From positions 1 to 64,000 of the forward strand of contig JAJPIG010000030.1 in the NCBI GenBank assembly GCA_021324855.1: a stretch of 64,000 nucleotides of DNA, in the 5' to 3' direction. This document shows positions 1 to 64,000 of this stretch, piece by piece (position 1 is the stretch's first letter; every line of letters begins with the position of its first letter). The notes under the pieces are model-generated. The model searched no databases. It saw only the letters and a list, made by a program, of their open reading frames with translations, and was not told the origin of the DNA. The position numbers and the translations under genes are program-made. The stretch is from Pseudomonadota bacterium (GTDB lineage Bacteria; Desulfobacterota; Binatia; Binatales; Binataceae).

Positions 1-662
1 GGCTGATTCACCAGGTGCACGATCTCGGCGCAGATGCGCTGCGGCGAGACGAAGTGCGAAGGGTCGGTGTCCGGCGCCGCCTCGCGCACCCGGGGACTGT
101 CCACCGCGCCATCGACGTCCAGCGTCGCAACGTGCACTCCGCGATGCATGTACTCGTGCGCCAGTGATTCCGCGATCGATCGCTGTGCGAGTTTCGATGC
201 GTTGTAGGCCGAGTACATCGCAGGACCACCGCGGCTCTCGGAGCCGAGCACGAAGATGATCGTGCCGCCGCCGCGCTCGGCCATCCCGTCGACCACGGCC
301 TGGCTGCAGAAGAACGGGCCGTAGGCGTTGACCTTCAACTGGAAATCGAAATCCTCTTCGCTGATTTCGGTGAAGCGCTTGCGCAGGTAAGCGCCGGCGT
401 TGTTGATCAGCACCGAAATCGGGCCGAGTTCGCGCTCGACGGCAGCGACCGACGCAAGGACCTGGTCGCGCCGCGCGACATCGGTCGGCGTGACCAGCGC
501 CCGCGCGCCCACTTCCCGTACCATCGCGGCGGTTTCCTCGAGTTGCGATTGGGTGCGAGCGATCAATCCCGTAGCGTAGCCCTCGCGCGCCAGCGTCAGC
601 GCGATCTCGCGGCCGATGCCCCGTCCTGCGCCGGTTACCAATGCTACTTTGTTATCCGACAT
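1..662 (-). CDS. SDR-family NAD(P)-dependent oxidoreductase (C-terminus cut by window edge)
   Basis: Reading leftward from ATG at 662-660 gives about 220 residues with no stop before the window edge, so the C-terminus is missing. The cofactor motif TGAGRGIG lies at residues 10-17, an NNAG motif near 89-92, and the catalytic pair is Tyr153-x3-Lys157 within YNASK, with Ser141 as the likely third residue. This is a classical short-chain dehydrogenase of the usual size. It is divergent from the next gene. The substrate cannot be told; 3-oxoacyl-ACP reductase-like and xenobiotic ketoreductase roles are both open. Confidence 0.93.
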   Translation of the reverse strand, partial: MSDNKVALVTGAGRGIGREIALTLAREGYATGLIARTQSQLEETAAMVREVGARALVTPTDVARRDQVLASVAAVERELGPISVLINNAGAYLRKRFTEISEEDFDFQLKVNAYGPFFCSQAVVDGMAERGGGTIIFVLGSESRGGPAMYSAYNASKLAQRSIAESLAHEYMHRGVHVATLDVDGAVDSPRVREAAPDTDPSHFVSPQRICAEIVHLVNQ

Positions 663-801
663 GGCCGGCAATCTTATCCCGACTCTCGCCGAGGCGGAAC
701 CATTTGCAGCGAGTTGCAGGTCCGAAATTAGCGCATTGACCAAAGCTTGGCGAAGGCGCTTCGATGATGTTAGGGTGGCGCGCAACAGCTCGGAGGAAGT
801 T

Positions 802-1740
802 TTGAAGCAGGCGCGGCCTCGCTCGGCGCTCACGATCCACCGTTCGTTTCGCGGCATCGATCGCGCGACGACGATGCTGTTCGTTGCCGCTGCGATATTG
901 GCGTTCTATGGACTCTCCGCGAGTGGCGCATCCGCCGAGCCGCTGACAGTCGCTCCGGTTACCAGCGGATGGGAGCGCTTCAATCCGACGCTCGAACTGC
1001 CGCGCATCTACAATCCTGATGGAAGCCTGCCGTCAGGAGCCGAGATGCCGGTGCTAACCCCCGATGATTCCCCGGTCGATACGGATCTGCCGCCGCCCGA
1101 TCCGATAGATCCGTCCGCGAGCGATTCGGCTCCGAGCGTGCCGGCGCCGAGCACGCCGGCCGTGACGCATGACGATCCACCCGTCGCCGACGGACATCAT
1201 CATGGTGCCGCATCGAACGCCGCGGGCGGCGGTGACGACGCATCTGCTGACGACGGCGGGTTTCCGGAGCCCGATCCCGAAACGTTGCTGAACGCGCCAT
1301 CTGCGCTCGATCCGACGGACGGCACCGATCAGAGCGTACCGATCGGGAGCGCTGGGAATAATGCTGCTGATCCGAGCGGCAATACTGCCGGCAGCGCGCA
1401 GAACGATCAGAACCAGCAGGTTGATGCGCCGTCGGTGGTACTGGTGCCGTCGCCGTACTACGGCGCGCCCATGCCGGCATACGGCTATCCCTATTACGGT
1501 CCCGTGTTAGGCCGGTACCCCTCCTTCGGTCCTGCCTCTGCCGCATCGGCGCCGGCAATCCCGCCGAATGTCAGGTTCGGTGTGATGCCGCCGCCCGGCT
1601 ATCCCTGGATCGGCGCCTTGCCGATGGCGCCGTGGTCGGCGGTTCATCCTGCGATGCCGGCGGGTCACATCGGGATGCCGAGCAGCAATCTGCTGATGCC
1701 GCAAAGCCACCTAAGCATGCCATCCTTGTCCGGACGCTAA
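802..1740 (+). CDS. Secreted Pro/Ala-rich low-complexity protein with His cluster and Met/Tyr/Pro-rich tail
   Basis: I do not recognise a family. The preferred start is TTG at 802, five bases after a GGAGG box at 792-796; it gives 312 residues with a basic N-terminus, a hydrophobic segment and an Ala-x-Ala signal-peptidase site (ASGASA|EP). ATG at 874 is the alternative, starting right at the hydrophobic segment. The mature chain is disordered-looking: an acidic Asp/Pro/Ser stretch, a DGHHHG cluster, a Tyr-rich YYGAP/YGYPYYG segment, and a C-terminus rich in Met-Pro pairs with scattered His (for example MPQSHLSMP). A cell-surface or periplasmic role is inferred; metal binding is only a suggestion. 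Confidence 0.6.
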   Translation: MKQARPRSALTIHRSFRGIDRATTMLFVAAAILAFYGLSASGASAEPLTVAPVTSGWERFNPTLELPRIYNPDGSLPSGAEMPVLTPDDSPVDTDLPPPDPIDPSASDSAPSVPAPSTPAVTHDDPPVADGHHHGAASNAAGGGDDASADDGGFPEPDPETLLNAPSALDPTDGTDQSVPIGSAGNNAADPSGNTAGSAQNDQNQQVDAPSVVLVPSPYYGAPMPAYGYPYYGPVLGRYPSFGPASAASAPAIPPNVRFGVMPPPGYPWIGALPMAPWSAVHPAMPAGHIGMPSSNLLMPQSHLSMPSLSGR

Positions 1741-1756
1741 CGCGCTCGGCTATAAT
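1726..1756 (+). promoter_or_regulatory. Candidate sigma70-type promoter before coaX
   Basis: A perfect TATAAT lies at 1751-1756 in the short gap before coaX. TTGTCC at 1726-1731 is a possible -35 box, but the spacer is 19 nt, slightly long. The position fits transcription of coaX and the genes behind it. Confidence 0.35.
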
Positions 1757-1806
1757 CCAGATCACTTTCACTCATGCCGGTCAGGAGCGATGCCGGCAGG
1801 TGTGCG

Positions 1807-2580
1807 ATGCTGGTAACGATCGACGTCGGCAACAGCCATACGGTAATCGGCATCTACGATGGCGAGCGGCTGCTCAACCATTGGCGCATCTCCACGATGG
1901 CCGAGCGGACCGCGGATGAGCACGGCGCGCTGCTTAAAACGCTGATGCATGGCGCGGGGTTCGGGATCGACGTGCGTTTCGAGGGCGTCGCGATAGCGTG
2001 CGTAGTGCCGTCGCTCAACCAGGTGATGGAGCAGCTTTCGGAGCGCTATCTCGGCTGCGTACCGCTGATCATCGGGCCGGGCGTGAAGACCGGCATGCCT
2101 ATCCTGTACGAGAATCCGAAGGAGGTCGGCGCGGACCGGATCGTCAACGCGGTTGCCGCGTTCGACGATTGCAAGTCGGCGTGTATCGTGGTCGATTTTG
2201 GTACGGCGACCACCTTCGATTACGTCACCAAGCGTGGTGAATACGCCGGGGGCGCGATCGCGCCAGGACTGGGGATCTCGATGGACGCATTGGTCGAGCA
2301 TGCCGCCAAGCTGTATCGCGTCGAACTGGTGCGGCCGCGAGAAACCGTGGGCCGGACGACTATCGCGGCCATCCAGTCAGGATTGGTCTTCGGCTACACG
2401 GCGTTGGTCGATGGGCTAGTACGCCGGATCAATCGCGAGCGGGGCGAGGATGCGGCCGTGATCGCGACCGGCGGCTTTGCGGAACTGGTCGCGGGCGAGT
2501 CCGAGACCATCGAGCGGGTCGACGAATTTCTGACGCTCAAGGGATTGCGGCTGATTTTCGAGCGCAATCGAAGGGTGTAG
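1807..2580 (+). CDS. coaX: Type III pantothenate kinase
   Basis: Phosphorylates pantothenate, the first step from pantothenate to coenzyme A, in the cytosol. The 257-residue chain has the ASKHA-fold phosphate loop DVGNSHT at residues 6-12, GADR at 108-111 and DFGTATT beginning at Asp130, the hallmark motifs of CoaX, and the length is normal. ATG at 1807 begins the family-typical MLVTIDVGN; an in-frame ATG at 1774 would add 11 residues without matching the family. panB and panC lie 2-4 kb downstream on the same strand, so three steps of coenzyme A supply are close together. Confidence 0.96.
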   Translation: MLVTIDVGNSHTVIGIYDGERLLNHWRISTMAERTADEHGALLKTLMHGAGFGIDVRFEGVAIACVVPSLNQVMEQLSERYLGCVPLIIGPGVKTGMPILYENPKEVGADRIVNAVAAFDDCKSACIVVDFGTATTFDYVTKRGEYAGGAIAPGLGISMDALVEHAAKLYRVELVRPRETVGRTTIAAIQSGLVFGYTALVDGLVRRINRERGEDAAVIATGGFAELVAGESETIERVDEFLTLKGLRLIFERNRRV

Positions 2581-2606
2581 AGTACCCGCGCTGCTCATTG
2601 GGGACG

Positions 2607-3479
2607 ATGGAAGCGCCGCAGCGAATCGTCAAGGACTCGATGATCGGGCTTTCAATGCCCGATTTCGCCCGGCTCTCGCCGCGCGTCGCAACCGTCCTCG
2701 GCCAGAATCCGGGGCCCTTTACGGGGCCGGGAACGAATACCTATCTCGTCGGCATCGATGGCGCCCCGCTTCTGCTTGATACCGGCCAGGGTGTTGCGAT
2801 CTATCCCGAGAAACTCGCCGCTGCCCTCAAAGCGCTATGCGACAGCGCGGTCCCGGCAGGCATCATCCTCACCCATGCGCATCCGGATCATATCGGTGGC
2901 GTCAAACAGGTTCGCGAGCGGTTCGGCGCGCTCGATGCCCGCAAGCTGCCGTGGCCGGAACGCGATTCGGTCGGCGCACCGATCACCTGCATCCCGCGCG
3001 ATGCGATCATCCAAGGCGAGGGTGTCACGCTTAAGGCGATCTTCACGCCCGGCCACGCTCCCGATCATCTCTGCTACTACCTGGTCGAGGAGAAGGCGCT
3101 GTTCACCGGCGATGTGGTGCTCGGCGCGGGCACGACAGTCATCCCGGATGACACCGGCGACCTCGGTCAATATCTTGATTCGCTGCGCCGCCTCCTCGAG
3201 CTCGATCTTGAAACCATCTATCCCGCCCACGGCCCGACGATTCGCAATCCCAAAGAGAAGATTCGCGAATATATTGCGCATCGCGAATTGCGCGAGCGAC
3301 AGGTGATGGCGGCGCTGGCCGATGGACCACATGAAGTGATGGTGCTGGTGAAGCGGATTTATGTCGATGTCCCTGAGCATCTGCATCAGGCAGCAGCCAG
3401 CTCTGTGAGATCGCATCTCAAGAAGCTTCGCAATGAGGGCCGGGTCGTAGAGCATGAGAATCGCTGGGGCCTCACATAG
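2607..3479 (+). CDS. MBL-fold metallohydrolase with C-terminal winged-helix region (LACTB2-like)
   Basis: The metal-binding motif THAHPDHIGG, a later GHAPDH, TGDVVLG and YPAHGP give the full set of metallo-beta-lactamase-fold ligands. The last ~80 residues (from about EKIREYIAHRELRERQ) match the winged-helix tail of LACTB2-like proteins, some of which are nucleases. It is 290 residues from ATG 2607; a TTG at 2598 would add three. The substrate is unknown. The stop overlaps the next gene by 26 nt, which implies co-transcription. Confidence 0.88.
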   Translation: MEAPQRIVKDSMIGLSMPDFARLSPRVATVLGQNPGPFTGPGTNTYLVGIDGAPLLLDTGQGVAIYPEKLAAALKALCDSAVPAGIILTHAHPDHIGGVKQVRERFGALDARKLPWPERDSVGAPITCIPRDAIIQGEGVTLKAIFTPGHAPDHLCYYLVEEKALFTGDVVLGAGTTVIPDDTGDLGQYLDSLRRLLELDLETIYPAHGPTIRNPKEKIREYIAHRELRERQVMAALADGPHEVMVLVKRIYVDVPEHLHQAAASSVRSHLKKLRNEGRVVEHENRWGLT

Positions 3480-4437
3480 CGCGCGGCGGCGAATAGCGGT
3501 CGTGCTGGCGGCCGCTTCGATTGCGATGCCGCCGCTGGCGCGAGCCCAATCGATGCCCGCTTCGCCGGGCGTCACATCGACCCTGACGCCACTGGCCCTC
3601 CCAGGCTCGGCCGCAGCGGTCGGCGCGCCCGGAACATCTGCGGGATCGATCGTTCCACCGGGAACGATGGTGCCGCCCGCTCCCGGCGCAGACGGTCCAA
3701 TCGTGCGGGTCGCCGGTACGCCGGTCCCTCAGCCGGATAGCGAAGCTAAGACCCCTCCGTCGACCACGGAAATTCCGCCAGTCGTTCCGCTGGACCAGCA
3801 ACCTCAGCCTGAACCGGCTGAACCGCCCGCCACCATCCCCAACGTCTACGATCAGGCCGCTGACATTTACAATTATCAAGGCCAGCAGCCGCCCGCCGAA
3901 TTGCAGCAGCAGCTTGAGAGTCTGCAGCAGTTCATGGAGGAGGGCGACAACACGACCTCGGTCGGGATGGTGGTGCGCGAGGCCCATCGCAAGATTGATG
4001 GCGGCGGTGAGGTCGCCGGTCTGCTGGTGGTCAGCGTGATGCCCGAGAGCCCGGCTGCGAAAGCGGGGCTCCGCGGGATGCGCAGCGGCGCACATTCAGT
4101 GCTCGAGGGCGCCGCGGTCGCAGCCTCGTTATTTTTCCCTCCGGCGATCATGGCGGTGGCGCTGGTCGATGGTAGCCGGGTCGGCGAATCCTATGACATG
4201 ATCATCGCGGTAGACAGCGTCCGCGTCACCAACTTCCTCGATTTCAATGATCGGATGCGCCAGGTCGAGCCCGGCGACATCATCTATCTGACCGTGGTGC
4301 GCAATGGCCATCGCCTGCAGGTGCCGGTCAAGGTGCCGAACCTGCCAGCCGCGAGCACCGTGGCGAAGCCCGGCACGACCGCTGCGATTGTTACGCCAGC
4401 CGCACCGCCGCGCCCGCCCGCCGCGCGCATCCAGTAG
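3454..4437 (+). CDS. Secreted PDZ-domain protein
   Basis: 327 residues. An Arg-rich n-region, a hydrophobic core and PLARAQ at about residues 27-32 form a clear signal peptide. A Pro-rich linker follows (to about residue 140). A PDZ-like domain covers roughly residues 165-305: it contains the GLLVVSVMPESPAAKAGL carboxylate-loop region and, after an insertion with a hydrophobic stretch, the D-x-I-x-A-V-D-S-V-R-V strand and a terminal VRNG strand. No protease domain is attached, so it probably binds other envelope proteins. The start overlaps the preceding gene. Confidence 0.75.
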   Translation: MRIAGASHSARRRIAVVLAAASIAMPPLARAQSMPASPGVTSTLTPLALPGSAAAVGAPGTSAGSIVPPGTMVPPAPGADGPIVRVAGTPVPQPDSEAKTPPSTTEIPPVVPLDQQPQPEPAEPPATIPNVYDQAADIYNYQGQQPPAELQQQLESLQQFMEEGDNTTSVGMVVREAHRKIDGGGEVAGLLVVSVMPESPAAKAGLRGMRSGAHSVLEGAAVAASLFFPPAIMAVALVDGSRVGESYDMIIAVDSVRVTNFLDFNDRMRQVEPGDIIYLTVVRNGHRLQVPVKVPNLPAASTVAKPGTTAAIVTPAAPPRPPAARIQ

Positions 4438-4570
4438 ACTTTCGCTTTACAGCCATCGTGGCTTCGTACTAATTAAGGGATCGTCCGTCGAGGCATTATC
4501 CCGGCGAGACGGTTTGTAGCGAGGGCCCTGCGGGCCCGTGACGACATAAAACTTTGGGTTCGAGCCTGGA

Positions 4571-4682
4571 TCCGAATTTTCGGACCGGGACCCGGAACAA
4601 GGGCCAATGTGCCCGTTCGGTTGGGAACGGTTCCTGATGGGTCGCCGGTGATGCAGGCGGCCCATTTTTTTTGGCGGGAGCC
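4571..4682 (+). promoter_or_regulatory. Candidate attenuator or riboswitch leader of panBC
   Basis: The untranslated region before panB can form alternative RNA structures. A local hairpin pairs TCCGA (4571-4575) with TCGGA (4580-4584). An antiterminator pairs GACCC (4589-4593) with GGGTC (4639-4643) and GGAAC (4594-4598) with GTTCC (4630-4634); it encloses a hairpin CCGTTC/GAACGG (4613-4630, sharing one base). Its 3' arm uses the same GGGTC that forms the 5' half of the terminator at 4639-4672, so the two are mutually exclusive. Further upstream, GGGCCC-tgc-GGGCCC (4523-4537) could add a stem. The described 'pan' RNA motif occurs before panB genes; I cannot tell by eye whether this belongs to it. 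Confidence 0.6.
4639..4672 (+). terminator. Intrinsic terminator directly upstream of panB
   Basis: GGGTCGCC (4639-4646) pairs with GGCGGCCC (4656-4663) over eight base pairs including one G-U, with a 9-nt loop, followed by A and eight T (4665-4672). The T tract ends only 10 nt before the panB ATG, inside the leader, which suggests conditional termination rather than simple ending of the PDZ gene's transcript. Confidence 0.72.
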
Positions 4683-5513
4683 ATGGATAAAGAAAAGGTG
4701 CGAGTCCCTGATCTGCCGCGGATGAAGTCCGAAGGCCGGCCCATCGCGATGCTCACGGCCTATGATTACCCGTTCGCGCGGATCTTCGATCAGGCGGGAA
4801 TCGATGTGCTCCTGGTGGGCGACAGCCTCGGGATGGTCGTGCAGGGCAATGACAGCACGCTGCCCGTAACCCTCGACGAAATCATTTATCACACCAGAAT
4901 GGTTGCGCGGGCGCGCCGTCGCGCCCTGCTGGTCGCCGATATGCCGTTCCTTTCTTTCCAGGTGAGCTCGGAGCAGGCGGTGCTCAATGCCGGTCGTCTT
5001 TTGAAGGAAGGCGGCGCGGAAGCCGTGAAGCTCGAGGGCGGCGTTGCGATTGCCGACACCGTGCGGCGACTCGCCGACCTCGACATCCCCGTGATGGGAC
5101 ATATCGGGCTCACGCCGCAATCGGTTCATCGGATGGGCGGACATCGCGTGCAAGGCCGCCGATCCGGCCGCACCGCCGGATCGCGTGAGCGGTTGATCGA
5201 TGATGCGCTCGCAATCGAAGCGGCGGGCGCGTTCGCGATCGTGCTCGAAGGCATCCCGAGCGATCTCGCCGCCGAGATCACTGGACGCATCGGCGTGCCC
5301 ACCATCGGGATTGGCGCAGGGCCGCATTGCGATGGTCAGGTGCTGGTAATGCACGATTTGCTCGGCCTCAGTGAAAGCCTGCTGCCCCGTTTCGCCAAAC
5401 GCTACACGAACCTGTGGCAGGCGGCGGGCGAGGCCGCGAGCGAGTACCTCGGCGAGGTGCGCGGCCGCGTGTTCCCGGACGCCGAGCATAGTTACGGACG
5501 CAAGAGCGCCTGA
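4683..5513 (+). CDS. panB: 3-methyl-2-oxobutanoate hydroxymethyltransferase
   Basis: Makes ketopantoate from 2-oxoisovalerate and methylene-tetrahydrofolate. The 276-residue protein carries the family signatures MLTAYDYPFARIFD, VGDSLGMVVQG, the ADMPF metal-site region, VKLEGG, MGHIGLTPQS and the catalytic segment GIPSD. ATG 4683 gives MDKEKVRVPDL, matching family N-termini; the purine-rich GGCGGGAG just before it is unusually close. TTG at 4671 would place the start inside the terminator T tract and is rejected. panC follows after 2 nt, so the two form an operon. Confidence 0.96.
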   Translation: MDKEKVRVPDLPRMKSEGRPIAMLTAYDYPFARIFDQAGIDVLLVGDSLGMVVQGNDSTLPVTLDEIIYHTRMVARARRRALLVADMPFLSFQVSSEQAVLNAGRLLKEGGAEAVKLEGGVAIADTVRRLADLDIPVMGHIGLTPQSVHRMGGHRVQGRRSGRTAGSRERLIDDALAIEAAGAFAIVLEGIPSDLAAEITGRIGVPTIGIGAGPHCDGQVLVMHDLLGLSESLLPRFAKRYTNLWQAAGEAASEYLGEVRGRVFPDAEHSYGRKSA

Positions 5514-5515
5514 GC

Positions 5516-6370
5516 GTGGAGGTCATCGCCGATCCCATCGCGATGCAGCGCCGCGCCGAGGCAGCCCGCAGATGGGGCGATCGCATCGCGCTTGTGCCGA
5601 CGATGGGGTTCTTGCACGAGGGCCATCTCACGCTGATGCGCGAGGGGCGGGCGCGTGCCTCGATGCTGGTCGCGTCGATCTTCGTCAATCCGACGCAGTT
5701 CGGTCCGAATGAAGATCTTGCGCACTACCCGCGCGACCTGTCAGGCGATCTGGCGAAACTGCGCGAGGTTCCCGTCGATGTCGTCTTCACTCCCGACCGT
5801 GAAGCGATCTACACACCCGGCGCACAGACCTGGGTCGAGGTGACGGAGCTGACGCGCGGATTATGCGGCGCGCATCGCCCGGGCCATTTCCGCGGCGTCA
5901 CGACCATCGTGGCGAAGCTGTTCAACCTGGTGAAGCCGCACTTCGCGATTTTCGGTGAGAAGGATTTCCAGCAGCTTCGCGCGATCCAGCGGATGGTCAT
6001 CGATCTCAACTTCGACCTGGAAATCGTGCCGATGCCGATCGTGCGGGAAAAAGATGGCCTCGCGATGAGTTCGCGCAACGCGTACCTCTCGCCCGACGAA
6101 CGTCGCGATGCATTGGCGCTTAGTCGTGCGCTGTTTGCCGCGCGTGATCATTATGTCGCCGGAATGCGCGACGCCGAAACGCTGCGAAAAACCGCGCTGA
6201 AGGTCATCGCGGAGACTCCTAAGGTCGAACTCGAATATCTCGAAGCTGTCGATGCCGACACGCTGGAGTGGCCGGCGCGCGCCGATCGACCGATCCTGCT
6301 CGCAGTCGCGGCCCGCGTCGGCACGACGCGGCTCATCGACAACATTGTGCTTGGCGTGCGCAGACCGTGA
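5516..6370 (+). CDS. panC: Pantothenate synthetase (pantoate-beta-alanine ligase)
   Basis: Joins pantoate and beta-alanine with ATP. The 284 residues contain VPTMGFLHEGHLTL (the adenylate-binding HIGH-like motif), FVNPTQFGPNEDL, KLFNLVKPHFAIFGEKDFQQL and the KMSKS-like MSSRNAYLSPDER. The GTG start lies two bases after the panB stop, and the MEVI N-terminus fits the family; no strong ribosome site is visible, so translational coupling is likely. panD and panE are not in this window. Confidence 0.96.
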   Translation: MEVIADPIAMQRRAEAARRWGDRIALVPTMGFLHEGHLTLMREGRARASMLVASIFVNPTQFGPNEDLAHYPRDLSGDLAKLREVPVDVVFTPDREAIYTPGAQTWVEVTELTRGLCGAHRPGHFRGVTTIVAKLFNLVKPHFAIFGEKDFQQLRAIQRMVIDLNFDLEIVPMPIVREKDGLAMSSRNAYLSPDERRDALALSRALFAARDHYVAGMRDAETLRKTALKVIAETPKVELEYLEAVDADTLEWPARADRPILLAVAARVGTTRLIDNIVLGVRRP

Positions 6371-6461
6371 AACGTATTGGCTTCGCCCGGCCATCCGGGA
6401 TCGGCGTCGCTCTTGCGATCGGCGGTTGATTTGGTACGACCAAAGGCGGAGGTACACGACG

Positions 6462-7205
6462 ATGGCCAATGCGAGCGTGACGGAAATCGCGCCTGATATA
6501 TTTCGAATCTGCACCTACTTCTCGCAGAAAGATCTCGAGTTCAACGAATTTCTCGTCCGCGACGAGCAGCCGCTGCTGTTCCATACCGGCCCGCGTAAGA
6601 CTTTCGGCGAGGTGCTGGCCGCCGTCCGCACCTTGATCGATCCGTCGCGGCTTCGATGGATCGGCTTCAGTCACTACGAGGCCGACGAATGCGGTTCGAT
6701 CAACGAATGGTTGACGGTCGCGCCCGATGCTCAGGCGGTCTGCAGCCAGGTCGCGATCAACGTGAGCATCAACGACGTTGCGGAGAAGCCCGGCCGCGGC
6801 CTCAAGCATAACGAGGTCCTGACCACCGGACGCCGTCGTTTTCGATTTCTCCGCACGCCCCATGTGCCGCATGCCTGGGAGTCCGGCCTGATGTTCGAAG
6901 AGACCGAGCGCATCCTGTTCTGCTCCGATCTCTTCTTCCAGAGCGGACGCCATCCGGCGCTTACAGAGTCCGAGGTGGCAACCGGCGCCGCCGCGACGCT
7001 CAGGAAGTACCAGGCATCGCCGATGGCCAACTCGGTGCCGTACACGCCCTACACGGATCGGATCATGGAAGGGCTTGCGGCGCTCGAGGCGGCATCGCTG
7101 GCGCTGATGCACGGGCCGACCTATCGCGGCGACTGCGCCAGCCAGCTTCGCGCGCTGGCCGCATCCACGCGCGAACTGTTCGCGAACTATACGCAGTGGC
7201 CATGA
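6462..7205 (+). CDS. Stand-alone ODP-type diiron protein (flavodiiron-like MBL fold without flavodoxin domain)
   Basis: 247 residues; ATG 6462 sits 9 nt after GGAGG (6448-6452). The segment SHYEADECGS gives His71-x-Glu73-x-Asp75, the HxExD ligand pattern of flavodiiron proteins instead of the HxHxDH of zinc hydrolases. His134 or His137, Asp156 (CSDLFF) and His217 (MHGP) can supply the remaining ligands. The C-terminal flavodoxin domain of classical flavodiiron enzymes is absent, as in the ODP oxygen-binding diiron proteins. A role in oxygen or NO sensing or reduction is inferred. Confidence 0.8.
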   Translation: MANASVTEIAPDIFRICTYFSQKDLEFNEFLVRDEQPLLFHTGPRKTFGEVLAAVRTLIDPSRLRWIGFSHYEADECGSINEWLTVAPDAQAVCSQVAINVSINDVAEKPGRGLKHNEVLTTGRRRFRFLRTPHVPHAWESGLMFEETERILFCSDLFFQSGRHPALTESEVATGAAATLRKYQASPMANSVPYTPYTDRIMEGLAALEAASLALMHGPTYRGDCASQLRALAASTRELFANYTQWP

Positions 7206-7282
7206 GTTAGCAGCGATAGTGCAGCTTTGCTCAGGTCCGCGAATATGGGATAAGTGCCGGCGGATGATGCGGCGAGCTTCGA

Positions 7283-8872
7283 ATGCGCGTCGTCCCGGAG
7301 ATCAACGCGACCGACGTGAATTGTCTGAAGTGCGGAAAAGAGCTGCATCCTGACGAACGTATCGTATGCACCAGCTGCGGCACGCCGGTGCCGCGCTCCT
7401 TCACCGATGCACCTGAACTTTTTCCCGAAAGACGGCAAATTTTGCGCGGACCGATCCTCGCCGTCGCGATCCTGGTTATCGCGATTTTTGTGCTCGCCCC
7501 GATGGCGCTCGGATTTCGCGCGCGCGCTGCATATCAGGCGACCGTCGAACAGATCGCGGCAAGCGGCATCACGGCCAAAGTGCTGTCATATCATCAGGGC
7601 TGGTTTTTTTCGTCGGCGAAACTGGAAGTGGGTACGTCCGCGATTCAGACCGTGCTTGACGAAAGCATCGCTCACGGTCCGTATCCGCTATGGTCGGGAT
7701 GGTTTTCGCTGATGCCGGTTGCGGCGGTGGTCGACAGCCGGCCGGGCGCAACCGGTCCAAATGGCGCACCTTCGATCCTGCCTGCTGATCTGAAGATTCG
7801 CACCGTGGTCTATATGAACGGCCGCAACCGCACGCGGCTCACGATGCCGCCGCGAACCATCAGCCACGGGATGGGCGGCGTGAACTTTCTCGGCCTCGAA
7901 GGCGAGGTGATACCGCTCGACAATCGTCTGCGCGTGGTCCTGCAAAGTCCCGGCTTCATCGGCAGTGGCCTTCTGAGCTGGTCGGTTGGCGATCTGACGT
8001 TTCGCGGCGACTGGCATCGACCCGACAACGGCATCTGGATTGGAACCACCGAATATACGATTCGTGAGATCAACGTGAGCGCCCCGGGCGGCCGTGGGGT
8101 TAATTTCGAGTTGATCCAGCGCGATGGCGCCGACTCGCTCGAGAACGGGATGCTGAAGCTGCAGGGGACGATCCGGATTTCGAGCGCTGTGCTCGGCAGC
8201 GAGCGCGTCGGGAATATCGCGCTTGCGTGGCAGGTCAAGAAGATCGATCCTAACGCGATCCAGACCTGGAGCAAGCACGTACAGGCGCTGCAGAACACCA
8301 AGCCCGACAAGCAGGCGCTCACGGCCCAGGCGCAGGCGGGGTTGCACGATTTCGTGATGGCGCTTGCGGCCGGGGGTCCGCAGCTCGACAGCGATTTCAC
8401 GATGTCTACATCGGACGGTCCCGTCACGGCCAACCTGAACCTATCGATTATGCCGGACAAATCCAGCGCGGGCGCAGCTCAGGCCCCGGTGGATGCGGCG
8501 CCGATGACAATCGTGAAAGATCGGATGTTCGGAGAGGCGACGGTGCATGCGCCACGCACGCTGGTCGATCGTGTCGCAGGTGCGACGCGCGTCGCCGACT
8601 GGATTCAGAATCACCTGCTGATCAAGGACAAAAGCAAGTATGAACTGAAGGCTGACTTTGCCGGCGGCAAGCTAATGGTGAACGGCAAGCAAGTGCTCGA
8701 CATCACCAACCTGCCACCGCTTCCAAAGCCGCCTGCCATCACTCCGGGCGCAACGCCGCCTCGAGACTCTGCAGGGTTGAACGATCGTCGTAAGATTCAG
8801 GGATTTAGAGGGTTGACGTACGGCGACAGATGGGGCACGCCGCCGCAACTCACCGGCCTGTTCGGACCATAG
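7283..8872 (+). CDS. Zinc-ribbon membrane-anchored DUF945 (YdgA-like) protein
   Basis: 529 residues. The N-terminus holds a zinc ribbon (CLKCGKEL...CTSCGTP), then one transmembrane helix (roughly residues 55-75), then a long extracytoplasmic region. The segment YQATVEQIAASGITAKVLSYH...GWFFSSAKLEV resembles the start of DUF945/YdgA proteins, a family of unknown function. The zinc ribbon would remain cytosolic. The 3' end overlaps a convergent small lipoprotein gene by 76 nt. Confidence 0.6.
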   Translation: MRVVPEINATDVNCLKCGKELHPDERIVCTSCGTPVPRSFTDAPELFPERRQILRGPILAVAILVIAIFVLAPMALGFRARAAYQATVEQIAASGITAKVLSYHQGWFFSSAKLEVGTSAIQTVLDESIAHGPYPLWSGWFSLMPVAAVVDSRPGATGPNGAPSILPADLKIRTVVYMNGRNRTRLTMPPRTISHGMGGVNFLGLEGEVIPLDNRLRVVLQSPGFIGSGLLSWSVGDLTFRGDWHRPDNGIWIGTTEYTIREINVSAPGGRGVNFELIQRDGADSLENGMLKLQGTIRISSAVLGSERVGNIALAWQVKKIDPNAIQTWSKHVQALQNTKPDKQALTAQAQAGLHDFVMALAAGGPQLDSDFTMSTSDGPVTANLNLSIMPDKSSAGAAQAPVDAAPMTIVKDRMFGEATVHAPRTLVDRVAGATRVADWIQNHLLIKDKSKYELKADFAGGKLMVNGKQVLDITNLPPLPKPPAITPGATPPRDSAGLNDRRKIQGFRGLTYGDRWGTPPQLTGLFGP

Positions 8873-8991
8873 ATATATTGTGGGCAAGGCTTCGGTTTTT
8901 GGGGCTTTTCTTCGGTTTGGCGCGTCGAGCATCCGAGTGGGAGCAGGATCAGCAGAACCAATGCGAGTACTGCTAAATGGGGAGACTTCAT
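8797..8991 (-). CDS. Small predicted lipoprotein
   Basis: A 64-residue frame starting at ATG 8991-8989: a hydrophobic signal segment ends in a lipobox LPLG|C with Cys21, followed by a polar Lys/Pro tail with two further Cys. No family is recognised and no clear ribosome site is seen. It overlaps the 3' end of the convergent zinc-ribbon/DUF945 gene. The sharp lipobox is the main argument that it is real. Confidence 0.45.
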   Translation of the reverse strand: MKSPHLAVLALVLLILLPLGCSTRQTEEKPQKPKPCPQYIYGPNRPVSCGGVPHLSPYVNPLNP

Positions 8992-9267
8992 AGGCTGGCT
9001 TACATCGTAACACCTATGGCGGCGCTGCCCTCACGCAGCGCCCAAATCTCGGCAGCACGCGAATTTCAGCAAGATTTGTCATGGTATCCGGCCCGGTTTC
9101 CTGCAAAAAAATGATGAACCGGCTGCGAGCGGGACGGGATTGGTAATCGCGCACCACTCAGCCTGTTTTCCCCTGCAATCAATCGTGGAGGATGGCGAGG
9201 GTGGGGAATCCACGCCGTCCGGTGGACGGACGCGGAGCAGGTGCGGAATTTCGAGCGGGCGTACTTC
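8992..9267. other. Intergenic region without a recognised gene
   Basis: This 276-base gap lies between two minus-strand genes. It holds an inverted repeat CCGTCC-ggt-GGACGG (9215-9229) just past the radical SAM gene's stop, without a T tract, and an A7 run near 9105-9111. I see no coding frame or known RNA. Confidence 0.5.
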
Positions 9268-10593
9268 CTAGTAGTAATCGACCGGATCGATCTGCCGCTT
9301 GGCGCCCCAATAGAAGAGCATGTTCTCGGTCAGGCCCTGCCAGGTGAATTTTCCGGGCGGCATCAGCAGCCGCTTGAACATCGACTTGAGCGAATAAAAC
9401 TCCTTCGTGCAGCGCCAGACGCCTTCTTCGACCTGCTGCGGCGAAAGCTTCTTCGGCACGAACATGCATCGGAAGTTGTTGGTGTACATGTCCGCGTCGG
9501 GAATGATCACGCGGCCTTCCTTCTCGAGCATCGTGCGCATCGGGGTGCCCTTGCGCGGCGTCACAGTGTTGAAGAACGCTTCGGGCGCCTTGACTTCGTG
9601 GAGGAAGCGCAACGTTTCATCGAAGATTCCCGGATGGTCCTCTTCGAGGCCGAACAGGAAATTGAGCGAATAGTAGATGCCGTGCTTTTCCAGGCGCGCC
9701 AGCAGCTTCTTATACTGGTCGGCGTGGTTCTGAATCTTGTTCATCGACAGCAGGCTTTCTTGGCTAATCGATTCGACGCCGATATTGACGTGGAAAACGC
9801 CGGCCTTCGCCGCAAGTTCGAGCAGCTCCTCGTCGTGATTCGAGTTTACCGTCCACAGGCATGAGAAACGAATGTTAAGCGGGGCGAGCGCCTTGAACAG
9901 CTCCTTGGCGAACTTGTGCTTGCCGGTGATCTGATCGTCTATGAACTGGAAGCGGCGGAAGCCGGTAATTTTGATGGTTTGCTTGATCTCCTCGATGATG
10001 TCGCCGACCGGGCGGGTACGATAGCTGCCGTTGTAGAAGACCGGAATTTCGCAGAACGAGCAGCGGTACGGACATCCCCGGCTCGCCTGGACAGGCACCG
10101 CCTTGAAAAGGTAGCGATTCAGCTTCAGCAGTTCGTGGCGCGGGCGCGGCAGGTTTTTCAGATCGTGGAGCTTGTCGGACTTGTAGATGCGCTTGAGCTT
10201 GCCGTCGCGCCAGTCTTGCAGCAGCCCTTCCCAAACCAGATCGGCTTCGCCCTGCACCACCGCATCGGCATGCTTAAGCGCCTCTTCGGTCTGGAGCGTT
10301 GCGTGAAAACCGCCCATCACAACCGGGATGCCGCGGCGGCGGAATTCGTCGCCGAGTTGATAGGCGCGCAGCGATGCGCCGATAGTTGTAGTCATGCCGA
10401 CCAGATCCCAGCCGGCGTCGAAATCGATGTCCTCGAGGCGTTCGTCGCAGAGCGTGACGTCGTACTCGGGAGGCGTCAGTCCCGCCATCAGCGGGATCAT
10501 CAATCCCATGATGAGACGCCAGCGGGTCTTATGCGGCGTGTGGTCCAGATGAACGGTCGTGGGCTGGACCAGCAGAATGCGAGGTTTATTCAT
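9268..10593 (-). CDS. B12-binding-domain radical SAM protein
   Basis: 441 residues. ATG 10593 is preceded by GGAGG four bases upstream and overlaps the stop of the preceding phosphotransferase gene (ATGA). Residues ~1-150 form a cobalamin-binding-type Rossmann domain ([28 protein letters not shown]), lacking the DxHxxG motif. The radical SAM cluster is Cys174-x3-Cys178-x2-Cys181 in [12 protein letters not shown]; later NIGVESIS and [11 protein letters not shown] are typical SAM-barrel strands. Members often methylate unactivated carbons or rearrange lipids. It does not resemble HpnJ at its N-terminus. Operon position suggests it acts on the product of the phosphotransferase pathway. Confidence 0.85.
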
Positions 10594-11801
10594 GCTTCCT
10601 CCGCGATCGCGCAAGCTTTGGGCGAAGGCGCAGCGGCCTCCGCCTGCGGCATGTGCCGATCAGTCAACCACCAAAGCCCGAGAGCAAACACGTAACTACC
10701 AAACGCGGCTCCCCAAGCAAAGAACGCGAGTCGGTCCAGGATCGCGAGAATCACCAGAATATAGGCGAAGTCGCGTCCCGTGATACGATCGACCTTACCA
10801 ATCCATTCCTCGGCGTCCGGACCTTTCACCCTGAATGCGCGCGCCACCGAAATCGCGCAGAATCCGAAGCCGGTCAGCATGATCGCGATTAGATAGAGAT
10901 ACGCGACGCTGTGATGTGCGCGGTAGCATCCGGCGATCAGTCCGATGAAGACGCCGATGTTGACCAGATTGTCGGTCAGCTTGTCGAACATCCCGCCGAA
11001 TCTGGTCTCCACCATCTTGAGCCGCGCCACTTCGCCGTCGACACCGTCGAACACGATCGAGACGAGGAACATGATCGAGCCGAGGAGGCGTATCCAATAG
11101 CTGGTCGAGGCGAACATCGCGGCGGCCCCGAGGCCCAGGACCGTGTTGGCGAATGTCATCTGATTCGGCGTGACCCATGTGCGGGCGAGGTGGCGGCTGA
11201 TGCGCCATGAGAGATGTCGATCGAAACATCGCGCCAGGATTCCGTCGCTATCGAGGGTCTCCAACCGCAGCGACCGCGCCAATCTGATTTCGGCGCTGGT
11301 CGCATCTGACGGACGGCCGTTAAGGGCGAAGGGCAGGTAACGGTCTGCCGGCGTGGGAACCGACCGCGCGCCGTCACGCGCGAGCAGCATCCCAAACGGT
11401 CCGGCAGCAATCGTCGCCTCGCCAGTCTCGTCACGTACGCAAATCACCTCGCGTGAAACGTTGCTCGCATGCGATATCAACGTATTGAGCTGAAGCCGGC
11501 TCGCGACCACATTGGCGGCGAGCATCAGACACGGCTCGTTCGTAGAGAGCGGCGCCTTGGCGAGCGATTCGACCACTTTCACTTCGGGACGCCCGGCGAA
11601 CCGGCCCATTGCGATGGCGGCCTTGGCGCGCACAGCCGGATCGACCTCCACGATGAACCGATTAATGCCCGCGCGCTCGCACAGGATCATCAGACGCTCG
11701 AGGTTGGGGCGTCCGAAAATCGTTACGGCTCCGTGATCGGGAGCGGCGATCAGCGCAGTCTCAACCAAGGCATTCAAGGATGGACGGTTTCGAGCGGACA
11801 A
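10590..11801 (-). CDS. CDP-alcohol phosphatidyltransferase with an extra N-terminal nucleotidyltransferase-like domain
   Basis: 403 residues from a TTG start at 11801 (no good ribosome site, so the start is uncertain). The C-terminal half is a multi-pass membrane enzyme with the complete CDP-alcohol motif DG-x2-AR-x8-G-x3-D-x3-D at Asp255-Asp277. The first ~180 residues resemble a degenerate nucleotidyltransferase fold ([19 protein letters not shown]; no GxGxR loop), recalling the fused inositol-phosphate cytidylyltransferase/DIPP synthases. It would join an alcohol to a CDP-activated group in the membrane. It overlaps the radical SAM gene and is divergent from an active-looking nucleotidyltransferase cluster. 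Confidence 0.88.
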
Positions 11802-12025
11802 TCGCGCAATTAGGTGCCATTTCTCTGGTTCTGACCGAGCGGTCTGCCATAGTCAAGGCGACTGGGACGGGTTTGTCAACGGGGGGTTAACGATTACACC
11901 GATGTTTCGACGGCTTATCGAGTGATAGTGGCGATGTTACGGCGAGCTTAAATCGCGACAAGAGGGTCGCGGTTGCGCTCCGCTTCCTGTCGCAGGCTCC
12001 GGATGGTTGGTAAAATGAGGCCATC

Positions 12026-12772
12026 GTGGATGCGCCTTACGCGCTGCTGCTCGATTTCGGCGGTACGCTGGATGTGCCCCGGCATTGGCTCGACCGCTTT
12101 CTGGAGCATTACCGGGCGGCGGGCATTCCGCTCGATCGCGAACGCCTCGATGCTGCATACAGCCATGCGACGGCCCTCGGCTACCGCAACACAAGCTCAC
12201 TTCGCCGCTACGCGCTCGCGGAGATCGTCGAGTACCTGGTCAACCATCAACTCGACTGGCTGGCCGAATTCGGTCCGGAGGCGATCTTGAGGTCGCGTTT
12301 GGCCGGGGAAAGCCGGCGGCGCGAGCTGGCGCGCACGATCAGCGCCCGATTCGTCGCGGAATCGCTCGAAACTGTGGCCGGCACGCGCAAGCTGCTCGAA
12401 CTTCTTCACGATCGACATCGAATCGGTATCGTTTCGAACTTCTACGGCAATCTGCCGGTCGTTCTGGAGCAATGCGGCTTCGATCATTTCATTGATGTAG
12501 TCGTTGATTCTTCCGCGGCGGGGGTGTTCAAGCCTGACGCCGGAATCTTCATGATCGCGCTGCGCGAGCTGGGCGTCGCACCGCGGGACGCCGCGATGGT
12601 CGGCGATTCGCCTGACAAGGACCTCGCGCCGGCGCGCCGCCTTGGGATGCGGACGGTGTGGCTGCGGACCGTCGCGCAGGCTCGATCGATCGAGGATGAA
12701 GCCGACGACCCTGAACCGCCGGCCGACTATGTGATCGACGCTATCGCGCAATTGCGGGATCTCGTCTGGTGA
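12026..12772 (+). CDS. HAD-superfamily hydrolase with DxGGT motif
   Basis: 248 residues from GTG 12026, with GAGG five bases upstream. Motif I reads LLLDFGGTLD: nucleophile Asp10, but the usual acid/base Asp at +2 is Gly12. Motif II is IVSNFYG, motif III VFKPDAGIF and motif IV GDSPDKD, with a helical cap between I and II (subclass I). A -10-like TAAAAT lies at 12012-12017. The stop TGA shares one base with the next start, so this begins a tight operon. Phosphatase activity is likely but the motif change leaves it open. Confidence 0.85.
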   Translation: MDAPYALLLDFGGTLDVPRHWLDRFLEHYRAAGIPLDRERLDAAYSHATALGYRNTSSLRRYALAEIVEYLVNHQLDWLAEFGPEAILRSRLAGESRRRELARTISARFVAESLETVAGTRKLLELLHDRHRIGIVSNFYGNLPVVLEQCGFDHFIDVVVDSSAAGVFKPDAGIFMIALRELGVAPRDAAMVGDSPDKDLAPARRLGMRTVWLRTVAQARSIEDEADDPEPPADYVIDAIAQLRDLVW

Positions 12773-13491
12773 TGATTATCGACGGAGCGATTTTGGCCGC
12801 CGGCGCCGGCGAGCGTCTGCGCCCGACGGTAGGCCCGATTCCGAAACCGCTGGTCGCCATCGGCGGGCGTCCGCTGCTGCTGCGGCAGGCCGACGCGCTC
12901 CATCGCGCCGGTGCGCGCCGGGTCATGGCAATCGTGAATTCGGAAAGCGCAGGCCTGCTGGACGCGGATCGCATCGAGCTGCCGGACTATCTAAAGCTTT
13001 GCGTACGCGATACGGCGAATTCGATGGAATCGTTGTTCGCTCTGGCCAATCACGTTGAAAGCGATCGCTTTCTGCTCGCGACCGTCGATGCGGTCGTTGC
13101 TGAGTCCGAGCTTGCACGATTCGTCGCGGCTGCCGCGGAATCCACGATGCCAGGGCGTGAAGGGCGCTGCGACGGCGCGCTCGCGCTGGTGCGCTGGCGC
13201 GGCGACCGACGCCCATTGTTCGCCACGCTGCGCCAGGATCGGACTGTTGCAACGCTCGGTGACGGCGAGAGCACGCTCGTCACGGCAGGTTTCTATTTTC
13301 TCCCGAAACGAATTTTCGATTTCGTCCCGCAAGCCCGCGCGCTGGGGCTTGACGCGATGCGCCGGTTTCTCGCCATGCTGGTCGCCAAGGGCGTGCGGCT
13401 GCTGGGTTTCGAGATCATGGGCGCAATAGATATTGACGAGGGCGCTGACCTGGATGCGGCGCGCGCACTCGTAGAAGCCGGTAGTAAGTAA
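12772..13491 (+). CDS. Sugar- or alcohol-phosphate nucleotidyltransferase
   Basis: 239 residues; ATG 12772 overlaps the preceding TGA by one base (GTG 12769 is also possible). The NTP-binding loop LAAGAGERLRP is at residues 8-18 and PKP at 24-26; ATVDAVV probably gives a metal Asp, and the C-terminal IDIDEGADLDAA resembles choline-phosphate or inositol-phosphate cytidylyltransferases. It should activate a phosphorylated substrate with CTP or another NTP. With the divergent CDP-alcohol phosphotransferase this suggests a complete activate-and-transfer pair. Confidence 0.87.
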   Translation: MIIDGAILAAGAGERLRPTVGPIPKPLVAIGGRPLLLRQADALHRAGARRVMAIVNSESAGLLDADRIELPDYLKLCVRDTANSMESLFALANHVESDRFLLATVDAVVAESELARFVAAAAESTMPGREGRCDGALALVRWRGDRRPLFATLRQDRTVATLGDGESTLVTAGFYFLPKRIFDFVPQARALGLDAMRRFLAMLVAKGVRLLGFEIMGAIDIDEGADLDAARALVEAGSK

Positions 13492-13496
13492 TTCGT

Positions 13497-14309
13497 ATGT
13501 TGGCATTGGGAATTTATCGCGAGGCGCAATTTTCGCCGGGCAAGGTCGATGCCGATGCCGCGATTCTCGATCGCGCACTCGCTTCGCTTGCCGAGGCCGG
13601 CATCGAGACGGTAGCCGTCAGGCCGGATACCCATGATCGCTACCCGACCGGCGACATCGACCTGGTGCTTGCGATGTGCCAGGGCGAACGTCAACTCGAA
13701 CGGCTGGCGAGCTTTGAAAAAAGCGGAGCGCTGGTGATCAATTCCGCGCTCGCGATCCGCAACTGCTATCGCGACCTGCTCGGCGCCGGTCTGATGCGCG
13801 CCGGAGTGCCTGCGCCGCGTGGCCTCGTGATCGATCTCGCGACCGGCGAGCGGGATGTCACCGGACTCGACTCCGCACGCGGGCTTTACGTCAAACGCGG
13901 CGATCTTCACGCCTTGGGACCGGATGACGTTCAGCGGGTGGACGGCCCCGCGGCGCTCCAGGAAGCGCTCGAGAGTTTTGCGCGCCGCGCTGTGCGCCGG
14001 GTCTACATCCAGCAGGCGGTCTCGGGAACACTGGTGAAGTTTTACGGCGTGAGCGGCGGCGAGTACTTTGCTGCACTCCCTGAGTACGGCGCGCTTGCGC
14101 GTTCGCTCGAACTGGCGCTCCGTCAGGCAGCAGAGCGGGCGGCGGCGGCGCTCGGGCTCGAAGTCTGGGGCGGCGATGCGATCGTCAGCGGCGAGGATTT
14201 GACGATCGTCGATTTCAACGATTGGCCGAGTTTCAGCCGGGTGTGTGACGCCGCTGGTCCCGCGATCGCGCGCCGCGCGCGCTCCTTGCTCTGCCGGCGC
14301 GACCGTTGA
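13497..14309 (+). CDS. ATP-grasp-fold ligase (RimK-like)
   Basis: 270 residues, starting 5 nt after the nucleotidyltransferase stop. Visible ATP-grasp features are GLYVKRGD (nucleotide-binding Lys), VYIQQAVSGTLVKFYGV, and the metal-binding strand LTIVDFNDWPSF with Asp and Asn. These enzymes form amide or peptide bonds through an acyl phosphate. The N-terminal domain is not recognised and the substrate is unknown; the downstream aminotransferase could supply an amine. Confidence 0.8.
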   Translation: MLALGIYREAQFSPGKVDADAAILDRALASLAEAGIETVAVRPDTHDRYPTGDIDLVLAMCQGERQLERLASFEKSGALVINSALAIRNCYRDLLGAGLMRAGVPAPRGLVIDLATGERDVTGLDSARGLYVKRGDLHALGPDDVQRVDGPAALQEALESFARRAVRRVYIQQAVSGTLVKFYGVSGGEYFAALPEYGALARSLELALRQAAERAAAALGLEVWGGDAIVSGEDLTIVDFNDWPSFSRVCDAAGPAIARRARSLLCRRDR

Positions 14310-14386
14310 GCCATCCGGCGCCGAAGCGTTTGCCCGGTTCGCCATCTCGAAATCGCTCGCCGGTTCGCTATTATGAGGCGAACTGT

Positions 14387-15778
14387 ATGAAGACATCTCC
14401 CAAGAAAATTCCATTTTCAGATCGGACCGGCGATCTGCCGCAGGTCAATACCGAGATTCCCGGGCCCAAGTCTGCGCAGGTTTTTGCCGAAGAGCAGCGC
14501 TATGTGGCGCCCGGCCGCCAGCGCATTTCCGAGCTCGCCGGCGTCGCTTTCGAGCGCGGTGACGGCGCGACGCTGACCGACGTCGATGGCAACGTCTATC
14601 TCGACTTCTTCGCCGGCGTGGCAGTGGCGAGCCTCGGCCATGCCCATCCGGCCCTCGCGCGTGCGCTTGCCGATCAGGCGAATCGGCTGATCGTCGGCAC
14701 GTTCGCCACTCCCCAGCGCGCCGAAGGCTTCAAGCGCCTGAGCGAGGTCGCTCCCGGCCGGCTGCGGCGCCATCATCTCTACAGCGGCGGCGCGGAAGCG
14801 GTCGAAGCGGCGCTCAGGCTCGCGCGCTCCGTCACCAAGAAGCACGAGGTCGTGAGCTTCTGGGGTGGCTTCCATGGCAAGACCGCGGGCGTGCTCGGGC
14901 TTATCGGCGATGAATCGAAGCAGGGCTACGGTCCGCTGGCCGGCGGGCGCTACCAGGTGCCCTATGCCGACTGTTATCGATGCCCTTTCAAAATGACCCA
15001 TCCGGAATGCGGGATGTACTGCGTCGAGTTCGCGGCCGAGCAGGTCAAACGCAGTTCGGCGGGCGCGGTCGCCGCGGTTATCGTCGAACCGATGCAGGGG
15101 ACGGCCGGCAACGTGATACCGCCCGATGACTTCATGCCGGCGGTGAAGGAGCTGGCGCGCGACAACGATGCGCTGCTTATTGCCGATGAGATGATCACCG
15201 GGTTCGGCCGCACCGGCAAATGGTGGGGCATCGAGCATAGCGGCGTCGAGCCCGATATCATAACCGTAGGCAAGGGGATGGGCTCCGGGTTTCCGGTCTC
15301 CGGCGTGCTCCTCAGCGATGAGTTGGGCGAAGCCGAGCCGTTCGGAAAGCCCAGCGCCTCGTCGTCGAGCTATGGCGGTAATCCGCTGGCCGCGGTTGCG
15401 GTGGGCACGACCATCCAGACCATCCAGCGCGAGCGATTGGTCGAGAACTCGCGCGAGGTCGGGACGATCCTGCTGGATCGCCTGATGGCGCTGAAAGAAA
15501 AGTATCCGTTCGTCGGCGACGTCCGCGGGCGCGGCCTGATGATTGGTCTTGATCTGGTGCGCGATCGCGAGACGAGAGAACCGCTGGCGCGCCCGGTCAC
15601 CGAGACCATCTTCAAGGAATGCCTGCGGCGCGGCCTGGTTATTATGGGCTATTTCCCGCGCATCAGAATCAATCCGCCGCTCGTGATCACTGCGGCGCAG
15701 GCTGAAGCGGGCGCCGTCATTCTGGATGAAGTCTTCGCCCACGTGAGCGCGCATCTGGATTGGCGCGCCGCCCGCTAA
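14387..15778 (+). CDS. Class III (ornithine/GABA-type) PLP aminotransferase
   Basis: 463 residues from ATG 14387. Family features are YLDFFAGVAVASLGHAHP, YSGGAEAVEAALRLAR, SFWGGFHGKT, IVEPMQGTAGN, IADEMITGFGRTG, and the PLP-binding Lys in ITVGKGMGSGFP. There is a Cys-bearing insertion (CYRCPFKMTHPECGMYC) around residues 200-220. Class III enzymes move an amino group to an aldehyde or ketone. HpnO of the aminobacteriohopanetriol pathway is of this class, but nothing here proves that identity. It sits inside the HAD-nucleotidyltransferase-ATP-grasp operon. Confidence 0.9.
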   Translation: MKTSPKKIPFSDRTGDLPQVNTEIPGPKSAQVFAEEQRYVAPGRQRISELAGVAFERGDGATLTDVDGNVYLDFFAGVAVASLGHAHPALARALADQANRLIVGTFATPQRAEGFKRLSEVAPGRLRRHHLYSGGAEAVEAALRLARSVTKKHEVVSFWGGFHGKTAGVLGLIGDESKQGYGPLAGGRYQVPYADCYRCPFKMTHPECGMYCVEFAAEQVKRSSAGAVAAVIVEPMQGTAGNVIPPDDFMPAVKELARDNDALLIADEMITGFGRTGKWWGIEHSGVEPDIITVGKGMGSGFPVSGVLLSDELGEAEPFGKPSASSSSYGGNPLAAVAVGTTIQTIQRERLVENSREVGTILLDRLMALKEKYPFVGDVRGRGLMIGLDLVRDRETREPLARPVTETIFKECLRRGLVIMGYFPRIRINPPLVITAAQAEAGAVILDEVFAHVSAHLDWRAAR

Positions 15779-15787
15779 GTTTTCTCA

Positions 15788-16273
15788 ATGCCTGTCGAGA
15801 CCGGTAACCGCGGCCTCTTTCTCGACCTTGTCGGGACGCTCGTCAAGATGGACGAGACGCGGCAGTTGCCGCTCAGCCCGAATGGCGAGATCGTGATCGA
15901 GCTGATGCCGAACGTGGTCGAAAAACTCGCCCCGATCCGCAACCATCTGATTTTCGTGGTGTCCAATCAGGCCGGCATCAAGCGCGGCCGGCTCCGCGCT
16001 GAGGCGGTCGAAGCGGCGATGCGCGAACTCGACGAACGCCTGGGCGATATCCTGACCGGATGGCAGATCTGCCCGCACGACGAGAGCGACTGCTGCGAAT
16101 GCCGGAAGCCACGCAGTGGCATGATTACCGAACTCGCGCAGATTTATGGCGTCGACCTGCCGACCTCGACGATGGTCGGCGATCAGGAAGTCGATGCGCA
16201 AGCAGCGCACGCCGCGGGCGTCGGCCGCTTCGTCTACGCGAAAGATTTCTTCGGCTGGACTGAGAGCGTGTGA
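15788..16273 (+). CDS. GmhB-like HAD-IIIA protein lacking the second catalytic Asp
   Basis: 161 residues, 9 nt after the aminotransferase. Motif I reads FLDLVGTLV: Asp13 is present but the +2 acid/base Asp is Val15. FVVSNQAGIKRG (motif II), CRKP (motif III Lys107) and VGDQEVDAQAA (motif IV) are intact, as are the zinc ligands Cys95, His97, Cys103 and Cys105 typical of heptose-bisphosphate and histidinol phosphatases. It may be a slow or altered phosphatase or a phosphate-binding protein. It is the last gene of the five-gene run. Confidence 0.82.
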   Translation: MPVETGNRGLFLDLVGTLVKMDETRQLPLSPNGEIVIELMPNVVEKLAPIRNHLIFVVSNQAGIKRGRLRAEAVEAAMRELDERLGDILTGWQICPHDESDCCECRKPRSGMITELAQIYGVDLPTSTMVGDQEVDAQAAHAAGVGRFVYAKDFFGWTESV

Positions 16274-16423
16274 GCACGCCAAATTGCTCGCCCACAGCCA
16301 CAACCGTTGTCTGGAATTTTGCTTTCGTGTAAGTCGGAAGCGAGTTAACTGCCCGGGGATCGGTTAACCCAAAACATTTTCGGCGGGATTTGACACTCAA
16401 CTGGCGCAGGGAGGCCACTGATC

Positions 16424-17710
16424 GTGAAACGTTTGCGCTTTTGGATTGCCCTGATGATTTTCATCCCGTGTCTGGCTGCGCTCCGCGCCCATGCGCAGGA
16501 GGAAGGCGGCATACCGGACGGCACCATTATCACGCTGCGAAACTGGCAGCAGTATCGTCAGTACATGCCGGACGGAATGCAGGAACTGTTCAAGGGCAGC
16601 TACCAGTGGAAGATTCCGCCCGAGTTCCAGATGATCGTCGGCCCGACGCATCATTACGCGCCGCCCAAACCTTATATCGAAGACACCGAAAAGTACGCCC
16701 ATAACGTCGGAATCAAAGACGACGCGGAAGGTCGTCATATATTGACTGGCTACGTTGCGGGGATGCCGTTCCCGAATCCGACCGAGCCGATGAAGGGATG
16801 GAAGGTACTGGTCAATCTCTGGTACGCGTACAACCCGGCGATCTATTGCGACGCGCAGGATTGGCTCTATTTCATGGATCGCTATCACAATCGGTCTTCG
16901 GAGAGCTTCATTGAGGTCTACCGCAAGCTCGATCACATCTCGGATACTGGCTTCCCGATTACCGATCCGCGTTCACGCGGAATCCAGTTCGCCGAATATC
17001 TCGAAGTGCTGACGCCCGAACAGGCACGTTACACCGCGCAGGTCGAGTTCTATTACAGCGATTTCGCGAAGGAAGAAGATCTTTTCCTGTTCGTGCCGGC
17101 GCTTCGCCGTTCATTGCGGCTGTCGTCGGCCGCGCGATGCAGCCCGGTTATCGGTAGCGATTACACGCAGGATGAAGCGCGCAACACGCTTTTCAATTCG
17201 ACGCCAGCGCGTTTCGATGCGAAATTCCTGCGTAATCAGAATGTGCTTTCGATGTCGCGGTCGAACGGGATGGTGTACCGCAATTACGACAATTTCTATC
17301 CGACCATCCTGATGCCGAAGCCCGCGGTGGGAAAGTGGGAGTTGCGGCCGACTCTGGTAATCGAGGTGCAGCGGATTCCTTCGCAGCGCAAGGGCTACTG
17401 CTATGGCAAAAAAGTCCTCTGGATCGACGCCGAAGGTTACAGCACGGATTGGGAAGATCTGTACGACGAAGACATGAAACTCTGGAAGACCGCCTACACC
17501 TCACAGATGGCGCGCGATATGCCGCCGTACGGTCTCCAGCTCAACACCGGCGATCAATTCAGCGTTATGTATGATCTGCAGAACAGCCATCTGTCGTTCT
17601 ACAATTCTGGCGGCCGGACGAACGGCGAATGCAAGAACTACGATGGTCTCGACTTCACCGATCTGACTCGCTATTCGAGTGTCGCGGGGCTCAGTCAGAT
17701 CATGCGGTGA
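16424..17710 (+). CDS. Secreted DUF1329 protein
   Basis: 428 residues from GTG 16424 (GAGG nine bases upstream). The signal peptide ends near ALRAHAQ. The mature chain has the DUF1329 pattern of Tyr/Trp-rich strands (YYSDFAKEEDLFLFVPALRRSLRLSS, WDLxD-like segments) and a conserved Cys pair. DUF1329 proteins are envelope proteins of unknown function with a LolB/LppX-like lipid-carrier fold and are frequent near fatty-acid and steroid catabolism genes. A 150-base gap separates it from the HAD gene, so it may be its own unit. Confidence 0.85.
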   Translation: MKRLRFWIALMIFIPCLAALRAHAQEEGGIPDGTIITLRNWQQYRQYMPDGMQELFKGSYQWKIPPEFQMIVGPTHHYAPPKPYIEDTEKYAHNVGIKDDAEGRHILTGYVAGMPFPNPTEPMKGWKVLVNLWYAYNPAIYCDAQDWLYFMDRYHNRSSESFIEVYRKLDHISDTGFPITDPRSRGIQFAEYLEVLTPEQARYTAQVEFYYSDFAKEEDLFLFVPALRRSLRLSSAARCSPVIGSDYTQDEARNTLFNSTPARFDAKFLRNQNVLSMSRSNGMVYRNYDNFYPTILMPKPAVGKWELRPTLVIEVQRIPSQRKGYCYGKKVLWIDAEGYSTDWEDLYDEDMKLWKTAYTSQMARDMPPYGLQLNTGDQFSVMYDLQNSHLSFYNSGGRTNGECKNYDGLDFTDLTRYSSVAGLSQIMR

Positions 17711-17785
17711 TAGGCGGCGGGAGACGCGGCAGCAGGGCGGGATCGCGGCTTGCTCATGGTCTTTGCACAACCCGGAGGCTAACCA

Positions 17786-18643
17786 ATGAAGATCGGGCTG
17801 CTTGCGTTCACTCTCGTCGACGGCATTCATCCGGCCGCGCTGGCGCAGAAATGCGAGGCGCTGGGCTTCGACCTGCTGGTCTTCCCCGAGCATCCGGTAA
17901 TCCCGACCGAGACGCGCACGCCGTTTCCGCGCGCCGACGGCAAGATTCCGGATTTCTACTACCACTGCCCCGACCCGTTCGTGAGCATCGCGCTCGCGGC
18001 GGCAGCGACCAGCCGAATCCGTATCGGCACCGGAATCCTGCTGGTGCCGGAGCACAACCCGATTAACGTGGCGAAGGAGCTCGCCACCCTCGACCATTAT
18101 TCGAACGGCCGCCTGTTCGTCGGAATCGGTGCAGGGTGGCTTCGCGAGGAGGTCGAAATTTTCGGAGTCGACTTCCGCCGGCGATGGCCGCTCACGCGCG
18201 AGTATGTCCGCGCGATCAAGGAATTGTGGACGCGCGAGGACGCGAGTTTCAGCGGCGAGTTCCTCAAGTTTGCGGCCGTGCGATGCAATCCCAAGCCCGT
18301 GCAAAAGCCGCATCCGCCAATAATCGTCGGCGCCGCCGGCGAGCGCGCGCTGAAAAATACGGTCGCAATCGGCAACGGCTGGATGCCGCTGGAACGGTCT
18401 CCTGATCAACTCAAATCCGAGCTCGCCAGGATGCGCGCGATGTGCGCCGAAGCGGGGCGGCGTTTCGAGGACCTCGAGATTTCGGTGACGTTTGCGGGCG
18501 CTCGAAAATCCAACCCTCGCGAGTTGATCGAGCGTTATCGCGAAGCCGGAGCCCACCGGCTGATTCTCAATACTCCCCCGCTCGCGAGTGAGAACGCGGA
18601 CCGCGCGCTGGAGACGATGGCGAACGATTGGATCCTGCGTTGA
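17786..18643 (+). CDS. LLM-class F420/flavin-dependent oxidoreductase
   Basis: 285 residues, ATG 17786 with GGAGG seven bases upstream. The luciferase-like TIM barrel is visible in RIRIGTGILLVPEHNPINVAKELATLDHYSNGRLFVGIGAGW and PPIIVGAAGERALK. The sequence fits the probable-F420-dependent LLM subfamily rather than FMN luciferases. Whether this organism makes F420 is not shown here. The substrate is unknown. The Gfo/Idh/MocA gene follows after 22 nt, likely the same transcript. Confidence 0.88.
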   Translation: MKIGLLAFTLVDGIHPAALAQKCEALGFDLLVFPEHPVIPTETRTPFPRADGKIPDFYYHCPDPFVSIALAAAATSRIRIGTGILLVPEHNPINVAKELATLDHYSNGRLFVGIGAGWLREEVEIFGVDFRRRWPLTREYVRAIKELWTREDASFSGEFLKFAAVRCNPKPVQKPHPPIIVGAAGERALKNTVAIGNGWMPLERSPDQLKSELARMRAMCAEAGRRFEDLEISVTFAGARKSNPRELIERYREAGAHRLILNTPPLASENADRALETMANDWILR

Positions 18644-18665
18644 CGAGCCGTCGTATCGGCTCCCG

Positions 18666-19658
18666 ATGAAGCTGCGCGGCGCGATAGCCGGCTTCGGCGC
18701 GGTCGCCGCCGAGGGCCATTTACCGGGATGGGCGTCGCGGCCTGAAATTCAAATTGCCGCAATCTGCGATCCGGTTGCCGATCGGCGTCATCATGCGTTC
18801 CGAATCCTGAAGGGCGTGCGGGTTTACGATGATCTCAGCCTGATGCTCGAAGGTGAGCGGCCGGACTTTGTCGATGTTGCGAGTCCGCCCGCGATGCATG
18901 CGTCGGCGGCGCGCGCCGCTTTGGAGGCGGGCGCGCATGTGCTAGTTGAGAAGCCGCTCTGCCTCGACCTAACCGAATTCGATTCGCTTGCTGACCTGGC
19001 GCGCAGCCGCGGGCGCGTCCTGATGTGCGTGCTCAATTGGAAGCATTCGCCGGCCTACCGGCGCGCCCATGAGATCATCTCATCAGGCAGGCTCGGCAAG
19101 GTTCGCGAAGTAACATTCGATCGTTTGCGCACCGCGCCTGCGGGTGGGACGGGACCGGGCGCGCGATGGCGTCGCGATCCGGCACTGGGTGGCGGGATTC
19201 TAATCGATCACGGATGGCATACGCTGTACCTGGCCCAGTGGCTAATGGGCGGTGACGCGCCGCGGCTGGTCGCATCGCGCCTGGCCGGCGAGTCCGCCGG
19301 CAATGCTGAGGAGGTTGCCGACCTTGAACTCGCGTTTCCCGGCGATCGGCGCGCGTCGATTCATCTTTCATGGCGCGCCGCCCAGCGCCGCACGTCGGCA
19401 TCGATTAAGGGAGAGCTCGGGACCCTCGATTTGGACGGCAATTCGCTCCGGCTCACGGTCGCAGGGGCATCGGAAGACTTTTCGGTTGGCGACGCGCCTG
19501 ATGACTCGTATCACGCTGCATGGTTCGGATCGCTGGCGGCGGAATTCGAGCAGGCGATCGTGCTGGGCGACAACATCGCAGCTAAAAACCTTGGCGAAGC
19601 GCGCAGCGCACTCACGATCATCATCGAAGCCCGCCGGGCGGCAGGCGCGGGCAGCTAG
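18666..19658 (+). CDS. Gfo/Idh/MocA-family oxidoreductase
   Basis: 330 residues from ATG 18666. The Rossmann start GAIAGFGAVAAEGHLPGW, VDVASPPAMHASAARAALEAGAHVLVEKPL (the conserved EKP catalytic Lys) and GGGILIDHGWH (catalytic Asp-x3-His region) identify the family. These enzymes oxidise or reduce sugars, inositols and similar polyols with NAD(P). It ends convergent to the next gene. Confidence 0.9.
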   Translation: MKLRGAIAGFGAVAAEGHLPGWASRPEIQIAAICDPVADRRHHAFRILKGVRVYDDLSLMLEGERPDFVDVASPPAMHASAARAALEAGAHVLVEKPLCLDLTEFDSLADLARSRGRVLMCVLNWKHSPAYRRAHEIISSGRLGKVREVTFDRLRTAPAGGTGPGARWRRDPALGGGILIDHGWHTLYLAQWLMGGDAPRLVASRLAGESAGNAEEVADLELAFPGDRRASIHLSWRAAQRRTSASIKGELGTLDLDGNSLRLTVAGASEDFSVGDAPDDSYHAAWFGSLAAEFEQAIVLGDNIAAKNLGEARSALTIIIEARRAAGAGS

Positions 19659-19674
19659 AGCAGGTGATTTGCGC

Positions 19675-20559
19675 TCACGGAATCGTCACTGCCGTCGGTG
19701 CATATAGCACCAGAGCGTGGTCGCCCAGCGAGATGTTCTTCCCGCATACCATCTCGCCGAACACTTGCGCGCCCGCGCCAACTTCGCACGTGGCGTTCGG
19801 CGCGACGATGGTTGCGGGCAACCGTGAATTCCTGCCAATCGAAACAAGCTTGCCCGATACCACGATGACGAGATCGATATCCGTTATCCCGCTGAACAAG
19901 AGAGAAGCATCCGCGCCCCACTTCAGATCGCCTTGTACGAGAAGGAGGTCCGTGTCTCCGCTTTGCCCTGAGATTTCCAGCTCGGCGTTTTTCTTCAGAT
20001 TCACCGACGGGGTGGCGATTACGTTGAGGCCGGTCTGGCTGTTGAAGATGGTCTGAAAGCCATTCCTGGACACGACGATCGTCGACAACATCTGCGCAGG
20101 TTGCTGCGCATTCGCGACGCTGGCGAATAGCGCTGCTTCGCCGAGCGCGTTTTTCATCGTAGTCAGTTCCGGCCGCTGCCCGCCGTTGTCGAACAGGCTC
20201 ATGCACCTGGCGCCCGCTGCCCGCTTAATTTGCGCGTGATCGGTGATGCAGCCGAAGGTCTCCGCGTTTTTATGCAGAGTGATTCCGTGAGGCTCGGTTA
20301 CCACCTCGTTCACCGCCTGCGCGTCTTTGTCCAGAATCGCGGCGGTTCCCCCGACCATCCCGAGATCGCCGCCATTGCCGCCCAGTCCCGCCTGCGAGTC
20401 CTTACCGAGTATCACCTTGCCGCCGGTGCTCAGCAGAACGAACGCCGCAGTGTCTGAGCCAAGGTCGGTGGCGTGCGCCGCGCTGACGGTGCTGATCATG
20501 AGGATGCCGACCAACCACCCAATCCTGCCACTTATTCCTCCCATCCGCATCCGCACCAT
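19675..20559 (-). CDS. Secreted beta-solenoid-like protein of unknown function
   Basis: 294 residues; ATG 20559 is preceded by AGGAGG eight bases upstream. The signal peptide ends at SAAHA|TD. The mature chain is rich in Gly, Asp, Ala and short alternating strands (VILGKDSQAGLGGNGGD, ILVVSGKLVSIGRNSRLPATIVA-like segments), recalling polymer-forming bactofilin or left-handed beta-helix domains; two Cys lie in the middle and two near the C-terminus. No family is assigned. It is divergent from the tetR gene. Confidence 0.6.
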   Translation of the reverse strand: MVRMRMGGISGRIGWLVGILMISTVSAAHATDLGSDTAAFVLLSTGGKVILGKDSQAGLGGNGGDLGMVGGTAAILDKDAQAVNEVVTEPHGITLHKNAETFGCITDHAQIKRAAGARCMSLFDNGGQRPELTTMKNALGEAALFASVANAQQPAQMLSTIVVSRNGFQTIFNSQTGLNVIATPSVNLKKNAELEISGQSGDTDLLLVQGDLKWGADASLLFSGITDIDLVIVVSGKLVSIGRNSRLPATIVAPNATCEVGAGAQVFGEMVCGKNISLGDHALVLYAPTAVTIP

Positions 20560-20793
20560 CCCCTTGTCCTCCTTGGCCGATGCTGCCTACAAACCGCCCA
20601 CAATGGGTTGAATCTAACTGCCGCTTGAGTCGAAAACCAGTGGTATGGACGCCTGTGACATCGAAGGCCCGGTCGCTGTTGACTTTCCTGACCGAGCGGA
20701 TAATGCTTCTCTCTATTGACCGCATGGTTAGGGAATTGTGACGCTTTGCCTATTGCGGTGGCAGGGCCGTGGCGGGAGCTAGAGTTTAGTTCG

Positions 20794-21471
20794 ATGGCGG
20801 ATGAACAGGCCAAGGAAGTACAGGCCAGGAGCGTTGGCACCGAAGCCCGCGAGCAGGCCCCCGGCTCACGCGACGAAATCCTCCGTGCCGCGATGACCCT
20901 GTTCGCGAATCGAGGGTTCCACGAAACCTCGATGTCCGAGGTTGCTCGTGAAGCCCGCGTAAGCAAGGCGCTGATTTTCTGGCATTTCAAAACCAAGGAA
21001 GAGCTCTTCATCGCGGTTCTCAACCGGCTCCTGGAGCCCTATTTCATCGATTTCGCCGAGGAGCTCAGTGCGCTGGATGAGCGCGAACAGATCCTCCGCC
21101 TGGTCGAGATGTATCTGCTTTTCGTGCGCGACAACGCCAACTCGGTGCGTTTCTTTCTGGCGCAACTGCTCCACGATGAGCATCGGGGCGAGAGCGGCCT
21201 GGGCTCGCAGGTGATGCAGCTTTACGAAGGCTATCGCGGTCTTCTGACCAGTCTGATCGCGCAGGCTCAGCAGCGCGGTCTGTGCGTGCATGGTTACAGT
21301 TCCGAGGGCGCCGCGGCGTTCCTGCTGTCGGCGCTCAACGGATTCCTTATCGAATTTCTATTCATGGGCCGCCCGGCGCTCGATCCGCAGCATGCGCTCG
21401 CGATGGTCCGCGAATGGCTGTTCGGCGAAACCAAGCAGGGCAATCCTGACGGCGGACAGGCCGTCGCCTAG
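20794..21471 (+). CDS. TetR-family transcriptional regulator
   Basis: 225 residues. The N-terminal helix-turn-helix is clear (RDEILRAAMTLFANRGFHETSMSEVAREARVSKALIFWHFKTKEELF, about residues 27-72). A ligand-binding C-terminal domain follows. ATG 20794 is chosen; longer in-frame starts upstream lack ribosome sites. It ends 29 nt before hpnH and is a natural candidate to control the hopanoid genes. No obvious palindromic operator is visible in the 234-base upstream gap. Confidence 0.88.
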   Translation: MADEQAKEVQARSVGTEAREQAPGSRDEILRAAMTLFANRGFHETSMSEVAREARVSKALIFWHFKTKEELFIAVLNRLLEPYFIDFAEELSALDEREQILRLVEMYLLFVRDNANSVRFFLAQLLHDEHRGESGLGSQVMQLYEGYRGLLTSLIAQAQQRGLCVHGYSSEGAAAFLLSALNGFLIEFLFMGRPALDPQHALAMVREWLFGETKQGNPDGGQAVA

Positions 21472-21500
21472 CTCAGAAGCCTCGGCAGGAGAGCCGATCG

Positions 21501-22505
21501 ATGCGGATGCCGCTCAAACTGATGATCGACCTCGGGCGCTATGTCGGGCGCAACAAGCGGGCGGGCAAGAAATATTTCCCGCTGGTGCTGATGCTCGAGC
21601 CGCTGCACGCCTGCAATCTCGCGTGTGTCGGATGCGGCCGGATCGTCGAGTACAAGGACACGATCCGCGACATGATGACGCTCGATGACGCTCTCGCCTC
21701 GGCCAAGGAAGCCGATGCGCCGATCGTCTCGATCTGCGGCGGTGAGCCGCTGATGTACAAGCATATAGTGCCCCTGACGCAACGCCTGATTGGCGAGCAG
21801 AAGCGCCACGTTCAGATCTGCACCAACGCCATCCTTCTCGAACGTTTTGTCCGCCAGGTCGGGCCGAGTCCCTACCTGAGCTTCAATATCCATATCGACG
21901 GGATGCGTGAGACCAACGATCGCGTGGTCGATCGCGAGGGCCATTTCGACATCGTGGTCAAGATGATCAAGATGCTGAAGGAGAAGGGCTATCGCGTGCA
22001 GACCAACACCACGGTCTTCCGCGAGACCAGCGCGGAGGAACTCAAGGAACTGGTTCTGTTCCTGACCAGCCTCAAGGTCGACGGGATGCTGCTGACGCCA
22101 GGTTATCACTACCAGGTGTTGAGCAACGACGGTCTCTATCTCAAGAAAGAAGAGATGCCGTACAAGTTCAAGCAGGTCCGCAAGATGGCGGACGATTATC
22201 GGATCATCAACACGCCGATCTACCTAGATTACCTGGTCGGCGATCGCGATCTTTTGTGCAGTCCGTGGACTACCGTGACCCGTAACCCGCAGGGCTGGAA
22301 GGGGCCCTGCTATCTGATCACCAACGGTCATTACAAGACTTTCCAGGAGCTGCACGCGGCGACCGATTGGGAGTTCTATCGGACCAAGCAGGACATACGC
22401 TGCCGCGATTGCAAGCTGCATTCGGGATTCGAGGGCACGGTGGCGCTTGAGTTTGGCAAGAATCTGAAGGATTCGTGGCGGATGGTCCGTCACTACATGG
22501 CCTGA
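21501..22505 (+). CDS. hpnH: Adenosylhopane synthase, radical SAM protein HpnH
   Basis: Adds the 5'-deoxyadenosyl radical to diploptene to give adenosylhopane, the first step in making C35 hopanoids. 334 residues; the radical SAM cluster is Cys38-x3-Cys42-x2-Cys45 in HACNLACVGCG. YHYQVLSNDGLYLKKEEMPYKFK, PIYLDYLVGDRDLLCSPW and the C-terminal CRDCKLHSGFE are characteristic of HpnH. ATG 21501 follows AGGAG. It opens the hopanoid gene run. Confidence 0.95.
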   Translation: MRMPLKLMIDLGRYVGRNKRAGKKYFPLVLMLEPLHACNLACVGCGRIVEYKDTIRDMMTLDDALASAKEADAPIVSICGGEPLMYKHIVPLTQRLIGEQKRHVQICTNAILLERFVRQVGPSPYLSFNIHIDGMRETNDRVVDREGHFDIVVKMIKMLKEKGYRVQTNTTVFRETSAEELKELVLFLTSLKVDGMLLTPGYHYQVLSNDGLYLKKEEMPYKFKQVRKMADDYRIINTPIYLDYLVGDRDLLCSPWTTVTRNPQGWKGPCYLITNGHYKTFQELHAATDWEFYRTKQDIRCRDCKLHSGFEGTVALEFGKNLKDSWRMVRHYMA

Positions 22506-22583
22506 GGTCAGGATGGAGCCGGCGCGCAGCGGGGCTCCCCGGCCGACAGGTGGAGGTGGGGGAAGCGAGGTCGTTTTGCCGGC

Positions 22584-23585
22584 ATGGCACGTTCCAACTT
22601 GTTGGCGGCGAAGCGTCTGATGCAAAATCTGAAAACCGCCCGGGCCGGCCGTTATCGCGCGAAAGCGCCTGACGATGCGATCGGTTCCGCGCCGGACTTC
22701 GATTTCGACGTCTACCTGAAAAACCGCGTGCGGCTGCTCGAAACGACGCTCGCACAGGTCGTCGGAGAGCCGCGTGGCCCGGCGGCGCGTCTGCTGGAAT
22801 CAATTCGCTACAGCCTGCTCGCAGGTGGCAAGCGCCTGCGCCCGGTCATCGCGCTGGCGGCGTGTGAGGCGGTCGGCGGCGAGCCTGAGGCGGCGATGGG
22901 TTTGGCCTGCGCGCTGGAGATGATTCACACATACTCGATGATCCACGACGATCTGCCGTGCATGGATGATGACGATCTGCGGCGCGGCAAGCCCACCAAT
23001 CACAAGGTATATGGCGAGGCGATGGCGACGCTGGCGGGCGACGCGCTTTTGACCGACGCTTTTGGCGTGCTGGCGCGCTTAACTCCGGCCACTGTCGACC
23101 GCAGCGCGCTGGTTGAGACGATCGCTGAGTTGTCAAGCGCCGCCGGTTCGCCGGGGATGGTCGCGGGGCAGGTGGTTGACCTGATGGACGAGGGGCGCGC
23201 GGTGAGCGTTGCCGAACTCGAAGATCTTCACACGCACAAGACCGGCGCATTGTTTGTTGCGGCGGCGGTCGGTGGAGGCCGCTTGGGCGGCGGCGGCGAA
23301 GCGCAGCTTGCGGCGCTCGAAGTCTACGCGCGCTCGCTCGGCCTCGCCTTTCAAGTGATCGACGATCTGCTCGACGTCGAAGGTTCGACCGAGCAGGTCG
23401 GCAAGCGCACCCAAAAGGACGGGGAGCGCGGCAAGGCGACCTATCCGGCGCTGCTCGGAATTGCCGAGTCGCGCCGCCTGGCACATCGGCTTCGCGACGA
23501 CGCGGTCGCTGCGCTCGCAGCCTTCGACCATCGTGCCGAGCCGCTCCGTCGGCTCGCTAACTTGGTCGTGGAGCGCAAACAATGA
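22584..23585 (+). CDS. Polyprenyl diphosphate synthase (farnesyl/geranylgeranyl type)
   Basis: 333 residues. The first Asp-rich motif DDLPCMDDDD is at 122-131 and the second begins at Asp260 (DDLLD); LAGGKRLRP and GDALLTDAF are the usual flanking motifs. It makes the allylic diphosphate for squalene; farnesyl diphosphate is the expected product from context, but chain length cannot be fixed by eye. About 45 N-terminal residues precede the normal domain; ATG 22620 is an alternative start. It overlaps the next gene by 4 nt. Confidence 0.92.
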   Translation: MARSNLLAAKRLMQNLKTARAGRYRAKAPDDAIGSAPDFDFDVYLKNRVRLLETTLAQVVGEPRGPAARLLESIRYSLLAGGKRLRPVIALAACEAVGGEPEAAMGLACALEMIHTYSMIHDDLPCMDDDDLRRGKPTNHKVYGEAMATLAGDALLTDAFGVLARLTPATVDRSALVETIAELSSAAGSPGMVAGQVVDLMDEGRAVSVAELEDLHTHKTGALFVAAAVGGGRLGGGGEAQLAALEVYARSLGLAFQVIDDLLDVEGSTEQVGKRTQKDGERGKATYPALLGIAESRRLAHRLRDDAVAALAAFDHRAEPLRRLANLVVERKQ

Positions 23586-24673
23586 GCGGCGCTCACGTGA
23601 TTGAAAACGGGGCCGCGCACAGCCGTCGTCCCATCCAGGAGCCGGCGCCTCGCCAGGCGATCCTGCAGGCGCCGGGCCGGCTTGAACTCCGTTCTTTTAC
23701 GCTGCCCGTGCCCGGGCCCGGCGAAATATTGCTCGAAGTGCGATGTGCGCTCAGTTGCGGCACCGATCTCAAGACTTGGCGCCGTGGCCATCCGATGTTC
23801 AGCCTGCCGACGCCGTTCGGTCACGAGTTCTCCGGCGTCGTCGCAGCGCTGGGCGAGGGCGTCGAGCGCTTCCGGGTCGGCGACGGCGTGATGGCAGCGC
23901 CGACCGCGCCCTGCGGCCGATGCTTCTTTTGTCTGCGTGAGCAGGAGAATCTCTGCGCCGACGCGGTCGGGCGGATGCTGATGGGCGCGTACGCCGACTT
24001 CATCCTGCTGCCGGCGCATATCGTTGCGCGCAATACGTTTCGCAAGCCTTCGATGTTGAGCTTCGAGGAGGCCGCGTTGCTCGAGCCGATGGCCTGCGTG
24101 GTTCATGCACATGAGATGGCCAAGCCGCACCGCGGTGAGAGCGCGCTTATTGTCGGCGCCGGTCCCTTCGGGCTCCTGCATCTGCTCGTGCTGCGCGCCG
24201 CCGGCGTGCGCGAAATCGTGATCGCCGGACACGGCGAGCGGCGGCTCCGATGGGCCGGGGAGCTGGGCGCGGATCGCGTCCTCGATGCGGCGAGATCAGA
24301 TGCCGCGGCTGAAATCGCGCGGCTGAATGGCGGTTTCGGCCCCGACCTGGTGATCGAAGCGACCGGGAAGCTTGACGGCTGGCACGATGCGCTCGCGCGT
24401 GTGCGCCGCGGCGGTCGCGTGATCTTTTTCGGCGGATGTCCCGCGAATACAGCCCTCAACGTCGATACGCGCCGGATGCATTACGATAATCTTACGCTGC
24501 TCGCGCCGTTCCATTACAGGACGCGCGACGTGAGACGCGCCCTCGACCTGCTCAGCGAGCGGCGCCTCGGCGTCGGACGAATCGTCAACGGCCATCGGCG
24601 GCTCTCCGAGCTGAGCGAGGTTTTCGCGATGCTCGATCGCGGCGAGATGCTGAAGTGCGCGGTCATCCCCTAG
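23582..24673 (+). CDS. Zinc-dependent medium-chain dehydrogenase in the hopanoid locus
   Basis: 363 residues; ATG 23582 overlaps the synthase stop (ATGA). Catalytic zinc residues are in SCGTDLK and GHEFSG. The structural zinc site is C-x2-C-x2-C-x7-C (CGRCFFCLREQENLC). The Rossmann fold starts at LIVGAGPFGLLHL. It resembles threonine/sorbitol-type dehydrogenases. Position inside the hopanoid run suggests action on an isoprenoid or hopanoid-side-chain alcohol, but no known hpn gene matches it. Confidence 0.9.
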   Translation: MSGAHVIENGAAHSRRPIQEPAPRQAILQAPGRLELRSFTLPVPGPGEILLEVRCALSCGTDLKTWRRGHPMFSLPTPFGHEFSGVVAALGEGVERFRVGDGVMAAPTAPCGRCFFCLREQENLCADAVGRMLMGAYADFILLPAHIVARNTFRKPSMLSFEEAALLEPMACVVHAHEMAKPHRGESALIVGAGPFGLLHLLVLRAAGVREIVIAGHGERRLRWAGELGADRVLDAARSDAAAEIARLNGGFGPDLVIEATGKLDGWHDALARVRRGGRVIFFGGCPANTALNVDTRRMHYDNLTLLAPFHYRTRDVRRALDLLSERRLGVGRIVNGHRRLSELSEVFAMLDRGEMLKCAVIP

Positions 24674-24772
24674 CTGAAGTTGCGGTCACGAGTTTTCGCC
24701 GCTGCCATTGGTCCACTCCGTGGCGTAACCTGACTGGTGTTTGATTTCGGATGACTGTGGAGAGGACGACGT

Positions 24773-26746
24773 TTGGATCTATCAGTACAAGCTGTCTCGC
24801 AGATGAACGATGACGGTGCTGCTGCAGCGACTGCGTCAGAACACAGGTTTGCACGTCTAGATGAGGTGATCGCCCGCGCCCAGCGATCGTTGGTCGCCGC
24901 GCAGCGTCCGGAGGGTTTCTGGCAGGCGCCGCTTGAAGCGAACGCCGAGATGAACGCCGAGTTTATCATCTACCGGCGTTTCATGGGCGTCTCCGATGCC
25001 GGCCTCGAGGCCAAATTGAGCAAGTACCTGCTCGACATCCAGCAATCGGACGGAAGCTGGAACCTCTTTCCGGGCGGCGAAGGTGATCTGTCGACCAGCA
25101 TCGAAGCGTACTTCGCGCTCAAGCTCGCCGGGATGCGGGCGGGCGACGAGCCAATGCTTCAGGCGCGGCGCTGGATCATGGCCCACGGCGGCATCGCCAA
25201 AGCCGGCACGCTCGCGCGCTTTTACTTGGCTGCGATGGGCCAGGTGCCGTGGAGCGCAACGCCATCGATGCCGATCGAGCTGGCGCTACTGCCAAACTGG
25301 TCGCCACTCAATATCTACGAGCTTTCGTCCTGGGCGCGGGGCACCCTGATGGCGCTGATGCTGATGCAGGCAACGCGTCCCACGGTGCCAGTCGATTACC
25401 GCGATGGTGTCCTCGAACTGTATATCGAGCCGCCCCACTTCACGAAATTCAAGCTCAATCGGGCGCCGCGGTTGTTCTCGGTGCGAAACGCATTGCTGCT
25501 CGCCAATAGCGTCCTCAAAGGCTACGAACGTTACCATCCGAGGGCGCTGCGCGAACGCGCGATTCGCTACGTCGAGCGCTGGCTGCTGGACCATCAGGAC
25601 GCCAACGGTTCCTGGGGCGGCATCCAGCCCTGCTACCTGCTGAGCCCGATGGCGCTCAAGGGGCTCGGGTACCGCAACGAGCATCCGGTGATTGCGAAGG
25701 CGCTTGAGGCGAGCCATGAGCTCACCTGGCATTACGGCGAGCGCGTGATGTATCAGCCGTGCGTGTCGCCCAACTGGGATACCGCGCTCGCTGCGAAAGC
25801 GCTGATTGATTCGGACTTTAACCGCGCCGATGCTTCGCTGGTGAAGGCGGCGCGCTGGCTTATCGCTCATCAGATTTTCAAGCGCGGCGACTGGTCGGTA
25901 AAACGCCCGCATCTTGAGCCTGGCGGATGGGCGTTTGAATTCTTCAACGACTGGTACCCCGACGTCGACGATTCGGCAGTCATCCTGATGGTGATTGCCG
26001 CGATCGAGTCGGTCGACGCCGCGGCACGTGAGCGCGCGATTCGCGCTGGTACGAACTGGGTCATGGGGATGCAATCGAGCGATGGCGGCTTTGCCGCCTT
26101 CGACGTCGATAACACCGCATCCTGGCTGAACTATGCGCCGTTCGCCGATGCCGAAGCGTCGACCGATCCGACCTGCCCGGATATCGCCGGGCGCGTGCTC
26201 GAAATGATGGCGGCGGTCGGCTACCGCGCCGACCATCCGGTGGCTCGCCGCACCATCGAATGGCTCAGGCGCGCGCAGGAGAACGACGGCTCATGGTGGG
26301 GCCGCTGGGGCGTCAACTTCATCTACGGCACCGCTTCGGCGCTCTCGGGTCTGGCCGCGATCGGTGTCACACCGCGCGAGCCGTGGATTCGCCGCGCCGT
26401 CGAATGGCTGAAATCGAAACAAAACGATGACGGCGGATGGGGCGAAAGCTGTCTCAGCGATAAAGACCCGGCGTGGCGCGGACGCGGCCCGAGCACGGCT
26501 TCACAGACTGCGTGGGCGCTGATGGGTCTGCTCGCCGGCGAAGAAGAAATCAGCGAGGCGGCGCGTCGCGGCGCGAGCTGGCTGATCGAGCGGCAGAACG
26601 CAAACGGCAGTTGGGACGAGACCGAATTCACCGGCACGGGCTTTCCTAATCATTTTTATCTGCGCTATCACCTGTACTGTCACTACTTTCCGCTGATGGC
26701 GCTCGGACGCCTGCGCCAACGCATCCGGAGCACCACGGCGCGCTGA
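24773..26746 (+). CDS. shc: Squalene-hopene cyclase
   Basis: Cyclises squalene to hopene/diplopterol at the membrane. 657 residues; the protonating motif DVDD is at 397-400 and several QW repeats are present (QQSDGSWNLFPGG, QDANGSWGG, QSSDGGFAAFD, QENDGSWWGRWG, QNDDGGWGES, QNANGSWDE). TTG 24773 is chosen because GGAGAGG ends seven bases upstream; ATG 24803 lacks a ribosome site. dxr follows after 10 nt. Also called hpnF. Confidence 0.97.
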   Translation: MDLSVQAVSQMNDDGAAAATASEHRFARLDEVIARAQRSLVAAQRPEGFWQAPLEANAEMNAEFIIYRRFMGVSDAGLEAKLSKYLLDIQQSDGSWNLFPGGEGDLSTSIEAYFALKLAGMRAGDEPMLQARRWIMAHGGIAKAGTLARFYLAAMGQVPWSATPSMPIELALLPNWSPLNIYELSSWARGTLMALMLMQATRPTVPVDYRDGVLELYIEPPHFTKFKLNRAPRLFSVRNALLLANSVLKGYERYHPRALRERAIRYVERWLLDHQDANGSWGGIQPCYLLSPMALKGLGYRNEHPVIAKALEASHELTWHYGERVMYQPCVSPNWDTALAAKALIDSDFNRADASLVKAARWLIAHQIFKRGDWSVKRPHLEPGGWAFEFFNDWYPDVDDSAVILMVIAAIESVDAAARERAIRAGTNWVMGMQSSDGGFAAFDVDNTASWLNYAPFADAEASTDPTCPDIAGRVLEMMAAVGYRADHPVARRTIEWLRRAQENDGSWWGRWGVNFIYGTASALSGLAAIGVTPREPWIRRAVEWLKSKQNDDGGWGESCLSDKDPAWRGRGPSTASQTAWALMGLLAGEEEISEAARRGASWLIERQNANGSWDETEFTGTGFPNHFYLRYHLYCHYFPLMALGRLRQRIRSTTAR

Positions 26747-26756
26747 CGGACGGACG

Positions 26757-27938
26757 ATGAAGCCGATCGCGATACTCGGCTCGACCGGATCGGTGGGCGT
26801 TACCACGCTCGATATCGTCGCGCGCTTCAGCGATCGTTTCCGGGTGGTCGCGATGGCCGCGGGGCGCAATCTCGACCTGCTCGTCGCGCAGGTGCGCCGT
26901 TTTCGGCCGGAGCTGGTTTCGGTCGCCTCAGCGGAGCTTGCCGCTCAACTGGCCGAGCGGCTGCAACCGGATCGCGTGGCGATCGTTCACGGGATGGACG
27001 GCGCGATCGCGGTCGCGACCCATCCCGAGGCCCGGCTGGTAGTCTCGGCGCTGGTCGGCGCACAGGGTCTCCGTCCCACGCTCGCGGCGATCGCGGCCGG
27101 CAAGAACATCGCGTTCGCCAACAAGGAAGTGCTGGTCGTCGCTGGCGAGCTGGTGATTCGGGCGGTTCGCGCGCATGGCGTGAAGCTGTTGCCCGTCGAC
27201 AGCGAGCACAATGCGATTTTCCAATGTCTCGAAGGGCGCGATCGCGCGACGCTCAAGCGGGTCGTCCTCACCGCTTCCGGCGGCCCGTTCCGCGAGTTGA
27301 AACTCGAGCAGCTCGCCGACGTCACCGTCGCCGATGCGCTGCGGCATCCGACCTGGCAGATGGGCAGCAAGATCACGATCGACTCGGCGACGCTGATGAA
27401 CAAGGGTCTCGAGGTGATCGAAGCGCGCTGGCTGTTCGATCTCGATCGCGCACAAATCGCCGTGGTCATTCATCCGCAGAGCGTGATCCATTCGATGGTT
27501 GAGCTGATTGACGGCTCCGTGATCGCTGAGATGGCGATTCCCGACATGGCGATTCCGGTCGCATATGCGCTCGCGTTTCCCGATCGCCTGCCGCTCCATC
27601 ATCTGCCGCCGCTGTCGTTGATCGAACGCGGCCGGCTCACTTTTGAAGAGCCCGACCTCACGCGCTTTCCATGCCTGCGGCTCGCGTACGAGGCGCTGGT
27701 TGCGGGTGGGATGATGCCGGCCTGCTTGAACGCCGCCAACGAGGAATTGGTCGCCGCGTTTCTCGCCGGTCACGTCCGGTTCATCGACGTGCCCCGTCAT
27801 ATCGAGTCTGTGATGGAACGCTTCAACAATCGAACCGCGGCGAATCTGGAAGATCTGCTCGAAGCCGACGGATGGGCGCGCGCGGCCGCGCGCGAGGCGG
27901 CTGGCCTCGATCCGATCGCCGCCACCGCGTTGCTATGA
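26757..27938 (+). CDS. dxr: 1-deoxy-D-xylulose 5-phosphate reductoisomerase
   Basis: Second step of the MEP isoprenoid pathway (DXP to MEP, NADPH). 393 residues with the NADPH motif GSTGSVG at 8-14, NKE in FANKEVLVVAG, the metal motif PVDSEHNAIFQ, SGGPFR, PTWQMGSKITIDSATLMNKGLE and HPQSVIHSMVE. The stop overlaps hpnC by 4 nt, tying precursor supply directly to squalene synthesis. Confidence 0.97.
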   Translation: MKPIAILGSTGSVGVTTLDIVARFSDRFRVVAMAAGRNLDLLVAQVRRFRPELVSVASAELAAQLAERLQPDRVAIVHGMDGAIAVATHPEARLVVSALVGAQGLRPTLAAIAAGKNIAFANKEVLVVAGELVIRAVRAHGVKLLPVDSEHNAIFQCLEGRDRATLKRVVLTASGGPFRELKLEQLADVTVADALRHPTWQMGSKITIDSATLMNKGLEVIEARWLFDLDRAQIAVVIHPQSVIHSMVELIDGSVIAEMAIPDMAIPVAYALAFPDRLPLHHLPPLSLIERGRLTFEEPDLTRFPCLRLAYEALVAGGMMPACLNAANEELVAAFLAGHVRFIDVPRHIESVMERFNNRTAANLEDLLEADGWARAAAREAAGLDPIAATALL

Positions 27939-28858
27939 CCACTTCCACCGCAGAAGAAGCTCCATCCATCGGCAAGCGCGGCGCGCTGACGGATCCGTCC
28001 GAAATATCAGCGCAGCAGATGAGCCTCGCTGACGCGTACGCCTTCTGCGGAAGGCTTGCGCGGAGCCATTACGAGAATTTTACGATCGCGTCGTGGCTGA
28101 TGCCGCGTGCGATGCGCCCGCATATGCATGCGATATACGCATATGCACGCTACGCCGATGATTTCGCCGACGAGGAACGGAGTCTCGCGAGCCTCGACGA
28201 ATGGGAGCACGAACTTGACCTCGCTTATGCGGGTCGCCCGCATCATCCGGTGTTCATCGCGCTGGCCGACACCATTCGGCGTTTCGACATCCCGCGCGAG
28301 CCGTTCGCCAACCTGCTGCGCGCCTTTCGTTCAGATGTCAATTTCCAGGGTTTCGAAACCATCGACGACCTGATGAACTATGCGCGCGACTCGGCGAACC
28401 CGGTGGGTCATCTGGTGCTGTACCTGTTCGGCTGTCGCGACGCGCATTGCCAGTCGCTTTCGGATCGCGTCTGCAGCGGACTCCAGCTCGCGAATTTCTG
28501 GCAGGACGTGGCGATCGATCTCGACAAGGGGCGCATCTATTTTCCGCGCGCCGACATGCGCCGCTTCGGACTGGACACTAAGGCGCTGGCCCGCCGCGAG
28601 GCGACCCCCGCGTTCATCGAGCTGATGCGTCATGAGATCGCCTACGCCCGTCGCCTGCTGTGCGAAGGGGCCGCGCTGCACAGCCTTGTCGATCGGCGGC
28701 TGGCGCGGGACATCCTGATGTTCGCGGGCGGCGGCCTTGCGATCCTGCGCGCAATCGAGGCGGTGAACTATGATGTCTTTCGCCGCCGGCCTCATCTCAC
28801 CGGGCTGGATTATTTGAAGCTCGGATGGCGGGCGTGGCGTGGAACGCTTGAAGTCTGA
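27935..28858 (+). CDS. hpnC: Hydroxysqualene synthase HpnC
   Basis: Converts presqualene diphosphate to hydroxysqualene. 307 residues; ATG 27935 overlaps the dxr stop. The first Asp-rich motif is YADDFADEE (Asp75/76/79) and the second is NFWQDVAIDLDKGRIYFP. It is a squalene/phytoene-synthase fold member typical of HpnC. The gene overlaps hpnD by 20 nt. Confidence 0.95.
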   Translation: MTTSTAEEAPSIGKRGALTDPSEISAQQMSLADAYAFCGRLARSHYENFTIASWLMPRAMRPHMHAIYAYARYADDFADEERSLASLDEWEHELDLAYAGRPHHPVFIALADTIRRFDIPREPFANLLRAFRSDVNFQGFETIDDLMNYARDSANPVGHLVLYLFGCRDAHCQSLSDRVCSGLQLANFWQDVAIDLDKGRIYFPRADMRRFGLDTKALARREATPAFIELMRHEIAYARRLLCEGAALHSLVDRRLARDILMFAGGGLAILRAIEAVNYDVFRRRPHLTGLDYLKLGWRAWRGTLEV

Positions 28859-29720
28859 AAACGGCGCGGACCGGCTTGCGCGCGACTACGATCGATGCGC
28901 TCGAATCACGCGGCGCTCGGCGTCAAACTTTTACTACGCATTCATATTGCTGCCTGCCGCGCAGCGTCGCGCCCTGTACGCGGTCTACGCGTTCTGCCGG
29001 TTCATCGATAACATCGCGGACGACGAACTGCCGCGCGAGCCGGCCGTGATGCTCGAGCGATGGCGCCGCGAACTCGACGCGGTCTACGCCGGCGTGCCGA
29101 AACATCCGATCTCCCGCGCGCTCGCCGACAGCGCGGCGCGCTTTAATATTCCGCGCCGACTCTTCGACGAGGTGATCGCCGGCGTCGAGATGGACCTGGC
29201 CCGCCGCCGCTACGCGACGTTCGAGGAACTGAGGCTCTACTGCTATCGCGTCGCTTCTGCAGTCGGCTTGGTGTGCATCGACATCTTCGGGTATCGCAAT
29301 CCGCGGACCGAGGTCTATGCTGAGAATCTCGGCATCGCTTTTCAGATCACCAACATTCTACGCGATGTGCGCGAGGACGCGGCGCGCGGCCGGATCTATC
29401 TGCCGCTCGAGGACCTCGCGCGCTTCAACGTGACCGAAGAGCAGATTTTGAATTGCGTCTATACTCCTGAGTTTCGCGCATTGATGGAATTCGAGGCTGG
29501 ACGCGCGCGGAGCTTCTATGCCGCCGCAGAGGAGAGTCTGCCGCCCGAAGATCGCGGCTCGCTGCTCACGGCCGAAGCGATGCGTCTCATCTATGGGGAC
29601 ATCCTGCGGCGTATCGTGGCAGCCGACTATCGCGTCTTCGACTATCGATGCAGTCTCTCCGCGTCACGCAAGCTTTTTTTGGTCGGTCGGGCGTGGGCCA
29701 GCGGTCACCTGGGCATCTGA
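28839..29720 (+). CDS. hpnD: Presqualene diphosphate synthase HpnD
   Basis: Condenses two farnesyl diphosphates into presqualene diphosphate. 293 residues from a GTG start inside the hpnC 3' end. Asp-rich motifs are FIDNIADDE (57-63) and NILRDVREDAARGRIYLP. It shares the fold of HpnC but is only moderately similar, as expected for the HpnC/HpnD pair. Confidence 0.95.
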   Translation: MERLKSENGADRLARDYDRCARITRRSASNFYYAFILLPAAQRRALYAVYAFCRFIDNIADDELPREPAVMLERWRRELDAVYAGVPKHPISRALADSAARFNIPRRLFDEVIAGVEMDLARRRYATFEELRLYCYRVASAVGLVCIDIFGYRNPRTEVYAENLGIAFQITNILRDVREDAARGRIYLPLEDLARFNVTEEQILNCVYTPEFRALMEFEAGRARSFYAAAEESLPPEDRGSLLTAEAMRLIYGDILRRIVAADYRVFDYRCSLSASRKLFLVGRAWASGHLGI

Positions 29721-29731
29721 GGGCATCGACG

Positions 29732-31105
29732 ATGGTCGACAAGCGCGACGTGGCGATCGTGGGCGGCGGCTTCGCGGGTTTGAGCGCTGGTGTCGCTCTT
29801 GCCGAGCGCGGTTTTCGCGTCGCACTCGTCGAGCGCAAGCCTGCGCTCGGCGGACGCGCCTACTCGTTCCAGGATCCCGACAGCGGCGATTTCATCGACA
29901 ACGGCCAGCATGTGCTGATGGGCTGTTACCGCGAGACGCTGGACTTCCTCGGACGTATCGGCACTCGCGGCGGGCTGTTCTTTCATCGCAACCTCGAGAT
30001 CGAGATGCTCGAGCGGGGTGGGCGCTGCGGATGGCTGCGGACGGCCGCCATGCCCGGTCCGTTCCATATGAGCGCCGCGCTGCTGCGCTATCGGCTGCTC
30101 ACGGCGCGTGAGCGATGGCGCGTGATGGCTGCGAGCGCTCAGATGATGCGGATGCGCCGGCGCGATCCCGCGGCGCTCGAACGCTCTACCGTCGCGGACC
30201 TGATGGATCTGCTGGGCCAGGGCGCGCGCGAGCGTGAATGCTTTTGGTATCCGCTGGCGACTGCGACACTCAATGACGACCCGGAAGTCTCTTCGGCGGC
30301 GTTGCTTGCCGAGGTCTTGAAGCGCGCCTTTTTCGGCCGGCGGAGCGACTCGGCGTTCGTCTACTCGCGCGTCGGACTGAGCGATCTTTATTGCGGCGCT
30401 GCGGCGGATTTCATCCAAAAGCGCGGCGGTGTCGTCGCACGTCATAGCGCGGTCGAAACTTTGGAATTGGACGCGGATAATTGTGTGACGCGACTTCGGC
30501 TGCGCGATGGCAGCGCGCTGGAGGCGGCGAACTTCATCCTTGCCGTCGGCGCGCCGCAATTGACTCGGATAATTCCGGCACCGCTCGCCGCCGATCCCTA
30601 CTTCGCACGGCTCTCAGGGCTCGGTGTCTCTCCAATCGTCTGCGTCCACGTATGGCTCGATCGTGTCGTCACGGACGCCGCATTCATCGGGTTCATCGGC
30701 ACCGCAACGCAATGGCTGTTCAATAAGGGAAAAATCTTCACCCAGCATGGCGCGCGGCATGGAGGCTACCTGAGTTTCGTGATCAGCGGGGCTCGCAAGC
30801 TCGTCGATCGGACGAACGACGAGCTGCTGGACCTCGTGATGAACGACCTGCGCGCGATGATCCCGACAGCGAGCGCGGCGCGGATCGTGAAGGCGCTGGT
30901 AATCAAGGAAAAGCAGGCGACGATGGCGCCAGACCTCGCATCGCATCGCATCCGTCCCCGAACCGCGACCCCGGTGAAGAATCTGTTTGTGGCCGGGGAC
31001 TGGATCCAGACCGGGCTGCCGGCGACCATCGAAAGTGCCGTGATTTCCGGCCGGATGGCCGCATCCGCGGTCGCCGCGCGTGTCGACATTCCGGAGGCCG
31101 CCTGA
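29732..31105 (+). CDS. hpnE: FAD-dependent squalene-forming oxidoreductase HpnE
   Basis: Reduces hydroxysqualene to squalene, completing the HpnC/D/E route. 457 residues from ATG 29732. The FAD motif VAIVGGGFAGLSAG lies at about 7-20; GRAYSF and the C-terminal NLFVAGDWIQTGLPATIESAVISG are the amine-oxidase/CrtI-like signatures. It starts 11 nt after hpnD. Confidence 0.94.
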   Translation: MVDKRDVAIVGGGFAGLSAGVALAERGFRVALVERKPALGGRAYSFQDPDSGDFIDNGQHVLMGCYRETLDFLGRIGTRGGLFFHRNLEIEMLERGGRCGWLRTAAMPGPFHMSAALLRYRLLTARERWRVMAASAQMMRMRRRDPAALERSTVADLMDLLGQGARERECFWYPLATATLNDDPEVSSAALLAEVLKRAFFGRRSDSAFVYSRVGLSDLYCGAAADFIQKRGGVVARHSAVETLELDADNCVTRLRLRDGSALEAANFILAVGAPQLTRIIPAPLAADPYFARLSGLGVSPIVCVHVWLDRVVTDAAFIGFIGTATQWLFNKGKIFTQHGARHGGYLSFVISGARKLVDRTNDELLDLVMNDLRAMIPTASAARIVKALVIKEKQATMAPDLASHRIRPRTATPVKNLFVAGDWIQTGLPATIESAVISGRMAASAVAARVDIPEAA

Positions 31106-31117
31106 CGGGAAGCGCTC

Positions 31118-32122
31118 ATGGCATCGCGAGTAGCGCTGGTCACGGGGGCGAACGGCTTCGTCGGAGCGCACGTCGCGCGGGCGTTGGTGAGCGAAGGCGC
31201 GACGGTCCGGGCGCTAGTGCGCGAAAATGCCGACCTACGCGCGCTCGAAGGGCTTGAATGCGAGCTGGTTCGCGGCGATCTGCGCGATCGCGAAGCGGTC
31301 AAACGAGCCGTGCGCGGCTGTACCGAGGTCTATCACGTGGCGGCCGACTACCGGCTCTGGGTGATCGATCCCGCGCCGATGTATGCCACCAACGTCGAGG
31401 GAACGAAAAACCTGCTCGACGCATCGGCACGCGCCGGCGTACGCCGGTTCATCCATACGAGCACCGTCGGCACGCTCGGTATCCCTAACGGTGGAATTGG
31501 ATGCGAGACCACTCCGGTGACACTCGCCGAGATGGTCGGTCCGTACAAGCGCTCGAAGTTCATAGCCGAGCAGGAAGCGCTCAAGGCGGCGCGTGAAGGT
31601 GTCCCGGTTGTGATCGTTAATCCGTCGACGCCGGTCGGTCCGCTCGATTACAAGCCGACGCCGACAGGTCGGATCATCGTCGATTTTCTGAATCGCCGGA
31701 TGCCGGCGTATGTTGACACCGGGCTCAACCTGGTCGACGTCGAGGATTGCGCGCGCGGCCATCTGCTCGCAGCCGAGCGCGGACGGGTTGGCGAGAAGTA
31801 CATCCTGGGCGGTGAAAATCTGACGCTCGCCGAGGTGCTGTCGCGGTTGGCGCGGCTCTCGGGGTTGCGTCCGCCGCGCGTGCGGTTGCCCTACGCGGTC
31901 GCGTGGGGTTTTGCGCTCGGCGCGGAAGCCGTCTCGCGCACGATTACACAGCGTCCTCCGCGCGCAAGTCTCACCGAGGTGCGGATGGCGCGCAAGCGCA
32001 TGTTCTTCGATTCGGCAAAAGCGCGCACCGAGCTTGGCTACAATCCGGGCGCGGTCGATGACGCGCTCGTACGCGCTATTAGGTTTTTCCGCGATATTGG
32101 GGTGGCGCGGTCTGCCGCATGA
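31118..32122 (+). CDS. hpnA: Hopanoid-associated NAD-dependent epimerase/reductase HpnA
   Basis: 334 residues; extended SDR with VTGANGFVGAHVA (TGxxGxxG, 9-16), Tyr143-x3-Lys147 (PYKRSK), and STVGTLG upstream. HpnA proteins are consistently encoded with hopanoid genes, and their exact reaction is less well fixed than that of HpnH or HpnG. It follows hpnE by 12 nt and overlaps the CruF-like gene by 4 nt. Confidence 0.93.
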   Translation: MASRVALVTGANGFVGAHVARALVSEGATVRALVRENADLRALEGLECELVRGDLRDREAVKRAVRGCTEVYHVAADYRLWVIDPAPMYATNVEGTKNLLDASARAGVRRFIHTSTVGTLGIPNGGIGCETTPVTLAEMVGPYKRSKFIAEQEALKAAREGVPVVIVNPSTPVGPLDYKPTPTGRIIVDFLNRRMPAYVDTGLNLVDVEDCARGHLLAAERGRVGEKYILGGENLTLAEVLSRLARLSGLRPPRVRLPYAVAWGFALGAEAVSRTITQRPPRASLTEVRMARKRMFFDSAKARTELGYNPGAVDDALVRAIRFFRDIGVARSAA

Positions 32123-33033
32123 TCACGACCGGACATCTGCTGCTCGCGACCATCGCGCTGCGCCCGTATGTCTTCGTCTTTCTGGCGGCTTTTCTGATCG
32201 CCGGAATCGTGAACTACGGGTTGCGCGCGACTCTGGTCTTCATGATCCTGAGCTACGCCGTAGCATTGGGATGCGAGTGGAGTTCGATCCACAACGGATT
32301 TCCATTTGGCCTCTATCATTACCTGCCGACCACCCGCGGCCGCGAGCTATGGATCGCCGGCGTCCCGTTCATGGATTCGATATCGTTTACCTTTCTTGCT
32401 TTTGCAAGTTACACCGTCGCCATGCTGCTGGCGGCGCCGCTCTATGCGCGTGGATGGGACCTGCGGCTGCTCGATACCTGGCAGCTTCGGGGCGCGATAC
32501 GGGTCTGGATGCTGGCGGCGATCTTCGAGGTGATGGTCGATCTGGTTGCCGACCCGCTGAGCGTGCGCGGCGATCGCTGGTTCTTGGGAAAACTCTTCTG
32601 GTACGACCCGCCGGGTCCCTATTTTGGGGTGCCGATCAGCAATTTTATCGGCTGGTTCATCGTGGCCGGCGCCACCATCGCGATTTTTCAGCTCATCGAC
32701 CGCCGGCTCAATCGCGGCGGTAGCCGCCCATATGGAATGCAACCCGCGATGCCATCGCGCGCGCTGCTTGGTCCGATGCTCTACGCTGGAATCGTAATCT
32801 TCGGCATCACAATGCTATTCAGGATCCGCGCATTCGACGTTGCATGGGCGGCCGTTTTCATCTTCATGCCGATGGTGGCGCTGGCCGCTCATGTGCTGAC
32901 CCGCCGCGAAAGTTACGGCGCCGCCGAGGACATCGCGAATCATCTCGCCGACTTTCCTTTCGAGGCGGACCTTCCGGTCTGGCCGAAGCGGCCGGGCGTG
33001 TCCAGCGACCAGGCGCTCAGACGCCGCGCTTGA
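32119..33033 (+). CDS. CruF-like carotenoid-biosynthesis membrane protein
   Basis: 304 residues, ATG 32119 overlapping the hpnA stop. It has about seven hydrophobic segments. CEWSSIHNGFPFGLYHY, PFMDSISFTFLAFASY, ADPLSVRGDRWFLG and YFGVPISNFIGWF are the conserved segments of the CruF family (carotenoid 1',2'-hydratases). No phytoene synthase or desaturase dedicated to carotenoids is in the window. The tight coupling to hpnA leaves open a squalene- or hopanoid-directed role. Confidence 0.85.
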   Translation: MITTGHLLLATIALRPYVFVFLAAFLIAGIVNYGLRATLVFMILSYAVALGCEWSSIHNGFPFGLYHYLPTTRGRELWIAGVPFMDSISFTFLAFASYTVAMLLAAPLYARGWDLRLLDTWQLRGAIRVWMLAAIFEVMVDLVADPLSVRGDRWFLGKLFWYDPPGPYFGVPISNFIGWFIVAGATIAIFQLIDRRLNRGGSRPYGMQPAMPSRALLGPMLYAGIVIFGITMLFRIRAFDVAWAAVFIFMPMVALAAHVLTRRESYGAAEDIANHLADFPFEADLPVWPKRPGVSSDQALRRRA

Positions 33034-33044
33034 TAACCCGCGAA

Positions 33045-33794
33045 TCAGGCGGCGGCCTGGAACACCGCATCGAGTGCGTTGGCGAGCGAACGCGTCGCGA
33101 TCGAAAGGTTGTACATCATGCGCGGGATGCGCAGGATTTCGCGCGGCCGGGTCGCGATGGTGCGCATCGCAGTGAGCGCGTCGACGCGACCTTCGGAGGT
33201 GGTAAAGCCCGCCGCCGCCAGATCCTCATCGGCGCCGTCCATCACGGTGCGCATGCAGACCATCGGGAGGCCTGCGCTCGCGGCTTCCGCCGCGATGCTT
33301 GCGCTCTCCATATCGACGGCGATTGCGCCGCTCTGTTCGCGCGCCTGCCGCTTGGCGGCGCTGGTCGCGAGAATGTGATTGGTCGTAAGCATCGCGCCGG
33401 TCGAAACCGCGAGCCCGGCTTCCAGGAGAATCGCGCCCAGTTCCTCGACCCGCTCGGGAGGGACCGCGATTACGCGTTCTGGCGCGGCGCCGTCCGCGCG
33501 CACGGTAACCAATCGATCGGCGATTACCACATCGCCGACTGCGAGGCCGGGAGAGAGCGCGCCCGCGACGCCGGCGCTTATGACCAACGTGGGATTTGGG
33601 ATGGCCTTGAATGCGCGCTGCGCAGTCTGGGCGGCTTGACGCGGTCCGATGCCGGTTGCGATTGCGGCCAGCTCGAGATTTCCGATCCGCGTGCGAAAGC
33701 CGCGCAAACCATCGAGCTCGAGCGGCCGGCGGCGCTCGAGGCGCCGGCGAAACGGCGTCAGTTCCATCCGGAACGCATAAAACAGCAGGATCAT
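33045..33794 (-). CDS. hpnG: Hopanoid-associated nucleoside phosphorylase HpnG
   Basis: Removes adenine from adenosylhopane to give phosphoribohopane. 249 residues of the MTA/SAH-nucleosidase/phosphorylase fold: VISAGVAGALSPGLAVGDVVIADR and AVDMESASIAAEA. It is the only gene of the hopanoid run on the minus strand: convergent with the CruF-like gene (11-nt gap) and divergent from hpnK (80-nt gap). Confidence 0.88.
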   Translation of the reverse strand: MILLFYAFRMELTPFRRRLERRRPLELDGLRGFRTRIGNLELAAIATGIGPRQAAQTAQRAFKAIPNPTLVISAGVAGALSPGLAVGDVVIADRLVTVRADGAAPERVIAVPPERVEELGAILLEAGLAVSTGAMLTTNHILATSAAKRQAREQSGAIAVDMESASIAAEAASAGLPMVCMRTVMDGADEDLAAAGFTTSEGRVDALTAMRTIATRPREILRIPRMMYNLSIATRSLANALDAVFQAAA

Positions 33795-33874
33795 CGTCGA
33801 GGTCCGTCGATCGTCCGAGACAACATCTCACCAGATGCGCCCGGCGAGCGAAAGCGCCGCGGGAAAAGCGCAGC

Positions 33875-34747
33875 ATGAGACGCGCGGAGACGATCGTCAT
33901 AGTGACCGGCGACGACTTCGGCCTCTCGCCCGAAGTCAATGCCGGCATAATGCGGGCGCATCGGGAAGGCGTGCTCCGCGCCACCAGCCTGATGACCGGC
34001 GAGCCGTCGGCGCAGGCGGCGGCAGCAGCGGCGCGCGACGCGCCCGGACTCGATGTCGGTCTGCATCTGACTGTCTGCCGCGGCCACAGCGTTTTGAGCC
34101 CCGGCCATCTCGATGGCGTGGTCGATGCGGCTTCTGAATTTGCGCGCAATCCGACGCTCGCCGGAATGCGCTACTTCTTCGACCGGCGGATCCGCAATGC
34201 GTTGCGCGCCGAATGCCGTGCGCAGGTCGAGCGTCACCTCGAACTGATCGGGTACTTGAATCACATCGATGGGCATCTCAATTTCCACGTCCATCCGGTG
34301 CTCGCCAATATCGTGATCGATCTGGCGGCGGAACATAACGTGCCGTTCATCCGCATACCGCGCGAACCGGTGATGACCACGCTGCGCATCGCGCGCGACC
34401 ATGCGTCGCGCAAGCTGGTCGAAGCGGCCATCTTCAGAGTGCTCTCGCGCCGCACGCGACGGCTCGCCGCCGAGCGCGGTATTCGGTCTGCGGATTGGCT
34501 TTTCGGGCTTCACCAGAGCGGCCATCTGACGGAGCGTTACCTGATTAACGTGATTGAGCGGCTGCCGGCCGGGACCACCGAGCTCTATTTTCATCCGGCC
34601 GACGATGTCGGCGGCGCGCCGCTGTCGGCGGCAACACAGCGCGACCTGCAAATCCTCACAAGCCGGACGGTTCGCGCGGCGTTCGATCGCGCTGGCGTTA
34701 CGCTGACCAACTTCGCGGCGCTCGCGACCTCGCGGCGCATGGCGTAA
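33875..34747 (+). CDS. hpnK: Hopanoid-associated YdjC-type deacetylase HpnK
   Basis: In known pathways HpnK deacetylates the N-acetylglucosamine on bacteriohopanetetrol before HpnJ forms the cyclitol ether. 290 residues from ATG 33875. TGDDFGLSPEVNAGI, VGLHLTV and HIDGHLNFHVHP supply the metal Asp and His residues of the YdjC/ChbG fold; the C-terminal TELYFHPAD gives a further His. Longer in-frame starts run into the divergent hpnG promoter region and are rejected. Confidence 0.92.
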   Translation: MRRAETIVIVTGDDFGLSPEVNAGIMRAHREGVLRATSLMTGEPSAQAAAAAARDAPGLDVGLHLTVCRGHSVLSPGHLDGVVDAASEFARNPTLAGMRYFFDRRIRNALRAECRAQVERHLELIGYLNHIDGHLNFHVHPVLANIVIDLAAEHNVPFIRIPREPVMTTLRIARDHASRKLVEAAIFRVLSRRTRRLAAERGIRSADWLFGLHQSGHLTERYLINVIERLPAGTTELYFHPADDVGGAPLSAATQRDLQILTSRTVRAAFDRAGVTLTNFAALATSRRMA

Positions 34748-34808
34748 TCTTGACGCACTGCGGGCGATGGCCCGCGCCGAACCTCATCCACGATCGAGAG
34801 GCCAAGCG

Positions 34809-37406
34809 ATGCACGACAATGAGAATTCCGTGGCCGTCGAGGCCGGGACCGACCATCGACTTCCCACAACCGTCCGGCCGACGCATTACGATCTGCGGCT
34901 CGAACCGAATCTGCCGGAGGCTAACTTCGCCGGCGAGGAGACCGTCGCAATTACCGTCGAACGGCCGACGCATGACATCGTCCTCCACGCGCTCGAGTTG
35001 GAAATTCTCGAAGTTACGGCGGCGCGAGGCGCAATCCATCTGACCGGCAGAGCTGAATTTCTTCCGGCGCTTGAAGAGGCGCGGCTGCGCTTCGATCGGG
35101 CGCTCGAGGCCGGCGATTGGCAGCTCCATATCCGCTTCAAAGGCGTGCTGAACGACAAGCTGCACGGGTTCTATCGCAGCCAGTATCGCGATGCGTCGGG
35201 CCGCGAGCATCTCATCGCAAGCACGCAGTTCGAAGCGACCGATGCGCGGCGCGCCTTTCCGTGCTGGGACGAACCCGAATTCAAGGCGCGCTTCAAGATC
35301 ACGCTGGTGATCGCGCCCGGCCTCACCGCGATCTCCAATGCCGGGGTCGAGAGCGAACGCGCGCTGGCTGACGGCCGCAGGGAAGTGGTCTTCCGCGAGA
35401 CTATCACGATGTCGACCTATCTGGTCGCATTTATCGTGGGCGAGTTTGTCGCCACGCCGCCGGTCGATGCCGGCACGCCGCTCCGGGTCGTGCACGTGCC
35501 GGGCAAGGAGGGGCTCGAAAGCTTCGCGCTTCAGATCGGCGCATTCTCATTGAAGTACTTCGCGCGTTACTACGATTTGCCCTATCCGGGCGACAAGCTT
35601 GATCTGATCGCGATTCCCGATTTCGCTTCCGGCGCGATGGAAAATCTTGGCGCGATTACGTTCCGCGAGACCGCACTCCTGGTCGACGAGCGGGAGGCCT
35701 CGCGTGCCGAACTCGAGCGTGTCGCCGACGTGGTCTCCCACGAGAACGCGCACATGTGGTTCGGCGATTTGGTCACGATGAGCTGGTGGAACGGCATCTG
35801 GCTTAACGAAGCGTTCGCGACCTTCATGGAAATGCTCGCGGTCGACGCCTGGAAGCCGAACTGGAAGCGATGGGAAAGCTTCGCGCTCTCGCGTGCCTCG
35901 GCGATGACGATCGACGGGCTTACCTCGACCCGCTCGATCGAGTTTCCGGTGCGCACTGCCGAAGACGCGCGCGCGATGTTCGACACGCTCACCTACGAGA
36001 AGGGTGCGTCGGTGCTGCGCATGCTTGAGCAGTACCTGGGCGCGGAGGAGTTCCGCAAAGGCATCGCGCTCTATCTCCGCAAGCATCAGTACGGCAACAC
36101 CGAAACCGGCGATCTCTGGGATGCGCTCCAGGAGTCCTCGCACGAGCCGGTGCGTCGCCTGATGGATTCATGGATCTTCCAGCCCGGCTTTCCAATTGTC
36201 GAGGTTGCCCGCACCGCCGACGGTAAAGGCTTGCGCCTCAGCCAGCGCCGCTTTTTCTATCTGCCGCAGTCCGATGCGAAGCCGCAGCTCTGGCACATCC
36301 CGGTGATGGTCCGCGTGCGGACGGCAGATGGCGCGGCGAATCATAAGTTGCTGATGGTCGGGGCGGAGGCGAAGCTCGACGCCGGACAACCGATCAAATG
36401 GGCGCTGGTGAACGAAGGCGGCCACGGTTTTTATCGCGTGCGCTATGCGCCGGAGTTGCTCGCCGAACTCGCGCACAGCCTCGATGAACTCACACCGACC
36501 GAGCGCTTCGGTCTGGTGAGCGATAGCTGGGCCGCGACCGTCGCCGGACTCAAGCCGGTGGATGAATTTCTCGCGTTCGCCCGTCGCTTCAGCGGCGAGG
36601 GCGATCTCAATGTATGGCGGGCGCTGATCGGCGCGTTCAATTATCTCGACCTGATCATCGATGAGCGCGAGCGGCCGGCGTTCGCGGCAACCGTGCGCGC
36701 AATCACCGGGCCGGCTTTCAGACGGCTCGGATGGGAGCCGAAGCCGGGAGAAGACGAGCTCACGCGTCAGCTCCGTGGCACGCTGGCCAACGTGACGGGC
36801 ACGCTGGGCGAGGATCCGGATGTCCAGCGCGAGGCCGCCCGGCTTTACGAGCTGGCAGGCAAGGATCCGTCGAAGGTCGACCGCGACGTGATGCCTGCGT
36901 TGGTCGCAATTTTAGCGTATACCGGCGATGCGACGCGTTATGCCGAGTTCAAGCAGAACTTTAAGTCTGCCCGGACCCCCCAGGTTGAGCAGCGTTATCT
37001 CTTCGCGCTAGCCGATTTCAACCGCATCGAGCTGCTGCGCGAGACCATGACGATGACGCTCGACGGTGAGGTCCGCACGCAGAACGCGCCCTACCTGATG
37101 CATGCGCTGCTGGTGAACCCGGTCTGCCGCTATGAGGCGTGGGATTTCCTGCGCAAGAACTGGGAGCAGATGAGCAACAAATATCCGGATGCCGCGCTGC
37201 CGCGGATGTGCGAGGGAATCGTCGCGCTGCTCGATCGCGAGGATCAGGTGCGCGAGTTTTTCGCGACGCATCGGATGCGCTTCGGCGGCAAGCTGATCGA
37301 TCAACACCTCGAGCGGCTCGCGATAGCGGTCGCGTTCCGAAGTCGCGAAGGCCATCGCCTGGGCGCGGCGCTCGGCGCCAATCCCGGCGCGGCTAGCGTG
37401 CGGTAA
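34809..37406 (+). CDS. M1-family zinc aminopeptidase
   Basis: Removes N-terminal residues from peptides. 865 residues from ATG 34809 (AGAGG seven bases upstream; ATG 34767 is an alternative). The exopeptidase motif GAMEN is at 275-279; zinc ligands are His311, His315 and Glu334 with catalytic Glu312 (HENAH-x18-E). The C-terminal ERAP1-like helical domain (~residues 500-860) is complete. No signal peptide is seen, so it is cytosolic. Its 3' end overlaps the convergent crotonase gene by 14 nt. Confidence 0.94.
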   Translation: MHDNENSVAVEAGTDHRLPTTVRPTHYDLRLEPNLPEANFAGEETVAITVERPTHDIVLHALELEILEVTAARGAIHLTGRAEFLPALEEARLRFDRALEAGDWQLHIRFKGVLNDKLHGFYRSQYRDASGREHLIASTQFEATDARRAFPCWDEPEFKARFKITLVIAPGLTAISNAGVESERALADGRREVVFRETITMSTYLVAFIVGEFVATPPVDAGTPLRVVHVPGKEGLESFALQIGAFSLKYFARYYDLPYPGDKLDLIAIPDFASGAMENLGAITFRETALLVDEREASRAELERVADVVSHENAHMWFGDLVTMSWWNGIWLNEAFATFMEMLAVDAWKPNWKRWESFALSRASAMTIDGLTSTRSIEFPVRTAEDARAMFDTLTYEKGASVLRMLEQYLGAEEFRKGIALYLRKHQYGNTETGDLWDALQESSHEPVRRLMDSWIFQPGFPIVEVARTADGKGLRLSQRRFFYLPQSDAKPQLWHIPVMVRVRTADGAANHKLLMVGAEAKLDAGQPIKWALVNEGGHGFYRVRYAPELLAELAHSLDELTPTERFGLVSDSWAATVAGLKPVDEFLAFARRFSGEGDLNVWRALIGAFNYLDLIIDERERPAFAATVRAITGPAFRRLGWEPKPGEDELTRQLRGTLANVTGTLGEDPDVQREAARLYELAGKDPSKVDRDVMPALVAILAYTGDATRYAEFKQNFKSARTPQVEQRYLFALADFNRIELLRETMTMTLDGEVRTQNAPYLMHALLVNPVCRYEAWDFLRKNWEQMSNKYPDAALPRMCEGIVALLDREDQVREFFATHRMRFGGKLIDQHLERLAIAVAFRSREGHRLGAALGANPGAASVR

Positions 37407-38187
37407 AGGCGGGGGCGCGTTTGGCGATGAACGCCGCGATGCCCTCGCGGGCATCGCGCGTCGACGACATCCGCGCGATCGCGCCGCTTTCGAGCTCCAT
37501 CTGCTGCTCCAGCGAATTGTTTGCGCTCGCAAGCAGCAGACGCTTCACCGCACCGTAGGCGAGTGTCGCCCCGGAGGCCAGGTCGGAGGCAAATTTTCCG
37601 GCCTCGGCGGCGACCTGATCGTCGGCGACAACCCGGGTCGCGATTCCGAGTTCCAGCGCTTCCTTCGCGCTCAGCACACGATTGGTGATCATCAGCTCCG
37701 CAGCGCGCCGGAAGCCGACGATACGCGGCAGAAAGTAGCTTGCGGAACCGTCCGGGGTGAGGCCGGCGCGCGTGTACGCCATCGTGAAGCGGGCCGACTC
37801 AGCGGCGATTACGAAATCGGCCGCGCACGCGAGGCTCATCCCGGCGCCGCCGGCCGCGCCATTAACGGCTGCGATTACCGGCGCATTCATCCGAGCCATC
37901 TGCGAGAGCGCGCGATGCAAACTGCCGGTCATGGTCTCGATGAATCCGGGCAACTCGTCGGGCGCCACTGCGGCAAAGCCCTTGAGATCGCCGCCCGCGC
38001 AAAAGGCCTTGCCGGCGCCGCTGATTAGCAGCGCCCGGACGGCGGAGTCGTCTTCGGCGCGCGCGATGCAGTCCTCAAGCTCGCGCACCATCTCGGCGTT
38101 CATCGCATTGGCCGCCTCCGGGCGGTTGAGCGTCAGATGTGCGACATTGCCGCGGACCTCGAAGCGCAAAGTCGTGTATTGAGCCAT
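37393..38187 (-). CDS. Enoyl-CoA hydratase/isomerase (PaaG-like crotonase)
   Basis: 264 residues with the crotonase oxyanion segments FCAGGDLKGF and AAVNGAAGGAGMSLACAADF. The catalytic-Glu position of hydratases (GGGCE) is GAGMS, and the second Glu region reads GLTPDGSASYFLPRIVG with an Asp. This pattern is like PaaG-type isomerases rather than true hydratases. Terminal KRAPAFTAR is typical. The substrate is unknown. Confidence 0.85.
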   Translation of the reverse strand: MAQYTTLRFEVRGNVAHLTLNRPEAANAMNAEMVRELEDCIARAEDDSAVRALLISGAGKAFCAGGDLKGFAAVAPDELPGFIETMTGSLHRALSQMARMNAPVIAAVNGAAGGAGMSLACAADFVIAAESARFTMAYTRAGLTPDGSASYFLPRIVGFRRAAELMITNRVLSAKEALELGIATRVVADDQVAAEAGKFASDLASGATLAYGAVKRLLLASANNSLEQQMELESGAIARMSSTRDAREGIAAFIAKRAPAFTAR

Positions 38188-38309
38188 GCTTGTATCTCCT
38201 GCGAAGCAGATTGATAGACTGCCGTCGATCGGAAAAGTACGACCGATTCAATGACGACTGCAATCTGTTGATGCCACGCGCGGTTAGCGTGTATCGAAGA
38301 GAGAGACCG

Positions 38310-39914
38310 ATGGCCACTCGCAAACGAAAATTCTGGGGCTGGGGTTACGAGGACCAGGGTTTGAGCGCCGATGAGCATCGAAGGCTCGCCGAGCGGATGA
38401 GCGCGCGCTTCGGGGTGTCCGGGCTCACGATCACTCCCGCGCCGACAATCGATCAGATCGAGCTGCGCAAACCGCGCATCGCGGCGCCGCCTGCGCTCGC
38501 CACTTTCTGCACCGCCGATCCTTACGAGCGCGCCGGGCATACCTACGGCAAGAGCTACCGCGACATCGTGCGGGGTCTGCGGCGCGAGTTTCCTAATCCG
38601 CCCGACCTCGTCGCGTTTCCGACCGATGAGGAGGAAGTCATCGCCGTTCTCGAATGGTGCGACACGGAGCGCATCGCGGCGATTCCCTATGGGGGCGGAT
38701 CATCGGTGGTCGGCGGCACCGAGCCTCCCATTGCGGGCGATTATCGCGGCGTAGTCTCAATCGATCTCGCGCGGCTCGATCGCGTGCTCGAAATCGATCG
38801 GCGATCGCGCGCCGCGCGCATCCAGGCCGGCATCTTCGGACCCGCGCTCGAAGAGCAACTGAAGCCGCACCGGCTGACGCTCCGCCATTTCCCGCAGTCG
38901 TTCGAGTTTTCGTCGCTCGGCGGATGGATCGCGACACGTTCCGGCGGCCACTACGCGACGCTCTACACGCATATCGATGATTTCGTCGAGTCGACGCGCG
39001 CGGTAACACCGGCCGGGATCGTCGAATCGCGACGCGTGCCCGGCTCCGGCGCCGGGCCGAGCCCGGATCGGATGTTCATTGGATCGGAGGGCATCCTGGG
39101 CGTCATTACGGAAGCGTGGATGCGTCTGCAGGATCGTCCGACGTTTCGCGCCGGCGCCTCCGTGATGTTTCCCGACTTCATACGCGGCGCGGAGGCCGTG
39201 CGCGCGATCGCGCAAACCGGGCTATATCCCGCCAATTGCCGGTTGCTCGATCCAGGCGAGGCGCAGAACTCGGGCGCCAGTCGCGACGGCAGCGCGGTGC
39301 TGGTGCTCGCCTTCGAATCCGCGGACCATCCGCTGGACGCCTGGATGAAGCGCGCGCTCGAATGCTGCGCCGATCATGGCGGGCGAATTCCCGATCCCGA
39401 GGCAGCGGCGCGGGATGCGACAGCGACACACGAGGGCGCCGCAGGCGCGTGGCGTCAGGCGTTTCTGGCCGGGCCGTACATCCACGACGCGATGGTCGCG
39501 ATCGGGATGTTGAACGAGACCTTCGAAACCGCGATTACCTGGGATCGCTTCGCGGATTTTCATGCTCGAATAATGGAGCGCACCACCGAAGTCGCGCGGC
39601 GCGTTTGCGGCGCGGCAGCGGTTACGTGTCGGCTGACCCATGCCTATCCCGACGGCGCTGCGCCGTACTACACGGTGATAGGCCCGGCGCGGCGCGGGAG
39701 CGAGCTCGAACAATGGGACGAGATCAAGACCGCGGCATCGGACCTGTTGATCGAGCTCGGCGGGACGATCACGCATCATCATGCAGTCGGCCGCGACCAT
39801 CGTCGATGGTACGATCGGCAGCGGCCCGACGGCTTTGCGCAAGCGCTCCGGGCGGCAAAGCGGGCGCTCGATCCGAATGCGATATTGAATCCGGGCGTCC
39901 TGATCGATCCATGA
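38310..39914 (+). CDS. FAD-binding oxidase, alkyldihydroxyacetone-phosphate synthase-like
   Basis: 534 residues from ATG 38310. The N-terminus FWGWGYEDQG, the FAD-binding loop PYGGGSSVVGG (from Pro126), HFPQSFEFSSLGGWIATRSGG, GSEGILGVITEA and a His triad at 489-491 followed by VGRDHRRWY match alkyl-DHAP synthases, which make the ether bond of ether lipids. Bacterial homologues with unproven activity are common, so ether-lipid synthesis is an inference. It is divergent from the crotonase gene. Confidence 0.85.
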   Translation: MATRKRKFWGWGYEDQGLSADEHRRLAERMSARFGVSGLTITPAPTIDQIELRKPRIAAPPALATFCTADPYERAGHTYGKSYRDIVRGLRREFPNPPDLVAFPTDEEEVIAVLEWCDTERIAAIPYGGGSSVVGGTEPPIAGDYRGVVSIDLARLDRVLEIDRRSRAARIQAGIFGPALEEQLKPHRLTLRHFPQSFEFSSLGGWIATRSGGHYATLYTHIDDFVESTRAVTPAGIVESRRVPGSGAGPSPDRMFIGSEGILGVITEAWMRLQDRPTFRAGASVMFPDFIRGAEAVRAIAQTGLYPANCRLLDPGEAQNSGASRDGSAVLVLAFESADHPLDAWMKRALECCADHGGRIPDPEAAARDATATHEGAAGAWRQAFLAGPYIHDAMVAIGMLNETFETAITWDRFADFHARIMERTTEVARRVCGAAAVTCRLTHAYPDGAAPYYTVIGPARRGSELEQWDEIKTAASDLLIELGGTITHHHAVGRDHRRWYDRQRPDGFAQALRAAKRALDPNAILNPGVLIDP

Positions 39915-39956
39915 TACGAAGTCCGCAGAAGCTTTGAAGCAAGTCAGGAGGTCCGG

Positions 39957-40298
39957 ATGCCTGATAAGGAAGCGCTTTACGACGAAGCGGTCGATCAATA
40001 CGCCGAGGAGAACTACGACGCCGCGATCGCGCTCTACGAGCAGGCGCTGGCAATCGATCCGAAATACGCGGACGCGCTCCATGGACTCATCATGTGCTAC
40101 CAGGCCAAGGGGGACCTCGATCGCGCGATCGAGCTTACGCTGCGCCAGATCGAGCAGGAGCCCGAAGACATCCTGGCCTTCACGAACCTGAGCATGTTTT
40201 ATCAGAAGAAAGGGATGATTCCCGAAGCCGAAAAGGCCGGCGCCGAGGCGCGCCGGCTCGACTGGAAACGCCAGCTCCGCGAGGGCAAGAAGAGCTAG
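39957..40298 (+). CDS. Small TPR-repeat protein
   Basis: 113 residues, ATG 39957 with AGGAGG six bases upstream. Almost the entire chain is three tetratricopeptide-like helical pairs (residues ~1-100) ending in a basic tail. It probably works as a protein-protein adaptor. It lies between the flavoprotein gene and malQ, 42 nt after the former. Confidence 0.85.
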   Translation: MPDKEALYDEAVDQYAEENYDAAIALYEQALAIDPKYADALHGLIMCYQAKGDLDRAIELTLRQIEQEPEDILAFTNLSMFYQKKGMIPEAEKAGAEARRLDWKRQLREGKKS

Positions 40299-40342
40299 CA
40301 AATTCGGTCTCGGTTTCGTTTCGTAGTTCACCAAGGAAAAAT

Positions 40343-41881
40343 ATGTTGCAGCGGTCGGCGGGGATCCTCATTCCGCTCTTCTCGCTCCGTTCCCGCGCCG
40401 ACCTCGGGCGCGGCGAAATCGGCGGCCTTATCCCTATGCTCGAATGGGCGCGCCGCATGGGTCATCGCATGATCCAGCTCCTGCCGATCGACGAAACCGC
40501 ACCCGGCGAAGCGAGTCCCTACAGCGCGATGAGCGTGTTCGCGATCGACCCGGCATATATCACGCTCACGGGACTGGCGGGAGTTTCCGAATCTTCACTC
40601 GAACGCGCGCGTCAGAATCTGGCAGTTGCGAGTTCGCGGGTTGAAATCCGGCGAACCAAGCTCGAACTTCTGCGCAACGCATATCAACGATTTCGCCGCT
40701 CCGGCGACGCCGCCGGGCGCACCGCATTCGCCGATTTCGAGCATCGCAACGACTACTGGCTAGCGGACTACGCGCTGTTTCGCGCATTAAAGGAGGAGTT
40801 CGGATGGTCCTCGTGGGAGCGGTGGCCGACACCGCTCAGGGATCGTGAGCCCGACGCTCTCGACCAGGCGCAGCATCGGCTGGCCGCTGAAATCGCGATG
40901 TATCGCTACTGGCAGTTTGTTGCGGATGCGCAGATGCGGCGCGCGCGTGCTGCGTTCACAGATGCGGGTGCAAGTCTGATCGGCGATCTCGCGTTTTCGC
41001 CCGGGTTGGACAGCGCGGAAGTCTGGGCGCATCGCGATCAGTTCGATCTCACGCGCCTGGTCGGCGCGCCGCCCGACGCTTTCAGCGCGACCGGGCAGCG
41101 CTGGGGCTTGCCGATGCCGAATTGGGATCAGATGCGCTCGAGCGGCTGGTCACTGATTCGATCGCGGTTGCGCCGCGCTCGCGAACTTTACGATATCGTG
41201 CGGATCGATCACGTGGTGGGACTCTATCGGACCTGGAATTTCGGGCTCGATCCGAGCGAGCCCGGGCGTTTTACGCCCGAAGAGGAAGGCAAACAGCGCG
41301 CGCAAGGCGAAGAAATTATACGGGCTTTGCAAGACGAGGGCGGGACGACCGGGCTCATCGCCGAAGACCTGGGCGTCATCCCGCCCTGGGTGCGCGATTC
41401 GCTGCGCGCGCTCGGCGTCCCCGGATACAAAATCATGCGATGGGAGCGCGAAGGGCAGGGCCATCCCGGCGATCGATTTATAGCGCCCGCCCACTATCCT
41501 GAACTCAGCCTGGCAACCACCAGCACGCACGATACCGAGACCATGGCTGAATGGTGGCGCGAAATCGGTGCACAGGAGCGCCGAGTGCTGCTCGACTCGT
41601 TTGCCATTGCGGACCGCGCCGACCCCGAAAAAGACCAGCTCTGCGAACCAGCACGCAATGCAATCCTCGAAGTGATTTACGCTGCGCCATCATGTTACGT
41701 CGTCGAACCGATCCAGGATTTGTTCGGATGGACCGCGCGAATCAACTCGCCCGGCACCGTGGGCGATGCCAATTGGAGCTGGCGGCTTCCCGCGCCGATT
41801 GAAGACCTGATGAACGATCCTGAGATCGCGCGGCAGACCGCGGCTTTGGCGGAGATCGTTAAACGCAGCGGCCGCTCGTAA
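40343..41881 (+). CDS. malQ: 4-alpha-glucanotransferase (GH77, amylomaltase)
   Basis: Rearranges alpha-1,4-glucans; active in glycogen or maltodextrin turnover. 512 residues, ATG 40343 with AAGGA upstream. The nucleophile is Asp289 in RIDHVVGLY, the acid/base Glu341 in AEDLGVIP, and the stabilising Asp397 in TSTHDTETM. LPIDETAPGEASPYSAMSVFAIDP near the N-terminus is typical. The length is that of the short bacterial form. No glycogen genes are nearby. Confidence 0.95.
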   Translation: MLQRSAGILIPLFSLRSRADLGRGEIGGLIPMLEWARRMGHRMIQLLPIDETAPGEASPYSAMSVFAIDPAYITLTGLAGVSESSLERARQNLAVASSRVEIRRTKLELLRNAYQRFRRSGDAAGRTAFADFEHRNDYWLADYALFRALKEEFGWSSWERWPTPLRDREPDALDQAQHRLAAEIAMYRYWQFVADAQMRRARAAFTDAGASLIGDLAFSPGLDSAEVWAHRDQFDLTRLVGAPPDAFSATGQRWGLPMPNWDQMRSSGWSLIRSRLRRARELYDIVRIDHVVGLYRTWNFGLDPSEPGRFTPEEEGKQRAQGEEIIRALQDEGGTTGLIAEDLGVIPPWVRDSLRALGVPGYKIMRWEREGQGHPGDRFIAPAHYPELSLATTSTHDTETMAEWWREIGAQERRVLLDSFAIADRADPEKDQLCEPARNAILEVIYAAPSCYVVEPIQDLFGWTARINSPGTVGDANWSWRLPAPIEDLMNDPEIARQTAALAEIVKRSGRS

Positions 41882-41964
41882 AGGCGCTCGCAAGGCGCCG
41901 CAAATCGATATAGTCTCGCCTAATCCCGGCCGGTCCGATGTGCCGGTTTTGCGTGCTTGCACAG

Positions 41965-43074
41965 ATGAACCTTCGAACCGAGCACCGGATGATGATCGCA
42001 CCTGAGCCCGGCGTGTGCACGATCGCGGTGCTCGTCGCGATGCTCGCGATTGGCGCATCGATTTCCGGATGCTCGACCGCAGCCAGTACCGGTCAATCCA
42101 CCGAACCGCTGCGCGTGAAGCCCACCTATGTAACCAAGCAACAGCTTCATGCGCCGTACGCAATCGCGGCCGATCCCAAAGGCGAAATCTGGTTCAGCGA
42201 ATACCAGGGCAACGCGCTCGGCCGCTTCACGCCCGCCGGCAACGTCGTGCGCTTCGAGCTTAGCGGCGATGGTTTCCCCGAGCGGCTGACCATCGGCACC
42301 GACGGGAACATCTGGTTCACCGACCCGGTTGCGAACCGAATCGGACGCCTGAGGCCGGCTGACGGTTCGGTCGATTACTTCCCGGTACCGACGCCGAAAT
42401 CGGGGCCGGTTGGAATCACAACCGGGGCCGACGGCGCGATCTGGTTCACCGAGCATGCGGTTGGCCAGGTAGGCCGCCTCGGGATGGACGGCAAGATCGT
42501 CGAATACTCCGTGCCCTCGGGCGGCGGGCCGAGCGAGATCGTGGCCGATAAAAAATATCTCTGGTTCGCCGAGGATTACGGAAACAATATCGGCCGAATC
42601 ACGCTGCTCGGCGCAGTCACCGAATTTCCGATCCCGACGCCGAATAGCCGACCGGGCGGTCTGACCCTGGCCTCCAACCACACGCTCTGGTTTACCGAGC
42701 TTGCGACGGACAAAGTCGGCAAGGTCGGGCCGGATGACAAGATCGTCGACTTCGCCCTGCCTGCCGACGGCGTGCCGCTTGGAATCGCCAGCGGACCCGA
42801 TGCGACTGTCTGGATCACATCGGGCAGCACGCACATGTTCTTCTGCGTCTCACGGGATGGCGCGATTCAGGCGCTCAAGGCCGGTCCCGACACTTACCCC
42901 GGCTTCATCGTGGCGGGCCCGGACCATAGTCTTTGGTTCACGGAGCCGAGCGGGAAGATTGGACATCTAACGCCACCTGCTTCGATCACCGAGTTCGCGC
43001 TGCCCGAGCCGGACGACGAATCGACGCGGCCGGTGCGGACCAGCCACGCGCGGCATGATACCGCTCAAAGCTGA
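41965..43074 (+). CDS. Predicted lipoprotein with a Vgb-like beta-propeller
   Basis: 369 residues from ATG 41965 (ATG 41989 and 41992 are equally possible). The hydrophobic N-terminus ends in a lipobox ISG|C. At least six repeats of the type G-x-IWF-x-E/D... (IWFSEYQGNALGRF, IWFTDPVANRIGRL, IWFTEHAVGQVGRL, LWFAEDYGNNIGRI, LWFTELATDKVGKV, LWFTEPSGKIGHL) build a beta-propeller like virginiamycin B lyase. Most such proteins are not antibiotic lyases. It is placed in the envelope. Confidence 0.82.
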   Translation: MNLRTEHRMMIAPEPGVCTIAVLVAMLAIGASISGCSTAASTGQSTEPLRVKPTYVTKQQLHAPYAIAADPKGEIWFSEYQGNALGRFTPAGNVVRFELSGDGFPERLTIGTDGNIWFTDPVANRIGRLRPADGSVDYFPVPTPKSGPVGITTGADGAIWFTEHAVGQVGRLGMDGKIVEYSVPSGGGPSEIVADKKYLWFAEDYGNNIGRITLLGAVTEFPIPTPNSRPGGLTLASNHTLWFTELATDKVGKVGPDDKIVDFALPADGVPLGIASGPDATVWITSGSTHMFFCVSRDGAIQALKAGPDTYPGFIVAGPDHSLWFTEPSGKIGHLTPPASITEFALPEPDDESTRPVRTSHARHDTAQS

Positions 43075-43087
43075 CCACTGAAGCCCG

Positions 43088-43888
43088 ATGGCCGACTGGG
43101 ACCCGCAGCTCTATCACCGTTTTACGCGCTACCGCGCCGAACCGTTCGAAGCGATTTTGCGTCGCCTTGAACTGCGGTCCGATGAACGAATCATCGACCT
43201 CGGATGCGGGACCGGCGAGCACCTGGTCGAGCTGGTTCGCCGGACGTCGCACGGCAGCGGCGTGGGGCTTGATTCATCGCCCGCGATGATCGAACGCGCC
43301 ACCGCTTTGCTTTCAACGCTCGAGCCTAACCTAGCATCGCGGATTCGTTTCGAGCTAGGCGATTTTCGCAACTTCAATGCCCCTGGCAGCTACACGCTCG
43401 TTTTCTCCAACGCCGCGCTGCAATGGACGCCCGACCATCGTGAAGTGCTCGCCGCCTGTTACGACGCGCTCGAACCCGGCGGACGTCTCGTAATCCAGAT
43501 TCCATCGAATGAGATCGAGACCGCGCAGCGCAGCATGATGATGCTGGCGCGGAGCGATCAATGGCGCGAAAAGTTTGTCGGAGTGCGGCTTCCCGGGCTT
43601 TACGTGCTGCCCCTCGATGATTATCGGCGGCTGCTCGGCGAGTTGGGCTTCGTTGACATCGATTGCTACTACCGGACCTTTGAGCATCCGATGACCGGCC
43701 CGTCCGAGGTAATCGAATGGAGCCGGGCGACATCGATGCGCCCGTTCATCGAGGCGCTAACACCCGAGGAACGTCCGCGCTTCGAGGCTGACTTGCTTGC
43801 GAACCTTGAGCACGGCTACGGCACGCGTGGACCGCTCATCTTCACTTTCCGGCGGCTTTTTCTGTGGGCGCGTCGCCCGGCATCGTAA
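43088..43888 (+). CDS. tam: Trans-aconitate 2-methyltransferase
   Basis: SAM-dependent methylation of trans-aconitate, a by-product that inhibits the TCA cycle. 266 residues; begins MADWDPQLYHRF, motif I IIDLGCGTGEH, then VFSNAALQWTPDH and the PSEVIEWSRATSMRPF segment, all typical for Tam. The stop lies immediately before the next start codon. Confidence 0.92.
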   Translation: MADWDPQLYHRFTRYRAEPFEAILRRLELRSDERIIDLGCGTGEHLVELVRRTSHGSGVGLDSSPAMIERATALLSTLEPNLASRIRFELGDFRNFNAPGSYTLVFSNAALQWTPDHREVLAACYDALEPGGRLVIQIPSNEIETAQRSMMMLARSDQWREKFVGVRLPGLYVLPLDDYRRLLGELGFVDIDCYYRTFEHPMTGPSEVIEWSRATSMRPFIEALTPEERPRFEADLLANLEHGYGTRGPLIFTFRRLFLWARRPAS

Positions 43889-44851
43889 ATGACTTTGCGG
43901 TCGACACCAGCATTGATAGTCCATGGCGGCGCCGGCGCGCGCGGGCCGGCCTCCGAACGCCCGCGCCGGCGAAGCGGGATGCTTGCGGCAACGCGCCGAG
44001 GGGTCGACATCCTCCGGGGCGGCGGGAACGCGCTCGATGCGGTGATCGCCACGGTGGAAGCGCTCGAAAACGATGAATACTTCAATGCCGGGTACGGCTC
44101 GGTGCTTAACATTGATGGTCGGGTTGAGATGGACGCTGCGCTAATGGTCGCTGAGGCGCGGACAGCCGGCGGGAATAATGGGCGCGACTACGTTCCTGAA
44201 GCGCGCGCGGGCGCGGTCGCCGCGGTCAGCCGCGTCCGTAATCCGATTCTGCTGGCGCGGGCCGTCATGGAGACGACGCCGCATATCCTGATGGTCGGTG
44301 CGGGCGCTGAGCGACTCGCGCGCCGCGCCGGAATCGCGCTTTGCCGCCCTGATGAACTTATCACGCCGCGCGCGAAGGCGCGCTGGCGTCTGATGTTCGA
44401 ACGCAAACTGATGACCGCCGAGACCGCTGATGGGCGCGAGGGCGGGACGGTCGGTGCGGTTGCGATCGATTCACGCGGCGCGCTCGCATCGGCAACTTCG
44501 ACTGGCGGTATGACCGGGAAGCTTGCTGGCCGGGTCGGCGACTCGGCGCTGATTGGCGCCGGAGTATATGCCGATGCCTCCGGGGCGGCCTCGGCGACCG
44601 GGCAGGGCGAGGCGATAATCATGTTCGCGCTGTGTCGCGAGGCAGTGCGGAACCTGAGCATGGGAAAATCGGCTCAGGTGGCGCGCGCGACGATCCTGGA
44701 GCTCGGCCGGCGGACCGGCGGCGAAGCCGGTGTAATTATCGTCGATCGCCGGGGACGTCTTGGCTTCGCGCACAACGCCGGCGCGATGGAAGTCGCGACC
44801 TTCGATCCCGAAAACGGAATACGCCATTATTGGCCGGAGCCAATAACTTAG
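43889..44851 (+). CDS. Isoaspartyl peptidase / L-asparaginase (Ntn-hydrolase type)
   Basis: 320 residues. The self-cleaving nucleophile is Thr187 in EGGTVGAVAID, followed by SATSTGGMTGKLAGRVGDS and GAGVYAD, the type-2 asparaginase signature. VHGGAGARG lies near the N-terminus and FNAGYGSVLN in the alpha subunit. It hydrolyses isoaspartyl dipeptides or asparagine after autocleavage. The ATG directly abuts the tam stop. The stop codon lies in the first unit of a 39-bp tandem repeat. Confidence 0.93.
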   Translation: MTLRSTPALIVHGGAGARGPASERPRRRSGMLAATRRGVDILRGGGNALDAVIATVEALENDEYFNAGYGSVLNIDGRVEMDAALMVAEARTAGGNNGRDYVPEARAGAVAAVSRVRNPILLARAVMETTPHILMVGAGAERLARRAGIALCRPDELITPRAKARWRLMFERKLMTAETADGREGGTVGAVAIDSRGALASATSTGGMTGKLAGRVGDSALIGAGVYADASGAASATGQGEAIIMFALCREAVRNLSMGKSAQVARATILELGRRTGGEAGVIIVDRRGRLGFAHNAGAMEVATFDPENGIRHYWPEPIT

Positions 44852-44905
44852 AGCTTTGGAATCAGATATTGGCCGGAGCCAATAACTTAGAGCTTTGGAA
44901 TCAGA
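44828..44905 (+). repeat. Perfect 39-bp tandem duplication carrying a hairpin
   Basis: Two identical 39-base units (44828-44866 and 44867-44905). Each begins with an inverted repeat TATTGGC-cgga-GCCAATA (7-bp stem, 4-nt loop). The first copy contains the stop codon of the asparaginase gene; the second ends just before the start of the next small gene. There is no T tract. Confidence 0.93.
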
Positions 44906-44908
44906 CTA

Positions 44909-45112
44909 ATGAGACTCACCCAGGATGCCGTAAATGTCGCGATCAGACTCCTTGCGTCACTGGCGATTCCTGCGTGGGGGCTCGTGACGCTCGGAATCGG
45001 AGTTAGTGGCAAATCTCCGTGGTGGATCGCGACCGGAGTCGTGACCACTATCATTGGCGCCGTCATGCTGATCGGTAGCCCGCTGATGCGGCGATTTCTG
45101 TACGACACATAG
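44909..45112 (+). CDS. Small two-helix membrane protein
   Basis: 67 residues from ATG 44909 with two hydrophobic segments (about residues 11-33 and 38-58) around a GKSPWW turn and a basic C-terminus. No family is recognised. The start lies 3 nt after the tandem repeat; no strong ribosome site is visible, so it is moderately supported. Confidence 0.55.
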   Translation: MRLTQDAVNVAIRLLASLAIPAWGLVTLGIGVSGKSPWWIATGVVTTIIGAVMLIGSPLMRRFLYDT

Positions 45113-45244
45113 CCGCCGTTGCGATCATAAGGTGGCGAGCATCGACTGGATCGCGGCGAACTCGACGCAAAGCCAATGGCGATGCAGGTGTCTGAGGAAG
45201 GCGAATTGCCGCACACTGCAGCGAGCGGTATGGTAGTCTCGAAT

Positions 45245-45583
45245 ATGCCGATTTTCGAATATCAATGCGCGGACTGCGCTGCCGTCAGTTCTCATGTGAT
45301 CCTCGGCCGTAATCGCCCGCGGCGCCCGGTGTGCCCGCGATGTGGCGCGCGGCGCGGGATGCGGCGCGTGATGTCGTCCTTCGCGGTGGTCGAAAGTGAA
45401 GCGTCGCGGCTCGATCGGTTCGATACCAGCCGCCCGACGGATGAATCGTTCTATCGAGATTCGCGCAATGTCGGCCTGTGGGCTAAAAAGCGCGCGCGCG
45501 AGATGGGCGTCGATCTTGGTCCGCAGTTTGACGCGAAAGTCGAGGCGGCGCGCAGCGGCAAGCTAATCAAGGAGATGGCCTGA
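45245..45583 (+). CDS. FmdB-family zinc-ribbon protein
   Basis: 112 residues starting MPIFEYQCADC, the standard FmdB N-terminus, with Cys8, Cys11, Cys30 and Cys33 forming a zinc ribbon. The longer tail ends in a basic amphipathic region. FmdB-type proteins have been linked to regulation in methylotrophs, but most are uncharacterised. Confidence 0.87.
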   Translation: MPIFEYQCADCAAVSSHVILGRNRPRRPVCPRCGARRGMRRVMSSFAVVESEASRLDRFDTSRPTDESFYRDSRNVGLWAKKRAREMGVDLGPQFDAKVEAARSGKLIKEMA

Positions 45584-45631
45584 AGCTGCGCCTGTGAGCA
45601 GTCGCGGCGGAATCGGGGTCAGAAACTCAGC

Positions 45632-45892
45632 ATGAGCGATGAAAAGGATCGATTAGGCGACAAGCTGCGCGACGTCGAAAAGGCGCGCGAAGACCAGTGG
45701 GCTTTCGAGCAGGACCGGAAGCTAATCGAGAAGATGCGCGAGCGCGTCAAAGGCGGTCAGTCGCTCTGTCCGCGATGCCACGAAGCGCTCGTTCCACGCG
45801 TCGAGCACGGTTTGAAAGTGCTCGCCTGTCCGAAAGGCGAGGGCGTCTGGCTCGACGAGGCCGCCTTCAAGCATCTGCTGTCCCATCACTAA
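45632..45892 (+). CDS. zf-TFIIB-type zinc-ribbon protein
   Basis: 86 residues. An Arg/Glu/Lys-rich helix fills the first 40 residues. Then CPRCHEALVPRVEHGLKVLACPKGEGVWLDEAAFKHLL-like sequence gives three Cys and a following WLD, the pattern of the zf-TFIIB domain (fourth ligand replaced by a Gly-Glu-Gly segment). Role unknown. Confidence 0.8.
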   Translation: MSDEKDRLGDKLRDVEKAREDQWAFEQDRKLIEKMRERVKGGQSLCPRCHEALVPRVEHGLKVLACPKGEGVWLDEAAFKHLLSHH

Positions 45893-45919
45893 CCGCCATC
45901 CGCCGCGAGCGCGCCGCAT

Positions 45920-46774
45920 TTGGCCAGTCTGGACGAGCCCGCCGCGGTCGGCATTCTCTACGTCGTCGCGACGCCGATCGGAAATCTGAATGATCTCAGT
46001 TCGCGCGCGCGCGACATCCTCAGCAGCGTCGATCTGATCGCGTGCGAGGATACGCGGCGCACGGGCGCGATGCTTGCGGCGCACATGATTCGCAAGCCGC
46101 TGCTGAGCTATTTCGAACATAACGAGAAGCGGCGTATTCCGGAACTTATCGCGCGGCTCAAGCGCGGCGCGCATATCGCGCTGGTCACCGATGCGGGCAC
46201 GCCTGGAATCAGCGACCCGGGTTTCCGGCTGGTCCGCGAGGCGCATCGCGAGCACGTCCGGGTCGTCGCGATTCCGGGGCCGTCGGCAGTTGCCGCCGCG
46301 CTGTCGATCGCCGGCATCCCGACGGACCGCTTCGTTTTCGAGGGCTTCCTACCCACCCGCGCTGGCGCGCGACGCAAGCTGCTCGACGAACTGGCATCGG
46401 AGCGCCGCACCATCGTGATTTATGAAGCGGCGCGGCGTTTGGCCGAAACGCTGCGCGAGATGGCAGTGACGATGGGCGCCGATCGCGAAGCGGCGGTACT
46501 CCGCGAGATGACCAAGACTCATGAGGAGACAGTACGCGGCCCGCTGGGCGAATTGGCCGCACATTTCGAGTCGCATCAGGCGCTGGGCGAAGTGACGATC
46601 GTGATCGCCGGAGCGCCGGAGGTTTGGCCGGCGCGCACCGGAATCGATGTCGAAACGCTGGTCGAGGCCGGGATGAGCCTCAAGGATGCAAGCGCGCTGA
46701 TCGCTCGTATCGAGGGCGGCAGTCGACGCGAGATCTACCAACGGGCGCTGCGTGCGCGTTCATCGCGCGATTAG
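45920..46774 (+). CDS. rsmI: 16S rRNA (cytidine1402-2'-O)-methyltransferase
   Basis: 284 residues from TTG 45920. LYVVATPIGNLNDLSSRA, CEDTRRTGAML, SYFEHNE, ALVTDAGTPGISDPG and PGPSAVAAALSIAGIPTDRFVFEGFLP are the tetrapyrrole-methylase-fold signatures of RsmI. It fine-tunes decoding by modifying C1402 of 16S rRNA. Confidence 0.95.
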   Translation: MASLDEPAAVGILYVVATPIGNLNDLSSRARDILSSVDLIACEDTRRTGAMLAAHMIRKPLLSYFEHNEKRRIPELIARLKRGAHIALVTDAGTPGISDPGFRLVREAHREHVRVVAIPGPSAVAAALSIAGIPTDRFVFEGFLPTRAGARRKLLDELASERRTIVIYEAARRLAETLREMAVTMGADREAAVLREMTKTHEETVRGPLGELAAHFESHQALGEVTIVIAGAPEVWPARTGIDVETLVEAGMSLKDASALIARIEGGSRREIYQRALRARSSRD

Positions 46775-46830
46775 CTGGACGGTGCTTGAAACGCCTGCAT
46801 CGGTACGGTTCAATGCCGCGGGAGGGCGGG

Positions 46831-47352
46831 ATGGCGAAGCGAGCCGAAAGCGCAAGCGCAGCGAGCCGCGAAGGTGCACGCACGGCCGAAGCGGCGCTGC
46901 ACGTGCTGGTGATTCACGGCGCGAATCTGAATCTGCTCGGCGAACGCGAACCTGAAATCTACGGCCGCACGCGCCTTGCCGATATCGATCGCTCCCTGAT
47001 CGAACTCGGACGCGAGCTTGGCCTTGTGGTCGAAACCTTCCAGTCGAACAGCGAGAGCGCGATCGTCGAGCGGCTCCATGAGGCACGCCGCCAAAGCATC
47101 GACGTCGTCCTGATCAATCCGGGCAGCTATACTCACACGAGCGTCGCGATCCGCGATGCGCTGCTCGCGGTAAAAATTCCGGTGGTGGAGATTCACATGT
47201 CAAACGTCTACCGGCGTGAGCCGTTCCGCCATCATTCGACCATCGCGGATATCGCGGCCGGCCGGATCATGGGGTTCGGCGCCGAAAGCTATCTTCTGGC
47301 GCTGCGCGCCGTGCGCGGTGTGCTCAAATCGACGCGCGCGGATCGCCACTGA
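46831..47352 (+). CDS. aroQ: Type II 3-dehydroquinate dehydratase
   Basis: Third step of the shikimate pathway. 173 residues from ATG 46831 with GGAGGG close upstream. After ~24 extra N-terminal residues the family core begins: VIHGANLNLLGEREPEIYG (catalytic Tyr in EIYG), FQSNSESAIVERLHEA, NPGSYTHTSVAIRDAL and VEIHMSNVYRREPFRHHS. The accB start follows at once. Confidence 0.95.
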   Translation: MAKRAESASAASREGARTAEAALHVLVIHGANLNLLGEREPEIYGRTRLADIDRSLIELGRELGLVVETFQSNSESAIVERLHEARRQSIDVVLINPGSYTHTSVAIRDALLAVKIPVVEIHMSNVYRREPFRHHSTIADIAAGRIMGFGAESYLLALRAVRGVLKSTRADRH

Positions 47353-47355
47353 CCG

Positions 47356-47823
47356 ATGGAAGCTCGCGATCTGAAGGCGCTGCTCGTCCTGATGCAGGAG
47401 TACGGACTGGTCGAGCTCGAGATTGAGGACAAGAAGGGCAAGGTGCGGCTCGTGCGCGGCCATCGCGATCAAGCGACGCCAGCCGCCGAACCCGCCAAAG
47501 TGGCGTCGCGGGCTGCGGTCCCTGCAGCGCCGAAGCGAACCTCAGCGGGTATCAAAGCCGATGGCGAAGGGCGCGGCGAAGCGCCCGCGCTCGAGGCGAA
47601 CCAGCGGCTTGTCACCAGCCCGATGGTCGGGACGTTTTACCGCGCGTCGGCGCCCAATGCCGCGCCCTTCGTCGAGGAGGGCGACTCGGTTCGCAAGGGG
47701 CAGCCACTGTGCATAATCGAAGCGATGAAAATGATGAACGAAATCGAGGCCGAAATACCCGGCCGCGTGGTCAGAATCCTGTGTGACAATGGGCAGCCTG
47801 TCGAATATGGGCAGCCGCTTTGA
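47356..47823 (+). CDS. accB: Biotin carboxyl carrier protein of acetyl-CoA carboxylase
   Basis: 155 residues: N-terminal domain, an Ala/Pro linker (about 40-85), and the biotinyl domain with EAMKMMNEI, biotinylated at Lys125. It carries carboxybiotin for malonyl-CoA synthesis. It begins 3 nt after aroQ and is followed by accC; accA and accD are not in the window. Confidence 0.96.
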
Positions 47824-47853
47824 TATTGGAGGTTGGGTAGGGCGCAGCTCGGC

Positions 47854-49239
47854 ATGTTCAAGAAGCTCCTGGTCGCCAATCGCGGCACCATCGCGATCCG
47901 GATCATCCGGGCGTGCCGCGAACTCGGTATCCCGACTATTGCGATCTATTCGACTGCCGACAAGGACGCCTTGCACGTCAAGATGGCTGACGAGTCGGTC
48001 TGTATCGGACCGGCTGCCGCGGAGGACAGCTATCTGAACATTCCCGCGATCATCAGCACAGTGCTGACTTATGGCGCCGACGCGGTGCATCCGGGCTACG
48101 GCTTCCTCTCCGAGAATGGCGATTTTGCCGAGGCGTGTCGGCGCTCGGGAGTGAATTTCGTCGGACCTGCCGCGCGCCATATCCGCCTGATGGGCGACAA
48201 GCCGCGCGCGCGGCGTATCATGGCGCGCCACGGCGTCCCGGTGCTGCCGGGGAGCGAGGGCAAAGGCGTGGTCGAGCTCCGCGATGCGCAAGCATCTGCA
48301 CGCAAGCTCGGCTACCCGATTCTCATCAAGGCCGCTGCGGGCGGCGGCGGAAAAGGGATGCGGATCGTGCGCAACGACACCGAGCTCGCCCGCTTTTTTC
48401 CGCTCGCCCGCGCGGAGAGTGAGGCGGCGTTCGGCTCGCGCACGATGTATCTCGAGAAATACCTGGAACGCGCGCGGCACGTCGAGTTCCAGATTCTCGC
48501 CGACAACTATCGCAACCTGATTCATCTCGGCGAGCGCGATTGTTCGATCCAGCGGCGTCATCAGAAGGTGCTCGAGGAAGCGCCGTGCCCGGTGCTCACT
48601 CCCAAACTGCGCGAGCGGATGGGCAAGGCGGCGGTGCGGGCCGCGAAAGTCGTCGGCTATTCAAACGTCGGCACGATCGAATTTTTGCTCGCACCGGACG
48701 GCGAGTTCTACTTCATCGAGATGAACACGCGCATTCAGGTCGAGCACGGCGTGACCGAGATGGTCACCGGCATCGACTTGGTCAAGGAGAGCATCCGGCT
48801 CGCGATGGGCGAGAAACTGCGCTTCACGCAGCGCCAGGTGACCTACAGCGGCGCGGCGATAGAATGCCGCGTTTACGCCGAAGATCCCGACACGCATCTG
48901 CCCTCACCGGGAGTGGTCACGAACCATCATCAGCCCGGCGGGCTGGGCGTGCGTGTCGAGACCGCGCTGTACGACGGCTACCAGGTCCCTGTCCATTACG
49001 ATCCGTTGGTTGCCAAGCTAATCGTGCATGCCGAGAATCGCGCTCTCGCTGTCGCACGGGCAAAGGCGGCGCTCCGCGAGTACGTGATCGACGGTATCCG
49101 GACCAACATCCCGCTCCATCTGCGAATCCTCGCTGACGCCGATTTTCAGCGCGGCGACTACGGCACCGATTTCCTGCGACGTTTCGAGCCGGCGCCCGTG
49201 CCGGTCGAGGCGCCGCGCGTCGCCGGGCGCGCCTCTTGA
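47854..49239 (+). CDS. accC: Biotin carboxylase of acetyl-CoA carboxylase
   Basis: Carboxylates the AccB biotin using ATP and bicarbonate. 461 residues from ATG 47854: LLVANRGTIAIRIIRACRELG, HPGYGFLSEN, the glycine-rich ATP loop GGGGKG at 163-168, RRHQKVLEEAPCP and FIEMNTRIQVEHGVTEMV. It is the usual stand-alone AccC length. Confidence 0.96.
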   Translation: MFKKLLVANRGTIAIRIIRACRELGIPTIAIYSTADKDALHVKMADESVCIGPAAAEDSYLNIPAIISTVLTYGADAVHPGYGFLSENGDFAEACRRSGVNFVGPAARHIRLMGDKPRARRIMARHGVPVLPGSEGKGVVELRDAQASARKLGYPILIKAAAGGGGKGMRIVRNDTELARFFPLARAESEAAFGSRTMYLEKYLERARHVEFQILADNYRNLIHLGERDCSIQRRHQKVLEEAPCPVLTPKLRERMGKAAVRAAKVVGYSNVGTIEFLLAPDGEFYFIEMNTRIQVEHGVTEMVTGIDLVKESIRLAMGEKLRFTQRQVTYSGAAIECRVYAEDPDTHLPSPGVVTNHHQPGGLGVRVETALYDGYQVPVHYDPLVAKLIVHAENRALAVARAKAALREYVIDGIRTNIPLHLRILADADFQRGDYGTDFLRRFEPAPVPVEAPRVAGRAS

Positions 49240-49274
49240 TCCGGCCTTTTGCCGCCCGGCCTAATAGATGGACC

Positions 49275-50279
49275 ATGATGCCGAAAGCTTTCCGTAGGCT
49301 GTCTATTACCCTGGCGGCTGTCGCGATCATCGCGATTGCGCCGTTCGCAGGCTTCGCAGCAGGTCAGCCGATTCTGGAGATCGATCAGGCGACCTACAAT
49401 TTTGGCACCGTGCTCAACGGACCGCCCGTATCGCACGTCTTCAAGCTCAAGAACGTCGGGCAGGCCAAGCTGATAATCGGGCAGGTGATGCCGTCATGTG
49501 GATGCACTGCGGCCAAGCCGACCAAAACGGAACTCGAACCGGGCGAGACCAGCGAGATCAAGGTGACGCTCGCGACCGGCGCTCTCAATGGCCAGAGCAG
49601 CCACACCATCACGATCGCGACCAACGATCCGAAGCATCAGACGGCCACGCTCACGATGGTCGGCAACGTCCGGCTTCAGGTCAGCGCGACGCCGCCTGAC
49701 ATCGATTTCGGCAAGGTCCCACACGGCCAAAGCGCGACGCGCGAAGTTACCTTGACCGCGCTCAAGCCGGACGGCTTCAAAATCGGCAAGATCAGCAACT
49801 CGAATCCCAACATCCAAGTCGAGCGTGAGTCGACTGCCTCGAACGGCGGCGCGAGGTTGAAGATCTTACTTGCGAGCACGATGCCGGTCGGGCCGTTCGT
49901 CGATACAATTGACATCGCGACCAACCGCGTTCCGACGCGGGTGGCGGTCTACGGCACCGTGACCGGGTCGATAAGCGTCGATCCGCCGCAGGTCTCATTC
50001 GGTATCGTGCCGCACCTGGGCAGCGCAGAGCGAATCGTGAGGATCACCAACGCGGGTCCGCGTCCGCTGAAGCTGCTTGGGATGGCGAGTACCAGCAGCA
50101 GCGTGGGCGCGTCGATCGAGCCGGTGACGCCGGGCAAGGAGTACAAAGTCACGGTGCTGTTGCGGAAGAACACGCCCGACGGCCAGTTGCGCGGCAATCT
50201 GACGATCAAGACCGACGATCCGGAGCAGCAAACGGTGACGATTCCGTACTACGCGCTGGTCGGTAAGTTCGAAGGCTAG
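49275..50279 (+). CDS. Secreted DUF1573 protein
   Basis: 334 residues. The signal peptide ends at GFAAG. Three Ig-like repeats follow; the first (FGTVLNGPPVSHVFKLKNVGQAKLII...PSCGCTAA) is the canonical DUF1573 unit with its CGC cysteines, the second and third (DFGKVPHGQSATREV, SFGIVPHLGSAERIV) are degenerate. The family is extracytoplasmic and of unknown function. ATG 49275 or 49278 may be the start. Confidence 0.85.
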   Translation: MMPKAFRRLSITLAAVAIIAIAPFAGFAAGQPILEIDQATYNFGTVLNGPPVSHVFKLKNVGQAKLIIGQVMPSCGCTAAKPTKTELEPGETSEIKVTLATGALNGQSSHTITIATNDPKHQTATLTMVGNVRLQVSATPPDIDFGKVPHGQSATREVTLTALKPDGFKIGKISNSNPNIQVERESTASNGGARLKILLASTMPVGPFVDTIDIATNRVPTRVAVYGTVTGSISVDPPQVSFGIVPHLGSAERIVRITNAGPRPLKLLGMASTSSSVGASIEPVTPGKEYKVTVLLRKNTPDGQLRGNLTIKTDDPEQQTVTIPYYALVGKFEG

Positions 50280-50392
50280 GACGAAGGCTAAGAACAGCTT
50301 CTCAGCGCAATCCTTCCCGCTATCAGCCAAGACGGCAAGCCCTGAATTTTCTCGACCGGCCGCGTGGTCTAAGATTATGAAGGGCGATTTCG

Positions 50393-51298
50393 ATGACCGA
50401 ATCCGATGCATCGCGATTGAGCCGGCTTTGGCGGCTGCGCCGGTCGATTATCGATGTCTTCATCCGCATCCTGACCGCGCCGATCAAGCGCTACACGCTG
50501 ACTATCCCGAACGATCTCGCAGCGCTCGAGCAGCATGTGCGCAAGGGCGACGTGGTGCTGGTTGAGGGCAATCAGCGGATTAGCGAGTGCATCAAGTACC
50601 TCACGCAGAGTTCGTGGTCGCATTCGGCGCTCTACGTCGGCGATGAGCCGCTGAAGGGCGATTCTGAACTGGCGCGCCGCCTGGTCCGGGAGTTCGGGGA
50701 ACGCGACGCGCGTCACCTGCTGGTCGAGGCGCTGGTCGAGCGCGGCGTAGTGCTGACGCCGATCAGCCGCTACGCCGAGTTCAACATCCGGCTCTGCCGT
50801 CCCTACGGAATTACGGCTGCCGACGTCGCGATCGTGCTCGAGCACGCGATCGCGGCCGTCGGAAAGACGTACGATCTGCGGAACATCTTCGATCTCGCGC
50901 GTTATTTCTTTCCGGTGAGCATCGTGCCGCCGCGCCTGGGACGCGAGGCGCTGCGTTTCGGCTCGGGCGAGCCGACCCAGGTCATCTGTTCGAGCCTGAT
51001 TGCCGAATGTTTCCAGCGGGTGCGCTTTCCGATCTTGCCGGTGTTCGAGCCCTATGCAGATGGGCATCGGCCCGGCCCGCCGCAGCGCATCTGGAGCGCG
51101 CTCCGGCGCGGCCGCACGCTGCCCGGCGTCTTCCGCAGCGTCTCGCCCTCCCTGATCACACCGCGCGACTTCGATCTCTCGCCCTATTTCGAAATCGTCA
51201 AATTCAACCTGATCGAGGCCTTGCGCTTCGATTATCGCAGGATGAAATGGATCGAAGGAGACGAGGTCGAAGCCCGCAAACTTGGCAAGCCCGCCTGA
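50393..51298 (+). CDS. YiiX-like permuted NlpC/P60 cysteine hydrolase
   Basis: 301 residues. KGDVVLVEGNQRISECIKYLTQSSWSHSALYVGD places the catalytic His at 77, and QVICSSLIAECF the nucleophile Cys at 199. His before Cys is the circularly permuted papain arrangement of the YiiX/YebB group. The N-terminus has a hydrophobic helix (about 18-30) that might bind the membrane. The substrate (lipid, peptide or peptidoglycan) is unknown. Confidence 0.8.
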   Translation: MTESDASRLSRLWRLRRSIIDVFIRILTAPIKRYTLTIPNDLAALEQHVRKGDVVLVEGNQRISECIKYLTQSSWSHSALYVGDEPLKGDSELARRLVREFGERDARHLLVEALVERGVVLTPISRYAEFNIRLCRPYGITAADVAIVLEHAIAAVGKTYDLRNIFDLARYFFPVSIVPPRLGREALRFGSGEPTQVICSSLIAECFQRVRFPILPVFEPYADGHRPGPPQRIWSALRRGRTLPGVFRSVSPSLITPRDFDLSPYFEIVKFNLIEALRFDYRRMKWIEGDEVEARKLGKPA

Positions 51299-51383
51299 GC
51301 GCGCGGCGCACGAGCTTTCCGTTGCCTGAGCGAGCCGCGACCGATGTATAGTGAACGTTGCTCAGCCTGGAACGGAGGACGTG

Positions 51384-51896
51384 ATGAATATCGTCGACGT
51401 GATGAAGACCCGGCGCGTGCAACGCGCATACGCGAACCGGCCGGTGGAGATCGATAAGTTGCGCGCGATCGTCGATGCCGGCCGCCATGCGATGAGCGCG
51501 CGCAATCTGCAGCCGTGGAACTTCATCGTGATCCGCGATCCTGCGACCCTCAAACGGCTTGGCGAGCTCTGTTCGACCGGCAAGTTCATCGCCGAGGCGC
51601 CCGCCGCGATCGCGATCCTGAAAGACACTAACAATACGCGCTGGGCTGATGTCGATTGTGCGCAGGCCGTGATGAACATGGCGAACGCCGGTTGGTCGAT
51701 GGGTCTTGGCACCTGCTGGATCGGAACCTTCGAAGGCGATCAGATCGCGTCGCTGCTCGGAATTCCCGCCGGCTGGGCAGTTTTCACCGTGCTGCCTTTC
51801 GGCTATCGCGACGACAAGCGGCCGCCTCAAGCGAAGCCGCTTAAGCCACGCGCGGAAGTGGTGCATTTCGAGAAGTTCGGGAATCATCAGGCCTGA
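51384..51896 (+). CDS. Nitroreductase-family flavoprotein
   Basis: 170 residues; ATG 51384 with GGAGG five bases upstream. MKTRRVQRAYANRPVEIDKL, SARNLQPWNFIVIRD, the middle AVMNMANAGWSMGLGTCWIG and the terminal VLPFGYRDDKRPP are the FMN-binding signatures. It should reduce nitro, quinone or enone compounds with NAD(P)H; the specific substrate is unknown. Confidence 0.92.
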   Translation: MNIVDVMKTRRVQRAYANRPVEIDKLRAIVDAGRHAMSARNLQPWNFIVIRDPATLKRLGELCSTGKFIAEAPAAIAILKDTNNTRWADVDCAQAVMNMANAGWSMGLGTCWIGTFEGDQIASLLGIPAGWAVFTVLPFGYRDDKRPPQAKPLKPRAEVVHFEKFGNHQA

Positions 51897-51949
51897 AACA
51901 TTTCATTGGTGCGCCGATGCCTGACCTGGCACGGCGCGGGGAGATCATT

Positions 51950-52393
51950 ATGCCGATAAACCAACTCGACCCGCCGCAGGCGTACGAAGTCATTCAACGC
52001 AATCCTGACGCGCTTTACCTGGACGTTCGCACCGAGGCCGAGTTCGAACGCGGTCATCCTGCCGGCGCGATCAACATCCCGGTCGTCTTCATCAAGGGCC
52101 CGGGCCAGATGGAGCCTAATCCCGACTTTCTGGCCGTAGCCGAAAAGACTCTAGCGAAGAATCGCAAGCTCGTCGTCGGATGCCAGGCGGGCGGGCGCTC
52201 GCAGCGCGCCTGCGAAATCCTGGAGCAGGCGGGTTTTACCGACCTCACCAACGTGCGCGGCGGGTTCGGCGGCGCGCGCGATGCGTCAGGCGCCGTGGTC
52301 GTAACGGGATGGCGCGACGCGGGTTTGCCGGTTTCCAGCGACACCGGCGACGCCTCGTACGCCGCGCTCCGCAAACGGGCCGGCCTCGCCTGA
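51950..52393 (+). CDS. Single-domain rhodanese
   Basis: 147 residues from ATG 51950 (GGGGAG six bases upstream). LYLDVRTEAEFERGHPAGAINIP and the active-site loop GCQAGGRSQRA with Cys78 identify a sulfurtransferase. It transfers sulfane sulfur, for example to cyanide or thiols. An MBL-fold hydrolase with similarity to persulfide dioxygenases is two genes downstream. Confidence 0.92.
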   Translation: MPINQLDPPQAYEVIQRNPDALYLDVRTEAEFERGHPAGAINIPVVFIKGPGQMEPNPDFLAVAEKTLAKNRKLVVGCQAGGRSQRACEILEQAGFTDLTNVRGGFGGARDASGAVVVTGWRDAGLPVSSDTGDASYAALRKRAGLA

Positions 52394-52408
52394 GTCCGGC
52401 GCGATCGC

Positions 52409-53047
52409 ATGACGATCCGGCTCACGCGCATTTATACGCGCGGCGGCGACAAAGGCACGACCGCCCTGGTCGGGGGCGCGCGCGTGCCGAAAGAGAGCCT
52501 CCGGCTCGAAGCCTATGGCACCGTCGATGAACTCAACAGCGCGATCGGCATCGTGCGTACGTTCCTCTCCGATTACGAGGAAAGGCTCGGAAGCGATTTT
52601 GCCTGGTACGAAGAGCGGCTGCGCCGGATTCAGAATGAGCTCTTCGATGTCGGCAGCGAGCTTGCGACCCCGCCCGGAGCCGAATACGACGGGATGTTTC
52701 GGATCGGAACGGAAGAGAGCCGGCGGCTCGAGGTCGAGATGGATCGGATGCAGCAGGAGCTTGCGCCGCTCAACTCGTTCACGCTCCCCGGCGGCGGCAA
52801 GCTCAATGCATTTCTTCATCAGGCGCGAACGGTATGCCGTCGCGCGGAGCGCATCTGCTGGAAACTCAGCCGCGAAGAACCGGTCAATCCGCGGCTGCTC
52901 GTCTATCTCAACCGGCTGAGCGATCATCTGTTCGTCCAGTCGCGATGGATCTCAAAGCGGCTCGGTGAGGCCGAATTTTTGTGGGACCGTGGCTTGCGCC
53001 CGCCGCCGAAGCCTTTAGCGGCCGGCAAGGCAAAGCCCAAGAGCTAG
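52409..53047 (+). CDS. PduO-type cob(I)alamin adenosyltransferase
   Basis: Makes adenosylcobalamin from cob(I)alamin and ATP. 212 residues with IYTRGGDKGTTALVGG, LEAYGTVDELNSAIG, FTLPGGGKLNAFLHQARTVCRRAER and VYLNRLSDHLFVQSR, the PduO/MMAB signatures. It shows that the cell uses B12 coenzyme. It starts 15 nt after the rhodanese. Confidence 0.95.
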   Translation: MTIRLTRIYTRGGDKGTTALVGGARVPKESLRLEAYGTVDELNSAIGIVRTFLSDYEERLGSDFAWYEERLRRIQNELFDVGSELATPPGAEYDGMFRIGTEESRRLEVEMDRMQQELAPLNSFTLPGGGKLNAFLHQARTVCRRAERICWKLSREEPVNPRLLVYLNRLSDHLFVQSRWISKRLGEAEFLWDRGLRPPPKPLAAGKAKPKS

Positions 53048-53112
53048 CGGTTTTCCCTTCGTCCCCCAGCCACCTACAAAATTGCGCTTGCGGCAAGTAA
53101 GATCGGCACACG

Positions 53113-53805
53113 ATGGTATCGAACGAGCGGCTCTATCTTCGCCAGATGCAGATCGGACCGATGGCGAATTTCGTTTATCTGATCGGCGATCCCGGCACGC
53201 ATACCGCGGCCGTCGTGGATCCGGCGTGGGACGTTGCGCAGATTCTCGACGCCGCCGCGGACGACGGCTACCGGATCGCGCATATCCTTATCACGCACTA
53301 CCATCCGGACCATCTCGGCGGCGACCTGTTCGGCCATAAGATTCAGGGTACTGCCGAACTCCTGAATCGAATTGACGCGAAGGTCTATCTGCACAAACAC
53401 GAGGCGATGGGCGCAAAGAAGGTGGCGGGGCTTTCCGACTCCGACCTGGTCAAGATGGATTCCGGCGACACGATCAAGCTCGGCGAGCGGGAAATCAAGT
53501 TCATCCACACTCCTGGTCATACACCCGGATCGCAATGCTTCCTGGTTGAGGGGAACCTGGTTTCCGGCGATACGCTGTTCGTGAACTCGTGCGGACGCGT
53601 CGATCTGCCGGGCTCCGACCCGGAGCAGATGTACTACAGCCTGAATCAGACGCTCCGTAATCTCGATGATTCGACGGTGGTCTATCCCGGACATGCATAC
53701 GCGCCTGAAGCGAGCACCACGATCGGCGCACAGAAGCGCACCAACCTGTATATGCGGTTTCAGAGCGTCGATGAATTTTTGCGCGCGATGGGCTTTGCGC
53801 GCTGA
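53113..53805 (+). CDS. Glyoxalase II-like MBL-fold hydrolase
   Basis: 230 residues with the zinc motif THYHPDHLGG, HTPGHTPGSQCFL, SGDTLFVNSCGRVDLPGSDPEQMY and YPGHAYAP. The GRVDLPG segment is shared by glyoxalase II-like proteins and persulfide dioxygenases of the ETHE1 group. A thioester or persulfide substrate is likely but not fixed. Confidence 0.9.
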   Translation: MVSNERLYLRQMQIGPMANFVYLIGDPGTHTAAVVDPAWDVAQILDAAADDGYRIAHILITHYHPDHLGGDLFGHKIQGTAELLNRIDAKVYLHKHEAMGAKKVAGLSDSDLVKMDSGDTIKLGEREIKFIHTPGHTPGSQCFLVEGNLVSGDTLFVNSCGRVDLPGSDPEQMYYSLNQTLRNLDDSTVVYPGHAYAPEASTTIGAQKRTNLYMRFQSVDEFLRAMGFAR

Positions 53806-53843
53806 ATGCGCTTGATAACAAAACTCAACGGACTGGAGAATCG

Positions 53844-53996
53844 ATGAAAACGAGTTACCTGCTCATACTGGTCCTGATCGCGGTAATCGTGGGTGGCTGG
53901 GCGATTCATTACTACTCGGACCATCTGGTGTTCGGTCCCGGCGGCGAGCCCAGCCACTTTGGCATGGTAACTATGCACGGTGCGGCTGCCGCCTAG
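53844..53996 (+). CDS. 50-residue single-pass membrane protein
   Basis: A short frame beginning MKTSYLLILVLIAVIV: one hydrophobic helix (residues ~4-21), then a polar tail with His/Tyr and Gly/Pro, ending in GAAAA. TGGAG lies five bases upstream. No family is recognised. Ribosome site, composition and lack of overlap support it. Confidence 0.6.
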   Translation: MKTSYLLILVLIAVIVGGWAIHYYSDHLVFGPGGEPSHFGMVTMHGAAAA

Positions 53997-54020
53997 CTCC
54001 CGCGCCGGCCGATTCCGTCA

Positions 54021-56433
<2,413 letters not shown>

Positions 56434-56434
56434 C

Positions 56435-56716
56435 ATGGCGACCGACCGCGCCCGCGTGCGGCTTATCATCCGAGGGCGCGTGCAGGGCGTGATGTTCCGC
56501 GCGTCAGCGGCCGATGAAGCACGAAATTTAGGCATCTGTGGTTATGCGCGGAATCGCGCCGATGGCACGGTCGAGATCGTTGCGGAAGGACGGCGGCGCG
56601 ACCTCGAGGCGCTTATTGCCTGGGCGCAGACCGGACCGTCGCTTGCGCGCGTAACTCAAGTAGACGAAGAATGGCAGCAGTTCAAAGGAGAATTTGCCAA
56701 TTTTGCAGTTCGATGA
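56435..56716 (+). CDS. Acylphosphatase
   Basis: 93 residues, normal size. IRGRVQGVMFRASA gives the phosphate-binding Arg22, and GYARNRADGTVEIVAEG the catalytic Asn40. It hydrolyses acyl phosphates. ATG 56435 is one base after the ligA stop, so it is translated with ligA. Confidence 0.94.
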   Translation: MATDRARVRLIIRGRVQGVMFRASAADEARNLGICGYARNRADGTVEIVAEGRRRDLEALIAWAQTGPSLARVTQVDEEWQQFKGEFANFAVR

Positions 56717-56731
56717 CGGCGGGTGCCTCTT

Positions 56732-56842
56732 TTGTCCGAGGCCCGGGTGGGCTATGATTCCGCTACATAGACGTCCATCGATCTTCCGTCCACATGCAGT
56801 CGAGATGCTAACCGAAAGGGTTGGTTGAATAAGGAGCGTTAA
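56732..56842 (+). promoter_or_regulatory. Leader and weak candidate promoter of korAB
   Basis: TATGAT at 56753-56758 resembles a -10 box, and TTGTCC at 56732-56737 a -35 box, but the 15-nt spacer is short. Near the gene, AACC-gaaa-GGGTT can form a small hairpin, and AAGGAG at 56832-56837 is a good ribosome site for korA. The region has no gene. Confidence 0.3.
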
Positions 56843-58735
56843 ATGGCTGTTCCACCTGAATCGGCAGCTTCCGCCGCGGCGAACGGCGGCGAAGCGGCGA
56901 TTCCCAAACAGCGCACGAGTCGCGATCACGTAGTTATTCGGTTCGCGGGTGATTCCGGCGACGGCATGCAGTTGGCTGGGATGCAATTTACGACCGAGTC
57001 GGCGCTCGCCGGCAATGATATTGCGACGCTGCCTGACTTCCCGGCGGAAATCCGCGCCCCTGCGGGAACGCTGGCCGGCGTGAGCGGCTTCCAGCTCAAT
57101 TTTTCCAGCAACGAGGTCTTTACCGCAGGCGACGAGCCCGAGGTGCTGGTCGCGATGAATCCGGCCGCGCTCAAGGCCAACATCGGCGACCTTGCTCCCA
57201 ACGCGATTATCATTATCGACAAAGAGGCTTTCACCGATTCGAACCTGAAGCGCGCCGGCTATCAAACCAATCCTGTCGTTGACGGCTCGCTCGACAAGTT
57301 CCAGGTCTTCCAGATCGATGTGACCCGGCTGACGACGCTCGCGCTGCACGACCTGGGCCTCAACAATCGCGCCGTCTTCCGATGCCGCAACCTGTTTGTG
57401 CTCGGGATGGTCTCATGGCTCTATCAGCGGCCGATTGACAGCACGCTCGCGTGGTTGGAACGGCGCTTCGCCAAGGCGCCCGATCTGCTCGAAGCCAATC
57501 GCCGTGCGCTCAAGGCGGGCTACAACTTCGGTGAGACCACGGAGATGTTCGCCAGCTCGTACGTGGTCGAGCCGGCTAGGATAAAACCGGGTCGCTATCG
57601 CAACATTACAGGCAACAGCGCGACTGCGCTGGGCTTTGTTGCTGCGGCGGTTAAAGCGGGGCGTCCGCTGTTCCTCGGCTCTTATCCGATAACCCCGGCC
57701 AGCGACGTACTGCACGAGCTTTCAACCTTCAAGAATTTCCCGGTCTATACTTTTCAGGCCGAGGACGAGATTGCCGGGGTCGCATCAGCGGTCGGCGCGG
57801 CTTTCGGCGGCGCGATCGCGATCACGACCACCTCCGGTCCGGGGATGAATCTCAAAGCCGAGGCGGTGGGACTCGCCGTCAAAGTCGAGTTGCCGCTGAT
57901 CATCACCGACATCCAGCGCGCGGGACCGTCCACCGGGATGCCGACCAAACCGGAGCAGGCGGATCTGCTGATGGCGATGTACGGGCGGCATGGCGAGTCG
58001 CCGGTGCCGATCATTGCGGCGGCGACGCCATCCGACTGCTTCGAATGCGCATACGAGGCGGTGCGCATCGCGGTCAAGTACATGACGCCGGTCTTCCTCA
58101 TGACCGATGGGCAACTGGCTAACGGCGCCGAGCCGTGGCTGCTGCCCGATCTCGACAAGCTTCCGCCAATCAAAGTTGAGTTCGCAAAGGATCCGAAGGG
58201 CTTCATGCCGTTCGCGCGCGAAGAAGAGACGCTTTCGCGCCCGTGGGCCGTCCCGGGCACGCCGGGCCTGGAGCATCGTATCGGCGGACTTTCGAGCGAG
58301 AATTTGACCGGCAATGTGAGCTACTCGCCGGCGAATAACGAGCTGATGGTGCGCACGCGAGCGCGCAAGATCGCCGGCATCGCGCGCGAGATCCCGCCCG
58401 TCGAAGTTTTCGGCGATCAGGATGGCGGCGAGCTGGTTGTGCTCGGATGGGGTTCGACGTTCGGCTCGATTCGCGAGGCCGTCAAGCAGGCTCGCGCGAA
58501 GAAGCAGTCGGTTTCGCACATCCATCTGCGCTACCTGAATCCGCTCCCTGGCGACTTGGGCGACAAGCTGCGCCGCTTCCGCAAGGTGATGGTGGCCGAG
58601 ATGAATCTCGGGCAATTGCTGAAGATGGTCCGCGCGGACTACCTGATCGACGCCTTCGGCTGTAACAAGGTGCAGGGGCGGCCCTTCAAGGTAAGCGAGA
58701 TAACCAACCGCATTAACCGGGCCTTGGAGGGCTGA
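56843..58735 (+). CDS. korA: 2-oxoacid:ferredoxin oxidoreductase, alpha subunit with fused gamma domain
   Basis: 630 residues. The N-terminal gamma domain (~30-215) has IRFAGDSGDGMQLAG; the alpha part begins with the YPITP motif at 281-285 and contains TTTSGPGMNLKAEAVGLAV. With KorB it oxidises 2-oxoglutarate (or another 2-oxoacid) to an acyl-CoA using ferredoxin, or works in reverse. Substrate choice is not fixed by sequence. korB follows after 5 nt. Confidence 0.93.
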   Translation: MAVPPESAASAAANGGEAAIPKQRTSRDHVVIRFAGDSGDGMQLAGMQFTTESALAGNDIATLPDFPAEIRAPAGTLAGVSGFQLNFSSNEVFTAGDEPEVLVAMNPAALKANIGDLAPNAIIIIDKEAFTDSNLKRAGYQTNPVVDGSLDKFQVFQIDVTRLTTLALHDLGLNNRAVFRCRNLFVLGMVSWLYQRPIDSTLAWLERRFAKAPDLLEANRRALKAGYNFGETTEMFASSYVVEPARIKPGRYRNITGNSATALGFVAAAVKAGRPLFLGSYPITPASDVLHELSTFKNFPVYTFQAEDEIAGVASAVGAAFGGAIAITTTSGPGMNLKAEAVGLAVKVELPLIITDIQRAGPSTGMPTKPEQADLLMAMYGRHGESPVPIIAAATPSDCFECAYEAVRIAVKYMTPVFLMTDGQLANGAEPWLLPDLDKLPPIKVEFAKDPKGFMPFAREEETLSRPWAVPGTPGLEHRIGGLSSENLTGNVSYSPANNELMVRTRARKIAGIAREIPPVEVFGDQDGGELVVLGWGSTFGSIREAVKQARAKKQSVSHIHLRYLNPLPGDLGDKLRRFRKVMVAEMNLGQLLKMVRADYLIDAFGCNKVQGRPFKVSEITNRINRALEG

Positions 58736-58740
58736 TCACG

Positions 58741-59739
58741 ATGGCTACGGCTTTGACCCGCAAGGATTTCGTCAGCGACCAGGAGGTCCGCTGGTGCCCG
58801 GGATGCGGCGATTACGCGATCCTCGCGGCGGTGCAGAAGGCGATGCCCGAGTTCGGCATCCCGCGCGAGAATATTGTTTTCATTTCGGGCATCGGATGCT
58901 CGAGCCGCTTTCCGTACTATATGAACACCTACGGCTTCCACACGATCCACGGCCGCGCGCCAGCGATCGCAACGGGCCTCAAGGTGACCCGGCCCGAACT
59001 TGACGTGTGGGTGATCACCGGCGACGGCGACGGTCTTTCGATCGGCGGGAATCATCTAATCCACGTGCTGCGCCGCAACGTCGACCTGCGCATCCTGATG
59101 TTCAACAACCGCATCTACGGCCTGACCAAGGGCCAGTACTCGCCGACCTCGGAAGTCGGCAAGATCACCAAGTCGACGCCGCTCGGTTCGATCGATTATC
59201 CCTTTAGCCCGATTAAGGTCGCGCTGGGAGCGCACGCTACGTTTGTCGCGCGTTCGATCGACGTCGAGCAGAAGCATCTGGGCGAGATGCTGAAGCGCGC
59301 GCACGACCATCGCGGTGCCGCGTTCCTCGAAATCCTCCAGAACTGCAACATCTACAACGATGGCGCGTTCAACGACTTGAGCGACAAGGCGATCAAGGCG
59401 GAGCATCAGCTAGTGCTTGAGCACGGCAAACCGCTGGTCTTCGGTAAAAATCGCGACAAGGGCATCCGGATGAACGGGATGCGCCCGGAAGTCGTGACGC
59501 TCGGTAACGGTATCAGTGAGAGTGATCTGATCGTGCACGATGAAAAGAACCTCTCACTCGCCTTCATGCTGGCGAACTTCGAAGCGCCGATGCCCACACC
59601 GATCGGCGTCTTCTATGCCGAGAGTCGTCCGACTTACGATGCAGCCGTCAATCAGCAGCTCGAAGCCGCCAAGTCGAAGATGGGCCCGGGTGATCTTAAG
59701 AAGCTACTCGAACGCGGCGACGTCTGGGATGTGCATTAA
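58741..59739 (+). CDS. korB: 2-oxoacid:ferredoxin oxidoreductase, beta subunit
   Basis: 332 residues. WCPGCGDYAIL (Cys19, Cys22), the later SGIGCSSRFPYY Cys, and the thiamine diphosphate motif GDGDG (94-98) with LMFNNRIYGLTKGQYSPTS are typical. It binds thiamine diphosphate and a [4Fe-4S] cluster; there is no ferredoxin domain. A strong terminator follows. Confidence 0.95.
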   Translation: MATALTRKDFVSDQEVRWCPGCGDYAILAAVQKAMPEFGIPRENIVFISGIGCSSRFPYYMNTYGFHTIHGRAPAIATGLKVTRPELDVWVITGDGDGLSIGGNHLIHVLRRNVDLRILMFNNRIYGLTKGQYSPTSEVGKITKSTPLGSIDYPFSPIKVALGAHATFVARSIDVEQKHLGEMLKRAHDHRGAAFLEILQNCNIYNDGAFNDLSDKAIKAEHQLVLEHGKPLVFGKNRDKGIRMNGMRPEVVTLGNGISESDLIVHDEKNLSLAFMLANFEAPMPTPIGVFYAESRPTYDAAVNQQLEAAKSKMGPGDLKKLLERGDVWDVH

Positions 59740-59760
59740 ATCGCGATCAACGCGTGATCC

Positions 59761-59794
59761 AAGGCCGCCGGGGCATCGCTCCGGCGGCCTTTTT
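59761..59794 (+). terminator. Strong intrinsic terminator after korB
   Basis: AGGCCGCCGG (59762-59771) pairs perfectly with CCGGCGGCCT (59781-59790) around a 9-nt loop, flanked by A and followed by five T (59790-59794). It closes the korAB operon 22 nt after the stop. Confidence 0.92.
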
Positions 59795-59842
59795 GCGTTC
59801 CAGGCCGCACACGTGGCAATCTCGCAGCGGAGGTAAACGAGG

Positions 59843-60463
59843 ATGATCAAAATCTGGGGGCGCACCAATTCGATCAACGTCCAGAAGGTGCTCTGGTGCG
59901 CAGGCGAAATCGGCCTCAAGTACGAGCGCATCGATGCGGGTTTGCAGTTCGGCAAGAACCGCGAACCGGCCTACCTCGCAATGAATCCCAACGGCCTCGT
60001 GCCGACGCTCGAAGACGACGATTTCGTGCTTTGGGAGTCGCATTCGATCGTGCGGTACCTCGCCGCCAAGTATGGCAATGGTAAGCTGTATCCGGCCGAC
60101 CTGAAAAAGCGCGCCGACGCCGAGCGCTGGATGGACTGGGCGCTCAGCACGCTGTTCCTCGATTCGCGCAATCTGTTTTGGGAATTGATTCGCACCCCGC
60201 CCGAGAAACGAAATCCGGAGCTGATCGAGAAATCGCGCAAGTCGCTCTGCGATATCTGGGCGCGGCTCGATCGCGCGCTCGAAGGCCGCAAGTACGTGGC
60301 CGGCTCCGAGTTGACCGTCGGCGACATCCCGGTCGGGGCCTGGGCATTTCGATGGTTCGCGCTGCCGATTGAGCGGCCGGAACTCAAGAATTTGCGCGCC
60401 TGGTATGAGCGGCTGACAGAACGGGCCGCTTATCGCGAGCACGTGATGCTGCCGCTTAGCTGA
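59843..60463 (+). CDS. Glutathione S-transferase-fold protein
   Basis: 206 residues, GGAGG upstream. The thioredoxin-like N-terminal domain (IKIWGRTNSINVQKVLWCAGEIGLKYE, NPNGLVPTLEDDDFVLWESHSIVRYLA) includes a Ser in the TNSIN position that may bind glutathione, and the ESxxI motif. A helical C-terminal domain follows with the GSELTVGDIPVGAW segment. The end overlaps the convergent amidohydrolase by 8 nt. Confidence 0.92.
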   Translation: MIKIWGRTNSINVQKVLWCAGEIGLKYERIDAGLQFGKNREPAYLAMNPNGLVPTLEDDDFVLWESHSIVRYLAAKYGNGKLYPADLKKRADAERWMDWALSTLFLDSRNLFWELIRTPPEKRNPELIEKSRKSLCDIWARLDRALEGRKYVAGSELTVGDIPVGAWAFRWFALPIERPELKNLRAWYERLTERAAYREHVMLPLS

Positions 60464-61640
60464 GACGCGGAGGTTCGCAGCCGTACACTCGCATCACGTT
60501 CTGGCCCATCACCTTTGCGCGCGCGTGCTCCGGAAGCCGATGCGCGAGATGCTCGACTTCTTCGATGTAGTTTCCGACATGGTCAGGATGCGGGAAGTCG
60601 GAGGCCCAGAAGAAGCGCTCGGCGCCGCATAGCTCGACCATCGCGGGCAGCGCGTGCTCGTCAGGATCGGCGGAAATCCAGCATTGACGCTGGAAGTAAA
60701 AGCTCGGCTTTTCCTTCAGCTCGAGCTGGCGCCCAAGCAGGCCGGCGTAGACCGCGTCCATGCGATCGAGCCAGTAGCTGATCCATCCCGCACCCGCTTC
60801 AAGCAGCACCAGCTTGAGTCGGGGAAATTTGTCGAACACGGCGTACTCGAAGAAACTCGTAAAAGCATGGCGAATGGCATCGGCGGCAGTGACGTTCAGA
60901 AAATAGCGATGGCCGCGCAGGTACTGGAAATCGTAGCGGCCGGGAAGTGCCCAAACCGGCTCCAGCGTCGGATGGATGCCGAGCGGTACGTCGAGTTCCT
61001 GAGCTTTCGCGAACAGCACGTCGTGATCGGGATGGCCGTGGGGCTTGCGAGTCATCGTAAACTGCGCCACCCATCCGCCACGGCATCCGTCGCGCACCGC
61101 GCGCTCCAACTCGCGGGCCGCCGCTTCGGGATCGCCGAGCGACAGATGCGCGATCGGAATCATCCGGCCACCGCTACCGGAACAGAAATCGACGATCCAG
61201 CGGTTGTAGGCGCGCGTGCAGGCCTGCGCGAGCGCCGGATCGTTGCATTCGGTCTCGTAGGTCAGGCTGAGGGTCGGGTAGAGGAAGGCGGCGGCGAGTC
61301 CCTCACGGTCGATGCGCTCGAGGCGTTCGGCAGGATCCATCGCCCCGAACGGCGCGACCGATCCGTAGCCGCCGCGGAAACGATCGCCGATCCGGTCCTC
61401 GCGCCGCATACCCATGGCAGCGAGCGAGGTCAGCCGCGAACCGTACATGAACTTCGAGGCCCGCCCGCCGACCTCCATCCGTTCGACGCCGTTCGAATCC
61501 TTGACGATGCGCACGGCGCCGGCGCGGAATTCCGGATCGATGTAGCGCTCCCAGATGTCCGAGGGCTCGAGCACGTGCCCATCGGCATCGACCGCTCCGG
61601 AAAACGACAGGCGCTGAATTTCTTCTTTGAGCTGGGCCAT
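60456..61640 (-). CDS. Amidohydrolase-2 family (TIM-barrel) protein
   Basis: 394 residues. VDADGHVLEPSDIWERYID (DxH at the barrel start), LGIHPTLEP, KLVLLEAGAGWISYWLDRMD, and FFWASDFPHPDH at the C-terminal metal-site Asp identify the family. Members decarboxylate or hydrolyse ring compounds and are common beside acyl-CoA dehydrogenases in Binatota-like and actinobacterial genomes. It is 3 nt after the acyl-CoA dehydrogenase on the same strand. Confidence 0.9.
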   Translation of the reverse strand: MAQLKEEIQRLSFSGAVDADGHVLEPSDIWERYIDPEFRAGAVRIVKDSNGVERMEVGGRASKFMYGSRLTSLAAMGMRREDRIGDRFRGGYGSVAPFGAMDPAERLERIDREGLAAAFLYPTLSLTYETECNDPALAQACTRAYNRWIVDFCSGSGGRMIPIAHLSLGDPEAAARELERAVRDGCRGGWVAQFTMTRKPHGHPDHDVLFAKAQELDVPLGIHPTLEPVWALPGRYDFQYLRGHRYFLNVTAADAIRHAFTSFFEYAVFDKFPRLKLVLLEAGAGWISYWLDRMDAVYAGLLGRQLELKEKPSFYFQRQCWISADPDEHALPAMVELCGAERFFWASDFPHPDHVGNYIEEVEHLAHRLPEHARAKVMGQNVMRVYGCEPPRLS

Positions 61641-61643
61641 CGC

Positions 61644-62834
61644 TTAGTCCCGCGGCAGTCGCAACACGCGATCGCCGATAATGTTGCGCATGATTTCGCT
61701 GGTGCCGCCGGCGATCGTGAGCGCGCGTGAGCCGAGCATCCGCACCGACCACTTACCCTCATCGATCGCGCCCGGCGCCCGGTACGACAACTGCCCGTAC
61801 GGCCCGAGCAGCTCCATCGCGAAGTAGTTCATCCGCAGGTTCAGTTCGGAGGCGAAGAGCTTGGTAATCGAACCTTCGGGTCCCGGCTGCTGGCCGCGCA
61901 ATCGACGCGTGAGCTGGCGCGCGACGGTATGCTTGAGCGCTGCGGCTTCAGTAGCGAACTGTGCGATGCGCTGGCGGACGCTCGAATTCTCCCACGCAGA
62001 ACGGCCGTTGATTTCGATTTGCCTGGCGAGCCTCGCGAGCTCACGGGCCGTGGCCGAGAGATCGCGGTTCTCGCCGACCCCCGACCGCTCGAACATCAAA
62101 GTGGTAATCGCGACATCCCAGCCGCGGTTTTTCTCACCGATCAGGTTTTTCTTCGGAACTTTCACGTCCTCGAAAAAGACCTGGTTGAAGCCGCTCGCGC
62201 CGGTCATCTGAACCAGCGGCCGGACCGTAACGCCCGGGCTGTGCATATCGACCAGGATATAACTGATGCCTTTGTGCTTGGGCGCGCTGGGATCGGTGCG
62301 GACCAGCAGAATGCAGTAGTCGGCGTGCTGCGCGTCCGAGGTCCACACCTTGCTGCCGTTGACGATGAAATAGTCGCCCTCTTCGACGGCGCGCGTCTGG
62401 AGCGAGGCGACGTCCGAACCCGAGTTGGGCTCCGAATAGCCCTGGCTCCAGATTTCTTCCGCGGAAAGGATTTTCGGGACGTAGCGCTTTTTCTGCTCTT
62501 CGGTGCCCCAGTGAATCAGGGTCGGCCCGACCATCATGATACCCATCGTGTTGACGAGGCGCGGCGCGCAGGCGCGACTCATCTCCTCGGCGAAGATGAG
62601 CTGCTGAATCAAACTCGCGCCGCGGCCACCGTATTCCTTGGGCCAGCTAATCCCTACCCAGCCGGCAGCGTGCATCTTCTTATGCCATCGGAGGCGCCGC
62701 TGCCATTGCTCGGCGTTCTCCTCGAACATGAAGTCGACCGGCGGGATGCGCTCGCTTTCGGGCAGGTTGGCATCGAGCCAATCGCGCAGTTCGCGCCGAA
62801 AGGCTTCGTCTTCGGAGCTGAGATTGAAATCCAT
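61644..62834 (-). CDS. Acyl-CoA dehydrogenase (first of a tandem pair)
   Basis: 396 residues from ATG 62834, 2 nt after the upstream paralogue. WPKEYGGRG, QGYSEPNSGSDVASLQTRA, NGSKVWTSDAQHAD, TLMFERSG (Glu at the alternative base position of isovaleryl-CoA-type enzymes) and the terminal AGGTSEIMRNIIGDRVLRLPR are FadE-type features. The usual C-terminal YEGT catalytic Glu is absent (GGTSE). It probably oxidises an acyl- or steroid-like CoA ester. Confidence 0.94.
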   Translation of the reverse strand: MDFNLSSEDEAFRRELRDWLDANLPESERIPPVDFMFEENAEQWQRRLRWHKKMHAAGWVGISWPKEYGGRGASLIQQLIFAEEMSRACAPRLVNTMGIMMVGPTLIHWGTEEQKKRYVPKILSAEEIWSQGYSEPNSGSDVASLQTRAVEEGDYFIVNGSKVWTSDAQHADYCILLVRTDPSAPKHKGISYILVDMHSPGVTVRPLVQMTGASGFNQVFFEDVKVPKKNLIGEKNRGWDVAITTLMFERSGVGENRDLSATARELARLARQIEINGRSAWENSSVRQRIAQFATEAAALKHTVARQLTRRLRGQQPGPEGSITKLFASELNLRMNYFAMELLGPYGQLSYRAPGAIDEGKWSVRMLGSRALTIAGGTSEIMRNIIGDRVLRLPRD

Positions 62835-62836
62835 CG

Positions 62837-64000
62837 TCAACCTCGCGGCAGACCAAGGACGCGATCGCCCAGGATGTTGCGCTGAATCTCGCTGGTGCCG
62901 CCGCCGATCGTCAGTGATCGCGCGGCCAGCATCCGATATGACCATTTACCGCGATCTATAGCATGTGGCGTGTCATGGACGATTGGCGCGTACGGGCCGA
63001 GCAGTTCCCAGGCGTACGCGTACATCCGCACGGTCAGCTCCGTGGCGAAGAGCTTGGTGCTCGAGTTTTCGCTGCCGGGCTGCTCGCCGCGTAATTGGCG
63101 AGTGAGCTGACGCAGTGCGACATACTTGATGGCGGCCGCTTCGCACGCGAACTGCGCGATTCGCTGGCGCACGGCGTCGTCCTCCCAGGCCGGGCGTCCG
63201 TTGCGCGTGACCATCCGTGCGAGGCTGGCGAGATCGCGCGCGAGGGCGACGAAGTCGCGTTGCAGGCCGATTCCCGACCGCTCGTACATAAGCGTAGTCA
63301 GGGCCACCTCCCATCCGCGATTCTTTTCGCCGACCAGGTTGGCTTTGGGAACCTTCACATCCTCGAAGAATATCTGGTTGAAGCCGCTCGCTCCGGTCAT
63401 CTGCACCAGTGGCCGAACCGTCACGCCCGGGCTGTGCATATCGACGAGCAGATAGCTGATTCCCTTGTGTTTAGGCGCATTGGAATCGGTGCGGACCAGC
63501 AGGATGCACATGTCGGCGTGGCGCGCGTCCGAAGTCCAGATTTTGCTGCCATTGACGACGAAGTAGTCGCCTTCTTCGACGGCGCGCGTCTGCAGCGAGG
63601 CCAGGTCGGAACCGGAGTTCGGTTCGGAGTAACCCTGGCACCAAATCTCTTCGCCGGAGAGGATCTTTGGAATGTAACGCTGCTTCTGCTCTTCGGTGCC
63701 CCATCGGATCAGCGTCGGGCCTACCATCAAGGTCCCGACGCTGATGAGCGCGGGGGCGTGCGCGCGCTGGAGTTCCTGCTCGTAAATTATCTGCTGGAGC
63801 ACGGTCGCGTTGCGGCCGCCGTACTCCTTGGGCCAGTTGATTCCGACCCATCCGCCGGCGTGGAGCTTGCGGTGCCACTCAAGCCGGCGCGGCCATGATT
63901 CTTCGCTCTCCTCGAACACTAGATCGAGCGGCTCGATCCGTTCATTTTCGGGCAGGTTGGCATCGAGCCACTGACGAAATTGTTGGCGAAATGCCTCGTC
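62837..64000 (-). CDS. Acyl-CoA dehydrogenase (second of a tandem pair; N-terminus cut by window edge)
   Basis: The frame is open to the window edge. By comparison with its neighbour only about eight N-terminal residues are missing (the visible sequence begins DEAFRQQFRQWLDANLPEN). It shares long identical stretches with the 61644-62834 gene (QGYSEPNSGSD, KHKGISY, MHSPGVTVRPLVQMTGASGFNQ, GEKNRGW), so the two are recent paralogues. TLMYERSG and GGGTSEIQRNILGDRVLGLPR give the same active-site pattern. Confidence 0.93.
   Translation of the reverse strand, partial: DEAFRQQFRQWLDANLPENERIEPLDLVFEESEESWPRRLEWHRKLHAGGWVGINWPKEYGGRNATVLQQIIYEQELQRAHAPALISVGTLMVGPTLIRWGTEEQKQRYIPKILSGEEIWCQGYSEPNSGSDLASLQTRAVEEGDYFVVNGSKIWTSDARHADMCILLVRTDSNAPKHKGISYLLVDMHSPGVTVRPLVQMTGASGFNQIFFEDVKVPKANLVGEKNRGWEVALTTLMYERSGIGLQRDFVALARDLASLARMVTRNGRPAWEDDAVRQRIAQFACEAAAIKYVALRQLTRQLRGEQPGSENSSTKLFATELTVRMYAYAWELLGPYAPIVHDTPHAIDRGKWSYRMLAARSLTIGGGTSEIQRNILGDRVLGLPRG

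Follow-up and report, generated by a model that had tools for sequence, protein, structure and literature searches.

The closest described relative of the locus analysed here is the "putative alternative inositol lipid cluster" of Bacteroides vulgatus and Prevotella (BVU_RS13095, 13105 and 13115; Heaver 2022, PMC9246714). According to the passages of that paper that treat the cluster, B. vulgatus and P. veroralis, although lacking the B. thetaiotaomicron genes, produce inositol lipid, and a gene for myo-inositol-phosphate synthase (MIPS) usually, not universally, lies beside it, with P. copri among the exceptions. The same passages assign to B. thetaiotaomicron BT_1522-1526 a similarly MIPS-derived inositol lipid, which differs in being made by a PIP synthase/PgpA-type route. 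The term ATP-grasp does not occur in this paper (PMC9246714), and the alternative route is called predicted, not fully characterised, in the relevant part of a 2023 review (PMC10191378).

The di-myo-inositol phosphate pathway of hyperthermophiles (IPCT-DIPPS) shares with this locus the logic of CDP-inositol and the joining of a nucleotidyltransferase-fold domain to a CDP-alcohol phosphotransferase (CDP-OH) domain. Here, in contrast, the joined N-terminal domain has that fold in the structure model and shows no G-x-G-x-R...K catalytic signature in the alignment; a separate nucleotidyltransferase gene (NTP) bears the signature, and genes for a GFO/IDH/MocA dehydrogenase (GFO), an aminotransferase and an ATP-grasp protein are extra. 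Streptomycin-type aminocyclitol biosynthesis uses the StrI dehydrogenase, the StsC aminotransferase and the StrN kinase. The sequence proposed below resembles it in its GFO-family dehydrogenase and in its course from inositol via inosose and inosamine to inosamine phosphate, and differs in that a class III aminotransferase (AT3) and an ATP-grasp protein would replace those enzyme types and the proposed product is a lipid head group. To our knowledge, the known inosose aminotransferases are not of class III.

The locus occupies positions 9268-16273 of the window, a 64,000-nucleotide stretch from an uncultured soil bacterium of Binatota/Binataceae type, with the GFO gene beyond it (Table 1). The original prediction knew of no named pathway with this gene set, but its core (NTP, ATP-grasp, CDP-OH and a HAD phosphatase, HAD1) is homologous to, and equals, the published predicted inositol lipid cluster. 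The features of that cluster found here are: the NTP signature; the CDP-OH motif DX2DGX2AR...GX3DX3D; a HAD gene in the cluster; and MIPS in the genome. In the relative Phocaeicola sartorii (L155), ATP-grasp lies between NTP and CDP-OH, and a HAD1 homologue is present in the Bacteroidales cluster. The Binatota version differs in its added GFO and AT3 genes, its unlinked MIPS gene and the lack of a match at the level of serine palmitoyltransferase (SPT). This addition of AT3 and GFO points to an amino-inositol (inosamine) phospholipid.

Gene content and inheritance

Table 1. Genes of the locus and the associated dehydrogenase gene, with positions in the window
Feature	Position	Strand	Remarks
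B12-type radical SAM	9268..10614	-	conserved neighbour, probably not a pathway member
CDP-alcohol phosphotransferase (CDP-OH)	10590..11801	-	Pfam PF01066; proposed transfer of CDP-activated head group to lipid
HAD1, HAD-family phosphatase (proposed inositol-phosphate phosphatase)	12026..12772	+	Pfam PF00702
Nucleotidyltransferase NTP (proposed CTP:(amino)inositol-phosphate cytidylyltransferase)	12769..13491	+	NTP_transf_3
ATP-grasp (proposed kinase of inositol or aminoinositol)	13497-14309	+	weak RimK/LysX matches, predicted fold
Class III aminotransferase AT3 (proposed inosose aminotransferase)	14306..15778	+	PF00202; likely start near 14390
Second HAD (HAD-IIIA, HisB/GmhB-like)	15788..16273	+	conserved neighbour, probably not a pathway member
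GFO/IDH/MocA dehydrogenase (proposed inositol dehydrogenase)	18588..19658	+	likely start near 18666; outside first-listed locus

All seven originally listed open reading frames are present, and HAD1 overlaps NTP by 4 bases. In profile searches, Pfam cut-offs are reached for radical SAM/B12-binding, CDP-OH_P_transf, HAD, NTP_transf_3 and Aminotran_3; the ATP-grasp protein is seen through its weak matches and predicted fold. Separation of the genes in relatives had been named beforehand as grounds for rejecting the set. They do stay together, in a gene order that is kept across Binataceae-type genomes and not due to chance. ATP-grasp was detected in 37 of the 41 genomes of the family. Locus counts refer to 29 loci, those of the window and of 28 of the 36 other ATP-grasp-positive family genomes (the eight omitted are on contigs of 5-25 kb), and are lower bounds, as two of the 29 run into contig ends. 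HAD1 (once as a fragment) and ATP-grasp occur in all 29, NTP in 28, AT3 and the radical SAM gene in 26 each, and CDP-OH and the second HAD in 25 each.

Three near-complete Binataceae genomes of two genera (G027, G029 and G030; 94-96% complete) have lost the core or retain it in decayed form, and they also lack MIPS, GFO and AT3; the other ATP-grasp genomes of the family (n = 36) carry GFO in 36 cases, AT3 in 36 and MIPS in 34. Across the family, AT3 is present in 38 of 41 genomes, missing from these three only, and GFO in 37, missing additionally from the 53%-complete G038. An initial scan of the genome contigs with the CDP-OH protein gave no match. CDP-OH has no match in G027, G029 or the 83%-complete G017, and G030 has a shortened copy. 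The original view of the genes as one coherent biosynthetic unit, inherited together, is supported.

Membership of all seven genes in this unit is not supported. Of the 41 family genomes, 40 carry the radical SAM gene (83-93% identity to the window), and among these 40 are the three that have lost or degraded the core. The second HAD lies about 400 bp from it in G027 and 640 bp in G029, with the five intervening genes gone, and also persists at the locus in G030; it occurs in none of the 16 loci of other Binatia families. As both genes stay in the three core-losing genomes, they are probably neighbours outside the pathway, and a role for the radical SAM protein in deoxygenation or ring chemistry is rejected on the same ground, as is pathway membership of the second HAD. 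The extent is redrawn: GFO belongs with the set, and these two genes do not behave as if they did. The best solved relative of the radical SAM protein is AprD4; its score against the hopanoid HpnJ model (TIGR03471; 79.3 of 577.6 bits) leaves the cut-off unreached, and hopanoid cyclitol-ether chemistry is rejected accordingly. For the second HAD, the cut-offs reached are those of Hydrolase_like and PNK3P in Pfam and of TIGR01656 and TIGR01662 in NCBIfam. A relative of the radical SAM protein (43% identical) sits inside the L123 cluster, the sole point in favour of membership for this protein.

MIPS is encoded elsewhere in the window's own genome (contig C4) and occurs in 35 of 41 family genomes, yet in 0/29 family loci. 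Class-wide, it is found in 48 of 53 genomes with ATP-grasp vs 26 of 95 without (plain counts, kinship ignored); the five ATP-grasp genomes of the class in which it was not detected are G012, G030, G037, G145 and G147. Bacteroidales supply 59 of the 80 ATP-grasp loci retained; there, CDP-OH accompanies it in 58, HAD in 54, NTP in 52 and MIPS in 38, with MIPS elsewhere in the genome for 17 of the 21 that lack it in the locus. Adjoining MIPS was also found in three further records: a Syntrophobacterales-titled MAG (L122) has the same-strand run MIPS-HAD1-NTP-ATPgrasp-AT3-GFO-flippase, and the MAGs L124 and L177, whose titles name Bdellovibrionales and Bacteriovorax, have GFO-MIPS-ATPgrasp-CDPOH plus HAD1, NTP and AT3.

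The proposed route and its enzymes

The analysis shows which genes are present and in what order, that they occur and are lost together, and that catalytic motifs are conserved; the substrates of all steps, their sequence, the role of ATP-grasp as a kinase and the lipid product are inferred. We give about even odds to a CDP-head-group (Kennedy-like) route whose product is a phospholipid headed by amino-inositol. In order, the proposed steps would be: formation of inositol 3-phosphate by the distantly encoded MIPS; its dephosphorylation by HAD1; oxidation of inositol to inosose by GFO; conversion of the inosose ketone to an amine by AT3; phosphorylation of aminoinositol by ATP-grasp; formation of CDP-aminoinositol by NTP; and transfer of phospho-aminoinositol to diacylglycerol by the membrane CDP-alcohol phosphotransferase. 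The broader original idea, that the product is a modified polar lipid whose head group contains nitrogen, is supported as probable. For this head group, an amino-cyclitol appears more likely than a simple amino-alcohol.

In profile searches, inositol enzymes are the best or near-best characterised relatives of three proteins: inositol-1-phosphate cytidylyltransferases for NTP; IPCT-DIPPS and PIP synthases for CDP-OH; and ITPK4 for ATP-grasp. NTP has invariant G12-x-G14-x-R16 and K26 (17 sequences), and its profile matches the inositol-1-phosphate cytidylyltransferases 4jd0 and 2xme over their full length; RmlA, 4jd0 and mannose-1-phosphate guanylyltransferases are tied in this search, and with the window protein as lone query, heptose-pathway and MurU enzymes rank ahead of 2xme. 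In CDP-OH, D252-x2-D255-G-x2-A-R260-x8-G269-x3-D273-x3-D277 is invariant among 18 aligned sequences, and the score against the BT1523 model NF052561 is below cut-off (30.5 of 350 bits). Motif I of HAD1 has Gly where a second Asp is usual. GFO has invariant E-K-P and D-x3-H (11 sequences), which we take to be the catalytic motif of IolG/StrI-like inositol dehydrogenases of this family. Among solved structures, GFO comes closest to general sugar oxidoreductases, and its best NCBIfam name, inositol 2-dehydrogenase (TIGR04380), is far below cut-off at 72.4 of 355 bits.

ATP-grasp may act as a kinase, as proposed above, or as a ligase. The window protein matches no Pfam family at E 0.001 and falls below the RimK-type cut-off TIGR00768 (27 of 143.4 bits). 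A carboxylate-amine ligase that couples the amine to an amino acid or another acid is an unlikely reading, though one with a real chance. It would fit the predicted fold, nearest to RimK (Z 22.9) with LysX and ArgX also near among the best 50 fold matches; the narrower profile, in which a LysX/ArgX chain ranks first, above ITPK; and the Pfam RimK matches of three among 18 members, the strongest at E 0.0007. The profile of 18 diverse relatives instead has AtITPK4 as best solved match (E 2.1e-6, C-terminal third only), with RimK at E 0.0025 over most of the length. Of the invariant residues K133, K181, D227 and D239-x-N241, the last form a D-x-N metal site as in the aligned ITPKs vs E-x-N in aligned D-Ala ligase and RimK. 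A further argument against the ligase is that ATP-grasp occurs in all 59 Bacteroidales loci, none of which has a class III aminotransferase. Pfam PF05770 is matched by 3 of 18 members, with a best E of only 0.02, and the absence of ITPK from the best 50 fold matches is not counted as evidence. The original suggestion of extension by an amino acid is not supported by the Bacteroidales loci or by the profile of diverse relatives, though the fold is nearest to RimK-type ligases.

Alternative products

It is also unlikely that the core makes plain phosphatidylinositol by the CDP-inositol route predicted for B. vulgatus, with GFO and AT3 serving another amino compound or a decoration. Such a division would suit the Bacteroidales loci, which carry the core with MIPS and neither GFO nor class III aminotransferase (0/59 each), as well as the position of GFO, 2.8 kb past the aminotransferase in the window and part of the examined locus in no more than nine of the 29 family loci. 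It is opposed by the recurrence of AT3 in 26/29 family loci and all 16 loci of other Binatia families, 15 of which have GFO adjoining the aminotransferase, and by the joint absence of GFO and AT3 from the three near-complete genomes with a lost or decayed core.

An amino-hexose or other amino-polyol head group, with no inositol derivative, is distinctly improbable: GFO and NTP do belong to broad sugar-enzyme families, but MIPS stands in the run or cluster in the Bacteroidales, Syntrophobacterales- and Bdellovibrionales/Bacteriovorax-titled records, and is lost together with the core, and NTP, CDP-OH and ATP-grasp all have relatives of inositol type. Very unlikely is a soluble solute of the di-inositol-phosphate type, in which CDP-OH would couple inositol phosphate with CDP-(amino)inositol and HAD1 strip the extra phosphate: in NCBIfam, CDP-OH scores best with the model of the bifunctional IPCT/DIPP synthase, at 81.7 bits vs a cut-off of 580, and its structure model (pLDDT 84.1) fits IPCT-DIPPS (4mnd) with Z 23.3, but AF2299 (Z 23.4) is tied and PIP synthase fits nearly as well, B. 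vulgatus and P. veroralis, with the alternative cluster only, make inositol lipid according to the cluster passages of PMC9246714, and in L122-L124, as in 14 of the 16 loci from other Binatia families, flippase-like LPG_synthase_TM genes lie beside the core.

Reach of the amino-inositol reading and the lipid anchor

The amino-inositol phospholipid has wider consequences, which we put forward tentatively, as one joint reading somewhat short of an even chance: this lipid class would be made by Binatota and by lineages whose titles name Syntrophobacterales, Desulfarculales, Bdellovibrionales and Bacteriovorax; its makers would employ two types of enzyme not known for such chemistry, an inosose aminotransferase of class III and an inositol monokinase of the ATP-grasp kind; and ATP-grasp would supply the missing step to CDP-inositol in gut Bacteroidales, HAD and ATP-grasp together moving the phosphate from the MIPS to the lipid position. 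A targeted literature phrase search found no report of an inosamine lipid, and neither inositol nor phospholipid occurs in the Binatota genome paper (PMC8262859). If true, the reading predicts a class of lipid head group for which that search gave no report, a zwitterionic inositol lipid that would alter membrane charge relative to phosphatidylinositol, and proposes a job for the ATP-grasp gene that gut Bacteroidales carry in their predicted inositol lipid cluster.

As to the anchor, diacylglycerol is likely, since no family genome has an SPT-level match; a sphingolipid anchor is rejected for the family on this one SPT model (NF047600). The best score among the 41 family genomes is 384 bits (G025), and 0 of 148 class genomes exceed the 640-bit cut-off of the model, which is of Bacteroidetes type and could miss a divergent SPT. 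The published suggestion, in the passages on this cluster, that the HAD converts PI-DAG to PI-dihydroceramide (PMC9246714) is at odds with genomes that keep HAD1 and have no SPT-level match. By our own 500-bit mark, 22 of the 148 class genomes are SPT-like, and two of these carry ATP-grasp (G069 and G074).

Conservation of the gene set in Binatia

The gene set is real and co-inherited. ORFs and family searches of the window (contig C23 of G000, a 3.7 Mb genome) bear out the seven genes of the original prediction at the coordinates tabulated here. Spacing from HAD1 to the second HAD is operon-like: HAD1 and NTP overlap by 4 bases, and gaps of 5 and 9 bases separate NTP from ATP-grasp and AT3 from the second HAD. 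The neighbouring CDP-OH and radical SAM genes lie on the opposite strand. The usual order in Binataceae has radical SAM/CDP-OH diverging from HAD1-NTP-ATPgrasp-AT3-HAD3, as seen in the window and 28 wide loci drawn from 28 of the 36 other ATP-grasp-positive family genomes. ATP-grasp was found by genome search in 37/41 family and 53/148 class genomes.

Coordinates of the features discussed (window positions unless a locus is named)
Feature	Position	Strand	Remark
Radical SAM, B12-type	9268-10614	-	
CDP-OH (CDP-alcohol phosphotransferase)	10590-11801	-	
HAD1	12026-12772	+	
NTP (nucleotidyltransferase)	12769-13491	+	
ATP-grasp	13497-14309	+	
AT3 (class III aminotransferase)	14306-15778	+	
HAD3 (second HAD)	15788-16273	+	
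DUF1329 and luciferase-like genes	16424-18643		between second HAD and GFO
GFO (GFO/IDH/MocA dehydrogenase)	18588-19658		3' of the DUF1329 and luciferase-like genes
Empty site of the G027/G029 pair	L212:7911-10107		
Empty site of the G027/G029 pair	L213:9362-11758		
Radical SAM relative	L123:7191-8510		Desulfarculales-titled MAG
HpnH-like protein, G030	L050:12303-13310		

Outside Binataceae, five of the seven genes keep together: 16/16 loci of other Binatia families hold HAD1, NTP, ATP-grasp and AT3 along with a CDP-OH. The second HAD occurs in 0/16 of these loci and none has a close radical SAM (five weak matches, 66-79 bits). GFO is present in 15 of the 16, and a flippase-like LPG_synthase_TM gene in 14. 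Within Binataceae, GFO falls inside the fetched locus in 9/29 cases and is encoded somewhere in the genome in 37/41. The DUF1329 protein of the window is accompanied by an F420-type luciferase-like oxidoreductase, a match seen again in 20/29 family loci. Two family genomes (G008 and G020) carry an additional, more distant CDP-OH paralogue.

Co-loss and co-occurrence with MIPS

Three family genomes at least 94% complete lack an intact core (G027, G029 and G030). In G027 and G029 there are natural empty sites: radical SAM adjoins the second HAD at a distance of ~400 bp and ~640 bp, respectively, and none of the five intervening genes is detectable between them by tblastn. In G030, which shares a genus with G029, the core has decayed. 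ATP-grasp and the second HAD remain, CDP-OH is truncated with the first half of its motif gone, HAD1 is a fragment, NTP was not found at the locus, and AT3 was not found. All three genomes retain radical SAM.

At the thresholds used, myo-inositol-phosphate synthase (MIPS), GFO and AT3 are all undetected genome-wide in these three genomes and are present in 34/36, 36/36 and 36/36, respectively, of the other ATP-grasp family genomes; the three genomes count as no more than two or three separate loss events, and Fisher values for co-loss are indicative only. Two incomplete genomes were left out of this comparison: G038 (53% complete), missing ATP-grasp, MIPS and GFO and keeping AT3, CDP-OH and radical SAM, and G017 (83%), missing ATP-grasp, CDP-OH and radical SAM and keeping MIPS, GFO and AT3. 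In G012 and G037 the core is present and MIPS was not detected. Class-wide, MIPS occurs in 48/53 genomes with ATP-grasp versus 26/95 without (Fisher test, kinship ignored).

Relation to a predicted inositol lipid cluster

An ATP-grasp profile scan of named genomes gave at least 591 confirmed stretches (two patterns; stretches, not a gene count). The best 80 loci, which were kept, comprise 59 from Bacteroidales, 17 Binatota-like and four others (L122, L123, L124 and L177). Among these best 80, the commonest Bacteroidales order is NTP-ATPgrasp-CDPOH-HAD; MIPS is in the same locus in 38/59 and elsewhere in the genome in 17 of the remaining 21, and a flippase-like gene was detected in 5/59.

These Bacteroidales loci are the putative alternative inositol lipid cluster that Heaver et al. 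2022 (PMC9246714) put forward on the basis of B. vulgatus and Prevotella. There, the NTP transferase (RS13095) is proposed to form CDP-inositol and CDP-OH (RS13105) to form PI, alongside a HAD (RS13115). Since these tags step by five, RS13100 is probably the ATP-grasp, as judged from L155 (Phocaeicola sartorii); the paper nowhere uses the term ATP-grasp. A passage in a 2023 review still terms the route predicted in silico (PMC10191378). The original prediction of a pathway without known counterpart thus gives way, for the core, to correspondence with this published cluster. The Binatota set is a variant of it with putative substrates and product, and differs in its extra amination branch. Confidence in the proposed amino-inositol lipid route is moderate, slightly lowered by the single-query ranking of NTP and the partial coverage of the ITPK4 match.

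The branch also occurs in other lineages. In L122 (Syntrophobacterales-titled), MIPS, HAD1, NTP, ATP-grasp, AT3, GFO and a flippase-like gene are consecutive on a single strand. L124 and L177 (Bdellovibrionales- and Bacteriovorax-titled) group GFO, MIPS, ATP-grasp and CDP-OH, with HAD1 and NTP on the opposite strand, then AT3. L123 clusters CDP-OH, flippase, radical SAM, HAD1, NTP, ATP-grasp, AT3 and GFO; it has no MIPS in the locus, yet two MIPS matches in its genome. Most simply, GFO and an aminotransferase on an inositol pathway would form a ring ketone and then aminate it. In the streptomycin pathway the inositol ring is oxidised and aminated in this way.

Candidate enzymes, probable lipid anchor and radical SAM

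The NTP signature is intact across 17 relatives. The NTP profile matches RmlA 1lvw (6.8e-16), T. maritima 4jd0 (7.3e-16), mannose-1-phosphate guanylyltransferases (1.1e-15) and 2xme (4e-15). Both inositol enzymes, 4jd0 and 2xme, align over almost its whole length; the former is an inositol-1-phosphate cytidylyltransferase according to PMC12275187. With the window NTP as single query, 6-deoxy-heptose-pathway and MurU enzymes rank above 2xme.

CDP-OH has a complete catalytic motif. Its predicted model (pLDDT 84.1) best matches AF2299 (Z 23.4, 318 aligned, rmsd 3.9), followed by IPCT-DIPPS (Z 23.3, 340, 4.5) and PIP synthase 5d91 (Z 20.4, 312, 3.2); the N-terminal part resembles cytidylyltransferases (PntC, Z 15.9) without their signature. 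The ATP-grasp model (pLDDT 91.9) is nearest in fold to RimK and LysX. A profile of 18 diverse relatives ranks ITPK4 first (2.1e-6, covering only positions 167-265 of 271), then the PsnB-type ATP-grasp 7drm (2.2e-5), with RimK at 0.0025; a Binataceae-only profile places ArgX (0.011) ahead of ITPK4 (0.047).

In GFO, the motifs E-K-P and D-x3-H are invariant, and general sugar oxidoreductases are the nearest solved chains. HAD1 has invariant Asp10 and Lys169; in motif I, Gly occupies the second position. The nearest solved chain to AT3 is a hypothetical GABA aminotransferase, with broad racemases next. AT3 also contains four cysteines (C223, C226, C235 and C239, ORF numbering), conserved over 15 sequences taken from the clusters of Binatia, L122, L123, L124 and L177.

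The serine palmitoyltransferase (SPT) model NF047600 reached its 640-bit cut-off in 0/148 class genomes. Scores fall in two groups, above 500 bits in 22/148 and lower, BioF-like, in the remainder; four Binatia matches scored above cut-off as BioF. Two ATP-grasp genomes (G069 and G074) belong to the higher group. Because SPT scores are low in Binataceae (best 384 bits), diacylglycerol is the likely acceptor, barring a divergent SPT missed by the model.

Radical SAM occurs in 40/41 family genomes, where it is 83-93% identical to the copy in the window. It is conserved far more strongly than its neighbours and scores below the cut-off of every NCBIfam model among the matches listed. A 43% identical relative lies inside the inositol-type cluster of L123, and given this copy, radical SAM may be linked to the pathway in other lineages. 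In G030, about 1 kb beyond the second HAD that its decayed cluster retains, lies a protein that we take to resemble the hopanoid radical SAM HpnH, with a prenyl-synthase-like ORF close by.
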